64,000 nt of DNA from Gyromitra esculenta (lineage: Eukaryota > Ascomycota > Pezizomycetes > Pezizales > Discinaceae). The translations under genes were made by a program, and so were the position numbers. This document shows, piece after piece, positions 1-64,000 of the stretch. The DNA lies in NCBI GenBank assembly GCA_038503075.1, contig JBCAML010000001.1, positions 2,418,001 to 2,482,000 on the forward strand. Direction: 5' to 3'. How positions within the stretch are numbered: the stretch's first letter is position 1; every line of letters begins with the position of its first letter. The notes under the pieces are model-generated. The model was given only the letters and a program-made list of their open reading frames with translations, had not been told where the DNA came from and did no database searches.

Positions 1-928
1 GAATTTTGCTGGCCGTCAATATTCGATTCGTGGCTAGGGCGGTTCCATGGAGACTGCGGGAGGTTGTTTTCTTTGGAGCCATTATTCGGACCGGATATAG
101 AGGGTGTCAGAGAAGATGATGGTCGATTCTCGAACAAGGCGCTGTTACGGTTGGATTTGGTACCGCCATTGCTTCCTTGACCACTGATCATGGCTCGCTG
201 CGCTGCGATGGCTGCGGCAGCATCCGGGAACATAGCCTGAACAGCGGGGTCCACTCCGGAGTTTCTATTGGGGGCACCCGGAGAAGGAGGAGGGCGACTA
301 AAGGAATCACGAGTACTTCCCATGTTCAACTTGTTCATAGCATCATTCATACGAGAAGACATTGCATCTACAGTTGGCATTAGCAAGCTGTTTCCCATTT
401 AGCCATCAGAGTAGAAAGCTACACACCTTTCTCGAAGGTGTTCGGAGAAAGAATGTTCGACATCGGATGTGACCTTGCCATCTGCTGGAGAACCCGAATA
501 AAGAATCTAATTTGGACTTGCGTTGTCTGCTGCAGCAGTGCATACAGGGCAGCAGTCCTTTCGGCCTCGCTCAGCACGCGGAACCACTGTTCGATGGCAC
601 TCAGCTCGTCTTTGAAATCCTGATCCAGTGTAGCCGAAGCCATCTCCTCAAGTGTATTCTCGTAAGTCTCAAGATCGTTGATCCACTCACGAGCAGCCTT
701 ATCGAGCGCCTCTGTCTCAGCATTTTGGGAAGTGATTTGGGGAGGGTTTAGAAATATTTCGGATGAGGGGCGGATGCGGCCCGACAAAGGTGACTGGAAT
801 GCTCCCGACATGTCTGCCGAGGCACGGAGGTGATGGTTGGCTCCAAGAGGACGAGACGACGGAGGTCGAAGAGATGAGCCTCCAGCCCCCAGGTTTTGCT
901 CAGGAGTGCTATTCCGGTTGGATGACAT
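1..928 (-). CDS. VTS1: VTS1/Smaug-type RNA-binding protein, N-terminal part (cut by window start)
   Basis: Fungal Vts1 is a post-transcriptional regulator that binds hairpins in mRNAs through a C-terminal SAM domain and promotes deadenylation. That domain would lie beyond base 1 and is not seen. Visible exons are 928-427 and 367-1, joined by a 59-bp intron (donor GTGTGT, branch GCTAATG, acceptor TGTAG) that keeps the frame. The first exon holds the family's conserved helical block (residues about 120-160), including [20 protein letters not shown]. The second exon continues in the usual low-complexity style, with [20 protein letters not shown]. The start at 928 is the first ATG of this frame and precedes a serine/proline-rich leader. 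The upstream DNA on this strand is strongly CT-rich, as in fungal promoters. The assignment is from recognition of the N-terminal block only. Confidence 0.82.
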
Positions 929-3900
929 GATGAGGAGGTTGATGAGACTTTGGTGGTTGATGTCGGCTGAGATGTGTTATGGGGATATAACCGCAGAGAA
1001 AATGGCCCGTGCAGATATAAGGTTTCTATTCTGAGAGCACCCCAATCAAGAACTATGGGGAAAGCTTTTTCCCGTTGAGTATAATACCAAAAACTATGAG
1101 TTATTCGCGAGTAAGCGAGAATCAATCAGGAATATAAGTAAACGTATATCGTTGATCTTTTTTTAAAAAAATAATCCTATGGAGGACGGTACTGCAGTAG
1201 GCGACGGCGATGGGAGCTTCTCCTGCAGTGCCTGCTGACCTCAAAGGAGCTTTGCTGCTGCAGCAGTTCTCGATGACAATCTATCTTGCACTATGTGAAT
1301 AGTGGATGCTGGTCTAGTGCTAAATAGCGCCAGGGGAAAAAGATGTTTCTGCTTTAGTGACAAAAAAGTCTGTGGAGTGCCTGATTGATATACGGTGGTG
1401 TGATGGAGAACGACAACGAGATATCAACCAGAACTATGAGCGCTAACAGCGACAAGCAAACAAGAAGCGTAAGCGGTGCAGAGGCAGAAAGGGGAAAGGG
1501 ATTCCGTTTGAAGAGAAAAGGAGATGTTGGCCGTCGTAGGGAGTGGTGGGAGAGCGTAAGAACGTAAGAACGTAAGTGCCTAAACCGAGAGCAACGAATG
1601 AATTCGTCCAGCCAGTCAGAGCCAGCCCGAGTCCGAGTCGGAGAGGAGAATTGGAGGCAAAGAAGACCGAACGAAACGAAACGAAGACCTGGAGCAAGGA
1701 GGGCGGGGAAGGAAGGTGGCGAACGGAAAGGAGGGGCTGCAAGAGCAGGTAGAGAGGAAAGAAAAGGGGGAGAAGCAGCAATAGAATGAGCCAAGTGGTC
1801 AGCCCAACAGATGAAGAAGATGTGATGTGGAGTTTTCAGTCCTGTCAGCAACACCAGCGAGGAATCGGGTCTGCCACACAGGCGATGGACCCTGGCTGCA
1901 GTTGGCTGAGCAAAATCCCTTTCGGCCTTTCTTTTGCTGCCACTGGTCTGTTCCGCTCCTATGCATTTGGCACTGTTCTAAAAAAGGACTTTAAGAAAGA
2001 CGCTCTGCCCAACCATTTCAATCGCTGACAGCTCAGCCTTGCCGAAACCCGAATTGTATCTGCGAATCTCGGGAAATGGCCACATAAAGACAAGAGCGTA
2101 AAAACGAAGGAGTAATGTTTATTTTCCCATTAAGACCATCTCTTATTTCTGTGATATCGGCGAGACCCTGCTTCCTGCATTGTTTCTCTGCTCATGGTTC
2201 TCAGGGCTGCTCTACCGCAAAATATACAGCCGCGTGTAGAATAGGTATGGTGTGTATAAATATGTGCAATAACATACTACTTAGAGACGCTTCATCAGGA
2301 ACACCAGGAAGAAGGATATTGTCACAAATGACTTCAGCTCATCCCCGCGTATAGCACATAAAAGTACATCTTGACCGCTAGCATCCAGTTGTTGGGAATG
2401 CTGCATGGGGAATTCAGCATATATATGGAATTTAAGCCTATATCAAACGAATTACTAACAATCGTGTGGTTGAGGCTACGTTTCTAGAACTTATGTAGTT
2501 TTTATGTCTCGGATATAGATGGGTCAGTGCAGGGCTTGGCTGAATTCTCCGCAGAAACTTGCCATCATATCACGGGTCTGCGATTTCTTCCTGCTACTCT
2601 ACTCTTCACATATCAAGATAACATTACGTGACCATGGCAGATAAACCACCCCCTGAAGTATTACGACTCATGGAGATCCGGAGCTCGGATCTAATTGCGT
2701 GTCCCAAGATTGAGCAATCATCCTGGTCACGTGTCAAGCTTGGTTGGTGCCCCAGAGTTGAGCCGCGGGTGCGGTGGCCGTGGTGAAGCTGTAAGTAAAA
2801 TCAGTTGGGCACAGCTTTTTTTAGGAGATCAAGACACTAAGCCGTATGAGTATAAGTACATGTAATTTATGTGCCGAGCCGATATTGAGTTAATATCAGC
2901 TTTTTTTTCGGAATTTTAATAAAACCCTAGCTCCATTGAGACCTACATGCGTTCCCAGGAATTAATTCAAAGTGAGTTTAAGTTATAGTATCTACTTTTA
3001 GGTTAGCAACTTCCAAATCGTATCCCATTCAACATACGGCTGATATCTTTAAATAAAGAAAACGGTTCATCGTAAAGTAACTTCATATATATGTAATCAA
3101 GCCTCATTTGCCAGGATCAGTGCATGTAACGTATTCTGCATGTGCACTCTATCTGACCGGATAGCCATAGGGTTTGGCCTTTGGTGGCTGAAGATTTCAG
3201 TTTCCGTTCTCTCCTAAAAAAAGATACCTCTAACTATATGCATTTTGTTTAATTTTGACGGCAACTACATAGAGTATGCATACCAATGATGAAGGTAACA
3301 CATCGTATAAACCTTCTAAATATGGTGAAGTCTTACTTCCACATCATAAATTGCCTCGTGAATCCATGGAGGTTACTGTACATCTTCTTGAACCTCATGC
3401 CCTCGTCCTCCGTGGTCAAGGCATACATGTATAAACAGTACGAAAAAAAGGGACGGAATTGGCGCAACATATGTGCGGTATTTCAATGCAAATGCTGGAT
3501 TAACTCTGGATTGCTGCAGAGAATACAACAATTCTCCAGAATTAAATTGACACTTCTAAACCATAGGGTGCTAGATTCACCCGGCGTTTTCGTGATGTTG
3601 CTGCGCGGATATGTTTCCCTTTTCCTATACAGGTCCAATGTCCAGCCCATGGGTTTAACGCGCACGTGAGTCCTGTCTATGCTACAAGGCTAGTGGTTAG
3701 TTTTATAGTGATCAGTTTTTACCTCTTCGCCCTTCTCTCAAATTCCCTAAAACCAGTTCCTCGATAAGCCGCCGACAGTTGGGGACTAATTAGTTCATCT
3801 TCGATAAGTATTATCTGCTGCATTCGATCCGTGTCTTTGAGGTTACTGAAGGTTAGCTTATTCTTGCATTTCAACACATAAAAAAGGTGATTCCCGTTAT

Positions 3901-5746
3901 ACTTGGGATATGGAATATGTGATGCCTAAGCATTTCCTACAGTATCGATAGCCTTTAACACTAGTGCACGCGCAGACTTAATCATCGTTGAATAACACAT
4001 ATCATCATGCATATGTCGGTGTGCCTAAATCTAGGCATCTGCTGAGCTATTAGATTTTGAGCGTAACCACAGACACTCCCGCCATATGACCATCGACCTT
4101 ACCATGCCTACATGTAGCAACCACCAAACTCACATACCAATCGGAGATATCGGTGTCTCTACCTCAATACTACAGCTGTGACTTTGCTAATTTTTCTTCT
4201 TAACCCCTATTATCCTAATGCGCAACGCTGCCCTGCTAACTACGAGTGATATATTATGCTCCAAGATCACGGCTCTTATTAGAGACTATGCGCTTTTGTG
4301 CCAGCCCTGGTTTTTGACCAACCAGGGGCTGATCCGCGCCAATTGGATTGCTGGGGATCGGAGCTGGATCTACTTGCGCAAAGTCTGTATTTACTTATCT
4401 GGCATATACATGTATAGCTCTAGGCATAAGGTTATACTCTATTTTTAAAAAAGCAACAGTGAATATATTAAACACAATGAACCATAACCAATCACTCTCC
4501 CCGTTTCATAACTAAGCATCTCTCTGCCCTCTTGGTTAGGTATACACACTTTAACCCATTATCATCTTCTGTGGACAACATTTCGACGATGAGTTGAATT
4601 TTTTCGTTCGGTAGAACCAGAGGCGAAGTAATAGCAAAAGCCTCAGGCGTCATAATTCGGGACGGGAGCTCGAATACATTACGGTAGAAGCAGAGGCTGC
4701 GATAAACGATTTAAGAGGCGATCAACGTGACTAGCTTGCAAATATTTGCACCAACCTCAATACAATGTTTAATCAGGACTAGAGAAGCGTGAACTATTTA
4801 TGAGAATGGTACTTTTGGTTTGGGGTACATAGTAAAGATTTGATAAATAAGATATTTAAAGCTAGAGATGCCTACAACCTGAAGCGGACCTATCCATGAG
4901 GTGCACATGCACGCAACCAACGTCCAACACATATACCTCCCAGCTCCATCACACGTGCTCTATACCACCACCTAGAAGGAGTCATGTATTTAATTGGACA
5001 CATGTAGCTTCAATGTCATGCGCAAGAGTGTAGTATCTATAAACTTTTTATTATAGCTACCTGAATACTCTATCTGGGAAAGTTAGTTTTCCCTCAAGCA
5101 CCTGGCATCCATAGGTAGGCACAAAATTCCGCAAACTTCACACACAAATCCCCATCCTATGCCGCCCCTCGGTGGTAGCCAAGAGAAAATAAAGCATTGG
5201 ATAGCAATAAAACATGTATCAAGCCCTCCATGCACGACTCGACGTAGAATTCGATTGCACCGAGAAGTGTTTGGTAATGGGTATGAGTTCGATATCGGCA
5301 CGATAAAGATATAATCCTTCAGACACGCGAAGATAGAAAATGCTTCGGAGCTGTACACACATATGCCTTTGGTTCTGTAACAGGGGTAATAAATGGAGCT
5401 GCCGTGGAAACAAATTTCCGTGGAAAATCAGGGGGGGACAGGATCCGCAATTGGAGACAAATCCTTCGTCATATTAGATGCATAGGGTGCTATGAATCGC
5501 CAAGCAGGCCGTCGTCGAGTTAGTGTACGACACGGGGGAGAATGATCGGCAAACGAATGGTTCATAGCACCCGGAAAGGCCACCATCAATCAAAAAAAAC
5601 CAGAGCGCCATTCCCGTTATCCTGTATTGAAATCTCTTTCTAACACAAGACCCTCCATCCCACAAAACCGAGAAAAAGAAACTAAACCCGCTCCCCAGGG
5701 AAAAAAAAAAAAACCACTTTGTTCGATTTATTTTCTATTTGTTGAT
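929..5746. other. Intergenic, AT-rich, one short repeat copy
   Basis: No convincing gene was found. Bases 1350-1850 are purine-rich on the + strand and are probably the CT-rich promoter and leader of VTS1. Open frames here (for example 3286-3669 +, 127 codons) show no family features and lie in low-GC DNA. One copy of a short inverted-repeat element lies at 4282-4386. The palindrome TACATGTA occurs at 2857, 3424 and 4407. Confidence 0.5.
4282..4386 (+). repeat. Short inverted-repeat element, copy A
   Basis: This stretch of about 105 bp closely resembles two others at 29722-29827 (reverse orientation) and 30051-30154. Its ends are inverted (GACTATGCGC at the left, GCGCAAAGTC at the right) and the interior shares CCTGGTTTTTGACCAACCAG. 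The size and terminal inverted repeats suggest a non-autonomous DNA transposon (MITE-like). No coding capacity is seen. Confidence 0.6.
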
Positions 5747-6169
5747 TTAGGCTGTCTCGCGCTTTCCCTCCTTGAGTTCCTTCTGTTCGGTTTGTTAGTT
5801 ACTAGAATTCAGCGAGGACGAACGTAACAGTAGGTAGTCGAACCAGAGCCTTCATAGTGCCGTGGAGAGCATGTCTATTGATAAAATTATTGTCAGCAAA
5901 CACGCAGAAGAGGAAGCAAAAGGGGGGGGTAAATATATATACCTATGGTTCCTTCGGAACTTGGGGTCAGTACCCTTCAGAGAGGGGTATCTGTAAGTCT
6001 TAGGCTTCTTGATTCCGTTCCTGTGAGCTGTATTCCACCAATCCGGTCAGCCTCAAAGCCCTCCATCCAACATAACTCCACCCCCGTAGCCCCGTCGGAA
6101 GTGAGTTCGTGGGTGGAAATTACCCTTGTTACTCTGGTTGTGCTGAGACGAGTTCTTCGACTTGGCCAT
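5747..6169 (-). CDS. RPL29: Ribosomal protein eL29, cytosolic 60S subunit
   Basis: This is a small basic protein of the large ribosomal subunit. Four exons read 6169-6124, 6027-5943, 5874-5844 and 5782-5747, giving 65 residues, the usual size of the family. The N-terminus is [15 protein letters not shown], followed by [39 protein letters not shown] and [11 protein letters not shown]. These are hallmark eL29 sequences. Introns are 96, 68 and 61 bp with donors GTAATT, GTATAT and GTTCGA; the last has a CTAAC branch point. The third exon is only 31 nt, so the gene is invisible as a long open frame. Splicing is inferred from family similarity and frame. I am confident of the identity; the exact donor of intron 3 is the least certain point. 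Confidence 0.9.
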
Positions 6170-7109
6170 TGCTGCGGTACGGGTGCGGTAATGGAGGTTG
6201 GATTTTGGGTAGTTGGCAGCTGTAGTTTATCGTATGTTGATGTTGTAATGATGGGGATGCGGAGATGCGGTTGTAGTGTGCGGCGATGTGGAGTCGAAGT
6301 CACGAATAGGGTTTGTGCCCTCAGATGACTTAGCAAGGTCAAGTGGTCATAGGGAGTCACTCGGAGGGGTTAACGACTGCTGCGGGCTTGCCCCTTGCCC
6401 TCGCTTAACAGCACCCTTTAACCCCATCCCTTCCTTTCTTGTTTTATGTAACTCAATATAAGCTTATCTCTCACTCTAGGTTGGTGTCAGTCCGCGTTTG
6501 AAGCGTCAATCCGATGTTACCCCGGTGACGTGCGTGCACATACAGTTTTTACCCTCGTAACTGCGAGAAAATGGAAGATTAACTGACGTGTTTACTTACC
6601 CCTTGTAGTTGATTTAATATAATTCAAGCTAATTTTTCTACGGCTACAGAAAGCTGATTAGCAAAAGTTAACACGCACTATAGCTCTCAACTTGAACCAA
6701 AGGATTATAGCTAAAAGCACAAAAACTCTCACGACGGCGTAACTTGCCGTATCTTTGACCAGAATACGATTTACTGTATTTCTATCGTCCACTAAAGCTG
6801 CGAGCAGTCTATTGTACAAGATACATAAAACAAGAGCGAGTGTGATCTTTCCCCAAACCAAGCCAACGCTCAGGGGCACCTACGCGTAGTACACCATTCC
6901 ATCCGCATTCCTCAAGAAACATATCATACTTTTACCACCTTCACGAGAGCTCCGGCCTTTTTTGCTAGCCGCTCCGCATTCATCTTTTTGACCCACCGGA
7001 AAAGTAGTATAAATATTAATTCCATCCTGTTCATCAACCGCATGTTAGTATTCGCTTCCACTAGACGTAATCTACTCTCTCCAGCCGAACAGAACATAGT
7101 TGGAATAAT
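6170..7109. other. Intergenic between eL29 and the carrier gene
   Basis: This 940-bp gap contains the eL29 promoter side and the 3' flank of the peroxisomal carrier gene. No gene, RNA or repeat was recognised. A small minus-strand frame at 6658-6879 has no recognisable features. Confidence 0.4.
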
Positions 7110-8177
7110 TTACCTTTCCTTTGTCATCATTAGCAATCCCTGGACTATTAAACCCTTCATCAGTTGCGGCCCGATCCCCTTAAATAGCCCCATTGGTCCC
7201 TCTTTCTCAATAATAAACCTCATCACCTCTCCAAAGCTCTTAAATTGCTTCCTGTTTGCCGCTGGCGGCGGTCGGCTTTGCAGCCCCACCTTTGCCACGA
7301 TCAACGGCTGTGTTGCCAGGGTTGCCAGACTCTTGCTCATCGCGCCGAGCAGGAACGCTTCACCGGGACTCAACCTGTCTCGGCCTTTGAACATGACTTC
7401 CTTGAGACGTTGGTAACACCCGTACGTGATAGCCGGGTTCACAACGAGGACCAACGAGGCTTTCAAGCCGCGCCAGAGCCCACTGGCACCGTCTTCCATA
7501 ACTACCTCCTTCCCAGTAGCGAATAGCCCTAGCGGTTCCGCGGAATATGGGCGAGTTTGCTGTCGCGTCGTGATCACCGCGACGGGGATGGTGAATAGCT
7601 GGGCGAGTGCACCCGCGACGGCACCGAGCGAGAGCTCCAGCGCGGTCGAGGGGTGCTTCGTGCCGGTCCGGGTCATGTAGAAGGTTCGCACGAGCGTGTA
7701 CCAGTAGAAGTATGCGAAGTTTGTTGAAGCGACACCAAGCAGCGCGCCAGTCATGCCCGTGTAGAGACCCTTGACGCCAGACTTTGCGACGATCTTGCGG
7801 ATCGCGTCCATGGTTGAGGAGTAGATCTCTTCATCTGGGCTATTTGTTTTTTTTTCGCGGCCTTGTTAGAACGGGGAATGGGGTTTTTATGTTTGGCGGA
7901 AGGGAATCACGGACTGAAGTGGCTCTTCTTTGTCGTTAGGTTTTCGTTTCACTTGTATTTGAAGCTTCGTCTTGACGCTGTATTGTTGGAAAGACGCACA
8001 ATCAGTGGTTTGTTTAAAACTTGCAGAGTAGATTATGACATACATATCCAACGGATATACTGCGGCATTCGCGAGCACAGCACCAGTGGCTCCCGTAACG
8101 GCGTAGCCCCATGAAGGCAGCGGTGATTCCTTTGATAGTGACATCTTTTTCTGCTCTATCTGCTCAAGACTCGACAA
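7110..8177 (-). CDS. ANT1: Peroxisomal adenine nucleotide carrier (mitochondrial carrier family, Ant1/PMP47 type)
   Basis: In yeast this membrane carrier exchanges ATP for AMP across the peroxisomal membrane, supplying ATP to activate medium-chain fatty acids. Exons 8177-8044, 7977-7915 and 7839-7110 give 308 residues, the normal size for a six-helix carrier. The first carrier signature reads YPLDIVKTKLQIQ and spans intron 1. Repeat 2 has IPVAVITTRQQ and repeat 3 has TQPLIVAKVGLQ, a pattern I associate with the PMP47/Ant1 branch rather than the mitochondrial ADP/ATP carrier. Intron 1 is 66 bp (GTATGT). Intron 2 is 75 bp with the unusual donor GTCCGT, a TTCTAAC branch point and acceptor ATAG; frame and family continuity (PDEEIYSSTMDAIRKIV) support it. 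An in-frame ATG at 8144 is an alternative start. The final residues MMTKER are typical of the family. Confidence 0.85.
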
Positions 8178-11076
8178 GGAAACAAACTAGATATAAGGGA
8201 CGAGGCCCGAAGAGAATTCCCAAGCTATCAACCTGTCCGAGGCCGACAGTGGGGAGTTCCTTGTTCCCGAGCTACCCCCAACTCTGGCTCGTGCAGGATG
8301 CCTCGGTTGTCTTCGGTCTGATATGTGGCTGATAGTCAGCTGTGGCTCGTGGCCACTGTATGAGACAAACTTATCTTGTTACCACGGAAACAGCTCAAGC
8401 TGCTGAAAAAGTGATGTCTTTCCCAGCGTCCGGTTTCCTTTCGGGATTCTGTATTTTAAACGGGTTATGTATTCCTCTCTCAAAACTTGTCACAGTAGTT
8501 CCGGGCCGAGGCTTCCCCGAACCTCTGCGCAAGTTCTGTGCCATATGATGTGATCAAAACTAGATGGCGCTTGATAAATGCTTTCTTTTTCCTAGGGGAC
8601 TCTCCGCAGCTTTTGTGGTTTGTTTATCGTTGCTTTTTGTCAATCTTAACCGATAAGACTTTTGCGTATACGTATCATGGAACTGTGCTGCACAGCGATC
8701 GTGTGGCACGTTTACGCAGGATACTAGTAAAGTCGTCCCTGGAGGTGTGACGAATCTCACCCAAAATCAACGGAACGAAGAAAAAAACACGAAAAATTTG
8801 GCAGTGCATATGGAGAGTAAATAGAATTCCCTCGATAGCTCGGAAAGGGAAGAACTTTGATTTTACTGATTTCAATTTTCGACTTGTTGAGAAATTCGTC
8901 ACACTTCCGGCTTCGTCATACACTCAGGAGCGACCCTACTAGGGCCAGAGAGTTGGGCTGTATCGGCGTTTCCAAGATGCCGAGTGAGATCAAGTGATTC
9001 AGGGCAGATACTAGAACAAACGAGGCGATCCTTCTCTGAGCAGAGAGATAAGGACCACCCTTGAATCACCTAAACCCTAAACCCTTGTCTTTATTTCTAA
9101 TATCTACATCTTGGCAAAGAACTCTTATTTGGTAGGTAATGGCTTGTGCGGCATATGTAGGTACTTCGTGTAAGCCAAACCTCAGAAATTTACACTAAAC
9201 ATACCGCCTGGCTGCACACACACTCACATGTACGGCACAGTGAGACTCTCTACTAGATACGCGGGATATCTCGACTGGAGCCTGAGTACATGTATACATG
9301 TAGTTTTTGTTAGCTTTAATATCTAAGATTTTGGCTTTGGGTTGGTGCATTGTGTTCTTAGTAGTCGGGTAAGTATGTAGTGATCCCATACCTGCATGTA
9401 CATGTGCGTTTCTGTTAGAGTTTTTTTTCTTCCGTTTGCAGTCTTATGTGTATGTTTATGTTCCAGTTGAGCAGGCTCGTCCCTCGCCCGGAATCGCGTA
9501 CGTTCGGCTATCTTCAAGTATACATGTAGTAGATGAAACTTAGGGTGGAATCGGACGTAGCCCATCAATACATAGCTGATGACATTCTTCAGCCGTGAGG
9601 CTACATGTAGCTTTTACCACTAGTACCGACGCTAGTGAAAACACGTAATTCTACTGTAACTTATTTAAGCAGATACGCGTCCTTCTCCTCAGCCCCATCG
9701 TCGTCGCCTTTTTCATATCTCATTCCCTGTGGATGTCGCTGCTCGGAGTTTCTTATTCACATTTGATATACATATACCTAGCTTTGTCCCAAGGACTAGG
9801 GCACATCCTATTATTATTTTTGGCTCCAGAGCTAGGTAGTTCTGCTGCTCCATGCACCAAACCTCCCACTTTGCCCTCTGCTCCCGATGGGAATGTTAAT
9901 GAAATTCGGAAACTCTGATAGGATGAGGGAATGAATAGTCTGGAAAAGAGAAAGAGGTAGGCTGTAGAAATTTGGCTAGCAAGTTAGGTCTGGCGGCCAG
10001 ACCACAGATCTGGAGCGCTAGGTAAAATACCAGGAATATGAAAAATATAGAGTTACAAGCTAGGTGCGGTGAGAGAATTTGTAAGGCCTGGTTTGTAAGC
10101 CATTTACTGATTGATTGGATACATGTATTTCTGTATTAGTTTTCAGGTCTTGACCGCCCCCCCCGGCTGAATACAGTAAATTTAATGGGTCACCGCTCAG
10201 TAGCATTCCAGTACGTACATACGCACCCAAGATCAGGGTATTATACCTTTATAGTTATGTTTATAGGTGGGTATTATCACTATATATTTTCCGATTGATC
10301 ATGAATTGATCGAGGAATTCAATTTAATTGGAACGCTCGGTGGGAATAGATTACACTTCATCCCTAGTTCTCGACTTTACTTTCAAGCGCCAAACAACAT
10401 CACCTTTACTTGTAATTTTCAAAATTAACCTTATATTTCAACTCGGCACATATATGCGTGCAATATACTTGCACATCTACATGTACTTCTTACCTAACAG
10501 TACGCGTGCTTACAGTAAGCATTGGGCTGCACACGTAAACATAAGCACCCACCCGACATATCCCCCCACTAGCAACAACATCGTGTCATGCGCGGAGTAA
10601 CATAGCATCTGAGGGATATCTACGCGCCTAACTTCTGCGGCTCTATTTTCCGGTCCTTCGAAGGTTTGTATATACGTATACGTTCCTTCCTGCTTAGTAT
10701 TTAGGACTCTTAAGGGGGTTATTCACACCCATCCATGGCTTACGATATTTCGTACGTCCGAGCCAGGTCGACTGTAATGTAGTGGAACATGAGTTTAAAT
10801 GCAAAATTCACGAAATGGGAAGAAGAAGAAAAGGAAAAGGAACAGAAAATTTAAGCAAGAAAATAGGTTGGGTTTCCGTGAGCCAATCATTCGATTAAAC
10901 CTCGGAAACAGCAAACGTTTCTTATTATTCCGCTCTGCTCTCTTCCCATACAGTCCTTCATATACTACACTAAGTTTAACAACAGACGTGATATATCGAT
11001 CTATCGCATCCGTAGATTTCTCCCACAAGCCAGTAATAAAGCACAATACAGTTTGTAGGTGGGTTAAATCTACGCC
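8178..11076. other. Intergenic, AT-rich, many TACATGTA palindromes
   Basis: No gene was recognised in 2.9 kb. Six TACATGTA palindromes lie at 9287, 9295, 9521, 9602, 10120 and 10478, the densest cluster in the window. Two telomere-like CCCTAAA units occur near 9068-9083. The open frames are short and featureless. Confidence 0.5.
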
Positions 11077-13053
11077 TTAGGCTTCAATGCCCACACTCCT
11101 TCCCATCTCCCTCTCCAAGATGGCATCCATCACTGGTCCCCTGCCCGTCTTCATCTCGACTTTCCTCTCGAATCTCTCACCCGAGAAACCCAGTTGTTCA
11201 TCCGTCCAGATGCTCTCCATTTCCATACCCTCTTGACCCACACCACACAGCCCTCCTTCTGCTCTCCAATCGCTGGTACGCTTGATACCCAGCTCTTGCC
11301 AGACACTTTCCAGCGCCTCCACCAGGTGTGCGCGGTAGTTCTCAGTATGCCCTGGTGTGGGGGTGATCCTCAGCCGCTCTTGCCCGACAGGAACAGTCGG
11401 GTAATTGATCGCTTGCACGTAGATGCCGTGATCCTCGAGTAAGCTATCTGAAGCCTGCCGGGCCAACTCGGCGCTACCAACAAGAACTGGGACAATATGC
11501 GATGGATTAGGGATAACTGGAATATCTCTCGCCGTTAGAGCTTCTTTAACCGCCCTCGTGTGCAATTGCTGTAGTCTACGATCCCCGTGATAGTTCATCT
11601 GGTACTGTATCGCCGCGTCCGCGCCAGCCATCGTAGCAGGGGGGAGCGAGGTCGTGAAGATGAACCCCGGGGCAAGGGACCGAATCGTATCAATGAATTT
11701 TGCGGATCCAGCAATGTACCCGCCCACACAACCATATGCTTTTCCAAGCGTGCCGGTGATGATGTCCACGCGATCCATTATTGTCCCCTCAGGCCTCCCC
11801 GCCGCGTGCGCTTCAAAATCAAGATGTTCTGCCACACCAGCCCCGTGAGGTCCGTACATTCCCACCGCATGCACCTCGTCCAAAAACGTCAGCGCGCCAT
11901 ACTTCTCCGCCAGATCGCAAATCTCTGCAATTGGGCCGACAGAGCCACACATGGAGTAAACGCTCTCGAACGCGATGATTTTCGGTACGCTGGCGGGAAG
12001 GGACGCGAGCTTGGCTTCAAGATCGGCAAGATCATTGTGTTTAAATACTAGTTTCTTCGCGCCGGAGTGGCGGATACCCTGGATCATGGATGCATGGTTG
12101 AGTGAATCGGACAGGATGACACAATCCGGGAACTTGCTGCCCATGGTGGCTAGCGTAGCATCGTTGGCAACATAGCAAGACGAAAACACGAGAGCCGCTG
12201 GTTTGGCGTGCAGTTTGGCGATGGTGGCTTCGAGACCAATGGCGTGTTTGTTGTGGCCAGAGATATTGCGAGTGCCGCCGGCACCGGCGCCGTAGGTGTC
12301 GAGGGTTTGGTGCATTGCGTTCAGCACGGCCGGATTGCGGCCCATGCCAAGGTAGTCGTTGCTGCACCATGCAGTGACGAGCTTATCGGGGGTGTCGAGA
12401 TGCGCCTGCGGGAAATCCTTGGCCAGGCGATTGATATTATTGAAGTAGCGGTAGGACTTGTCCTTGTGCTTTTTGTCGAGTTCCGTTTTGTAAAAGGACT
12501 CGTAATCGAACTTTTTGCAGGTCGGTGCGGCAGGGGGCACGACGTTGGTAGGGCGGGTGACGCGGGAAGGGGTCGGGGCGGACATGCGATCGGCGATTTT
12601 GGCGGCTTTGAGGGCGGCGGCGCCATGGGGACAGATTCCTATTGTTTCGAGTTAGCTTTCGCAATTGGCAGTGGGGGGAGAGAGAGAGCGACTCGTACCC
12701 TTCGAGGTGTCGAGAACGCCTGCCTTCAAGTGCAGAGTCTCGATGTTCGCCGCCTCGGCGCTCTTCCTCTCACTCGCCTGGATCCCCGCAGGCTTGCTGG
12801 GAACCACGTACCCCCTCTTCTGGCTCGCAATGCCGGCGCGGAGCCCAAATCCGCTGAAAGCCGAATTGCGAACGCTCTGGACGGCGAGCGCCTTGCTCAT
12901 GACGGGGCAGCGGCGGGCGACGACCTGCAGGTTCGACATAGTGCCGCCGCCAACGCTCGGGGAGGTGCTCGTGGAGAGGGCGCGGAGAGTGCTCGTGGAG
13001 GTATTCTTGAGGAACGGACACAAACGACGGGATTGGTTTAGGAGCGGCTCCAT
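11077..13053 (-). CDS. HEM1: 5-aminolevulinate synthase, mitochondrial
   Basis: This PLP enzyme of the mitochondrial matrix condenses glycine and succinyl-CoA to 5-aminolevulinate, the first step of haem synthesis. Exons 13053-12699 and 12638-11077 give 638 residues. The 60-bp intron (donor GTACGA, branch GCTAAC, acceptor AATAG) joins DTSKG to [12 protein letters not shown]. The N-terminus begins [20 protein letters not shown], a serine/arginine-rich presequence. Cys-Pro dipeptides occur in LCPFL, RRCPVM and GICPHG; in this family such motifs bind haem and inhibit import or activity. The catalytic core includes [34 protein letters not shown] and the PLP-lysine motif TGTLGKAYG near residue 413. 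The start at 13053 matches the extended N-terminus of fungal homologues. Confidence 0.95.
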
Positions 13054-15556
13054 TGTGGAAACTTTTATTCTGGTAGATGGGTTCTGTTTATTTATTTTGG
13101 CTGGTGATTTAGGGGGGTGTGGCGGTTCAGTAGGTTGTTTTTGGATCGGACGAAAAATTTTCGGGCCCAGAAATATTTTTCTTTCCTTGTTTCTAGAATT
13201 TTTAGGATCTAGAGAAACTGGGGGTGAGAGCGGTGACGGGAGAGAACAAAGATTGGGGCGGTGGGGAGGGACGGTGTATAAAAAGGATTAACGGAGACCC
13301 GGTGGAGTGTTAGGGGAGGGAGAGCATGTAGCGCAGTGTAAGAGGGAGGGAAGCTACGGGCCACCAAGGACAGGGCCAGAACAGGGTCAATTGACAATTA
13401 GCTGCGTGCAGCGCAGGGCCGGATGATTTGAGCGTATTGATGAGGTAGCCAGACACACTTGCTGCACGCAATAAATAAAACAGTAACTCTACGGGGGACA
13501 AGGAAGGGAACGGAAAGGGGAAAGAAATGCTCGCTGTCGACATCTCTCCAGGCGCTTCCCTAAGAGCCGAGTGGTCTCTTCGCGACGCAGTCAATGATCG
13601 CCTGTTTGGGCGTAGCGCCGCCCAGCTGTCGGGGCGGGAAAGGGCAGCTGCAAACCCGACAGAGAGTGTTTATTTACCGCGCTGCCCATTGGCCAGACCT
13701 CCCCCAGAGATCTGAGATCCACCCTCCATCCACTCTGGGTCGCCAGGAAGCCCGCAGAACAGCACCGAAGCACCGCGTCCATTCCAGGAAAAGACCCTGC
13801 CTATTCATCTCTAGCCCATCCCGTCTGCGTGCTTTAGGGCGATCCCTCGGCTTCCGGATGCACTTTTGCTCCTTCCCTCGGTCCCGAGTCCTGGCCGTGG
13901 ACAGGAGTCGGCTTCTGATGAGTGAGCGACGTGCAGCATTGCCTGTCAGAACAAAATCCTCACCGCTCAATTGCATTTCCAGATCGCTAGACTGTCAGAC
14001 TCCGCATTCCCGTCCACCGGGTAGGCGCTGGGAATAGCAAAGAATTCATCCATCTTACGTTCCACCCCAAATTCCCATGTCTCCAAAAAAAAAAAAAAAT
14101 CCATCAGTCCAGATTAAAATCCCGTGGTCTCCAGGCTTGGGGGTTAGATTTCCCGGTTCGGCCGGCCGGCTACCCCGTCCCGATTGATATTCGCTTCACA
14201 CAAGGAACCCGTGATTGATCAAAAAGGCTGCTGTGCCTGTCTCTCAATATCCCCCACCCCACCCCCCGGGCTGTTCCGCGGAATTGTTTGTGGTGAAGTT
14301 CATGCAGGATCAAGTCAGACAAGAAGAACTGGTATTGGGGGGAAGAGGTGAACTAAAAGGGTTCAACACAACTGTCTTTGATTTCCTGCGTGTGGTGGTT
14401 GGTCCTTAACCGATAAGCGATATCTTGTGTCTGTAAATCGCGAACGGGCTGAGTCTATGTGTTCTACATATGTATGTCGTAAAATAGGTAGGCCAAGGCG
14501 CACCCACCCCACCCTGGGCATTACTATATCAGCTTCCGTGTTTTCCCCGCATCACTCAGGCACGCTTCCACGAGTCTTCAGTTCTACTGCCATATGGGGT
14601 TCTGTAAACCGAACAGTTTAGCCAATCGCGTCGTCGGTATTAGCAGCCGATATAGCAATGGGGTGAACGCTGTCAATAAATTGGGACTTGGGGGGGGGGC
14701 GCCGGCTGTGGGTGGAACAGAGATTGATTATAATCTGGGGAAAATAAAGTAAAGTTTGGTAAAGTAAATATATATCGGGAGAGTGCCGGTGGAGAATAGA
14801 GAGAGGGTTGGGTAAATGTAGAAAATGTGGGGAAATAAATAGTATGTGGATAATTTCTGAACATTGGGGGTGTGCTCTTCAGGAACCCGCCGTGTTGGAG
14901 GGGGAGATCCGGAGGGGAGATCCGGAGTTTGGGTACTGGCTCTCGTTAATTGTTTGATACATGTGTGTGAGTGTATCACACTGATTGTGGAACCCAACAC
15001 TAAACATCAATCACTTCTGTTGGGTGTTCGAGTCTGCACGGGATGTGCAGTAGCTGCTATTGGGTCATTAATAAATGCTTAATATATATATATTTGCTTT
15101 GTTATTACTGCTCTACTGACAAGCTGCGTTTATGCCTGGCGGCGAGAATACTCTGATATCTACAATTAAAATTTAGAAAAACGATATATTGACTTTTAAA
15201 CCATCCATTACCCCGCAAAAGGACGATCCATGAGTCCAGAGAGAAGAAGAAAAGAAAAAGCATGATCAATGACCTAACGTGTGTATCTGTATGCAACCCC
15301 CTCAAAGTATCTGTGAAAAACTGTGGGGAAAGAAAAAGCAAATGTGCGGGAACAAGTCTATAGGTACCCTTAAGGCCAAAGGTACAAAATTATGTACTTA
15401 GTTTTCAGCTTCAATGCATCTCGCCCATGTGTACTTGTGCCCTGTATATTAGATTTCTTACAATCATGTGTTTAGGGTGCGCGCACGTAGGTCTTCTTCG
15501 CTGTCCAGGGTTTAGGGTTGGCTAGGGGTTTGCACTAAGATTCCAAACGGTTGGCT
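13054..15556. other. Intergenic between HEM1 and the U2 RNA gene
   Basis: This holds the HEM1 promoter side (pyrimidine-rich on the minus strand near 13060-13330), GC-rich unclassified DNA at 13600-14040 and AT-rich DNA after 14650. Open frames such as 13594-14037 + have no recognisable features. A poly-A run lies near 14086-14099. No RNA gene or repeat was recognised. Confidence 0.4.
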
Positions 15557-15557
15557 A

Positions 15558-15681
15558 TCGGCCAAATTTTCTCTTGGTGCCAAGAGAAAGATCTCCCATG
15601 ACCTAATAAGATGACGTAACCCCAAGCCCTAGGGTCGGCCAAAAATTTATCTGGGCGCCAAGCATCCAGACAGTATATAAA
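15558..15681 (+). promoter_or_regulatory. Putative U2 snRNA promoter: duplicated element plus TATA box
   Basis: A TATA box (TATATAAA, 15674-15681) lies about 30-37 bp before the inferred U2 5' end. Upstream are two near-identical direct copies of an element of about 27 bp at 15558-15584 and 15635-15662. Both start TCGGCCAAA and end with TGCCAAG or CGCCAAG, with start points 77 bp apart. Their position suggests upstream control elements of the snRNA gene. The function is inferred from position and duplication only. Confidence 0.55.
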
Positions 15682-15710
15682 CCCCTCCTACTCCGCCCCT
15701 CTCTTCTCTC

Positions 15711-15983
15711 ACCAGCTCTCTTTGCCTTTTGGCTTAGATCAAGTGTAGTATCTGTTCTTTTCAGTGTATGTTTTTCCACTCCTCCACTCCCTCATAGTTT
15801 TCTTTCGATTTTTTTTTTTGAATTCAATGGCTAATTTTATTCTTCTCTAGTTAATCTCTGAAACGGTTCTATGGAACCATTTATTGATTATACTTATTTT
15901 TGTATTTCGGGATTGGGGCTCCGCGCTTGCGCGTCCTCGACTCCACTGTGTCACCGGTATTGCACTGTCTCCGGTTGACGCGA
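15711..15983 (+). ncRNA. U2 spliceosomal snRNA gene interrupted by a spliceosomal-type intron
   Basis: U2 snRNA pairs with the pre-mRNA branch site. The 5' part (about 15711-15765) contains the conserved U2 sequence CTTTGCCTTTTGGCTTAGAT and the branch-site recognition element GTAGTA at 15745-15750, then TCTGTTCTTTTCAGT. The expected continuation TTAATCTCTGAAA appears only at 15851. Between them, 15766-15850 begins GTATGT, has GGCTAATTTT as a branch-like site and ends CTCTAG, so it reads as an 85-bp mRNA-type intron. The downstream part has a GGTTC/GAACC hairpin, the Sm-like site ATTTTTG at 15896-15902, a CGCGC/GCGCG hairpin, and a last stem-loop holding GGTATTGCACTGTCTCC, which matches U2 stem-loop IV. 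The spliced RNA would be about 188 nt, normal for U2. The exact 5' and 3' ends are estimates. Confidence 0.88.
15766..15850 (+). other. Intron inside the U2 snRNA gene
   Basis: This 85-bp insertion starts GTATGT and ends CTTCTCTAG. It carries GCTAATTT about 20 bp before the 3' end and a T-rich tract. Removing it rejoins CAGT to TTAATCTCTG, restoring the sequence expected of a fungal U2. It lies just 3' of the branch-site recognition region. It has no coding capacity of note. Confidence 0.82.
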
Positions 15984-16955
15984 CTCTTTCCTTGTTTCCC
16001 TGGCCGCTGGCGAGGGTACGAAGAAAGAGTAAGGGTGTTTTTTTTTTATCATGGCCTTTAGTGGTCTCGTTCGCTGACAAATTGTGCGATTATTATTATT
16101 TTGAATATTTGGGATTAAAAAGTCTGGTTTGAATGTATCCTCGTAAAAAAAATATGAACAAATTTCTTGAACCAAATCTGTGTCTACTTTACTATTTAGG
16201 TGTTGGGGATTGGTGTAGCATTTTTGTGCCATGAACCGACCAAGAAATTTTTGTTCGCAGCAATTTGGTTACGCTGGGAGAGACAGACAGAATAAATGAT
16301 CTGTCGTACGGTTATCCATAGTTCATCGCATGACATTCGGGAACCGTGTCTTCGCTTTCCTAACGGAACTAGTTTGCTAGATGCGGGGTATTGGAAACTG
16401 CGCGAAGATGGACGATATCATTTCGCTTCTTTTGATCACGGAGATTGCCGAGTGATTAGCTGTGATGATAAGGAGGAATAGATTAGATCTCTCGCACTGT
16501 TACCTTGTTATCTTCAGGTATGATGATGGTTCAAGTCTGCAAGAGCTGTGGCTTTACGAGGCTGGTGGTGCTATCAGGTTGCGATTGAGTCTTGTATACC
16601 ATGTTTACCAGTTGTATATCTAAACTCATTTTAGTGAAAAGAAGACATCACCGGACTCTCCTTCTCTAGCGAATACCGGGAGGGCTATATCTTGTGGGGT
16701 CGGCATAGCGCATTTCGCTATGCCTATTCTCCTTTTGATCAGATGTAGTGAGCTGAGTGGCGTGCTATGACTTCGTCATAAGTTGAACAGCCTTGAACCC
16801 AAATTTCTATTGCCCAGCATATTTCTTACTGCCCTAAATCAATTTTTTCGTTCGGTATCGCAATTATACCGCTCTTAAGCCGAAGTAAAAACAACAGAAA
16901 CAAAAAATTGAACTCAATCAAAATAGCATCTTTATTTCACACCCTCCACTAAACA
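15984..16955. other. Intergenic downstream of U2
   Basis: No protein gene was recognised. A perfect 9-bp hairpin (GGCATAGCG, loop CATTT, CGCTATGCC) lies at 16702-16724. The region between 16490 and 16760 has scattered box-like motifs (ATGATGA, CTGA), but no snoRNA could be established. Confidence 0.35.
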
Positions 16956-19900
16956 CTATGCTCTTAGCCCCTCAAACTTCCTAATTAGCTCTTGCAGTGT
17001 CTGCTCCTCTGCCGCAAGTTCGCTCAGCTTTTGCTTATCAGCCTCCTGCACCGCTGCTTTCACCTTCGCTTGGTAATCTGGGACGGCTCTGGCCTTCTCT
17101 AGGCGTTTTCTAGACTCAGTTGTCTTGTTGATCTTCTTCCGTGCCTTTTCGATCTCTGCATCGACATCCACACGGCCCTAGATTTTTTGTTAGTGGTGGC
17201 AAGAGAGAGATGGAGAAAGGAGAAATCGTACCTTGACGAGCAAGTACACATTGCACTGTTCCGAGACGACGAAAGCACCACAACCGTCCGGCGCGCTGCC
17301 ATTAGTGGGAATGATTTCGATGCTCTCGAGGCCTTTGACTAGCGCTGCGATACTGGCCTTCTGTTCAGATACCACTTGTGATACTTTTTGGTCCTTGCCG
17401 TGGATAAAGACTGATATGCTATTAACAAACGCCACTCATGTTTGTTCACGAGAAAAAAGTTACCTTCGCATTTATCCTTGATACCGTACTCGGCCTGCAT
17501 TGACCGGATCCCCTTCACAACTGAAAACGCAAGGTCATATGCTGTTTCTGCAGCCGGGTTATCTAGCTCCTCTATGTACCTCGGATAGGCTGCCTTGACG
17601 ACTGTTGGGTTTGAATCTTCTGGACGACGCGGGAGCCGTTGCCATAGCTCTTCGGTGACGAAAGGCATAAATGGGTGGATGAGGAGGAGTGCGCCCTCAA
17701 GACAAGTGTAGAGGGTGTCCTGAGCAGACCTTTTCTGCTCCTCGGTCCCCTCGAGAATGAGAGGTTTCGAGTTTTCGATGTAAACATCGCACAACTCATA
17801 CAGCCAGTATCTGTACACTTCGTCTGTGGCAAGAAGGAAGTTACGTTCCTCGAGGGCCTTGTTGGTGTTCTGGGCAGCCTTGTTGAATTTGTGTAAGATC
17901 CAGAGCTCAACGAGAGACTCTTTACCGGTGAGAGCTTTGGTAGACTTAGGTACAAAGTCGTCGCCTAGGCGCATCAGGGCGAATTTAGTGGCTTGGTACA
18001 TCTTGTTGCAGAACTTGCGGTACCCATCAACAACCTTGATATCCATGTTGATATCTCTTCCTCCCGTGGTGTAATGGCAGAAAGCAAAATGCATGGCATC
18101 ACTGCCGCACTGGGGGATACCGTCGGGGAACGCAGTCTTTTGGTAGTTGATAGCTTGTGCGACCTCCTTGGGGTCAAGGTTACCGAGGAGGAGTTTGTCG
18201 TGTAGCTTTTGTAGAGGGATACCAGTAATAATGTCGAGAGGGTCAATAACATTACCCAACGACTTGGACATCTTACGACCATCGGAGTCGCGGACCAACG
18301 AGTGACAGAATACTTCATTGAAGGGAACCTTTCCGGTTAGTTGGATTCCCAGCATAACCATTCTTGCAACCCAGAAAAACAGGATATCCCATCCAGTTTC
18401 TAGGAGAGAGTTAGGGTAAAATTTCTCCATGTCAGGAGTCTAAAATCTGTCAGCGATAAGCCTTACAAGTATTGTTGAAAGTGAGACCATACCTCCTCCG
18501 GCCACCCCAGTGTAGAGAACGGCCACATTCCCGAGGAAAACCAAGTGTCAACTACGTCCGGATCCCTCTCTAGCGTGAATTTCTTGCCTGGGTACTTCTT
18601 CTCCGCTTTCACCTGAGCGTCTTCCTCGTTCCGAGCCACAACCCAATTATTCTCATCCGTATAATTTAGATCATCAACATTCTCGCCTTCTAAATGAACG
18701 AACCACGCAGGAGCTTGATGGCCCCACCAAAGTTGACGGGAAATACACCAATCTTGGATCTTCTCCAGCCAAATAAAGAATTCTTTCTCTGACGTCGCTG
18801 GGCGAATCTTGATCTCCCCGTTTCTCACAGCATCCATCGCAGCATCCGCCATGGCCTTCTGTCGAACCCACCATTGTGGCTTCATCTTTGGTTCAATCAC
18901 ATCTTTGCTCTTGCTGCAAAGCGGCACGCTCATCGCATTGTCCTTGGTTTCAACATAAAGCCCAAGCTTCTCCAGTTCCTTAATAACTACCTTCCTTGCC
19001 GTAAACCTCTTCATGCCCTTAAAGAGCTCGCCGGCATTCTCATTCAGTGTTCCGTTATCATTCAAAATGTTGATAAACTCGAGCTTATGTCGTTCGCCAA
19101 TTGCATAATCGTTCGGATCATGTGCGGGCGTGATCTTGACAGCACCTGTTCCGAAGTCCTTCTCAACGTAGTCATCTGCGATAATCGGGAGCAACCGGTC
19201 CACAAATGGGTGTCGTGCCTTCTTCCCGATGAGATGTGTATACCGTTCGTCATCCGGGTGTACAGCGATGGCAGTATCACCGAGCATGGTCTCGGGACGT
19301 GTAGTCGCTACGACGATCTTCTCATCTGATCCGTCGATCGGGTATGCAAAACTCACGAGCACACCGAACTCGATCTTCTCGTCGTAGTCTGGTACGGAGA
19401 GAAGTGTGCGTCCCTTGAGCTCTATGCTATCGACTTCTAGATTCGAGAGAGTGGTGTTAAGTTTGCAACACCAGTTGACGAGGCGATTGGCACGGTAGAT
19501 GATGCCATCTTCATGTAGGCGCACGAAGTTCTCAATGACAGCCTTGGAGAGTTTCTCGTCCATTGTGAAGGCTTCACGGGTCCAGTCGTAGGAAGCACCC
19601 ATCTTTTTGAGCTGGTTCTTGATTTTGATGTGGTATCTGGGGGAGTAAGCTTCTGCAGAGAGCCGAGAGATGGAGAGATGAGGGGACATACTCTTCCTTC
19701 CATTCCCAGACCAAGCTTGTGAATTTTTCACGGCCAAGGTCATGGCGAGTCTTTTTCTCTCGGTTCCAGAGCATTTTTTCTACGACGCTCTGGGTACTGA
19801 TTCCGGCGTGATCGAAACCGGGGAGGAATAGTACAGTTTTGCCAAGCATACGATTCCTGTTCGTGTGTATATAAGTTTCCAATCGTGTTAGTTTAAAAAA

Positions 19901-20659
19901 ATTTCGTTGCTAGAAACATACCATCGGATGAGGGTATCTTGAATAGCAATTGTAAGGCCGTGTCCAATATGCAATGCACCTGTCACATTCGGTGGTGGTG
20001 CAGGTATAACAAAAACCCCCTCAGGTTTGATATTTCCATCTGCAGTAAGCTCAGGTTCGAAGAAACCTTCCTGTTCCCACCATTCATACCATGCCGACTC
20101 CACAACGGTAGGGTTGTAGGATTTGTATGCCGGGTCATCGAGTGATTTCAGAATCTTCTTCTGCCCTTTCGGTGTCTGTTCGATATATTCAACCGGAGCG
20201 ATGGGTTCTGCCTTGGGCTTCTTCTCTTTCTTCTCTTTTGCAGGGCCTGTACCAGCAACGGTGGGCTTTGCTTTCTCGAGCTGGGCTTTCTTAGCTGCAA
20301 ATTTAGCTTCCTTTTCGGCTTTTTTGCGTTCCTTCTCCACTGGTGGATCGTCAGCTTCTCGGTTTTGGGGTAGCGTTTACAGTAACGGAGATAAGTAAAA
20401 TCTCTGAAGGATTCATACGCTCTTTCTCCGTCTTCACCTTCTTTGGTTCCCCTTCGTCTGGTTTTCTGTGGGGAGCTGCCACGTCGGACTCGATCGCTTC
20501 TTTGATAGCTGCTTTCGTCTCTGCTGACGGAGGAGGAACACCGTCAGACACAGGACCAGTCTTGTAGCCGATCGCTGCGGGGGAGATTTCGTTAGTATAA
20601 AGTTCGGCTCATCGTACGAGGGTAGACCCACGGTTTGAGGACGCCGAGTTGGTCGCCAT
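16956..20659 (-). CDS. VAS1: Valyl-tRNA synthetase (cytosolic/mitochondrial)
   Basis: This class I synthetase charges tRNA-Val; fungal VAS1 usually supplies both cytosol and mitochondria. Eight exons read 20659-20632, 20574-20419, 20339-19922, 19856-19692, 19636-18493, 18439-17464, 17410-17232 and 17177-16956. They total 3288 nt, or 1095 residues, with the frame kept throughout. The N-terminus has a lysine/glutamate-rich extension. The HIGH signature is in [11 protein letters not shown] (about residue 183) and KMSKS is in [11 protein letters not shown] (about 695). The editing and anticodon-binding regions are present, and the C-terminus is the valyl-specific coiled coil ending [10 protein letters not shown]. 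Introns are 53-79 bp. The first exon is only 28 nt (MATNSASSN), chosen because it splices (GTGGGT, ACTAAC, CGCAG) into a frame that otherwise lacks an ATG. Junction 4/5 uses CCCCAG to give WEWKEEYHIKIKN. Confidence 0.93.
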
Positions 20660-21983
20660 TGTCTTGTGAGCACAATTCTTCTCTCTTTTTTCTGTTTAGA
20701 GGATGAATTGGGGCTATTCTGTGGGCTGATCAGAGGCTCTGTGGTGATTGGTTTTTCGGGGGGTGGGGAGAAAGGAAAGAAGAAATCGAGGTAAGGGGAC
20801 TTTTGCGGGGTCAAGGTGGGGCGGAATGTGGGATGTGTTACAACGGTAAATTGGCGATGAGCATGCGCGACCGTTTGACTCACTTCATGCAGGGTCACTC
20901 GAGAGGGAATGGTATTTGGTATTGAGCTTCGCTATAAAGGTCTCTTGCTCCCGCGGCTGAGATAGAAGACTGCTGATATGTCTTAGGAAATGAGCGGGTA
21001 TACCTTGTGCGATAGGAGGTAGACATTCTTCGGAGGAGACCCTCTCCCGGAAACTATTCCCCGGTTTAAAGTGAAAATTCCACCCCCATATGGGTGCTTT
21101 TACCTTGATAAAATTTCTTCCATGAGAATATTTAAAGCTATTGCTGTAAAATAAAGGGTCTACTGTTTTTGAGTGTCTCAGATGTCACCTTGTTAGTCAA
21201 CCCTAACCCTGCATCGTGAGTTAACGTTTGCCATCTGTTCTAAGTAGCACGGTATAGGAAGCATACGTATAGGTGAGGCCTCTCGAACGATTTAAACAGA
21301 AGTACAATTGAGCTTTAATTCCGTTCCTTTAAAGGTCTGAAAAGAGTGAATCGTGCGGTCATAAAAGGGAGTATATTGGAATTGAAACCTAAGACTGCAT
21401 AGGACCTTAGAATAGACACTTTACTCGGAGAGGCAATTTCAACGTCTTATAATTAATGTAGGCGTTATAGTTCTATGCCAACTTTGAAAACCATACTTGG
21501 ACCTAAATTAAAGTGGATAGTGGGGTTTAGGATATAATCGAAATGGTTAGTAGTGTTCATGCTGTTGTGGTGAGATACTTCTAGAGATATTTCTTGCGAG
21601 TTATTGAATATCACTCGGATACTTTTCAAGTGCCTGTTGTGAAAGGGGGAGGGAAAGTGGTAGTTGCTATATTGGCACATGATTCAGCTAATACCTTCCC
21701 TTTATCCCTCAAATAATGCCCCTAAATAATGTGGGTCTAGGATCGAAGGGTGCATGGCAGCAAGTATATGCGAGGCCTGAAAGTCATTTATCCAGTAGTG
21801 CGCGCCACGGCATGAGTTGAATATTGAGGTGCGGTAGTAACACATGAACGAGGAAAGAAAAACTTATGGTAGTAAAGATCTGTCAACCATTTTGTGTGCA
21901 GTACACAATATCTTCCTCATATTCTGAAAATATGCTACTACTATGATCATAAATGTAAAAATAGAAGGCCAACCGCAAGAGAA
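20660..21983. other. Intergenic between VAS1 and the asparaginyl-tRNA synthetase gene
   Basis: This is the promoter side of VAS1 (20660-20950) and then AT-rich DNA with no recognised gene or RNA. A pair of CCCTAA units lies near 21202. Confidence 0.4.
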
Positions 21984-23466
21984 CTACGGCAATGGATGCC
22001 TGTTGAAGATTCTTGGAAATGGGATAGTATCCTTCACATGGGCAACTCCGCATGCCCATCGAAGAAGCCTCTCAAATCCCATACCAAATGCTGTGTGAGG
22101 AACTGTGCCATAATCCCTCATTTCCCTCACCCATCCGTATTCATCCATCATATTCTCTTTACCCTTTTCCTTCAATCTCATATCCAGATCTTCCTTCTTA
22201 TAGCTCTTTTCTGCCACACCACAAATTTCGCCAAATCCATCAGCAGCTATCAAGTCGGCCGTCATCGTAAGTTCCTCGTCCCCAGGGTGAATGCAATACG
22301 GAAACGGCTCTAGCCCACGAGGTTTAAAGGTCAACCACACAGGTCCTTTGTGCCAGCGAGTAAGTAAGTCTTCGTTCTCTCTCGAGATGTTCTGTCCGAA
22401 CGTGATCGATACTCCTTGTGATTGTAGGTACGTTATGGCATCTCGGTACGTCACCCGGGGAAAGGGTATTTGAAAAGGCTCTATATTTTCAGTTTGGAGC
22501 AAAGCCGTCGTAGCCTCTCGCATCTCTTTTGACGCCTCCATGATGTCTCTTAAAAACACCTCTACCAGGGTGATAATGTCATCTATTTTCCCACTACACA
22601 GCTCGGCTTTAATGTGCCAGTATTCCATTAGGTGACGGTTGGTTCTGCTCTCGTTGCGGAAGCTAGGCCCTAGGTTATAGACCCTTTCATGTGCGTGAGC
22701 TCCGGCCTCAAGATAAAATCCTGCGCATTGAGATAAGAACAAAGTCTTCGTTCCTTTGAGATTGTTGAGACTTATCGCACCCGACGGCTCGTAGAGGATG
22801 GAGGGCGTGATCAGAGGGGCGCTGAAATCGACGAAACGATATTTCTCGAACCATGTTCTTATGACAAAGAAGAGATGAGAACGGTAGTTGTTAAGGGCAG
22901 CAAGTAGAGGGTTACGGAGGTAGAGGTGTCTTTTTGAGAGAACTAAGTTGGTAAACTTGGGGGATAGGATCGCTTTATCAGTAGAGCGTATTTCTGGAGC
23001 AATGACTCCTGTGACTTTTGAAATGATTTCAATGCCTCGAGCTTGAATTTCCGGTGAGCCGTTTCTACCGCGTCGTAGTCGGCCAGTAACATTTAATGCT
23101 GTTTCCGGTAGGATGCCTTTCAGTTCATTCCAATTGGAGATTTCGGAAAATTCAAGAACAGCTTGCATATTGGCAGTACTATCTACAACATCGAGGAAGA
23201 GTATCTTTCCGTGTCTCCGAGGTGATGATTTAAGCCAACAAAGAACAGATACATCCGTATCAGGTAGGCTGTTCTTGAAATCGGCTAGAAACTTGGATTT
23301 GAATCCAGGAATATCTTCGAATTTGGTATTTGGATTGGGGTGGGAAAGTAGTATATCGCTTGCATTGTTTTGATATACACCAATTCCACTAGATTTCTCA
23401 GCTTTTATTTAGAAGGAAACCGTTAGAATCTACCAGGTATCTCACAGAAAGTTCGTGCACTAACAT
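21984..23466 (-). CDS. Asparaginyl-tRNA synthetase, organellar type
   Basis: This class II synthetase attaches asparagine to tRNA-Asn; its size and branch suggest the mitochondrial enzyme (yeast Slm5 type). The large exon runs 23396-21984 and contains an OB-fold anticodon-binding region (VLCWLKSSPRRHGKILFLDV). Motif 2 is SFRNESRTNRHLMEYWHIKA and motif 3 is FGMGFERLLRWACG, with the usual end IPFPRIFNRHPLP. The large exon's open frame has no upstream ATG. A tentative first exon, 23466-23446 (MLVHELS), joins in phase through a 49-bp intron (GTGAGA, TTCTAAC, CTGAG) and gives 477 residues. In this model the ATG overlaps the stop codon of the neighbouring kinase gene (ATGTTAG). The N-terminus is not an obvious mitochondrial presequence. 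The enzyme identity is firm; the 5' end is not. Confidence 0.82.
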
Positions 23467-24147
23467 GCAGATTTAGCCAAAATTTCTTCAACATGTTTAC
23501 ATATTTTCGCCGCTGCATCAGCCGGGGAAAGATTGGTAGTGTCTAATTCCATCTCGTTCGAATCACCAAAGTGATAAATGTCTTCCGTCTTCCGAATATG
23601 CTGAAGAATATCTAGGTCAGTGAGTTTGGAATTTTGACTTCCGCCACGGTCCTCATTGACAGCGCGTTTTCTGTTCTCATCGAGAGCACAGCTAAGAATG
23701 ATTGATATGAACGGTGAGTCTCTCTTCTCGGCTGCTTTCCTGTAGTCCATCACAGCAGAGGTTCCACCAACGCTGGAAGATTGTTGTTCAGTAAAAATCC
23801 ATGTCACATCCCTAACTGTTTCGCTTGTGGCAATAGAGTCAAGAATTGTCGTGCGCTAACAGTGTTTGTTAGTACATGTGTAAAACACTTAAGTTAAGGA
23901 GGATTTTCACCAAAGTTTTCCGCAAAGGTTGATATTCCGGCGCAGAGCGTTCGAAAATAGCTGCGGCGGGGTCAATAAGAAGGTGGTTGTCAAAAACTTT
24001 AGCATTCGGCAGAAGTTTGCTGGTCCTAGAAGTTAGCATAAAGCTCTTGATACTCCGCTCTAAAAATGGGCTCCGATACCTGAGATGACGAGCAATAGTC
24101 AGTTTTCCGACACCAGGGTATCCGTTGATAAAAACGAATCCGGCCAT
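23460..24147 (-). CDS. Small P-loop nucleoside-kinase-like protein (fungal AAA/zeta-like family)
   Basis: Exons 24147-24080, 24019-23911 and 23855-23460 give about 190 residues. The N-terminus MAGFVFINGYPGVGKLTIAR carries a Walker A loop (GYPGVGKLT). It is followed by NAKVFDNHLLIDPAAAIFER and DVTWIFTEQQSSS, which I associate with a widespread but uncharacterised fungal ATPase/kinase family resembling bacterial P-loop phosphotransferases. Intron 1 (60 bp, GTATCG) has two possible acceptors, CTAG or ACCAG, changing two residues; intron 2 is 55 bp (GTGAAA, ACTAAC). The end ILAKSAC is followed by TAG, which overlaps the proposed ATG of the next gene. Substrate and role are unknown. Confidence 0.78.
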
Positions 24148-24479
24148 GGCGTATGGATAGCCTTGAACTAAGTTGGAGAGTTGAGGGGTAGGATGGTTTA
24201 GTTGATCGATTGTGTTGGGCGGAACTATGAATTTTATGATAGGTATTTTGTATTATTTCCTTACAAACCATAGGATTGGGTAGCGCTTTCACGTGGTAAA
24301 CAAGGCCGGAGGATCATCTGTCCTACATGCAGAGATAACTTACCAAGGACGATTCCCACTAGTACCATTGAGATCTTCACCAAGGAGGGCGTCTCATGCC
24401 CTTCGCGAGGCAACCAATCAAAAATCCGCTAGATTTTTGCACACCGTACGGTGGACGGAACCTAAAGCCTGTAGCTAGA

Positions 24480-24629
24480 TACTCGGGTCAGGCAAGAAGT
24501 TTGGAAATACAAGGGGGATCCCAGCGGCAAATAGGAAACTTAAAGTTCTTGATTTTCTATTATTCTAGCCAATTGATATCCCTTCAGGGATCTCCCTTGT
24601 ATTTCCAAACTTCTTGCCTGACCCGAGTA
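24480..24629. repeat. Fold-back (inverted-repeat) element 1
   Basis: The left arm 24480-24522 and right arm 24587-24629 are 43-bp inverted copies with one mismatch, separated by 64 bp. The outer ends read TACTCGGGTCAGGCAAGAAG. They share TACTCG...CAGGCA with the element at 25313-25447. The TA at each outer edge fits a TA target duplication, as in Tc1/mariner-type MITEs. There is no coding capacity. Confidence 0.75.
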
Positions 24630-25312
24630 CCACTCAAACCCGAATCCAATAGGAAAATCAACAAGGTATTATATTAACAAAAGAAAACCCAGAATTTATT
24701 TGCCTTGAATAACTCTATCACACCTGGGTGTTTCCCCTACCAAAAGTAGAGCTATCCTAACCTCCATAATTCCATATTCGCCAACACTTATATTTTGTGA
24801 TAAAACTAGATATGGTTTCTGCCACACCATAATAGGAACTTTAGTTAATATCAATTACCAAGATTGCGAATTGTTGTAGGTGCTGGTTGCTGCACTGATC
24901 GGCTAATGGTTTCATCCCGGTACAGGTTTTAGACTCCATCCGCCACAACCCTTCACTTCGTTCGGGGCACTCAGAACACTTAGCGGTGATCCGAGATTTT
25001 TGGGGATTCATAGGTGTAAGTTGCTCTCCTTATCGTGTACTATTGAAAAAGGTTAATTTTGCGTTTTCATTGATATTTCGATCCGCCTGCATAGTATATC
25101 TTGGAGCTTCATTTTCGATTTCTACGACCCTGCGAGTAACGACATGTGGTTCTAAAATGTACTTGCTAAAAAATAAAGTTTGTGACGTGGGTAAATCTTG
25201 GCAGCAATCGTGCCCCATTAACAACACAATTCCCCAGCCTACAATCAACTTACCACTGCTGTTTATTCTGTGACAATTCTATCTACACATTAGGTAGTCT
25301 GAAATCTACATA

Positions 25313-25447
25313 TACTCGCAACAGGCATAAAGAACCCGAAAATGATTTTTGCTGGCAACGACTTTTGGTTCACTCCAATCCAGCACACACGACTTGGTTG
25401 GTTGACTCATATTTGCATTTTCGGGTTCTTTATGCCTGTTGCGAGTA
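25313..25447. repeat. Fold-back (inverted-repeat) element 2
   Basis: The left arm 25313-25344 and right arm 25416-25447 are perfect 32-bp inverted copies around a 71-bp spacer. The outer ends read TACTCGCAACAGGCATAAAG, closely matching the ends of element 1. Near-perfect arms suggest recent insertion. A MITE with TA target duplication is inferred. Confidence 0.75.
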
Positions 25448-27514
25448 GTTGTCGGGGTTAAGTTCCGTAGGTTGTAGCCTCCGAAATGTAGATTTGGTCG
25501 TTACCCAACTTTACCCCCATCACAGACCTTTTTTTGGCTAGTATGCCCGAAAAAGAAAAAAAGAAGCCGTACCACCATAGCCTCCCGCAAGCCTCCCGCA
25601 ATTGCAATCGATTACGCGATTTGTGTCTCTCCGATTACCATTCATTGTCAATCCGAGCATCTGTGCCTTTCTGATATGATACGAAGATACGTGTCCTTGT
25701 TGCGGGGATAGACCACGCTTAAGTGAAAAGGTATCATTCAGCTTGATCTGGTATGTAACAGCATATTTTGGCGCCTTATGCTTCTGATGCCAGTTTTGTT
25801 CTAGCTATTACAAGGTTAGATAACTCTCATTCCTATTTCTAGTTGACAAACTTCAGCTAAGGTTTGACAAAAAATACATATAGATCAATAGCAGGGATCC
25901 GAAGACTAATATTTACGGAATATCTCCTCGATTGACTAGAGTAGCAGATAAGACTGCTATATTTGATTTTCAAATAGTTCCTACGGGTGATATAGACCCC
26001 ATCATGGTCATACCATCCTTGTAATACGTACAGTACTGAATCCAGGATGTGGCCTAGGCCTTTGAACGCTTAAGCTTATCCACCCTATGGGGTGATAGTA
26101 TATAAAAAGGTTATGAGACATATACCAACTAAAGGGTGCGGATGTAAGTACCGGGGCCGACGTCGATTATATGATAAAATGACGTAGTTACATTATTTGT
26201 GTATCAACCCCACCATTCCGTTTAATTTTGTTTCCCTACCTAGCCGAGCTTGAGTATAATCCGGAAAAAATAAGAAATTCCTACAGATATATTCCCTAGT
26301 GACTAAGCGTGTTTCCTGAGCTTTCTAATATGCCAGAGCTTAGACCCAGGCGCAGTTGTAAGAGAACGATATTTGAAGAAGGCATTTATGTCTACGGCGG
26401 GGTTAACATTCCACTCCTTTCTTGTTTGGTAGTGCTTCGGCAACTGGCCTAGGCGATTAGTAGATGGAGAAACTAGAGGAGGAACCCACATCCGATAACT
26501 AGTGTAAACCGATATCTCATCACACTGGCGTGAGCCCAGCGTCCCATTGTTTTTTGATGCGGTGTATTCCAAGAGCTGCAGGTCTCACGCGAGTTGTACT
26601 TGGAGTAAATAGCACTAGGTATTCGCTAAACTTTGAACTAAGGTGACATGTCACTACCGGCCCTAGGCCTTCAATGCTCGATCTATGCCATGGGGAGGCG
26701 GCCTATCATATTAGCTTACCGGCGATAGGTAAAACCCATTTCATAGATAGGATAGCGTGCCTAGGAAGGAGAAACCAAGGCTGGCCGTGTAGAAATGTAT
26801 AGTATAGTGTCATGGCTATGATAATCCATTTCATTCGTACTATGTATTATACTCTTGGATGATACTAACCTTAGCAGTATGAAAATATATATCAGCGCTG
26901 CAGAGAAGCGGTTGAACGCCGACATTGTGTACTCTGTGATATAAGGCGCTGAAAGTTTCGTAGTGATAGATATATATCGATACCTAAGGTAACCTTGAAG
27001 CGGGTAGCTCAGCAAGTGATCGAGATCTACAGCGAAAACTCTACACTACCTAAAATGGAAGATTTCCGGTGCTGGAACTACATGTACATGTAGCTTCCTA
27101 GATACACGTAGCAGTGCGAAAGTAAATCTATTCACTTTGGTACGAAGCAAATACACATATAACTCACCGCTTATACGACCGAATCTCACTATAGTCGTCA
27201 AAATTAATGGATGGGTAATAGGGGATCGAGATTACTCTGGGAATATCACAAGATGTCCTTTCATGTAAATGTGGGGCACGAGGGGAAGTTCATTCTTCTC
27301 AAAATGTTTCTAGACTTACATGGCTTTCTTGTTTTGACATATATAGTTCAGAACGCCCTAATCTTATTGTGACCAGCTGTGTGACCATGCCCTCATGTAA
27401 GCCGGTATAGCATAGAGCTAAACTCAAGCAGCTCTACTCTAGATCTAATCCAACAAGTAACCTTACATAGATGGAACATCAACGATTGATCCAGGGCTAT
27501 AAAACCTGTCGGGA

Positions 27515-29030
27515 TTATCCCCAGTATTGTCTCCAGACTTGCCAGTAGTTGAGTTCGCCAACAAACTGTGTTTGGCCTACGTTAGATAGGATTTGCATGA
27601 CTAGAAATGCTTTCCCACATACCTGAAATTGGGGCACTATGATCTCATGAAATCCCTCGTTTAATTTTGGCTCCTCAACTTCCCGATACCATTGCAGAAG
27701 CTCATCTTCTTCTGAGTCTAATACCTATGTCTCATCAGTGTTGTTCAGAGCAGAGTCTAAGTCGCCACATACCAGACCACCCTCATCGCCAAAGTACAAG
27801 GTCTTAACATTTTTGTTGTGCCACGCAAGTTCATATGGCCATTGCAAGTATATGCATCGTACTGTAAACCCCGCGTTACCCGCTACGTCGAACAGCATTT
27901 GCCGCGAGGCTGCACTGTATTCGCTGTGTTCTAGAGGATTTAGCGAAGCACTAATATGAAAAAGCAAAGACTTACCAATTACTATCGATTTTTCAGAAGG
28001 CTCAATGGAGGTAATAAGAGTGTCCAAACAGTCCATCGGCCCGTGGAGGTATCCTAGGGGTCTGAGGAAACTTTGGAAAAAGGTTGTTTTCCCGCACGAT
28101 GGTGCGCCAAAAAGCAGGACAATCTCTGGACTTCTCAGTTGTGCCAGGTGTGAGATCTCTGGGCAAAGTTGAGCACTACAAAACAGATATTCATTCGGAT
28201 CAAATCTTCCGAGGGTATATGGCTCAGGAGGGGATTTGTGAAGAAGTTCCTCTGGCGTAAAGAAAGGAATCTCAAGGTTACATGCAAATTTTCTTTCCAA
28301 ACTTCCAATGTCAGGAGCCATATAAGAGCAGCATTGCTTTGATTTTAAATTTTAAAGTACCTGTCATTACAAGCCCAGTCTTTGAGGCGGCCTGCCGCAT
28401 CGCCAACGTAGAAGCAATCAGCCAGGTCCGTTTCTTGTTTGTTAATGTCGGATAAAAATTGGGACCACATCCAGGTCCTAGGTTTCCGATACATGTCTTG
28501 GCGAACTGAAGCGTAAACACGAAGCGGGATGCAAAGCTATTTTTGTCAGCGGAAGCATATCAAGTAATAGGGAATTGAAGGGGAGAGCTAGATTAAGATA
28601 AAAGTATATACTTCTGAAGCAATTTGTGATATTTGGAACTTGAAGATATCTCCCCTGCGCCCACTCTCGAGGGGCATGTTATTTTGGTTCGATATTATCA
28701 CAATAATATAACTGTCCAGCGAGGCTATTAGCTACTCTCCAAAAACTAGACATTAGTAAACCTACCCTTCGTCATTTAGATGTCTTATCTTCTCACGCAT
28801 CTGTTTCGAACACCATTCCCAGTCATCATGATCGCATGGAAAAATCTTGTTAGATTTTCGTTTGATTAAGGTGAAGTCCTTGTAAAAGAAATTAGCTATA
28901 TTCTTTTGAGGTATTTCTAAGTACCCACCAGATCAAAGCCAGCAACTTTGACTTTGGAGCCATCCTCCAATTGGTTGTATAGCGTAGTTTTTCCGCATAA
29001 TAATGTAGAACCCTTCGTCCACCATTCCAT
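27515..29030 (-). CDS. Polynucleotide kinase 3'-phosphatase (DNA end repair)
   Basis: PNKP restores 5'-phosphate and 3'-hydroxyl ends during DNA break repair in the nucleus. Exons are 29030-28929, 28878-28766, 28711-28612, 28536-28361, 28292-27976, 27930-27773, 27724-27623 and 27565-27515, totalling 1119 nt or 372 residues. The phosphatase nucleophile motif DLDFT (residues 33-37) is rebuilt across intron 1, and CFYVGDAAGR and NDRKFACN follow. The kinase Walker A loop is GAPSCGKTT (226-234). The C-terminus VWRQYWG resembles fungal homologues. An in-frame TAG at 27725-27727 falls inside a 48-bp intron (GTATGT...CATAG), so it is not a nonsense mutation. No FHA domain is present, as in fungal Pnk1. 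Introns are 45-75 bp. A further 5' exon is possible because the frame stays open upstream of the chosen ATG. Confidence 0.85.
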
Positions 29031-29721
29031 TTTACAAGAGTAGGTCTGAGCTGTAGAATCTCGGCCGATGTTCGCTTTTGTAATTTGTTCAGAATACTTG
29101 CAGGTGCAGGTGTGTAGTCAAGGGAGATTTGTAATTGAAACCTAAAAAGGCGCAGTCTAAATATACTCAATGTACACATGTTCCACAGCTTAGGGTAGAA
29201 CGATTCTTCTAGCATCTATAGTTTTTCTGTCACCCATGCTCAGCCGAAAGAGGTGTACTGTGGTACCGCATAATCTCCCCACGATGCTGACTAGTAAAAT
29301 ATGCATTAGTGTGCGTAATAGGAAAGGAATGTGGCGGTTTAAATATTATCAGTGCTTCATAAACACAAACTGAAAATATCTCAGATAACAAGGGGGATCG
29401 GATACCTAGATGTGTGTTGTGATTTCACAATCCTTCGCCTCGAGTTTTCAGTTCGCGATGTCTCTTAAACGAGAATGACTTCTGAAAAAATTATGATCTG
29501 AAAATATCACTCTCAATCGTTTTGAGATTTTGATCATTTGCTGATATCATTATGTGTATAACATGTATAGAACATGTTGACTTTCTATGATTTTCCGCCA
29601 AACCCCCCCACAGCGGCATTATAAATGTAGAGTATTAACAGATAATATGCATGTCTTACCTACTAGCGCCGGAACGAATTTCACTAAATGCTACGGTATC
29701 AAAGCCTCCAGTCTCGTTGTT

Positions 29722-29827
29722 GAGGCTTTGCGCAAATTGATCGGCTCCGATTTCTAGCAATATGATTGGTGCAGATCAGTTTCTGGTTGGTCAAAAACCA
29801 GGGTTGGCTCGAAAGCGCAAAGTCTCT
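29722..29827 (-). repeat. Short inverted-repeat element, copy B
   Basis: This is the reverse-orientation copy of the element at 4282-4386 and 30051-30154. Its ends GAGGCTTTGCGC and GCGCAAAGTCTC form a terminal inverted repeat of about 12 bp. The interior shares TCTGGTTGGTCAAAAACCAG in reverse orientation. Confidence 0.65.
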
Positions 29828-30050
29828 ATTATCCCAGGAGCGACTGTGGGTATGCTTATTCTCTCTACTGAATCGCCGATCCGAGCACTTGGAATTCGAA
29901 GTGATTGATCTTGAGTTGAATACCCCACTTTTGATTAGAGACTAGAGGCTCGAGTAGAGTAGCAAATGGAATATTTCGCCACAAAATGTGTATCAGTTTA
30001 TTAGCCAAGACCGCCAAGTCTCGCTATACCCTCTCGCTAACCCCTCTAGT

Positions 30051-30154
30051 GCTCTATGTGCTTTTGAGATAGTCCTGGTTTTTAACCAACAAGAAGCTGA
30101 TCTGCACCAATCAAATTGCTAGAAATCGGAGCTGATCTATTTGCGCAAAGTCTC
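30051..30154 (+). repeat. Short inverted-repeat element, copy C
   Basis: Same family as copies A and B. The right end GCGCAAAGTCTC is well kept and the left end is degenerate. The interior contains CTGATCTGCACCAATCA and GCTAGAAATCGGAGC, both shared with copy B in reverse complement. Confidence 0.62.
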
Positions 30155-30721
30155 TATTATCCCCCAAACCAGATGTAGAAAAGTACAGCTCATGCAAGTT
30201 TGAGCTCGAGGTTATCAGATTGAGGGATTAATTGTATGTCCTTTCCCCTCTTTCTTTTGATGTTCCTAATTAAGATATTGAAGATCAGAAGGCTGTCGTT
30301 TATTTGAGGAGGCGAAGGCGTTAGGCAGCTTCGTAAGTTGTCTAGGAACCCCACTCACAGATGGCCGGTAATTGCCGGTTGATATCTGGCAGAGAAGTGA
30401 AGATCAGTTTGGGTTGCAAAAAAATCAGTTGCAACGCTAGAAAGCCTCCTATTTGGTGATCATGAGGGCTCGTCTAGAGTATGAAAGCAATGAGATATCA
30501 AGATATCAAATCGTGAAAACGGGCCCCCACTGGTGCGGATTGGGTTGCCGATATTGCTTCGAGTTTGCAGTTGCCGGGAAGTGCGAACCTACGTAGCTGC
30601 CACGTTAAAGGATTATGTATAAAAAGTTAGAGTAACGGTGTCTATTGAACCTTTCCTCAATAAAAACGATTATTGAATCACTCGAGCTCAGAGATCTAGA
30701 TAGCAGGTCAACACCACAACA

Positions 30722-32759
30722 ATGAGCTTGACAGATGACGACGTTATTATATTCTGTTCCGGAAATGGGGGTTTGTAGCCCTCTACTAAATAAATAAAAA
30801 TACTATCTAATACCTATATTTGCAGAGCACTTATCCTCCAAATGGAAATCACATTATAGTGGAACCGTTCTAATTCCAACGCCGTTCAGTACTATTGACA
30901 TTATACTTGACGTAAGCCACGACCTAAACCAACGCAGTGAATACCCTCATGGAGATGAGCACGACGAAGCTTGTCTTGTCTGGCTCCGTGAAGGGCATGA
31001 AGTCGATCGTGTTACTATTCACACGCCTAACACTTCACCTGCAATCTCATTCTTGTTGAATGTCTTTCAAACGAGTTTGTTATCTGAGAAGACTCAAATG
31101 ACTGCAATCAAGCTAGTGCAAGCTGAGATGGAAGGATATATCCTCCGAGCAGATTTCTTAGAAACTCGAATGGTAGACTGTGAATTGGCAGAGAAAACGG
31201 TCGGGTTTTCGAAGCCCCGTCAAAGAATTCAGCTCCAAAAACCTGTAATCGATGGCAAGCTTAGCCTACTGAAGATTCTTGAAGCATCTATTGGTGGAAT
31301 AGTTGTGGTAGGACCTACAGCAGGTAGTCTAGAGGAAAATTTAGCCAACCTCGAAACCGAACTGGCCAACAGGATTTCTTTTCCTTGGTTATCCATGAAC
31401 CCTGTCGGCCAAAAACGTTTGGCCCTAGTTGATGAGAGCTCCGACGAGAATTACCGTCATGCTTTCCTCAGAGCAGCGCATGGACTGGGCGTATCTTTGA
31501 TAGTTCTTGGTCGACAGGGGCACTGGCTGCAGGGCCCACGGTTCGCTTACTCGCGGGAAGCCTTCCTACCAATCGACATGACTGTCGACAGCGGGCTTCC
31601 ATCACGTATCATAGAAGCTTTGCAGGAATACGGCGTGGCAATAGATGGGATTACGACATTGGCCGATCGTTTTCTGGCACCCACTGCCCGTGTTGCAGAG
31701 TTGATGAAGTTGCCAACTTCCCCGGCTGCCTCGTTCGAAAAATGTGTCGATAAATTTGAGACACGGATAGTTATGCCTGGAGGGTGCCAGGTCCTGTGTG
31801 TATCCGACCTCCAAGAGCTTCGAGACGCTTTGCATTCGACGGAACTATTCTACCCACTGATTGTCAAGCCTGCGCAAGGCTCCGGCTCGAAGGGTGTATC
31901 CAGAGTTGTTAACGAAACAGAGTTACTCCAAACGGTGGAGACATTGCTCACTAGCCGGCGACAAAGGATCATTATCGAAACTTTTGTGGACGGCCCAGAA
32001 GTGGATGCGAATTTTGTTCTGCACGATAGGCGTCTGCTCTTCTGCGAGATATCGGATGAATTTCCATGCGACGCAGAAGGAGAGAATGCTACTGGTTTTG
32101 CCTCGTTCATGGAAACCGATATCGTTTTCCCTTCAATCTTGAGCAAGCGTGAGACAGAACTGATCCAATCTTCCCTATTCGAATTTCTTCTAAAACTCGG
32201 ATTCCTCTCGGGAGTATTTCACGTTGAAGCCCGAATTCGGGATTCTACAATGGAGTATAAAGCTGGTGATGACGGTGTCATTGATCTTCGCCGTAAACAA
32301 GATTCTCCAGAGAAACAACTTAGCGTCTTTGTGATCGAGGTTAATGCTCGCCCTCCTGGATTCATATGTTCTTCTAGCAGCGCGCACACGTACGGCATCG
32401 ATTATTACTGCCTTCAGGTGCTGATGGCACTTGATGACAAGGAACGGCTGTTGGCGTTATCAAAGCCTTTTCGTGGTGGTGCGCAGGCCTGGTATCAAAT
32501 AGTTTTTATTGCTGCAGATCGCGGGGGCATATTCAAGTCTGAAAATACATGCGAGGAACTGATGGAACGTTTTCCTGATCTGATTCCGAATGTGGCGGAG
32601 TCTCGTTGCTTCTTCAAGAATGGTCAAAGAGTCCCAGACCCCCGCGATGGCATAACAAGGTGGGTTGCTTGTTTTATACTACGATCCAAAGTCAGCCGAC
32701 TCCATGTAATTCGCCAGGCACAACTCGCTCGAGAGGAACTCCGTTATCAGATCGATTGA
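30722..32759 (+). CDS. ATP-grasp carboxylate-amine ligase-like protein
   Basis: ATP-grasp enzymes join a carboxylate to an amine through an acylphosphate. Exon 1 is 30722-30770 and exon 2 is 30826-32759, joined by a 55-bp intron (GTTTGT, TTTGCAG), giving 660 residues. The ATP-grasp core includes YPLIVKPAQGSGSKGV (about 360-375), the adenine-side segment IIIETFVDGPEVDANFVL, and the metal-binding strand VFVIEVNARPPG (about 517-528). The N-terminal region of about 300 residues is not a recognised domain. The architecture recalls carnosine-synthase-like and amino-acid ligases, but the substrate cannot be read from sequence. The neighbours give no biosynthetic cluster. A small-molecule ligase role is an inference. 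Confidence 0.82.
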
Positions 32760-34133
32760 TCTACAATATATTTCGTTCGCGCAATGACTGTCTCCAACCA
32801 TTGAGGATTACCGCATCCCATCTAGTTAAGTCCCTACCAACCGCTGTACGAATGGTTTATATAAGGGTTCTAGATACTGGTACCCAGATCTGTCACACGA
32901 ATTTTGTATTAAGCGTCGCTATAAGTAGTTACTCTAGATTGTTATGTGTAACAACTCAAGTCTCCACCAATCCTAATTAAATCTAACGGTTCTTTTATGT
33001 AGGTGACTTCTGTAACAGTGTTCGCATATATACATCTGTAGAGAAGGTTGATTTGAAAGAGTTAGGTGGTAGGTGGAGATGTGGGGAATCAAGGCAGCAG
33101 CTGGTTATCACATATGGCCATATACCGGCATTAGTATAGGCAAGCCTATGGCCCATAGGTTTTCTGGGAATTTCTCGACCCGTTCTTGAACGCATTTTTA
33201 CGCAGCATACCATGTTTCCCGGCGCTACGAGAATCCGGCGTTGCGAGAATCTCCACACAATGTCAACGCCTCAAACAGATCTAGCTAATCAGGGTGTCAA
33301 TTCTCGCGACACCGAATTCTCGCGGTCCCGGGCAACACGGTATGCATGTGGGAACCTCCATTGCTAGAGATCAACACCGTGCTAAGTGACTTGCAAATAT
33401 TTACTTGTGCTTTACTGTGTGTATAGATATACCATATTGTTTGAAACCGTGAGAATTTACGGTATTTCAGTTAGTTAGGTCCGTTCAAGGTACAACAAAG
33501 CGACCGAGCGATAGAGTTTGCATGCAAAACAGAATACCATATGAACAGTTAATAATAATGAACAGTTGCAACCACAGTTTTTCGTTGAGACATACAGATC
33601 TAGGACAATAAGTGGCACAGTGACTTCGCCTTCGTGGCTAAGCCACTCAACCACAGTGATTACTACTTCTGCTGCAGACCCATGCCCATTCGCTCACTTT
33701 ATGTCTGGGCCTGGTACAGGTGGTCGGCTCAGCCTTGAGGCTGAGAAAAAGCAAATATAGTAGCAAAGGCTTTGGTGCGAAGCACTCGTCGCATTTTATC
33801 AGCCTTGTTTCTTTAATTTTGTGTTTTGTAAGAACTAGATTACGAGCTTTGAACGGACCCGAGAAAAAAAATTGGGAGCGTTAATATTTCTTGGGACATT
33901 TCATTTCGTTAAGCCTGAAGAATTATATTCCCAACAAATCTCCGAGATAAGCCTCAAAGATTACTAGACCTGTTACCGTAAGTTGTTTATTAACCATGTA
34001 CTATTTTTCAAAGGCTAGCTAACGTAAACCCCCGGGCCGGAGAGAGTAGAGAACAACAAAAAGGAGCTCTGAGTCGATTAAGGCCTGCGCTAGCTAACTA
34101 TACTGAGTCGCGCGCGTGCCCTTTTGTATTACC
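32760..34133. other. Intergenic with an imperfect fold-back element
   Basis: No gene was recognised. An inverted repeat lies at 33204-33347. The remaining DNA is AT-rich and includes the promoter of the ankyrin gene. Confidence 0.45.
33204..33347. repeat. Imperfect fold-back element 3
   Basis: The left arm (about 33204-33254) and right arm (about 33297-33347) are inverted copies matching at about 39 of 51 positions by eye. Both contain GCGAGAAT blocks, and GCATACC lies at the outer end. Most mismatches are transitions, as expected from ageing or C-to-T decay. The arms do not resemble those of elements 1 and 2. Confidence 0.6.
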
Positions 34134-35144
34134 ATGTCACAAAATGTCGAGACTGGCATTGAGCCTATTGGGTTGAAAATCTTTCGTACACGAACTCTAA
34201 CGGATATGGGCGAGGGGGCGAAACACCCTCGAACATTATCAAACCCGGGCCCTAAACGCCCGGTACTTAGGAGGCCGACTTGGTCATCCTGGGAAAGCAA
34301 GCTCGTGGGAGCAGCTGGAAGTGGGAATGAGGCAACAGTGAGAGCAATTCTTGACCAGGTGAGCTGCAGTGAGGAGTTATCACTGTGGAGAAGGACGGCG
34401 CTGCAGGCAGCTGCAAGAGGCGGACATGAAGGAGTAGCGAGGTTCCTCCTTAACGCGGGAACCGAAATCAACTCACCATTATCTGGCGGAAGCAAAGAGA
34501 AGTTAAAACTTCAGGAGGTTGTGTGTGGACTTCTTGAAGCTGGAGCTAGCATTGATGAAATGCCACTTATGCCAGTGTGGGGAGAAACGGCTTTACAGGG
34601 AGCGGCAAGAAATGGACAAGGGGGAATCATAAAGATGCTGCTTAGTTCTGGAGCCAATGTTAATGGAAGGGACGTTTGGGGCGGCTCTTGTCTGCATATT
34701 CTCCCCTCAGCAGAAATAATGGAGGAACTCCTAACTTCGAATGCCGACGTCGACTTGCAAGATTATGATGGGTCAACACCTCTGCACCATGCTATAAACA
34801 AGTTGTCGAATAGCGCCATTGAGTCCTTGCTTCATGCTGGTGCAGATATGAAAATCAAGGACAAAAAAAACCGAAAACCGCTAGATATTGCGCTCGAGAA
34901 AGGCGCCATAGATATAGTTATGCTTTTGCTTGATTGGGGCGACGATATCCGTGGTTATCAGATGGATCACTGGCGCACAGCATTCAAAGCAACGGATCAG
35001 GATATCATAATGATAAAGCAGTACGCAAATCGCAGCAAGGCTATCGAGTTGATCAGCCCGCAGGACATGACCACCAGTATGGAGGTCCAATCACCAGGAA
35101 GCCGAGCCCCAGATCTAAATTCGCAATCAATCAAGCGCATGTAG
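34134..35144 (+). CDS. Ankyrin-repeat protein (possibly the 5' part of the following CorA-like gene)
   Basis: A single open frame of 336 codons from an ATG in good context (ACCATGTC). Ankyrin units are visible as RTALQAAARGGHEGVARFLL, ETALQGAARNGQGGIIKMLL, STPLHHAINKLSNSAIESLL and RKPLDIALEKGAIDIVMLLL. These repeats mediate protein contacts. The frame ends in TAG at 35142-35144, just after a possible splice donor (GTAGTA at 35141). A CorA-like gene follows about 300 bp downstream on the same strand. Fungal proteins joining ankyrin repeats to a CorA-like module are common, so the two may be one gene. The sequence alone does not settle this. Confidence 0.72.
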   Translation: MSQNVETGIEPIGLKIFRTRTLTDMGEGAKHPRTLSNPGPKRPVLRRPTWSSWESKLVGAAGSGNEATVRAILDQVSCSEELSLWRRTALQAAARGGHEGVARFLLNAGTEINSPLSGGSKEKLKLQEVVCGLLEAGASIDEMPLMPVWGETALQGAARNGQGGIIKMLLSSGANVNGRDVWGGSCLHILPSAEIMEELLTSNADVDLQDYDGSTPLHHAINKLSNSAIESLLHAGADMKIKDKKNRKPLDIALEKGAIDIVMLLLDWGDDIRGYQMDHWRTAFKATDQDIIMIKQYANRSKAIELISPQDMTTSMEVQSPGSRAPDLNSQSIKRM

Positions 35145-35460
35145 TATGTTTTTATCCGCACATTATTAGGGTTAGGCTTATTTGCTTACTGTATAAGTTC
35201 TGCATTCGGGGTCACATCCGATTCCCAGAGAAGGTCGCTCATTGAACCTTGGGCTTATATGATGAAATATCTGGACCCCGGACCCTTAGTCTCGCTATAT
35301 TCGTCTCGAGGCCAAGCTGTGATCCAGTGGGTATGGGCCTTGGTCGATCCAGACTCAATATCTGGCCATGGAGCTAGGTCAAGGAATTTTGGCACTGGTA
35401 TCCCCAATATTGGGAACATGGTAACTACAGTCGACAAAAAAGGTGCGATATCCCATCTCC

Positions 35461-36943
35461 ATGGCTCCCGGTCCCAACCCCAAAACAATACAGAACATAC
35501 TTACGCTCGCCCCAGCTTTCCTGATATGCTACGTCTGCTTTGAATTCCTAATACACGACCCAAGTGCCTCAGTAGCCGCGAGCGGCACCTTCCAACCTCA
35601 AATGGAAAAGAGCCAAATCTCATGGATCATGCGGACCGGGGCGGCCCCAGACGTGGACTCCGACACCCGGACCACACCCGACCATAAATCCAGCCCCATG
35701 TTCCGATCCATGAATTTCCGGAGCACGTTGGAATACGGATGGGTACCCGAACACGGAGTCGAGTTCTTTACATTTTTTATCCTCGATCTGCACAAGAAAT
35801 GGAAAGATATATTCGATCACGCTAGGGTACATCTTGGGAAGAATGTAAGCACCTTCTTCTTCCCATGTACGTACATGTTCTCTAACTAAATACGGGGGGG
35901 CCTGTGTAGCGGGAAAGACTTCTGCTGAATGAAGGGAGGAGCTCGGGCCTGATTAAAGATCTCTTGCGAGATGCGCAGAGATGGAGTGATTTCCGTGCGC
36001 TCTTGCGGGTACATATGCACAAAGCCAGAGACTTGGAGCAAGACTTCCGAGAGAAAACACTACTCAATGAGGAGATTAGGGAATGGGAACGTACGAGACA
36101 CGACTATGATGCTGTTAAGGACACAGCAATCGATAATCTCTCGAAAGCAATCACTGCGCTGGAATCTGAGACTGAAGCTGAAATCGCCAAGCTGGATGAA
36201 AAGACTAAGGAAATGATCGAGCTTGTAAAGATCCACTTCCTCCCCCAGCCAACATAAAAAGCCACCCCCCCCCTAATACGGCTATAGGAATTTAATCTAG
36301 TATCCATCAACGAAGCCCGAATGTCAACTAAAACCGCAGTCGACGCAGCAGAAACAGCAATCAGTATGAAACGACTGAGCTGGATTACCGTAAGTCTAGC
36401 TAGCCCCCCACCCAACCCTGCCCAACCACGATAATACACTACCGGTATATATTAACACAGTCTTTAGTTTATCTTCCTACCACTAGTCTTCGTCGCGGTA
36501 GCTCCCCTCCCCCTCCCCCTCCCCCTACACGCCACATATTAACATCAAACACCAATCCACAGAGCTTATTCGGAATGAACGTAAACCTACTAGAGAACAA
36601 CCCAGAGTGGTGGTGGTATATAGCACTAGCCGGGGTCGTGGTGGTCCTCGTACTACTAACATGGATAATATTTAAATACGTCGAAGTAAGCCTCCATACC
36701 CCCCTTACCTCCCACCCTCGCGTTAGAATACAAATAACTAACTGCAAGCTAAAAAAAAAGATCGAAGTCTGGATTAAAGATAATATCGGTACGTATATCG
36801 ACAACCTATTCGACTCTGCACTTGCGAAGCTGGGGTGTAGCTGTCGACGCAGGAGGAATAAGAGGGGGTCTGGTGATTTGGAGAGGGGGGTAGGGAATTC
36901 GCATGAGAATTTGATTAATTTGGAGTTGATGGGACATGAATGA
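35461..36943 (+). CDS. CorA-like Mg2+ transporter family protein
   Basis: Exons 35461-35844, 35910-36224, 36288-36389, 36468-36497, 36563-36685 and 36761-36943 give about 378 residues. The cytoplasmic part is helical and charged (EEIREWERTRHDYDAVKDT, ESETEAEIAKLDEKTKEMIE). Two membrane segments follow: TFIFLPLVFVASLFGMN carries the family's GMN selectivity motif (281-283), and YIALAGVVVVLVLLTWIIF is the second. The 30-nt exon 36468-36497 encodes the start of helix 1, and all five junctions keep the frame. Fungal CorA-like proteins of this type are often fused to ankyrin repeats, and an ankyrin frame lies just upstream. The start at 35461 is tentative. Transport activity is inferred from the family only. 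Confidence 0.8.
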
Positions 36944-37540
36944 GATGTGGAGGGGGTTTAGTTCTAGCGCGGCCCCCCGGGGGAGGAGGAGTCGGAGGGG
37001 GCGGGGGGGTTGTTGTCACTGGTTGGGAAACTTAGCTCCTTGGTGAATCTTATTTGCTATGATTGGGAATGTTGGATTGTTTCACATCTGGATCCTTAGT
37101 TACAGCATAAATATTTCGAACAACTAGTCTATCCTGTAAGCTACTATACCTTCGAGCCTCCCTCGTGTTCTTTAAATTAGTTTGGTTATAGCAACTCAAA
37201 TGTTCACCATTGCGTGGTGGTGTGTATAGATGGCCAATGATTTTGCACGAGAAGGACTTATCGTTTAATACTTGGCTTTCTAGACAGTATCCCTTCCATA
37301 GTCTAGATAACTGCCAGCTTCCATCCAAGCCACAAACTCGAGTGATACAGTATGATCTCCATAAACAAACATTTTGCTTCTAGTTACGCAAAACCTCCAA
37401 TCCCCATGAACCTTTCACAATAAAAAAACAAATAACAAAAAGGATTAACCAATGAACCTTTCACAATGACCACCACACGCACAGCGTGACCCGCAAAGTC
37501 ATCATAAAAAAACTAGCCCCCACCTTGTTTTCTCTCTATC
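36944..37540. other. Intergenic, convergent gene ends
   Basis: This gap separates the CorA-like gene from the NCBP3-like gene on the opposite strand. A 16-bp direct repeat (ATGAACCTTTCACAAT) occurs at 37406 and again near 37451. Nothing else was recognised. Confidence 0.35.
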
Positions 37541-39073
37541 TTAGCCAAACATATCTTCCGCCCTATTCCTCCTCTGTCCTCTTTGTCTCCTGTTTCCATT
37601 ATCAATCACTAATCCTTCTCCCTTAACAGCTCTTAGCTTCTCCGCAAATAAGTCATCTCCGCCTGCATCTCTTCCTCGCCCTTTGATTTTGAATCCACCA
37701 CCTTCCCACTCCGCGCCGTTGTCGTCCGCCAAGGACCGATCGAGGTTGATCCGATCCTCGAGGGATCGTGCCGGCATCGTAATCCGATCTGCTAGTGCTT
37801 GTCGTCGGCTGCCCCCGCGCGGGACGACCAGTTTTTCCGGGAACAGCTCGACGGGTTTGTCAGGTGACATAGAGCGATCTGACCTGAACCGCGCTCCGCC
37901 GCTGCTAGCAGCAGGCTTCACGGGAAATAGTTCGACGGGCTCGTTTTTTAGTCTGCCGGGCTCGTAATCGTCTCCTCTGCTCATGATGCCACGGGTTGGC
38001 CCTGTGCGCTCAGGGAAAAGCTCCACTGCCCGTCGACGTTCGGGCGCGGGGTACGCTTCCATAGGCTCCCGGCTTCGGCGTTCAGGGAATAATTCGATGG
38101 GAGAGCGTTGTCGCCGAGATCGTTCCCGACCGGGGGAGTAAGAACGGTCACGTGAACTGGAATTGGAATTCCGGCTGCGCGGAGCGTCATCGTAGAAATT
38201 ATCAGTGTATATGTCAGCAGAAGCACCGCCACGGCGTCGATCATGTTCCCGGTCATCGTAGTATCGGCGCTCATATTCACGGCTGTCGCCGTCAATACTG
38301 TCGGCATAACGACGCTGGTCAGGGCGACGGTTCTCGCGTTTCCTGTTTGGGGGGGGTTAGTATAGGGTGTGTTTCAAGGGAAATTTTGAAAGACGAACTG
38401 CCGTTCGAGCTGCTCTAGACGATCTTCTTCCGGGTGGAAAAGGTAATATCGACTCCTATCTCTTGCGCCCTTGATCTTCCGGTCATTCTGGGTCGCAATC
38501 CGAACTTCAAGGTGGGAGTCTGGATGTGTTGAAGCCGATTTCGCAGGACGGAGGGTGAGCAGTGGGAGATCCTGCACGGCTCTCTGCAGGGCATTCAGAG
38601 CGCTAACGGCATTCTCAGGGGAGGCATAGACCAAATTGCCTGGAAGAACAGCATTAAGGCCGTCAGCATGATTGCTTTAAAATACGACGGAGAAAGGATC
38701 ACGAGCACGGACATGAAGAATCGTCGATCCACTCGACTTTGACAATGTCAACCTCCGTGAAGTGTTCGGCTACAAAAGCCTTGACATTGCCAGTGCTCAT
38801 AGAATCGACACCGCATAGGTAGATCTTTTCCGGAGCGAGCTGGTTCTCGTCTCCTAGAGTGTTTGTAGCTTCGATTTCCATCATCTGCTCACCAGCTCCG
38901 TTCCCATTCCCGTTCCCGTTCCCGTTCCCGTTCGTGACTGTGGCTTGGGGGAAAGGACCCTGTGGCTCGTCGTCGTAGTCCATGAGGATGTCGTCGTCGT
39001 CGTAGTTGATTTGGACATTGGGTTGAGCCATTGTTTGCGGAGGAGGAACAATAGCAAATGGGTTGGCCACCAT
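37541..39073 (-). CDS. NCBP3-like nuclear cap-binding protein (DUF2414)
   Basis: NCBP3 proteins bind the mRNA 5' cap through an RRM-like fold and link to RNA export. Exons 39073-38713, 38639-38399 and 38342-37541 give 467 residues (start at 39031 also possible). The RRM-like block reads KIYLCGVDSMSTGNVKAFVA and then VEWIDDSSC, where WIDD corresponds to the cap-contacting WLDD of the animal protein. Upstream is an Asn-Gly run encoded by a hexamer microsatellite (38902-38934). The C-terminal half is Arg-rich and disordered and repeats IELFPERR, VELFPERT, VELFPVKP and VELFPEKL, with a weaker DLFAEKL. Intron 1 uses donor GTCCGT and intron 2 uses GTTCGT. The RRM assignment is by family resemblance. 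Confidence 0.83.
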
Positions 39074-39082
39074 GGACAGCAC

Positions 39083-39787
39083 TGATGATGGAGGAGGGGT
39101 GGGGTTGGGGGAGAGAAAGCTGTGATATATATATATACTAGCTCCGGGGGTCGGCTAGACAGCCGGGGAGGGGGGAGGGAGGGGGAGGGCGGTTTTAGGT
39201 TGTGTAGGGCGGAGCCAGTGTTGGGCGAGAAGAGCCGCTTAGGTGGTGGTCGGGTGGCTGTCGTCGTGTCGTGTCGTGTTTCTGGCTGGATGACGCGCAT
39301 GGTCCTGTCTCTGGTGGAGGGACACAGAGACCCTGCTGCGGATGGCTGGAGGGATTCTCTGGCCGAATACAGCACCGCAGCAAGACGGTATTATATACAT
39401 GTGCACTCACTAACAAGCTACACCTGGCGACAAGACTACAGGTAATCCTCACTAAAAAAATTAGATACGCATGGCAACCAAAAGCCCAGCCAAATTAGCG
39501 AGCCACGCATCCAATATCGTATAGACAATAAATTCCCCAATTGATATTGTTGGGGGTTCTACTAGGTGTAAAATCACACTGAATCTGAATTCGAGGTCTA
39601 TTTTCACACACAGTGTGTTTGTGTAGAGTTATTTAACCAGCATTAAGCTATACCTAGCCAATTAAACCCAAAGGACAAATTAAATTTCTCAACGCTACAA
39701 CAAGTATATTATTAGAAAAATTAATATGGCAAGCAGTAAATTACAGCGCATAAAAAGGTCTTAAAAGAAAAACTAAAGGACCTTAAA
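39083..39787. other. Promoter side of the NCBP3-like gene and AT-rich flank
   Basis: Bases 39083-39420 are GC-rich with a GGGGAGG-type tract and probably form the promoter of the minus-strand gene. After about 39480 the composition drops sharply to AT-rich, and this continues to about 40720. Confidence 0.4.
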
Positions 39788-39807
39788 TGTGTCTAGATCT
39801 AGACACA
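39788..39807. repeat. 20-bp perfect palindrome
   Basis: TGTGTCTAGATCTAGACACA reads identically on both strands with no spacer. It lies 2 bp beyond the stop of the Myb-like frame. It could be a protein-binding site, a hairpin terminator-like signal or chance. Confidence 0.85.
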
Positions 39808-39809
39808 GC

Positions 39810-40496
39810 CTAATCAACAAAATAAAATATTTTACCTGTGTCATCATTTGGCATAGAAATACCAGAATAACTATATGTAGCATTAACATGGATACAGGTT
39901 CCCTCTGCCCGCTCCTTTTCTGTCAATTTAAAAAACATATTTTCCACTACTCCCCATGGAATCTTCATTTTTGTTGCAATGGTTTGCCATAATGGCAATT
40001 CAATACGAGCTCTATTTATTATTTTATATTTTGTTAACAGTCTCTTCTTTTCATATTTAAAAGACAATACACAGAAATTGCTACTGACCCTTTATACCAA
40101 CAATTTTGTCTGTTGGCAATTAAAGTATCCTTATAATCACCTAAGTTTGCCCATGGTGCTATACCACAAGGCCAATGACTTAAAAACAAATCAGTCCATA
40201 ATGGATCAGAAGATCTTATGCATTAACTATTATTAGTAATTTAACAGATTCAAAAGTAGATCATGAATAGGTTGATACCCTTTATATATAGTTGCGAATG
40301 TTTCAGTTTCTTTCTTAGTTGGCTCCCTTTTCATAAGAACCACCTCCCAATGAAACTGACAAGCATAAACACTTCTGCCTTCAACAACATTTGATCTATC
40401 TGACCATTTCATCATGATCGAAGGGGTTTTATTCATGTGTTCAACTAAAATTTTCTCTTCAGCACTAGACCATTCATGTAGAATAATTCTTGACAT
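39810..40496 (-). CDS. Possible Myb/SANT-like gene in AT-rich island (may be decayed)
   Basis: The first block (40496-40279) reads MSRIILHEWSSAEEKILVEH and then GRSVYACQFHWEVVLMK, resembling a fungal Myb/SANT-like domain. It can splice at GTATCA to 40214, giving SSDPLWTDLFLSHWPCG. The last block (to 39810) has ELPLWQTIATKMKIPWGVVE, a second SANT-like helix set, and ends FYFVD. I could not find a second junction that keeps the frame, so the gene may be a decayed copy or have an unseen exon. Composition is far more AT-rich than neighbouring genes. No function is assigned. Confidence 0.4.
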
Positions 40497-41078
40497 ATCT
40501 CATGTTACTTAATAGACGTATGCGGGAATGAAAGTAGTTAAAAATGTAGATATTCTGAAAAATAATTAAAACACAGAACTATTGATAAAGGAAACATTAA
40601 TGTTTGAGGCATATGGCAAGATAAGTTCAGTTTCAGTTTCTTTTATGCAAGATTTTATTAATTCTACTGGAGACAAGAGCGCATACCATTGAAGGCGATT
40701 GTCATAATTGAAAGTACCGTGGGGGAGGCTCATCAGCAAAAGCCGGGGCGCACCCCAAACCCGGTGCGTTTATATGCGTTTAACTGTGTTTAAACGCACT
40801 GGTAAACTCGGAGGACAACTTCAATTTTTTTAGCGAGTACATGCAGGTTTTTAGCCCAAGGCTGTTTCGCTATTGAAGCCTTCATCCCCACCCCGAGAGG
40901 CTGCATGTAGGTACCGTTGGATAGAACGAACTGGCTTCTCCCCATCCTCGCTTTGAGCCTCACAACCTAAAACACGGGTTTGGCATACAGCACCACCACT
41001 TGCCGCTGAGCATGTCGACAACCCCGCTGCTGCACCACGCCCCAAGCTATAGCTAGAACTGTTATCGCTATCACTGCC
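40497..41078. other. Intergenic between Myb-like and LisH genes
   Basis: AT-rich to about 40720, then normal composition. The sequence around 40760-40800 repeats GCGTTTA units (GTGCGTTTATATGCGTTTAA, then GTGTTTAAACGCAC). No gene was recognised. Confidence 0.35.
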
Positions 41079-42442
41079 ATGCCCGCTCCCGACTCCCCGA
41101 CGCTGCTCGTCGCTCGCTTCTTGAAATCCAATGGCTACGACAAGGTCTCTACCGCAATCGGCTACAGACAACGCCTGCTAACACACATCAGTAGACCCTG
41201 GCCGCCTTCCTCAACGAAACAAACCTCGAAGCATCGGCTGTAGACCCCAAAGACCCCACCACCACCCTCACCATCGAAAAGGTCCTCGATGAGAAACGTC
41301 TCTACGACCTATGCTCCCAGCTCGAAAAAGTAGACATAATCGATGGCGAGGATGAATTTACTCTTCCATGTCCGTACCCCTCCCCAGCCATAGATCCCCC
41401 CTTCCTTTAACGCGTCGTAGACCCCTCCGTCGCACTCCAGATCGCCCCTCCAGGTGTCACTCAATCCAACATCCTCTTCGTCTCAATCTCCCACTTCAGC
41501 GCCCCCTTCGACCAGCCCCTCGTCATAGCCACCACCGCCGACCGTGCCCTCCGTCTCTACACCCTCGATGGCGTCCTCCTCCGCACCTACACCCACCTCC
41601 ACGACTCCGCGATCCTCTCCGTCGCCGTCCTCTCCTCCACATGGCTAATAACAACCTCCATGTCCGGACACCTCACCATCTCCGCCGCCTCCACCGGGGT
41701 CGTAGCCAGCACTCTAAAACCCCACAGCAAATACGCCATAAAGGCCCTCCTCTACAACACAACCCACCTCGCCACCGCCGCCTACGACAAATCCATAAAC
41801 GTCTACACCATCACCCTCACCCCCACACCGTCCTTATCCCTCCTCGGCACCATCATCCTCCCCACCCCTCCAGAGGCACTATCGTTCACCACCCTCCCCT
41901 CCGGCCCCGCCCTCGTCTTCTCCCGCCGCGACTCCACCCACCTCCACTACCACCGCCTTCTCTCCTCCCTCCCGCACCACAGCACCCGCAATCTAGCCCC
42001 CCACACCAGCTCCTGGAGCACCTTCCACGCAATGTGGATCTCCCCCTCGCCGCTCAACCCGTTGCTGCTCGCCATCGCAACAAGCAGCGTGCCCACGATG
42101 AAGTTTGTACTTATTCCGGCGGACTCGGACACGGTTGTTAAAGAGGTGTTTACGGGTGCCCCGCAGAGCGCGTACAGTACTGCTGTCATGGCGTGGCGCC
42201 CGGATGCGTCGGGCGTGTGGGTTAATGCGGATGATGGCTATGTCAGGGGCATTGAGGTCAAGAGCGGGAAGGTTGTGGCTCGGTTGAAGGTTTGTGAGGG
42301 AGGGGAGAAGGTTAGAACTTTATGGGCGGGCGAGGTGGAGGGGAGGGAGGTGCTGGTTACAGGAGGGTTTGATAAGGGATTGAAGGTGTGGACTGTCGAG
42401 GAGGTGCAGGAGGGAGAGGCCGGCGCTGTAGATGGGGAGTAG
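41079..42442 (+). CDS. LisH-domain WD40-repeat protein
   Basis: Exons 41079-41144, 41195-41369 and 41421-42442 give 420 residues. The N-terminus PTLLVARFLKSNGYDKTLAA is a LisH dimerisation motif (residues about 7-30). The rest forms weak WD40 blades such as LVIATTADRALRLYTLDG, LITTSMSGHLTIS, HLATAAYDKSINVYTITL and EVLVTGGFDKGLKVWTVEE. Such proteins act as scaffolds; no specific partner is recognised. Intron 2 uses the donor GTCCGT and intron 1 uses GTCTCT with a GCTAAC branch point; both keep the frame. The first two thirds are C-rich on the coding strand and the last third is G-rich. Confidence 0.8.
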
Positions 42443-42600
42443 AATTGGTCAACGATTTGTGTAGCGAACTATAGACTCCGTATGGCATAGCTCACAGGGT
42501 CAATGATCTATGTAGTCCCAGCATTTTTGACCACTTCTATATCACCAACATGTATTGGGCTATACAAACTGTAGGGACCCATTGCTGCAGCAAAAATATA

Positions 42601-42653
42601 TGCGACAAACCCGGATTGAACGGGTGACCTTCAGATGACACCCCGGATAAAGA

Positions 42654-42684
<31 letters not shown>

Positions 42685-42690
42685 TATCGC
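42601..42690 (-). tRNA. tRNA-Phe (anticodon GAA) with a 17-nt intron
   Basis: On the minus strand the cloverleaf reads: acceptor GCGATAA pairing with TTGTCGC, D arm GCTCAGTTGGGAGAGC, anticodon stem TCAGA/TCTGA with loop containing GAA, variable AGGTC, and T arm ACCCG-TTCAATC-CGGGT. The discriminator base is A. A 17-nt intron follows the base after the anticodon, the usual position in nuclear tRNA genes. The body without the intron is 73 nt. CCA is not encoded. Confidence 0.95.
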
Positions 42691-43509
42691 GTCGCATGTA
42701 CTTTCATCCGATCTTTTTGCGCTCTAAAATTTACTCCAAGTGGGTATGGCCTTGGCGGGGCGCTAGAAGCGGTGAAAATTTAGGGTTGGCTTGGCGGAGA
42801 TGGAGGGTTTAAATAGCGACGTTGGTTCCTGAACTGTGTTGACGACACGACAACAATAGTTGGATGGATCGTGTGGATGGCTCTAGGGATAGACCGTGTC
42901 TTTTACTAGCAGAATACAGTACCTCATCGTCTGTCGGCCCGGAGACAGAACTACATGTACATATCAACGCGTGAAGAAAGAAAGAAAAACTCGATTCTCT
43001 ATTCCTCTCCCCATTCCCTCCCGATACCCAAGTCTCTATAACTCAACCCCCCCTTACCAACACTCTGGTGCAAAGCCTGATTTGTTTCGTGGTTTGTTCC
43101 TATTTTGGTGTAAGGCAGATTAAACAGACACTCTACTCACCGCGACGTCCTGACTATGTGGGCGTAGTGGTCCATTTACTGTCGTCTACAATCCACTTAG
43201 TTTTTTTTAGTTTTTCTATGTCAATAAACACATGACCTCGTGATGGTTTCTAGTAGCTTACTTATTTGTGATATGATATCTTGTACCAGACTAAGACTTC
43301 ACCTTTGACTTCAACACCACCATCACTAACCAAACACGACTATAGGACAATTATCATCAAGCAGCATTGTTATTCACTATCAATTCGGTATCATTATCAA
43401 ACCGGCCCGGTCCCTACCAATCCCAGTATCTTGGAATATTCTGCCATATCCATCTACATCCCAGTACATATAGCATCTTGCCTCATTCTACTCTACCCAA
43501 GGAAAGAGA
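42691..43509. other. Intergenic, promoter side of 43510 gene
   Basis: Contains one TACATGTA palindrome (42952) and CT-rich stretches upstream of the next gene. No other gene or RNA was seen. Confidence 0.35.
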
Positions 43510-45900
43510 ATGCTCAGCCAGAGCAGCAGATCCAGATCCGACTCTCGTCCACGCCCCATCCACGTTTCGGGCCGGAACACGAGGGTCCGCTCCTTGATCG
43601 ACTTCTACAACCGAAAGGCACTGCAGAAGTCGTTGGTAGTCACGTCGAGGCCCATTCACGACCGCCATCGAATCCCTAGTGACAAAGTGCGGTCGTTGGT
43701 GCAGAACTTTTCAAGGGCTGCATCTGCTGCATCTGGCAGTGGTCTCAGTAGCAGGAGTGGCGGGGGGGTATTGAGGGATGGCGCAGCTTCACCTGTTCTC
43801 GTTCGAAACGGAGGGAGAGGTGGAGTTTCGCCTATTGCTTTTAGGAACGGTGCGGTTTCTCCTGTTGCCCTAAGGGGACAGGCAGAGCTTCCTAATCCCA
43901 ATGATGGGATTGAGCAGGTGGGGCAGAAAGGGGGATATCAGCCCTGGAAGACTGGTGCTGGACTTCGTACAGTCAAGGGTTGGAAGTCGACCCGAACTCA
44001 GAAGCTGGAGAAATCGGAGGCGGATGAGCCTGTGGCAAGGAAATCTACGAGGAGGAAGAGGACCTCGAAACGTGCTTCTGTGAAGGATGGTGGCTCTTCG
44101 GAGGAGCCTACTCCTCCGAAATTAATCCAGCCACTCACGGCTCCGATACTCAAAGCTTTGGAAAGTGAGGTTACTAGGTCTTCCTCTCTGGAAATGGAGA
44201 TTTCTGCATCCCCGGGAGATATTGTTAGTGATGGTGAGTCAGCGGCGTCACAAACTTCGGAGTCGTCAGCGAAGAAGTTTAGGGAACAGAATAAACCAAG
44301 TGTCGAGATCAATACTACTGATTCAGAGGAAAAACTTACCAATACAGATCCTCAAGCAGATGATGCTGTAGCTAAAGTAACTAATGTAGAACAAGAAGTG
44401 ATTTCGCCACAGGCTCCATCAACTGTTTCAAGACGCTCTGGCTCTTGGAAGGGGGCGTTGAGGTCCGTAAGGGACTCTTTTAGGAAGAGGTCTTCTACGG
44501 CAGAGTCTTCCCTCTCAACCAAGCCTTTCGACGAATCAGTCGCCTCCAAGCCAAAGAATATCCAGTCTCTCGTTGACAACCTAACTCCGGATTTACCAGC
44601 TACGAGCTATCTAACGGCGCCGGATACTTTCAGGAATGCCACCCAAACCCCGATTTCTAATGTACAGACCCAGATCCAGAAACTGCAGAGGCTAGAAACA
44701 GTGAACTCGGAGTCAGAGAACGAGAACACCCTCCCGAGTGACACGGATACACAGAGGAACTTGGGTAAGTTAAATATTGATGAAGTGCTCCAGGAAGTTT
44801 CTGGACCTTCTCTTTCCCAACCTGCTGAAGACCTTGATACTATCTCTGGGATGGGCGAGATGACTTCTTGGGACAGCACTGTTGCGAGACGGAAAAAGCG
44901 TGCACGAACTTACAGAACGGCCCCGAAGCAAAGAAAGTCAGAACGTAGGCCAGTGGCAGGTGTATTTAAGTCACCCATAGAAAGACTTGAAAGCCCCCTA
45001 AAACAGGTTTCGCCATTGCGAGTTGTTAAGGAAAAGCCACAAACCACTATTCAGGAAACTAGCGAGACTATAGTCCCCGATCCTGCAGGGAGGGTGGCGG
45101 GTGAACTTCTTACTCGTGCATCAATGGATACACTTACTTCTTTTGAGGAACTGTCTGTACCAAGCCCATTGATAAGTTCAGATGAAGCACAAAAAGATGT
45201 TCAGAGTAAACGGTTATCTACGGTTATGTCAACTTTCGAGTCTTTGAGTGATCTTACCACTCCTCCTCCTGCTAAACCTCCGCAAGAGGTCAGGTCGCCA
45301 ACCTTGATGCGGGAAATGGCATTCCCTTCGCTCCGCCTTCGGGCAGATTCAGGCGATGCATCAATGGAAAAGAAGTATTCCTCAGAAGAAGCGCTTGAGG
45401 CGGCGAAACCAGTGTCGAAGCGTCAGGCAGCTACGAAACACAGCTCTGTCCCAAAGAAAAAGATTTTTGGGGATGCAGATTGGAGGACGGATCGAAATTT
45501 TGATGCTAGTAATAGTATTGAAGATGTTAAACAGAAACTACAAGAACTAGAGGAGGACACTCATTCTTCATATAGTGACCGGGGGACGGGCTCGGTATCC
45601 GGAATACAGGATATTGACTTCACGGCGCTGCCTTGGCAGAACTACATTCCCGTCTTGGAAGCTGGTGACTCGGGGGATGACTATGGAGACATGATGGAAG
45701 CAGAAGCACCGTTTTTGAAGTATACTATTAATCCTATAATTCCTATAGGGACACCTCCACCAGTCTATCCGCTTTATCAGACGAACAGAGAATTCACATC
45801 ACGACCTCTTACCGAGGGAACTTCTGTCATTGAAGTGAGAGTAGATGGGCAGGACGGAATGGTTATTAGAGGAAGAAGGAGAACAAGAATTGGTTCGTAA
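43510..45900 (+). CDS. Large intrinsically disordered protein, unknown function
   Basis: A single exon of 796 codons. The N-terminus is basic (SLIDFYNRKALQKSLVVTSR), with short near-repeats SPVLVRNGG, SPIAFRNGA and SPVALRGQA around residues 90-120. The middle is Ser/Glu/Lys-rich and includes RSGSWKGALRSVRDSFRKRS. A basic segment RRKKRARTYRTAPKQRKSER may be a nuclear signal. The C-terminus has a Pro-rich tract (IIPIGTPPPVYPLY) and ends in RGRRRTRIGS. No domain is recognised. The length without stops and codon bias support a real gene. Confidence 0.75.
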   Translation: MLSQSSRSRSDSRPRPIHVSGRNTRVRSLIDFYNRKALQKSLVVTSRPIHDRHRIPSDKVRSLVQNFSRAASAASGSGLSSRSGGGVLRDGAASPVLVRNGGRGGVSPIAFRNGAVSPVALRGQAELPNPNDGIEQVGQKGGYQPWKTGAGLRTVKGWKSTRTQKLEKSEADEPVARKSTRRKRTSKRASVKDGGSSEEPTPPKLIQPLTAPILKALESEVTRSSSLEMEISASPGDIVSDGESAASQTSESSAKKFREQNKPSVEINTTDSEEKLTNTDPQADDAVAKVTNVEQEVISPQAPSTVSRRSGSWKGALRSVRDSFRKRSSTAESSLSTKPFDESVASKPKNIQSLVDNLTPDLPATSYLTAPDTFRNATQTPISNVQTQIQKLQRLETVNSESENENTLPSDTDTQRNLGKLNIDEVLQEVSGPSLSQPAEDLDTISGMGEMTSWDSTVARRKKRARTYRTAPKQRKSERRPVAGVFKSPIERLESPLKQVSPLRVVKEKPQTTIQETSETIVPDPAGRVAGELLTRASMDTLTSFEELSVPSPLISSDEAQKDVQSKRLSTVMSTFESLSDLTTPPPAKPPQEVRSPTLMREMAFPSLRLRADSGDASMEKKYSSEEALEAAKPVSKRQAATKHSSVPKKKIFGDADWRTDRNFDASNSIEDVKQKLQELEEDTHSSYSDRGTGSVSGIQDIDFTALPWQNYIPVLEAGDSGDDYGDMMEAEAPFLKYTINPIIPIGTPPPVYPLYQTNREFTSRPLTEGTSVIEVRVDGQDGMVIRGRRRTRIGS

Positions 45901-46679
45901 ATTGCAGGATTAGAAGAAACAGAAAATGGCTTACTTTTTGATTTGTGTTTTGCGTAACCCCAGACTGATTAAATTGAGAATGCACGTACCGTTCGTTATT
46001 GTCTGCTTTATTAGTGTTTTTTGCGTCCAAGGAAAGGTCGGATGTATAAGTGTGAGCGAAAGGATGGAGGATAGAGAGAGCCGTTTGATTATGTGCATTG
46101 TCACTCGTAGTGAATAGATATGAGTAGAGTAGGGGTTAATAAATTAACTGAGCTTGGATGTTAATCGCGGAACCGGTGCATGGGGTGAGATCGAAGGCGA
46201 AACTAGAGGTATGCATGTGCGTTGGATACCTCAAACTCCACCAATTCTTCTCGTTCTATCTCCCAAGGATCATAATCACAGATTATCACTCGTATAAGCA
46301 ACGCCCAAGAACTCTTTTGTCCGCAACGAAGCATTAGTGCAAACAGCCTAAGGCCTACAACTTCAAAATGCTTTCTAGTTTTTCTACGTGTTGTTTCGTG
46401 GATGTAAATGTGAAGGTTTCGAAAGATGCACATTCGTCTCGGTCGACGCAGCTCTTCGTTTGTTTCTCCTATCCTGCAAGAAACCATTGTTTCCAGCGCA
46501 CAGCGCCATTTCACTCTACAGTGCTTTGATACTCTTTATATGAGGTGCAAAAGAAATATGTGAGGCCTAAGTTTATAAATACTTAGGCAGCCCGTATCCA
46601 TCGATCAGCACCAAGCACACAGTATTCAATTACACCCACCTAGCACAATCCACCACAACATCTACGCGCAAAGGGACCA
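45901..46679. other. Intergenic, promoter side of SET gene
   Basis: A TATA-like TTTATAAATA lies near 46572, about 105 bp before the SET start. A minus-strand frame at 46203-46514 has no recognised features. Confidence 0.35.
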
Positions 46680-47243
46680 ATGCTCTACCAAATCCGAGCC
46701 AGCCGCATGGGGGGGCAGGGCGTATTCGCAACCCGAAGCGTCCCCTCTGGCACCGTCATCATAACCGAAGCGCCCCTCCTCCTCCTCAGTTCCGACGCCG
46801 ACTTTGTTCGCGGATACGACGCGCTGAGCGTTGGGTCTCGACTCAAATTCCACACGCTCTTCAACTGCGAGTCGCCGTACCGCAAACGAAACGAATCGGC
46901 AGCCAGGCAGATCTGGCACACCAATAGATTCTATATCAGTCGGTGCCAAGACGCGGTCTTTGGGGATATCTGCAAGATCAATCATAGCTGCAGTCCGAAC
47001 GCCATATGGGGCTGGAGCGACGAGACGCGGCGTATGCTTGTTACGGCGCAGCGGGATGTTAAGTGTGGAGAGGAGATCTTGATTCCCTATCTTCAGTTCG
47101 AAGGATGGCAGGATGTGGATCATAGGAGGAGGCGATTGCGGGATTGGAACTTTGTATGCCAGTGTGAACGATGTGTTGCAGAAGTTGGGGGTAGGAAGGA
47201 AGCTCGCTGTTACATGGTTGAAGATTTGGACAGTTTATTTTGA
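46680..47243 (+). CDS. Small SET-domain protein
   Basis: A single exon of 187 residues. The SET fold is seen from GGQGVFATRSVPSGTVIITE near the start, through KINHSCSPNAIW (the NHS substrate/cofactor motif), to GEEILIPYLQF and the post-SET cysteines FVCQCERC. It resembles the short SET proteins common in fungi, which are candidates for lysine methylation of non-histone proteins. The substrate is unknown. A damaged relative follows about 520 bp downstream in the same orientation. The start ATGCTCTAC is shared with that copy. Confidence 0.82.
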   Translation: MLYQIRASRMGGQGVFATRSVPSGTVIITEAPLLLLSSDADFVRGYDALSVGSRLKFHTLFNCESPYRKRNESAARQIWHTNRFYISRCQDAVFGDICKINHSCSPNAIWGWSDETRRMLVTAQRDVKCGEEILIPYLQFEGWQDVDHRRRRLRDWNFVCQCERCVAEVGGRKEARCYMVEDLDSLF

Positions 47244-47760
47244 GTTTGTAGGTGGCTGGCTTATGAGTTATAGTTATATGTATGCTTCAAAACGAGGGCT
47301 CCTTGCCGAGTGTCATATGTGATCACTCGGGTTGCAAGTACCAATTCCTAGAGGAATAAGTCGGCAGCTCACTACTTATAAGAAAGGGCCCCCCTCTGAA
47401 GTAGGAAATTCATATGATTTGGCTTGGAGGGTATGTTTCAGAGGCAGCGCACACGCATACGCTACTAGATGCCTCCGGGTGGTTTTTTTTTACTTGTATA
47501 AAGATTCCTCACTTTCTATCGCTAGTATTCGTTATTTCTAGCGTGCTCCCTTTCTCCAGTCTTTAGATACCATTTCCTGTGATACGCAATATAAAAAAGA
47601 GTACTTCGACGCGACAGCGAGTAATTCCGCATAAACCGCTACGCCGGATCCGACATGACTTCAACAAAGAAATACAGACGCTTAGTTTGTATAAATACCA
47701 GCAACCGATACCGGCCAGTAATATTCGACCACGCAGCACTCACCCATAAAGCGCACTGGA
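47244..47760. other. Spacer between the two SET copies
   Basis: Contains a TATA-like GTATAAATA near 47688, so the damaged copy seems to keep a promoter-like leader like that of the intact copy. Confidence 0.35.
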
Positions 47761-48314
47761 AATGCTCTACGAAGCCAAACCCAGTAACCTCCACGGCCTC
47801 GGTGTCTTCGCCGCTCAACCAATCCCCCAAGACACCATCGCTATCTCTAGAAAACCCTCTTCTCTAGGCCTCATCTCAAGGACTCATACCAGCATACGTA
47901 GCCCTCCCCGGTAAGTCCCGGAATATATTTCGCACGCTCAGCAACAGAGATGGCGCTGATGTCGCCCGAACACCCACGGAAGGGATCTGGGCTGCCAACA
48001 GATTGCTTACCAGCTCAGGCGACTCTGCTGTATTCGAGAATGCCAGTAGGATCAATCATGGCTGTGCTCCAAACGCAACGCGGACTTGGACTGGCTCAAG
48101 TGTTCCAGGCCACTTGCAGATTATTGCGCTGAGGGATATCGAGTGTGGAGAGGAGATAGTGTGTCCCTATGTACAGTTTCGGGATAATGTGAATATTGCA
48201 GCGAGAAGAAGACGGCTAGCATACTGGGATTTTATGTGCCGCTGTGAACGACGTATTGCCGAAGAAGCTGGCGCTAAGCAAGAAGGGTGGAAAGTGGAGA
48301 TGGGATATCGATAG
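47761..48314 (+). pseudogene. Decayed tandem copy of the SET-domain gene
   Basis: The frame opens with ATGCTCTACGAAGCC and reads HGLGVFAAQPIPQDTIAISR, parallel to the intact copy. It stops at TAA near 47912. The homologous sequence continues in another frame from about 47886 with EGIWAANRLLTSSGDSAVFE, then ASRINHGCAPNATR and GEEIVCPYVQF. The post-SET triad has changed from CQCERC to CRCERR, losing a zinc ligand. The frame break with no plausible intron plus the lost cysteine indicate a pseudogene. Confidence 0.72.
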
Positions 48315-49514
48315 CTGGGACAGAAAACTTGGGAATGAAGACTATCACAGATAGAAATAATTGCACCTCGTTATATATGACGAGAGCTAAAACTCATACT
48401 ATTCCAAATCGAGTGCTTATGAAATTATCGGAAGCCGCACCCCCCCCTCCCACAGGCTTCGTCAGCTACAGCGAGAGTCCGGAATCAATAGCGAGATTCG
48501 GTACATGTAGTAAAATACAAGCTTCTTGGCTAGCTGGATTCGGATTTAGACTACTGGTCCAAAAGCCATGGCACCAGACCAATTCAAGGGAACAAGCCGT
48601 GCCGCAAAATATACTAGCGAGGAGGCTGGGGGAAGCAAGAGGGTCAATGCCAATCCCAAGGACATAAGAAAAAGAGTCTCGTTTTTGAACGTTCCCAGGG
48701 GAACCCTCATCGATCATTTCTCGTTTACCGCTTAACCGCCCACAATATATCTAATATTCATTACTCAGTCAACTACCTATTATTACTATTGATTTTCTTT
48801 ATTTATTTTTACCACCTCTCTGCTCGTATTACCTACCATAAAAAGGTTATATTTCACCCTGACTCGGTGTCATAGACGCCGCGAAGTCGCAACACAGCAC
48901 ATTAACCCCCAGCTACATTCTATTTGTTTTTGTTTTTTTTTGTTTTTTTTTGCCCGTTTTGTCTGTACCACGATCCAAAAACAAAAAACAAAAAATAAAA
49001 AAAAGAGGGAAAAATAACGGCTTTCTATTGCGTATTTTCAACCTTTCTTTTCTTTTCTTTCTTTTCTTTTTCTTTTCCTTTTTCTTTTTCTTCCTTTTTC
49101 AACCTTTTTTATCTCTTTTCTTTTTTCTTCCGTTCTCTACCTCACATTACATTCGAGACTATTATTAAAGTTTACTTTACACACATATATACGTGTAGTC
49201 AGTCAGTCAGTTAAACCCCCCTCCATCCCTCCATCCCTCCCTCCAAAGAGAAGAGACCTGCTGACGACTTACGTATATGCAGGCCACTACCCGCTCCCGC
49301 TGTTTCTAGAACGCCAGTGCTACAACCTCCCCTCCATCCCTCCCTCCATCCATCCTCCCCTCCACCTGGTTTTAAACATATATATAAACCACTCTACTAC
49401 ACCACTCTCTCTTGCTTCCTCACAACATCAAAATCCACCTAACCACCTAACCACCTACCTACCTACCCTATAGCCAAAAAAACAACCTCCGCATAAAAAA
49501 GCAAAAAAAACCAA
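48315..49514. other. Intergenic with long pyrimidine tracts and leader of the microprotein gene
   Basis: Bases 48918-49140 are dominated by T- and CT-rich runs with an A-rich patch. Tandem short repeats CCATCCCT and CCACCTA occur near 49222-49245 and 49435-49465. A TATA-like ATATATATAAA lies at about 49378. One TACATGTA lies at 48502. Confidence 0.45.
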
Positions 49515-49724
49515 ATGGGCTGCTGCTGTACTAAACCCTCGGAAAGTGACTGGAGGAATACATACTCGCAAGGCTGGTCATACCGGACCCAGCGAGGAGG
49601 AGGAGGAAGAGGAGGAGGGGCGGGTGTCGATTTTAAAGAAAGGCCGATTGCTACCGCGAACAGTACGACATCGGTACCGGCGGCGATGGGTATGGGCGTG
49701 GGTGGTGGGGGTTCAAGTCGTTGA
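49515..49724 (+). CDS. Putative N-terminally lipidated glycine-rich microprotein
   Basis: This 69-codon frame begins MGCCCTKPSESDWRNTY. A Gly after the initiator Met followed by three cysteines is the pattern for N-myristoylation plus palmitoylation, which would anchor the protein to membranes. The remainder is Gly- and Arg-rich. The ATG follows a TATA-like box and a CT/AC-rich leader with an A-rich run just before it, which supports expression. I recognise no family. The lipid anchor is an inference from the first residues. Confidence 0.6.
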   Translation: MGCCCTKPSESDWRNTYSQGWSYRTQRGGGGRGGGAGVDFKERPIATANSTTSVPAAMGMGVGGGGSSR

Positions 49725-50130
49725 AAGATGATGCTTGGGTAGTGGGTTAGGGTTGTATTATGGTGTATTTTTTTTTCTTCTTCTCTCTTTAGCTATAGAT
49801 TTTCTCTTATAAGTGGAGTTTTTTTTTTTTTTGGGAGAGGCGTCATGGGTTCTCACTCACCCACCTACCCGGGAGGGGGTGGGTGTGGTCTTCGTACATG
49901 TAATGATCGGGGGTTGGGGGTGTTTTAGTACCGGGACTCGTTCTCCCAAATGCATGTTCCTTCTCTCTGCTTTCTAGGGTATATACCGAGCACGAATTAA
50001 AAAGAAACAACGGGGGAATATCTACAGGTAAAACACTATTCTACAAAAAAAAAAAAAAGAGGTCCACTTTTTTTATGCCCCCGCCAAAACCAACTCCACA
50101 TGCATATGCGAAAAACGAATCATTTTCAGT
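49725..50130. other. Short intergenic, 3' flanks of convergent genes
   Basis: Contains T- and A-homopolymer runs and a TACATGTA at 49895. No gene was recognised. Confidence 0.35.
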
Positions 50131-50821
50131 CTACCAAACCTCATGCGGGTGCACCTTAACCTGTCTTCCATTCTCCCGAACACTATTCCGCTTCTTATCC
50201 CGTTTCATCGGCTTCCTCATATCTACGCTCTTATCAGCCAGCATCCTCCCTCTACTACCTCGTGCAAGGGAAAGACTCGCCATACGCATCTTCCTCGATC
50301 TCGCCCGGCCCTGCTGAATAGTACTCCACGACACACCGGTACACAGAGTACCCCATGCCCTCATACATGCGGATCGCAATCTCGTTCGACACGCGTACAT
50401 ACAGATCGACAAAGTAGCCGTTGTACACAGACGTTGTGACCCGCTCTAGCTCATCCATCATTGTTTTGGCCAGTCCGAGACGACGGAAGTCCGGTGCGAC
50501 AGTTACTGCCGTGACGTGGCCGTGCCAGTCTGTGTATTCGCCCTCTGCTTTACCAAGGACTATTTAAAAAAAAAAACAATATAGATAGATAGTTAGTTAG
50601 TGTGTATTGATGGTGGTGGTGGGTGTGGTGGGTGTGGTGGGGTTTTGCTTACAGTACCCCATGAGCCTGCCTCGTGAGCTCTCCATCACACAACATAGCG
50701 TTGGCCATTTCGCGAGGTATTGGAGGTAGAAGCTGGGATCGTAGTTCTCGGTCAAGACGTCTAGGTTGGCCAAGTTGAAGCGGAACAGGTCCAGCGCATG
50801 GAACGGTCGTAGCGAGCTCAT
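50131..50821 (-). CDS. NAT3: NatB catalytic subunit, N-alpha-acetyltransferase (Naa20/Nat3)
   Basis: NatB acetylates nascent proteins beginning Met-Asp/Glu/Asn at the ribosome, working with an auxiliary subunit. Exons 50821-50653, 50559-50286 and 50227-50131 give 179 residues. The N-terminus SLRPFHALDLFRFNLANLDV and the block ENYDPSFYLQYLAKWP are hallmarks of the family. The acetyl-CoA loop is RRLGLA (82-87), and NGYFVDLYVRVSNEIAIRMY follows. The end has EEDAVDMRKPMKRD, also typical. Intron 1 (93 bp, GTAAGC, ACTAAC, ATAG) contains GATA-like and GGT-rich microsatellites. Intron 2 is 58 bp (GTATGG to AAGAG). Confidence 0.9.
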
Positions 50822-51773
50822 TTCTGTCGGGGGATCTTTATTTCCGTGGGGAGGCTTTCTTGACTCTTTTATTATATTCGTTCTCGGGAAGGGCTAAGAT
50901 GTGAGGGGTGTCGGTTCCTGTAGATCCTATGTACAAATGGGGGGGCTGCGGGGTGTGGTGTCTCGGGAGAGTGGGGGGGGTTTTGCTTTGCTTTGGCTAT
51001 CGATAAAGTTTGGTGGGGTTATTGGCACGAGAGAGAGGAAACGTGACTGACGTGACGTGACATGTGGGGTTGCACCACCGAGGAGAAGAGAAGGGGATGG
51101 CTGGCTGGGGCATCGTTCTGGAGATTGCCGGTTTCGGTTTTTGTTTTTCTGTTATATTTGTATTGCCGCCGCGACCTTGCCCTCTCCTCTCGGTCCGCTG
51201 CAAAGACAGATGGCCATTTGATTTGCTTTTTTCTCCATTTGAGATTTTAATCCTTTTTGGTTCAAATGAATTCCAATGGAGCATCTCCCAGGAACGCTGG
51301 TATGTTTCATCTCGCCACGGCTTACTAACACGCGCCAGGCACTAGCTATTGTCGTTCCCATCCTCTTTCCCGCTCTCACGTGTGTTTAGCCTTAGTGCTG
51401 TAAGTAGTGCATCCCGACCGCATCGCATCACGACTCCCAGCACCAGTCAGGTTCCCCCAGTCCCTCCTCCGCCAGACCCTCGCCCTTTCTCTCACCCTCA
51501 CCCCTCCCCTCCTATTCACTCCCTACTCCTGCATCAGCGTGGTTGAAGGAAGGGCCGGTCTGGAAGATTCCTCTGTTTCAGCAGATACATGCCTACCCCC
51601 TGTTGGCTTGGGAACAACTGCCAACCGTCTACACAACATAACATAACATACCGTAACGCCGTCTTCTCTCCTTTAGCTTAGACCACCACCTTTCAACGCC
51701 CCATCGCCACACATAGATCCAGTTTATACTGTTATATAGAATAGACGTAGATACATACCCCAACTACAACAAA
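50822..51773. other. Divergent promoter region
   Basis: Separates the divergent NAT3 and 51774 genes. The right half (51340-51700) is C-rich, as expected of a fungal leader. A CACGTG-like site (TCACGTGTG) lies near 51377. No gene was recognised. Confidence 0.4.
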
Positions 51774-52950
51774 ATGGCGCACCCATTCTACGAAATCCCT
51801 GGTCACGATAACCTCTCTCTCTCTTCTTTCGCCGATGAAGGTCTTTCCATATCCTACGAAGAGGACAGCATGCTCATGGCCTCACACTCCCACACCGCCG
51901 ACTCCAAACCCGGCGGCTCCACAGGCGGTGGGCTCGGACTCGGCTCGCTAGCTGACGAGCTAGCTGGCGCCCTGTACGGCACTGACGACGAAGAATACGA
52001 GGAGGGGGAGGAGGGAGAGGGAGAGGGAGAGGAAGCTGGTGATGGAAGCGGAGTATTTGCAGACACGGCGGCTACGAATGAGGTGTTCGCGGACGGGACT
52101 GTACACACTAAGGAAGACAGTTCTGCAAATCGAAGATCGGTAGGCAGGGCGCTGTCAGCGAGCGACTATGATGGCAGCGACTACGGCGACCCGGATGATC
52201 TGGAGAACGGGATTAGCGCGGGACTGGAGGATAAGATCAATCAGATTGAGAAGCTGGCGTTGAGGAGCCGGCACACGCTGAAGGAGGAGGAAAACGGGAC
52301 TGGGGAGTTGGCTGGCGTGGTGCCGAGACTGATGGAGGGGCTGCAGAACCTGGCGCCACAGAGCAGTCTGGAGACAGGAAGTACCAGGTCTGTTCTACCC
52401 TCCCCCTCCCCTCCCCGGTTATCCACAGGGGGCGCGTTTCACTAACGCACAGACCCTGCGCCACAGACTGATAACAGCTCACGCCGCACTGTCATCCCAT
52501 ATGATCCAGCAAGCAAGATCCCTCCGCGACCTTACATTCAGCATAAACAGTAGCTGTCTCCCTGCTGAAGACACCTCCGACCTGCTTCTACCCTTGCTGG
52601 AGCTCATTCCCCGCCCGACACTTGAGCCCCTCGCAGAACTCAACAACCTGCACTCCCTCACCCTCTCGCTCATCTCACAGCTCTCATTCCTATCAGACTC
52701 ACTGCACATGGCCCGACAATCTAACATTGCTGCAAATCGGAAATTGCGTGTCGCGAAGGAGGCGTGTGCGGATTGGAAACAAGAGCTGGAGGCCGTTGAT
52801 AAAGCGCGGCGGTGGATCGAGGACGGAGACTGGGATGCTAGATGCAAGAGACGGGAGGCTGCGGGCGTATGCGCCGAGGTCACGGGCGGGTTTGAAGACG
52901 TATGCAGAGGGTTTGAGGAAAGGTTAAAAGCTCAGGGCGTGTCTGCGTAG
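51774..52950 (+). CDS. Acidic protein with C-terminal coiled coil, unknown function
   Basis: Exons 51774-52387 and 52467-52950 give 365 residues. The start MAHPFYEIPGHDNLSLSSFA is followed by a glycine-rich segment and an acidic run (residues about 74-90, EEYEEGEEGEGEGEE). The second exon is helical, with SLRDLTFSINSSCLPAEDTS, LAELNNLHSLTLSLISQL and later Lys/Glu/Trp-rich coiled-coil sequence. The 79-bp intron uses donor GTCTGT and acceptor GCCACAG; the nearer CACAG would break the frame. No family is recognised. Confidence 0.72.
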
Positions 52951-53647
52951 CTGGGCATTTTGTAACTTTACGTTTGGTAATTTTTATTCCTTTTTTTTTG
53001 TAGGGAATGGCATTTTTGGCGGATTAGGGTAATAGGGAACTATTAAAAGGGCGGGAACTAGTTTGGTATGCATGTGGTGTTTTTCTTTCTTTCTTGTTTT
53101 TTGTATTTGTATCGTAGCGTGCTTACATACAATTCGTCTTCTGTTTTTTCTTTTCCTTTACTTCTCTAGTTGTTTCTCCCTTGTTATTTTCTCTATCTCT
53201 CTGGGAAGGATCTGGCGTGGATAGATATCGTTTTTTATTATTCCTGTATTCCTGTTTTTCTGTGGTTTGATGGGTAGATGTAAGTATACCATTTTGCTTC
53301 TTCTCTTGCGTTACTGCGTTATTGCTCTAGATCTGTGGGCTTGATTAAGACGGGGTGGAATAGGATAGATTGCTCGATTGTCTGCTTGATGGGCAGGACG
53401 GCAGAGAGTTGGGGGTTGAATATGGGTAGGGAGACGAGGGTAATAGACTCTCTCCCGGAGCATTAAGAGCTATCAGCTATCGAACTGCAGGAAATGATAG
53501 TAACTAACCTCCAGTGCGAGTGATAGCACATGCATATGAGACTTGGCGCGGCTCTGCAACAAGCTTTTCTCCCCAATCACGACCTATATAAAAAAAATTT
53601 AGTTGCACAAAAAACCATATCTTCCAATTGGTGGTAAAATACCAAAA
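52951..53647. other. Intergenic between 51774 gene and QRI7-like gene
   Basis: T-rich 3' flank (52980-53240) followed by the promoter of the next gene. Nothing else was recognised. Confidence 0.35.
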
Positions 53648-55127
53648 ATGTCGTCCTCTCTTTACCGTCCACGTTCGTTCACCAGCCTACGTTTACTACG
53701 GCGCTATATCCCTCAATATCGAAACTTTACAGTCCTCGCTATTGAAACCTCATGGTAAAATAAAAAAAACCTCTATCTAATCCAACCCACACCAACATTT
53801 CTTTAACACTAACATTAACCAACAGCGACGACACCTCCGTCGCAATCCTCAGCTCCCAGTCCCCATCATCTGCGACCCTCATCGCACACGAAACAATAAC
53901 ATCCCCCAACCGCATCTATGGCGGTATCCACCCGCTCAAATCCGTCGAATCCCACCGGTCCCACCTCGCCCCTCTCATCTCCTCCCTCTTCACCTCGCTG
54001 CCACAGCCACCAGACCTGGTAGCCGTGACCCGGGGACCCGGAATGATGGCGTCGCTCGCGGTGGGCATGGATACGGCCAAGGGACTCGCGCTGGCTTGGG
54101 GCGTGCCGCTGGTTGGCGTGAACCATATGCAGGCCCACGCACTAACACCGCGGCTCGTGTCGGCGCTGGAGGGCAGCAGCAGAGGCCCGGAGTTCCCGTT
54201 CATGACGTGTTTGGTCTCGGGCGGACACACGATGGTCGTGAAGAGCTCTGGGCTGGCGGACCATAGGGTTCTGGTGGAGACGATGGACATCGCGGTGGGC
54301 GATGTGGTGGATAAGTGTGCGCGCACGATACTGCCGAGGAGCGTTTTGGAGCGGGCGGGGGAGGCGGTGGCGTATGGGGCTGTGTTGGAGGAGTATTGCT
54401 TTGGAGGTGCGAGGGATGACGGGGAGGATTATGGGTATTGCGTTGATGGGACTGCGGGGAGGAAGGCGGAAGATCAGATGGAGGTTGGCAAATGGGGGGA
54501 CTGGAAACTCTCGAGACCGTTGACCAAGAATGGGCTGTTGAAGAGGATGATGATGCTTTCGTTCTGTGGACTTGGGAGTACGCTGGATCGGCTATTTGAA
54601 AGCAGGATCAAGGAGAAGGGGGAGGACAGCATGTCCGAGGAGGAAAGAAAGGCGGTGGGAAGGAAGGTTATGATGTTGGCGTTTGAACACGTTGCTAGCA
54701 GAGTGGTGATGGGGTTGGATAATCTTGAAGATGACGAAAGGCGGTCAATTAAAAACCTAGTTGTCAGTGGCGGAGTTGCGGCGAACCGATTCCTGAGGCA
54801 TTTGTGGGGATCCTATGTTCACCCCACAGGGACATGAGGAAGACTGATGAAAATGATAGATTGAAGAGATATCTGGAGGACAAGGGGTATCCGGATATAC
54901 AATTGGTCGTACCGCCGCAGAAATACTGCACTGACAATGCGGCAATGATCGCATGGGCTGGCCTGGAAATGTACAGAGCTGGTTGGGAAACCGACGTGAA
55001 GGCGCTGCCGATGAGGAAGTGGAGTTTGGATAACAACGTTCACGTCCAAGGAGAGGAGGAAGCAGTCAGCGAGCACGGCACCGGTGGGGTTCTAGGAGCA
55101 GCACACTGGAAGAAGAGAGATGTGTAG
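53648..55127 (+). CDS. QRI7: tRNA N6-adenosine threonylcarbamoyltransferase, mitochondrial (Qri7/OSGEPL1)
   Basis: This enzyme transfers threonylcarbamoyl to A37 of mitochondrial tRNAs reading ANN codons. Exons 53648-53754, 53826-54803 and 54860-55127 give 450 residues. The N-terminus is Arg/Ser-rich (YRPRSFTSLRLLRRYIPQYR), fitting a mitochondrial presequence, and the core starts VLAIETSCDDTSVAIL. The metal-binding motif is NHMQAHAL (about 134-141), followed by CLVSGGHTMVV. The third exon has IQLVVPPQKYCTDNAAMIAW. The first intron (71 bp) splits TSCDD. The 56-bp intron 54804-54859 (GTGGGG to GATAG) was chosen because it gives RFLRHLLKRYLEDKGYPDI, in line with homologues; the unspliced frame stops early. 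Confidence 0.9.
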
Positions 55128-55415
55128 AGCTCGTGGAAATCAGCCAATCTTAATATTAAGAGTAAGTTTTCAGAAGATAGCACACTAAAGAGAGCATAGT
55201 AGTTCTCGTAGGATTTTATAAATAAATTCACGGTTCGCAGCATCATCAGGTTTTGATACAAGGGTTTCAAAAAAGAAAAGAAAAAAGGTTAATTGCACAG
55301 ATCCCAATATCGCCGACGCTTTGTAGGAAGTTACAGGTATTCCTCCCATCCAGCTCATGCACAGAAGGAGAGAAACATACCCTTTCCTCCGCCACAAAGC
55401 TCAGAAACCCTTCAA

Positions 55416-56262
55416 TCATTTCATTAGTATTCTCGGGATATCCTCCTCATCGTCCAACTCATCTCCACCGTCTCGTGAGATTTCTTCAGAATCCTCGCCC
55501 TGTTCTATTGTCGGTTCACCTTTTGCTATTCCAAGTTTCTTGCGATTCCTAGGATGTCTGGATGGTGGGGCATCATCACTATCTGATGGTTCTGGATGGG
55601 CCACCACTTTATTCTCGGGAGGCGTCGAAGGAGATGGCGGCGGCGGTAGTGATCCCGAATTTATCTGCGGCGGCGTAGATGAGTTCCGTCGAACAATACC
55701 CTCTGAAACAACACCTCTTGTCGAGCCCTGTTGGAAATTCACAGGAGGAAACGGAATAGGCACCTTCTTCCCCTTCTCCAGCAATGTCTTAAACCCCAAC
55801 TCTAAACACTACCCCCACCACCACCATCGCTTATCATCAGCAACCCTACCCAAGCCCCAAGCCCTCAAAATGTAACATACATACCTTCTTCTCAACCTGC
55901 CGCCACTCTAGCTTCAAGTTCCCCGCAATCATCTTAAAGAACCCCACCTTCGCATTCACGAATTCCACCGCCAGATCTCTTTCCTTATGCTCGTCCCACT
56001 GAACCTCCGCATGCGTCACAAGCCTTGCGTGGCGCTTCCGACACGCATTCGACGTCTTCCCTGGAAATAGCGGCGATATCTCGACCCATTTCTTCCCGGA
56101 TGACTTTGTGCGGAGTAGTAGTTCGTCGTCGGTTGTCGACCACGCTGCTGCTGGGACGCTGGTGGGTGATTGGGCGCGCAGGGCTCGCATGTATGGTTTT
56201 GAGGGGAAGTGTGATGGTTTTTTGGCTTTTTTGTCTCTGGGTGTTGTTTCGGATTTAGGCAT
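55416..56262 (-). CDS. Myb/SANT-like DNA-binding protein
   Basis: Exons 56262-55885 and 55799-55416 give 253 residues. The first exon holds a Myb-like unit: AWSTTDDELLLRTKSSGKKW, then EISPLFPGKTSNACRKRHAR. A basic N-terminus precedes it. The second exon is Pro/Ser/Glu-rich and ends DEEDIPRILMK, with a basic patch SRHPRNRKKLG. The 85-bp intron starts GTATGT; acceptor TTTAGAG keeps phase 0. Myb-like proteins of this kind are common fungal regulators, and targets are unknown. Confidence 0.75.
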
Positions 56263-59200
56263 GGTTTTTAATTTGCTATTTTGCTATTGTTTTTTGTTTA
56301 ACCCGTGGGGTGAAGGAGGTGGGAAGTGGGAAAGTAAGATGGAGGGAAAAGGCGGTCTTTAGAGCAGGTAATGGTTGAGGGCTGTTGTATTGAAGGAGGT
56401 TGTTTGCTTCGTGGAGAAGATGGGAGAATAATTGACATCGTGGGTGAGGTGTTGGATCCCGTGGAAAAATACTGTGGCTGCCGTTGCGGATAGACCGTTG
56501 CAGATAGTCACAGATACTATTTATTTTATTTATTTTTCCTGTTCACGAGGAGTTAAGTTTTTTTTTAGGGGAAAGCTATCATTGCTTTTCTAGAAGATGG
56601 GAATTATTTTTTTTGTATCACAATCTGTAGTAATTGGTGGTAAACAAAATATGTGTCACGCGAGCTGAGAAGGAAAACGATCCCATTAGTTGATTGCGGT
56701 TCGAGCGCTCACTCGCCTTACTCTTACTGGTACAACTAGGGATTTTATCGCTAATCTCCCTATACACGAGATATAGATATAGCAAATCTGGTCTTACGGG
56801 ACTAAAGTGCTGTTATATATGCAGCAAACATTGTGAAAGTCTGGGCTGCATGGTTTCCTGCAGATAGCGTCTAGCCCCCGGCGAAGGGAGACAACATTAC
56901 GCACATGCTGCTTGCTGGGTCGAGGCGGGTCTCTGAAATAGCACGAGGCTAGTTGTACTTATGTTGAATTGATAACTATTGTTTGTTTGTGGTTTGCCAG
57001 GAACGTCGGACTGATTTCATGGGGCTTTATATGCTTGGGCATCAGGATGAGATATTGTACCTCTACCAGGGATTCAAAACCGGTGGAGAGTTGTGTCACT
57101 ATGAAACCAGACTGTCACTTACTATGGGGGTGTGAGGTATTTCTTTTCAAATTTCATAATCACTCTTCGTCACTCGGCTTTAGATTTCTTCAAGTGGCAC
57201 CAAATAAATGTAGGGTATTCTAGAATCCTCTTGATAGAAATACAGCCGCGTGGTATATGCTTACCAGAGGTGGAGTACCCACGTATCTGTGATGAATAAA
57301 CTTTAGTGAGAAGCACAGTTGGCTTGAAATTTTTCATTTCCCATATTTGCTATGACAATGCAGTTGAGTTGGCAATCAGCGCACAAGGCTGAGATCATTC
57401 AAAATCATATCGTCAAATCTTGTTAGTTTCACCTTTTAGTCTCTGACTGGGATGCAACGAGTTCACAGCGACGGGGGTGGATTAATAGGTTTTCCATCAG
57501 CCCGTATCACGGAGATTGTGTGGAGTGGTTCTACGGACCCAACTCGGTCGGAAATCCCGTTGATTTCGAATCGGGGTGCGTCAGTATCTTCAGGTGGCTT
57601 GTTTCATCAAAAGCCATAATACTCATCATATCGAATTTTGGTAGCTAGCGCTGACCGTCAACTTGTCATCCACGCGATGACGACCATTTATTGATAGGGT
57701 GGTTTCTGCGCGGTAAATCGAATTGGATATTAGAACTGGCACGCGCGCCCTAGTGGGGCCAAACCGTCGGTGTCCGCCTCAAGTTGCCACTCGCTCCGAG
57801 GCCTGGATCTTCAGGACCTTTCGAGAATGTTTACGGAAGCACAACCTTGAGGAAATCAAGAACAATAAATTGTTGCCGCATCATTGCGTTTGCTAGGGCT
57901 GAGTGTTGAAGCCAATCGTGGGTTTTGAGAACAGGCGCTTGATCGCACGAGTGCTGTTCCATGATTTTGCCTGATGCAAATTCAAGGCACGGAATCTAAA
58001 AAGTTGACGACAATATTTTGAAACCGGAGGTTTTCAAAACTATTGCCGTTCCAGAAGTATCTGATATACGTCTATAGAGCGCTTATGAGGCTTTTTGTTT
58101 GTTTTTCTGTTGTTTTTTATTTTCCGTCGCCGTGTCAGAGAAGGCCAGGGAGATTATTTCGAGCCTCAACGGTCGCCAAGCACGTCTTGCGTAACGTTAC
58201 AGGTTAAAATTAGGACACGAGACAAAAAAAGCAATCCGGAGATTAGCACTGGCCAACATAACCAATCACTGCGTGCTGAAGCGAGCCATGTTTACCCCTG
58301 TTTGATCCACAGGCGATTGAGGCGAGAAGTAGAGCCATGGTAAACAGTGACACATCAGGCTACTTCTTCCATCACGATGTATCATATCGGCTAGAATAGT
58401 GCTGTAAGGTACTTCTATCCGCGATTTCACCCTACCCTAACTTGGGGCACAGCGCTTCAATCTCGCCAATAACCAGCAGCGTGCAGCTGAAATCTTCGAA
58501 ACCTGGGATGATGGCTGTCCAATCACCAAAATAGGTTTCACCCCACAATATACCTGATTATAGGTTACTGCAAGCAAATGACGCGCTGCCGGCAAGACTA
58601 TGGGAAACATCAACAAAGGGGGCTGGCTGGTGCGTAGGGCGATATATAAGATTGAACTTCATCTCTTTCTGTATTTTGTTCAGCAGCAAGAGGCAATTAA
58701 TTTCCCACGTCCTTCGTTCTATCTCCCCACACCCTCTCCACCCCACCCTCCCTTTTACGACGTTCTTTCAGCTGAAGGTGTAATACTGTTATTTCCTTTT
58801 CCGTTGTTAATTATTTTCTTTTCTATTGATTGGCCAACGAGTTTTTTATTTCTTTCTCTTCAACTTGTCTCTAGCCTTATATATTCCTTTCGTTATCCCT
58901 CCTTCGATTGGTTTGGATTATCGTGCCCGGCTGCGCGTTCTATACTTTCTTTAATCGCTTTTTATTTTATTTTTACAATTACGGTTTCATTAATCGATCG
59001 ACAATCCGATATACCACAACGTTAACACTATCGATTACCATATACAGCTATTCAGCATATTTTCTTCTCTAGTCCTTTATTTTCTTTTCTCGGAATTCAG
59101 TGTTTTCCTTCGATTCGAATATTTCTTGCTAGTCTCAAACTTAGCTTTATTTTTTATTTTTATTTATTTCTATTAAAAGTCAATCCTTGAGAGCGATATA

Positions 59201-59274
59201 TCAATCGTCCCCTCAAACTATCATTACAGAAAGTTCCCTTTTTTTTTTTAATATACCTCAACAAATCGATAATA
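56263..59274. other. Intergenic, 3 kb, no recognised gene
   Basis: Neither strand shows a recognisable protein, tRNA or snRNA. Open frames are short and featureless. Bases 58660-59270 are T/CT-rich and probably form a long promoter and leader of the next gene. Confidence 0.45.
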
Positions 59275-59964
59275 ATGCATCAATCGACATTGAACGACGC
59301 TGCTCTTGCCCTTTCCAGGATCCTCTCCTTCTATAAAATCAAGCACGGCTATTTCGGTGGCTGGTCGGTCCTCGCCACAGGCGCCGCCTACCGCGAATCG
59401 AAAGATCTCGATGTCCTCGTCGCCGCCTCGAAATCTACTATCCTCTCCGTACTCTCCCAGAAACGTGGGTGGCTGGAAATCCCTCAATGCCGCGAAGACT
59501 ATGTTGCTTTCTTCTGGAACGACTCCGAGTTCGATCCCGAAGGCAGCCGGGGCATGGTCTTGGTCGAGATGTTTTTCGGCCAACACTGTGATCGGTTTCC
59601 GATGGTGAAGAACCAGGTCCTTAGTGGGCCTAGGATGGGAATTTCATACGTCCCTATCCTTTCCGAGGAGTTCCTGTTTAGAGGGAAGCTCAATGCTTGC
59701 GCTTCCAGGACCAAGAGCAGCGATGCGGCAGATGTGGACTACCTTGTGAAGAACTATGGGAAGGAGCTGAAGATTGCAGCAAAGAGCATGGATAAAAAGA
59801 CCGTCGGTCTAGCAATTAGGAGACATCCGGAACTGAGGAAGGTTCTGGGAGATCTCGGTGTAAGGACGAGGGGTGCAGTGTGGGGTGTTCGGAAGGCACG
59901 ACTAGATGGGCAGGTTCGGCCCCAGATGTGGGATGTGCAGAGGGGGCTTGGGATCTCGGTTTAG
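59275..59964 (+). CDS. Nucleotidyltransferase-fold protein
   Basis: A single exon of 229 residues. The segment YFGGWSVLATGAAYRESKDL followed by DVLV has the nucleotidyltransferase signature: a GG (28-29) followed by DxD (D44, D46) at the right distance. The later helix region (SDAADVDYLVKNYGKELKIA) fits minimal NTase proteins found as uncharacterised genes in many fungi. The start is the first ATG, after a CT/T-rich leader. Whether it transfers nucleotides is unknown. Confidence 0.7.
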   Translation: MHQSTLNDAALALSRILSFYKIKHGYFGGWSVLATGAAYRESKDLDVLVAASKSTILSVLSQKRGWLEIPQCREDYVAFFWNDSEFDPEGSRGMVLVEMFFGQHCDRFPMVKNQVLSGPRMGISYVPILSEEFLFRGKLNACASRTKSSDAADVDYLVKNYGKELKIAAKSMDKKTVGLAIRRHPELRKVLGDLGVRTRGAVWGVRKARLDGQVRPQMWDVQRGLGISV

Positions 59965-60550
59965 AACTTTGCTTTGTAGCTGTACTGTACTTCAATTGGG
60001 GAGGATAATGGCAGGCGCACAAAAAGTGCGTTGAACGAACGTGAATGATATTGGTACGGAAAAGGTTGCATTTTATAGGACGGTATAGGGCATTTGTTTT
60101 TTAGCGCTGCATTCTGGATATCTTTCATTTGTATTTGGTGGTTGGTCGGAGTTTTATTAGTGATTGTTAATTGAAGTCACGTCGTCACAGTCAGTTACAT
60201 GTACCTTTTGTCACTCAAGCTCCTTGTCGCTCAACCAGTGAGCATCACCCAGAACTCTCATGATCAACCATGAGTGAAGATAACACCTCGCCTGACCGGT
60301 GCCCGCAATCAATTCATTATATTAACCTGTGGCATTCTAGATAAACGCGCTCTAACGTCGGCTATCTGAAACAACAAACGCCCAAGATCCCTGCTCGGAT
60401 CAAAAATGGAGTGGAGGTTGAAGCTCAGCTCCCCGCCTCCGCGCCAGCACCCCCCTCTTCGAGGACCTTATACGTCGACAAGCTGCCCTCGCTCGTCTGC
60501 CAACCTGAAGTTCACTTCATCTCGGCTGTATCATAACCCTTGCAAACACC
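59965..60550. other. Intergenic between NTase and phosphoesterase genes
   Basis: Short AT-rich flank with one TACATGTA (60196), then a C-rich leader before the next start. An overlapping open frame from 60406 lacks family features. Confidence 0.35.
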
Positions 60551-61480
60551 ATGGTCCGTCGCCTCACACTCTCCTCTATCCCCAGGGCACTCAGCGATCG
60601 GATATTTTCACCAACCTTCTTCGCAACATCACCAAAGCTTCCCCCAGCCGTAACCGGCCCCAAAACATGCTTCCAGGTGATGTCCGACCTTCACCTCGAG
60701 TTTTCTGCTCCCAGCGAAAGCAACCCTGACCAATATCTCCACTTTGAGATCCCACAGAAAGCACCATACCTGATACTAGCAGGCGACATAGGTCTCCTAG
60801 TCCCACACTACACCCGCTATCTTGCGTTCCTCCGCCGCCAAACCGAAACCTTCGAGCACGTCTTCCTTGTGCTTGGTAACCACGAGTTTTACAGGACTTC
60901 CAGGCCCGAGGGGCTCCTCGCTGCCGAAAAGATGCAGGAGGAATTGCAGGGGCGATTAACCGTGCTAAATCGGAAACGGGTGGACCTTGCTGGCGGTGTG
61001 ACAATCCTGGGCGCCACACTGCACTCGATGATCTTGAAAGACAATAGAAATCAGATCGAGCGGTGTGTAAGCGATTTCCGGGTCATTGAGGACTGGACTG
61101 TCAACGACCACAACAGAGAGCACGAGCTCGACAGGGAATGGCTGGAAAAAGAGCTCGCTGCGATTGACGCGGAGGAAGCAACGGGGGCGGAAAAGAGGGT
61201 GGTGATCGTAACACACCACGCTCCGAGTTTCTCGGGAACAAGTGCACCGGAACACGAGGGTTCTGCAGTAGCTTCCGCATTCTGCACAGAGTTGTTGAAG
61301 GGTTTAGAGAAACGCTGGCGGGGAGCGGAATTGGTCCGGTTATGGGTGTTTGGGCACACGCATTTTTCGGCAGATTTTTCGACGAGACGGGGTATTAGGG
61401 TCGTTGCGAACCAGAAGGGGTATTTTAACGATAAGGTCTCGTTGGATAAATTTGATGTGGAAATGGTTGTAGCAGTTTAG
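60551..61480 (+). CDS. Calcineurin-like metallophosphoesterase
   Basis: A single exon of 309 residues. All five metallophosphoesterase blocks are in order: SDLHLEF (about 44-50), AGDIGL (77-82), GNHEFYR (108-114), VTHHAPSF (218-225) and FGHTHFSAD (266-274). These bind a dinuclear metal centre and cleave phosphoesters. The N-terminal 40 residues are Ser/Thr/Arg-rich and could target an organelle, but this is uncertain. The substrate is unknown. Confidence 0.87.
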   Translation: MVRRLTLSSIPRALSDRIFSPTFFATSPKLPPAVTGPKTCFQVMSDLHLEFSAPSESNPDQYLHFEIPQKAPYLILAGDIGLLVPHYTRYLAFLRRQTETFEHVFLVLGNHEFYRTSRPEGLLAAEKMQEELQGRLTVLNRKRVDLAGGVTILGATLHSMILKDNRNQIERCVSDFRVIEDWTVNDHNREHELDREWLEKELAAIDAEEATGAEKRVVIVTHHAPSFSGTSAPEHEGSAVASAFCTELLKGLEKRWRGAELVRLWVFGHTHFSADFSTRRGIRVVANQKGYFNDKVSLDKFDVEMVVAV

Positions 61481-63623
61481 GAAAGTAGGTTTTTTTTTTA
61501 GAGAAACATTTTTTCTAGCTTTGGAGATGATAGAGAGGATGATGGGCTGGGACGAAATCATAAATAAGTGAAATCGTTCGCAGTCTTTGAGTCGTTTCTC
61601 TTAAATTCCCCGAAGGTGGTGCTGGTATTCCCTACCAGACAGCCGAAGGCAGCTCCGGACTGACTGATACAAGTTCACGTCTCGAAGCTATAGTGGGTTA
61701 TATTATGGCTGCTGCAAGAAACATAAAACGCCCCTAGAAATGGGATTAGCCCTATTACTAGACATACACTAATAAAGGATGTATCCTACTAAATACCAAT
61801 TTTTATTGCGCGCGATTGTACCTGGTTATCAGCATCCAACTTCCGAGTTAAGGTCGGAGAGCGAAGAAGACAATTTACTATAGAAATAAAGCACAGATGG
61901 AACATGAAACCAGATTTACCCTTTGAATTCCCCAATAGTATAAAGAGGGAGACCTACCCAGAGTTTCCGACAGGCTTCTTAGGAGTAAACAAAGTCACGC
62001 AACGTTCAGCTTAAAATTTGTAATTTATAACGGTAGGAGACAGGCGGAGAAGGAAAGAGGAAAGAGGGTCAGTGGCAGGATTACACCCAGATTCTGGTTA
62101 GAAATCAAGCCTGTGCCTCTCATACGCAGCACATACTCGAAGGGGCCAGCCTGCCAGTGATAGCAATGAGTCCGTAGCCGATGAAGAACTTCAACAAATC
62201 ATGTACATCTATATCCGAAAACACGATGATCCAAGCACTTACTCGTGTTTTTAAAACGGGCCGCTTCTGCTTCTCATCCAATACTGTACGGTTTTGTAGG
62301 CACGCCGCACGCAGTCCCAGTCTATTCTAAAAACGGCAATTAAATACGGATATATGACGTTGGGCACTCCTTGTTCTACAAAGCAGAAGAGCAGGAACTT
62401 TTCCACTCAACGATCAAGACGTGAGGTGCGATTTCATCCCTGATATGAATGTGCCGAATCCACTCAGCGATGGTGGTTACGTACAAACAAGCCTAATCCG
62501 GGAGAGTGCAGACTAGTTAGTGTTCCATTTTGGCCTAACTAAACCCAGCGCTGTGCATGACCCTCTTGAGGGTGCAAACAATCAAATGGAGCCCATAATC
62601 GATGCCTAAAAATGAACTTTTCGCGGCACAATAAACAAACCCCCATCTACCGATTTAATAACAGTAATATATCACACATTGGTTGCAAATCGAAGTATCA
62701 AAATCTTTCCCACATCTCATTCGGGGAATGAGCACAAAAACATGTTTTCCGGTTAGGAATTCGAGACCATGGCTGATTAAAAAGAAGTGCATTTCCTTTA
62801 AATATGTTGATCAGAACCTTAGTCTAATTGGGGGGGGCTAGGAAGATAATAAATATGGTTAGGAGGGAGGTGGGAGTGAGAATGAAGAAGGCAGATAATA
62901 ATTCCGGAAAAATAAGTTAACTAATATTCTACTTACGGCCATATAATCAGCCAAGATATATTATTAAACTGAAAGTGTATTACCCTCTATTTTTAGTAAC
63001 ATAAAACACTAGATGCTCAAAACCCAAAAGTACCGCCAAAATCAGAACGTGAGTTCTGTGAGGGGGAATTGGTTCGGTCAAGAGATACAAACTTGATGGA
63101 GATAAAATTTCAAGGTACTTCGGGCGTGAGAAAACCATAGATCTTGAACTTCATGTTAATCAATACTAATTAGATTTACAAATATAAAAAGTAATCATCT
63201 TGTGTCCTGGTGGATAAACATCTTCACGTAAGGGTAGGTTTCGGTCTTAGGGCACGAGGACTCGACTTCAAATATACGTATCTATCATCTTTCTGTTAGA
63301 TTACCTAGCAGATAACGTTCATGTGTGCGGAAACCTTACAAGAGTGAATTGAGACGAAAGGTGGAATATAAGCCTAGATTTCGTAGAACCTAATCACTGA
63401 GAGTGAACCAAATACATTTACGAGCAGGGCTGAAACTCTGAAGCTGCATTGAGTGCAATGGTAGCAAGGAGACGACTATCAGTGTCGACCACAGGCTATC
63501 ACTCGCCTTTGTCACGTGTGCTATATGCAAGTTCCAAGTGCCTCGCACAGCCGCTAGAACCCACCCGCCCTGAAAATTTCAGCAACCTCCTTTTTTCCAC
63601 CAGCAGCTATTTCACCGCAATCA
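61481..63623. other. Intergenic, 2.1 kb
   Basis: AT-rich with no recognised gene, tRNA or strong inverted repeat. A TCACGTG site lies near 63511, in the presumed promoter of the next gene. Confidence 0.4.
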
Positions 63624-64000
63624 ATGTCTTCCTCGGTGCCCAAAATTGCGCCTCCTACGAAAAACGCCACAATCAGTGCGATACCTCTGACGCCTGCTAC
63701 TTTTGCCCCTTTCGGTAGCGTGATCCAGCGTCCCCCGGTCACGAACAGCGCAGGGACAATCGTCAACCAAGGTACCGCTCAAAAGCACCTTAAAGTTTCC
63801 CCCTTCACCTCCGCCGCATGTCCAAGTGGTGTCCCGGCGAGCTTCAACATCAATATTTTCGTTTGTGCTCCCCGTGAATTATCGGGAGAGCACAAGAACG
63901 TATTCCAATGCAAGATCCTTGAGCGCCACCCATACACTTCTCAATCCTTCATCCCGCTTGCACTCGATCCTGATCCGGAGAACAAAACATCTTCTCGTTT
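63624..64000 (+). CDS. DAL3: Ureidoglycolate lyase, N-terminal part (cut by window end)
   Basis: This enzyme splits ureidoglycolate to glyoxylate and urea in allantoin breakdown, a nitrogen-scavenging path. The frame from ATG 63624 stays open to base 64000 (about 125 residues). It reads PLTPATFAPFGSVIQRPP, then TIVNQGTAQKHLKVSPF, INIFVCAPRELSG and KILERHPYTSQSFIPLALD, which are conserved blocks of the family. The ATG follows a short pyrimidine-rich stretch. In fungi the pathway is typically nitrogen-catabolite repressed; no regulator site was proven here. Confidence 0.88.
   Translation, partial: MSSSVPKIAPPTKNATISAIPLTPATFAPFGSVIQRPPVTNSAGTIVNQGTAQKHLKVSPFTSAACPSGVPASFNINIFVCAPRELSGEHKNVFQCKILERHPYTSQSFIPLALDPDPENKTSSR

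What the first reader, a model, noticed from the sequence alone, without database searches (positions are those of the whole stretch)
15711..15983. U2 snRNA gene interrupted by an mRNA-type intron
The sequence directly shows conserved U2 5' sequence with the GTAGTA branch-recognition element, then an 85-bp insert with GTATGT, GCTAATTT and CTCTAG, then the exact U2 continuation, Sm site and stem-loop IV. Removing the insert gives an RNA of about 188 nt. Introns in U6 are known in several fungi, and I recall introns in other snRNAs, including U2, in a few basidiomycete yeasts. One in an ascomycete U2 would be rare. The spliceosome would need U2 to splice U2.
Basis: partly seen in the sequence, partly recalled or inferred. 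Interest (0 to 1): 0.92.

Follow-up and report, generated by a model that had tools for sequence, protein, structure and literature searches.

The report
U2 snRNA gene with spliceosomal intron
In this cup-fungus-like ascomycete, each of the four U2 genes found (U2 is an RNA that recognises introns for removal) is itself interrupted by an intron of the kind U2 helps remove, so making U2 probably needs existing U2.

Summary
Rfam U2 (RF00004) matches window 15712-15989 at 115.9 bits, with one 85-nt insert at 15766-15850: GTATGT, CTAAT branch motif, CTCTAG. Removing it restores the conserved CAGUUUAAU of the stem IIa loop.

The genome (47.1 Mb, 23 contigs; Pezizales by protein kinship) shows four U2 genes. 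All four carry an intron at this site (85, 70, 52, 80 nt; one shifted by 1 nt), and no uninterrupted copy was found. One copy has a second, 108-nt intron in stem-loop I. All four keep the U2 core, a promoter box and TATA placed as in four of five U1 loci, and a downstream hairpin with compensatory changes, so they do not look like pseudogenes. No inserts were seen in the U1, U4, U5 and U6 loci found; U3 has introns in three of four.

Best reading: functional U2 genes whose precursors are spliced by the major spliceosome, so mature U2 depends on existing U2. Splicing is inferred; no RNA data were available. A U2 intron was reported in 1993 in the basidiomycete yeast Rhodotorula hasegawae. What appears new is the ascomycete lineage, interruption of every copy found, and the second site. 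This is a new member of a known kind.

The parts
15654..15662 (+). Upstream promoter box GGCGCCAAG, shared with the other three U2 loci and four of five U1 loci (one U1 with GGCGCCCAG)
   Evidence: Starts at -58 or -59 from the gene start in all 4 U2 loci (C20 after allowing for its first intron, an 86-base shift) and at -60 in 4 of 5 U1 loci; TATATA at -38 in all 4 U2 and -40 in the same 4 U1. In the window alone the motif is not rare: 3 matches against 0.86 expected, 6 of 100 shuffles reach 3; the case rests on the fixed position.
15674..15680 (+). TATA box (TATATAA)
15712..15765 (+). U2 exon 1: 5' end, stem-loop I, branch-recognition GTAGTA (15745-15750), 5' arm of stem IIa
   Evidence: RF00004 alignment; transcript 5' end uncertain by 1-2 nt
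15766..15850 (+). 85-nt intron of U2 type: 5' splice site GTATGT 15766-15771, branch motif CTAAT 15831-15835, 3' splice site TAG 15848-15850
   Evidence: introns at the same site in the three other U2 loci
15851..15989 (+). U2 exon 2: rest of stem IIa, stem IIb, Sm site ATTTTTG (15896-15902), stem-loops III and IV
   Evidence: RF00004 alignment; between the four copies 3 pairs have changes on both sides and 2 pairs are broken in one copy each; transcript 3' end uncertain by several nt
15984..16029 (+). 18-bp hairpin at and just past the U2 3' end, probably a 3'-processing signal of RNase III type (inferred)
   Evidence: Alignment of all 4 U2 loci: 97.2% of cells paired (1 of 500 shuffles as high), 5 pairs with changes on both sides (2 of 500 shuffles; at most 2 in six slid controls); number of further pair types not unusual (148 of 500). 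Structure was derived from the same four sequences.

Best explanation
The window holds an active U2 snRNA gene, one of four dispersed copies, whose transcript is interrupted by an ordinary GT-AG, U2-type spliceosomal intron in the loop of stem IIa (between nt 53 and 54 in human numbering, recalled). Most likely sequence of events: (1) Pol II transcribes it from a snRNA promoter (box at -58, TATA at -38); (2) the major spliceosome removes the 85-nt intron, joining CAGU to UUAAUCUCUGAAA; (3) the downstream hairpin is cut and the 3' end trimmed; (4) the RNA gets its Sm ring and joins the U2 snRNP. Since no U2 copy without the intron was found, mature U2 is made by spliceosomes that already contain U2, so the particle maintains itself through inheritance. 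Anatomy, copy number and conservation between copies are shown here. Transcription, splicing, 3' cleavage and the dependence loop are inferred.
For: RF00004 match over the gathering score at four loci with the insert at the same place. Stem IIa introns of 85, 70, 52 and 80 nt with GTATGT (3 of 4) or GTGTGT (1 of 4), CTRAY starting 15-21 nt before the end, and TAG. Counting gaps, identity between copies is 52-66% for these introns and 87-94% for exons, yet the spliced sequence is CAGUUUAAU in all four, including C17 where the boundary is shifted by one base on both sides. A second intron, 108 nt, GTAAGT/CTAAC/CAG, lies in stem-loop I of C20 only, and its removal restores GCCUUUUGGCUUAG. Promoter box and TATA placed as in 4 of 5 U1 loci. 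Downstream hairpin with 5 compensated pairs. No uninterrupted copy. Two frame-restoring introns of the neighbouring ValRS gene have like signals (GTATGT, CTAAC, CAG; GTATGG, CTGAC, TAG). U3 carries such introns in 3 of 4 copies found in the same genome, a known fungal class (PMC5832005, passages read).
Against: No RNA evidence: splicing is not observed. The assembly may be incomplete, so a missed intronless copy cannot be excluded. Leaving gaps out, the contrast is weaker: intron identity 71-88%, exon identity 90-94%, though short T-rich introns align well by chance. The full-length RF00004 match at C20 is partly spurious: its first 16 or so model positions fall in intron 1, and the true exon 1 was placed by identity to the other copies. 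Relatives could not be examined, so conservation between species is untested. Because the stem IIa intron sits in a loop, an intron-bearing U2 might keep some function, which would weaken the dependence claim.
Confidence: 0.92

Rival explanations
1. The window locus is a U2 pseudogene that took an insertion; another copy supplies U2.
For: Several copies exist; dispersed snRNA pseudogenes are common in eukaryotes (general knowledge). A possibly decayed U1 copy exists here (C2, 38.5 bits, no box or TATATA found).
Against: 4 of 4 U2 loci carry the intron, so no intact donor was found. Promoter box, TATA and hairpin are kept at all four. Exon changes between copies mostly keep pairing: 3 pairs of U2 and 5 of the hairpin changed on both sides, against 2 U2 pairs broken in one copy each.
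Confidence: 0.03
2. The insert is kept in the mature RNA as an expansion segment of stem-loop IIa, so U2 here is a long variant and no splicing occurs.
For: The insert lies in a loop, and yeasts tolerate large U2 expansions elsewhere in the molecule (general knowledge, recalled).
Against: Ends are splice sites with a branch motif in 5 of 5 inserts. Length varies freely (52-85 nt) while the termini and the joined sequence do not. C20's second insert would split stem I. The minimum-energy fold of the unspliced window RNA lacks stem IIa as drawn for the spliced RNA, though such folds are weak evidence.
Confidence: 0.03
3. The insert is a recently mobile intron or introner-like element that hit U2.
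For: Sequence-similar, propagating introns are known in fungi (stwintron paper, seen only as a search listing with the start of its abstract).
Against: Neither the window intron nor the C20 stem-I intron has another match in the genome at E<=10 (the tool skips simple repeats; the other three introns were not searched). Three of the four introns at the shared site look descended from one old intron: 7 of 8 bases just before the branch motif match between C8 and C17 (10 of 1620 control pairs do as well), 6 of 8 for C1 with each; C20's does not show this (the stretch was chosen after seeing the alignment).
Confidence: 0.02

Closest known systems
Intron in the U2 snRNA gene of Rhodotorula hasegawae, now Erythrobasidium hasegawianum (Takahashi et al. 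1993, Mol Cell Biol 13:5613; only the reference was seen, in PMC2586383; content recalled)
   Same: An mRNA-type intron interrupts a U2 gene. As I recall, it lies just downstream of the branch-recognition region in the 5' domain.
   Different: A basidiomycete (Pucciniomycotina). As I recall, one intron of about 60 bp. Here: an ascomycete, four copies all interrupted, one with a second intron in stem-loop I. The exact 1993 site could not be compared.
Introns in fungal U6 snRNA genes (Schizosaccharomyces pombe and others; Tani and Ohshima 1989, Canzler et al. 2016; references seen in PMC5832005; papers not read)
   Same: A spliceosomal RNA gene interrupted by the type of intron it helps to remove; the same self-dependence.
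   Different: Different snRNA. In this genome the two U6 genes found are uninterrupted.
Introns in fungal U3 snoRNA genes (PMC5832005, passages read)
   Same: Spliceosomal introns in a small structured RNA, in the 5' domain, with short branch-to-acceptor distance; present here in 3 of 4 U3 copies found.
   Different: U3 is not part of the spliceosome, so there is no self-dependence, and an intronless U3 copy exists here.

Membership tests
U2 spliceosomal snRNA (RF00004) | Covariance-model score over the gathering score, full length | tested here: met
U2 spliceosomal snRNA (RF00004) | Branch-recognition GUAGUA, Sm site, stems I-IV | tested here: met
   Sm-like stretch AUUUUUG in three copies and AUUUUUA in C20. 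The consensus fold adds a 9-bp helix over the branch-recognition region that is not part of the Rfam model.
U2 spliceosomal snRNA (RF00004) | Expressed, capped, assembled with Sm and U2-specific proteins | not testable with these tools
   no RNA or protein data; promoter and hairpin conservation only
U2-type spliceosomal intron | GT-AG ends, 5' splice-site hexamer and branch motif like those of mRNA introns of the same genome | tested here: met
   5 of 5 introns; compared with only two frame-restoring ValRS introns and three U3 introns
U2-type spliceosomal intron | Removal restores the conserved host sequence exactly | tested here: met
   4 of 4 copies give CAGUUUAAU at the stem IIa loop; C20 intron 1 removal restores stem I
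U2-type spliceosomal intron | Excision seen in RNA | not testable with these tools
   no transcript data
Minor (U12-type) intron | ATATCC or GTATCC 5' splice site with TTCCTTAAC branch site (motifs recalled) | tested here: not met
   The five introns carry GTATGT, GTAAGT or GTGTGT with CTRAY. RF00007 gave no match, but that call's control was empty, so absence of U12 is not shown.
U2 intron as in Rhodotorula hasegawae | Same insertion site | not testable with these tools
   paper not held
snRNA pseudogene | Loss of promoter and of paired structure; intact source copy elsewhere | tested here: not met

The most novel reading that the evidence does not exclude
Every U2 gene of this fungus is interrupted by an old intron that only a U2-containing spliceosome can remove. 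The U2 snRNP is therefore a self-propagating machine that cannot be restarted from DNA alone and must be inherited through every spore. The intron has been kept through gene duplication, with a one-base boundary shift in one copy, and one copy gained a further intron within the U6-pairing domain, as expected if introns enter U2 by reverse splicing at the spliceosome's own core.
Probability: 0.5. Interest if true: 0.75.

Novelty: new member of a known kind. Interest (0 to 1): 0.62.

Why it matters
Introns in spliceosomal RNA genes have been taken as natural evidence for intron gain by reverse splicing (recalled), and they create a machine that must process its own parts. U6 cases are well known, while for U2 I know of a single 1993 report from a basidiomycete yeast. 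A four-copy U2 family in an ascomycete, all copies found interrupted at one site, one slid by a base and one with a second intron, gives a system in which age, sliding and gain of snRNA introns can be traced. It also allows a test of whether a cell can make U2 without U2.

Tried and rejected
Intronless U2 elsewhere: searched four ways; the single junction-like hit (C14, 3 mismatches) lies in a tRNA-Phe gene, across what by inspection is its intron. Introns in the other snRNAs: the loci found for U6 (2), U5 (1), U1 (5) and U4 (4) are of normal length. All five U1 matches are below Rfam's gathering score, and the tool scores only its best candidates, so an interrupted further copy of these genes could have been missed. 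Minor-spliceosome escape route: RF00007 found nothing, but the call's own control was empty, so this is not evidence of absence. Mobile intron: no further copies of two of the five introns; the other three were not searched.

Comparison with related fungi: not possible with the collections at hand. Viral contigs gave no exact U2 match. The prokaryote genome collection gave four matches on three contigs, by their sequence eukaryotic contaminants; 4 of 4 continue past CAG with UUUAAU or CUUAAU and no insert; none is known to be a near relative. De novo mRNA intron set from the window: a scan for frame-joining GT-AG stretches with a CTRAY motif gave 142 candidates (8 on reversed controls), of which 9 had GTRNGT and 3 distinct ones also YAG; too noisy for a consensus, so I rely on the two ValRS introns and U3. 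The ALAS and the orphan gene used as guides turned out to be intronless over the aligned stretch. Folding of the unspliced RNA is only weak evidence. Downstream hairpins of single loci do not stand out from mononucleotide shuffles for the four U2 loci (z -0.4 to -0.8); the case for the hairpin rests on covariation among only four sequences, with a structure derived from those sequences. I first read U4 on C11 as decayed; its fold shows a downstream hairpin and two other U4 loci also lack the exact box, so I dropped that.

Full report
What is there. The window (contig C1, 2418001-2482000, of a 47.1-Mb genome in 23 contigs) carries a U2 snRNA gene on the plus strand at about 15712-15989. Rfam U2 aligns over all 192 positions at 115.9 bits, gathering score 46. 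The alignment has one long insert, in the loop of stem IIa, whose exact limits are 15766-15850 (85 nt). The insert begins GTATGT, has CTAAT starting 20 nt before its end and ends CTCTAG. Joined exons read UUUUCAGU|UUAAUCUCUGAAA, which restores the Rfam consensus CAGUUUA. The gene lies between a 5-aminolevulinate synthase gene (minus strand, 11080-13053) and a valyl-tRNA synthetase gene (minus strand, ORFs from 17339 upward), so the insert is not part of a known protein gene.

Which organism. Among hits that name a species, the 5-aminolevulinate synthase is nearest to Morchella sextelata (85%), Tuber borchii (82%) and Rhizina undulata (81%); the three best hits, up to 94%, name none. An orphan protein has 17 hits, one of them named, Maublancomyces gigas (59%), of Discinaceae, Pezizales. 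The genome is therefore most likely a Pezizales ascomycete; the species is not known to me.

All U2 copies found. RF00004 finds four loci: C8, C1 (the window), C20 and C17. A 33-nt exon-1 probe and a 36-nt exon-2 probe with up to 3 mismatches each find the same four and no others. The uninterrupted junction with up to 3 mismatches is found once, with 3 mismatches, and that place is a tRNA-Phe gene. So 4 of 4 U2 genes found are interrupted at the same site. The introns are 85 (C1), 70 (C8), 52 (C20) and 80 nt (C17). C17 uses CAG|GTGTGT...ATAG|TTTAAT where the others use CAGT|GTATGT...TAG|TTAATC: the boundary is displaced by one base at both ends and the spliced product there is the same. C20 has a second intron of 108 nt (GTAAGT, CTAAC starting 23 nt before the end, ACAG) between the two G of GCCUUUUGGC in stem-loop I. 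For C20, Rfam's model laid its first positions on this intron; the true 5' end, 86 bases further up than the model's start, was placed by identity to the other copies.

Are these real introns? All five inserts have the three signals. Over the window, 3 of 639,210 segments of the same lengths do, and the U2 intron itself is one of those 3. Identity counting gaps is 87-94% for exons against 52-66% for the stem IIa introns; leaving gaps out, 90-94% against 71-88%. The exon joins are exact in all copies. Two introns of the neighbouring valyl-tRNA synthetase gene, set by the restored reading frame, have GTATGT/CTAAC/CAG and GTATGG/CTGAC/TAG. U3 snoRNA in the same genome has such introns in 3 of the 4 copies found, and the fourth shows the uninterrupted site; U3 introns are a known fungal class (PMC5832005, passages). 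That paper says that U3 and U6 were so far the only small structured RNAs known to be often interrupted by an intron.

Are the genes alive? All four have GGCGCCAAG starting 58-59 bases and TATATA 38 bases before the gene start (for C20 after allowing for its first intron). Four of five U1 loci have the same pair at -60 and -40, one of them with GGCGCCCAG. In the window as a whole the box alone is not rare (3 matches, 0.86 expected), so the fixed position is what counts. Next to the 3' end all four have an 18-bp hairpin; 97.2% of cells pair (1 of 500 shuffles as high) and five pairs changed on both sides (2 of 500 shuffles; at most 2 pairs in six slid controls), while the number of further pair types is not unusual (148 of 500). 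The structure was derived from the same four sequences, and single-locus folding energies do not stand out from shuffles. Within U2, three pairs changed on both sides between copies, while two pairs are broken in one copy each. For contrast, the fifth U1 match (C2) scores 38.5 bits and shows neither box nor TATATA; it may be a decayed copy.

Other snRNAs. The loci found for U6 (2), U5 (1), U1 (5, all below Rfam's gathering score) and U4 (4) are of normal length without inserts. U2 is thus the only spliceosomal RNA seen interrupted here, within what the search would show.

How it most likely works. Shown: anatomy, copy number, conserved signals. Inferred: Pol II transcription from the shared snRNA promoter, removal of the intron by the major spliceosome, 3'-end release at the hairpin (in yeasts an RNase III does this for U2; recalled), assembly. 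As no intronless gene was found, mature U2 would be made only where U2 already works. The stem IIa intron sits in a loop, so an unspliced RNA might keep part of its function. The C20 stem-I intron would split a stem and separate the two U6-pairing stretches (recalled anatomy of U2), so that copy should need splicing more strictly (inference).

Origin. The 8 bases before the branch motif match in 7 of 8 between C8 and C17 (10 of 1620 control pairs reach this) and in 6 of 8 for C1 with each (40 of 1836 and 67 of 2295); C20 shows no such likeness. The stretch was chosen after seeing the alignment. This fits one intron older than the duplications that later slid by one base in C17, but is not proof. 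Neither the window intron nor the C20 stem-I intron has relatives elsewhere in the genome; the other three introns were not searched. Both sites lie in the first third of U2, which pairs with U6 and the branch site; two of two sites there is weak support for reverse splicing.

Known or new. A U2 intron was described in 1993 in Rhodotorula hasegawae; I saw the reference and the sentence citing it in PMC2586383, and the paper itself is not held. From memory, that intron lies just downstream of the branch-recognition region. The species is now Erythrobasidium hasegawianum, a basidiomycete. Ten searches of the open-licence PMC library showed me no report of U2 introns in an ascomycete; that library lacks most subscription papers, one long result list was seen only in part, and I saw no more than listings for all but two papers (PMC2586383 and PMC5832005, passages). 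The kind is known. This instance, with every copy found interrupted, a second site and a slid boundary, is new as far as I could see.

Noticed in passing
L012-L015 (U1), L017-L020 (U4), L032-L033 (U3), downstream 80 bases: A hairpin of like build follows 4 of 5 U1, 4 of 4 U4 and 2 of 4 U3 loci (by eye in the folds; z-scores range from -0.1 to -4.7), which suggests a common 3'-processing signal of these genes in this fungus.
   Followed up: partly
L004 (C17 U2): The C17 U2 copy is the most diverged: the stem I loop reads AAUU instead of UUUU, and stem IIb has a C-A mismatch, while the branch-recognition region is unchanged. It may be a U2 isoform.
   Followed up: no
L016 (U1 on C2): Low-scoring U1 copy (38.5 bits) with neither the promoter box nor TATATA; possible pseudogene.
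   Followed up: partly
L030-L033: U3 snoRNA: three of four copies have an intron in the 5' domain, one is intronless at the same site.
   Followed up: partly
42601-42690 (-): tRNA-Phe (GAA) with an insert in the Rfam alignment that looks like a tRNA intron; a second tRNA-Phe gene, on C14, by chance resembles the spliced U2 junction across its intron.
   Followed up: yes
43048-43191 (+): Match to snR80, an H/ACA snoRNA (44.7 bits, gathering score 40), just upstream of a long orphan ORF 43510-45900 whose only named relative in the search is from Maublancomyces gigas.
   Followed up: no
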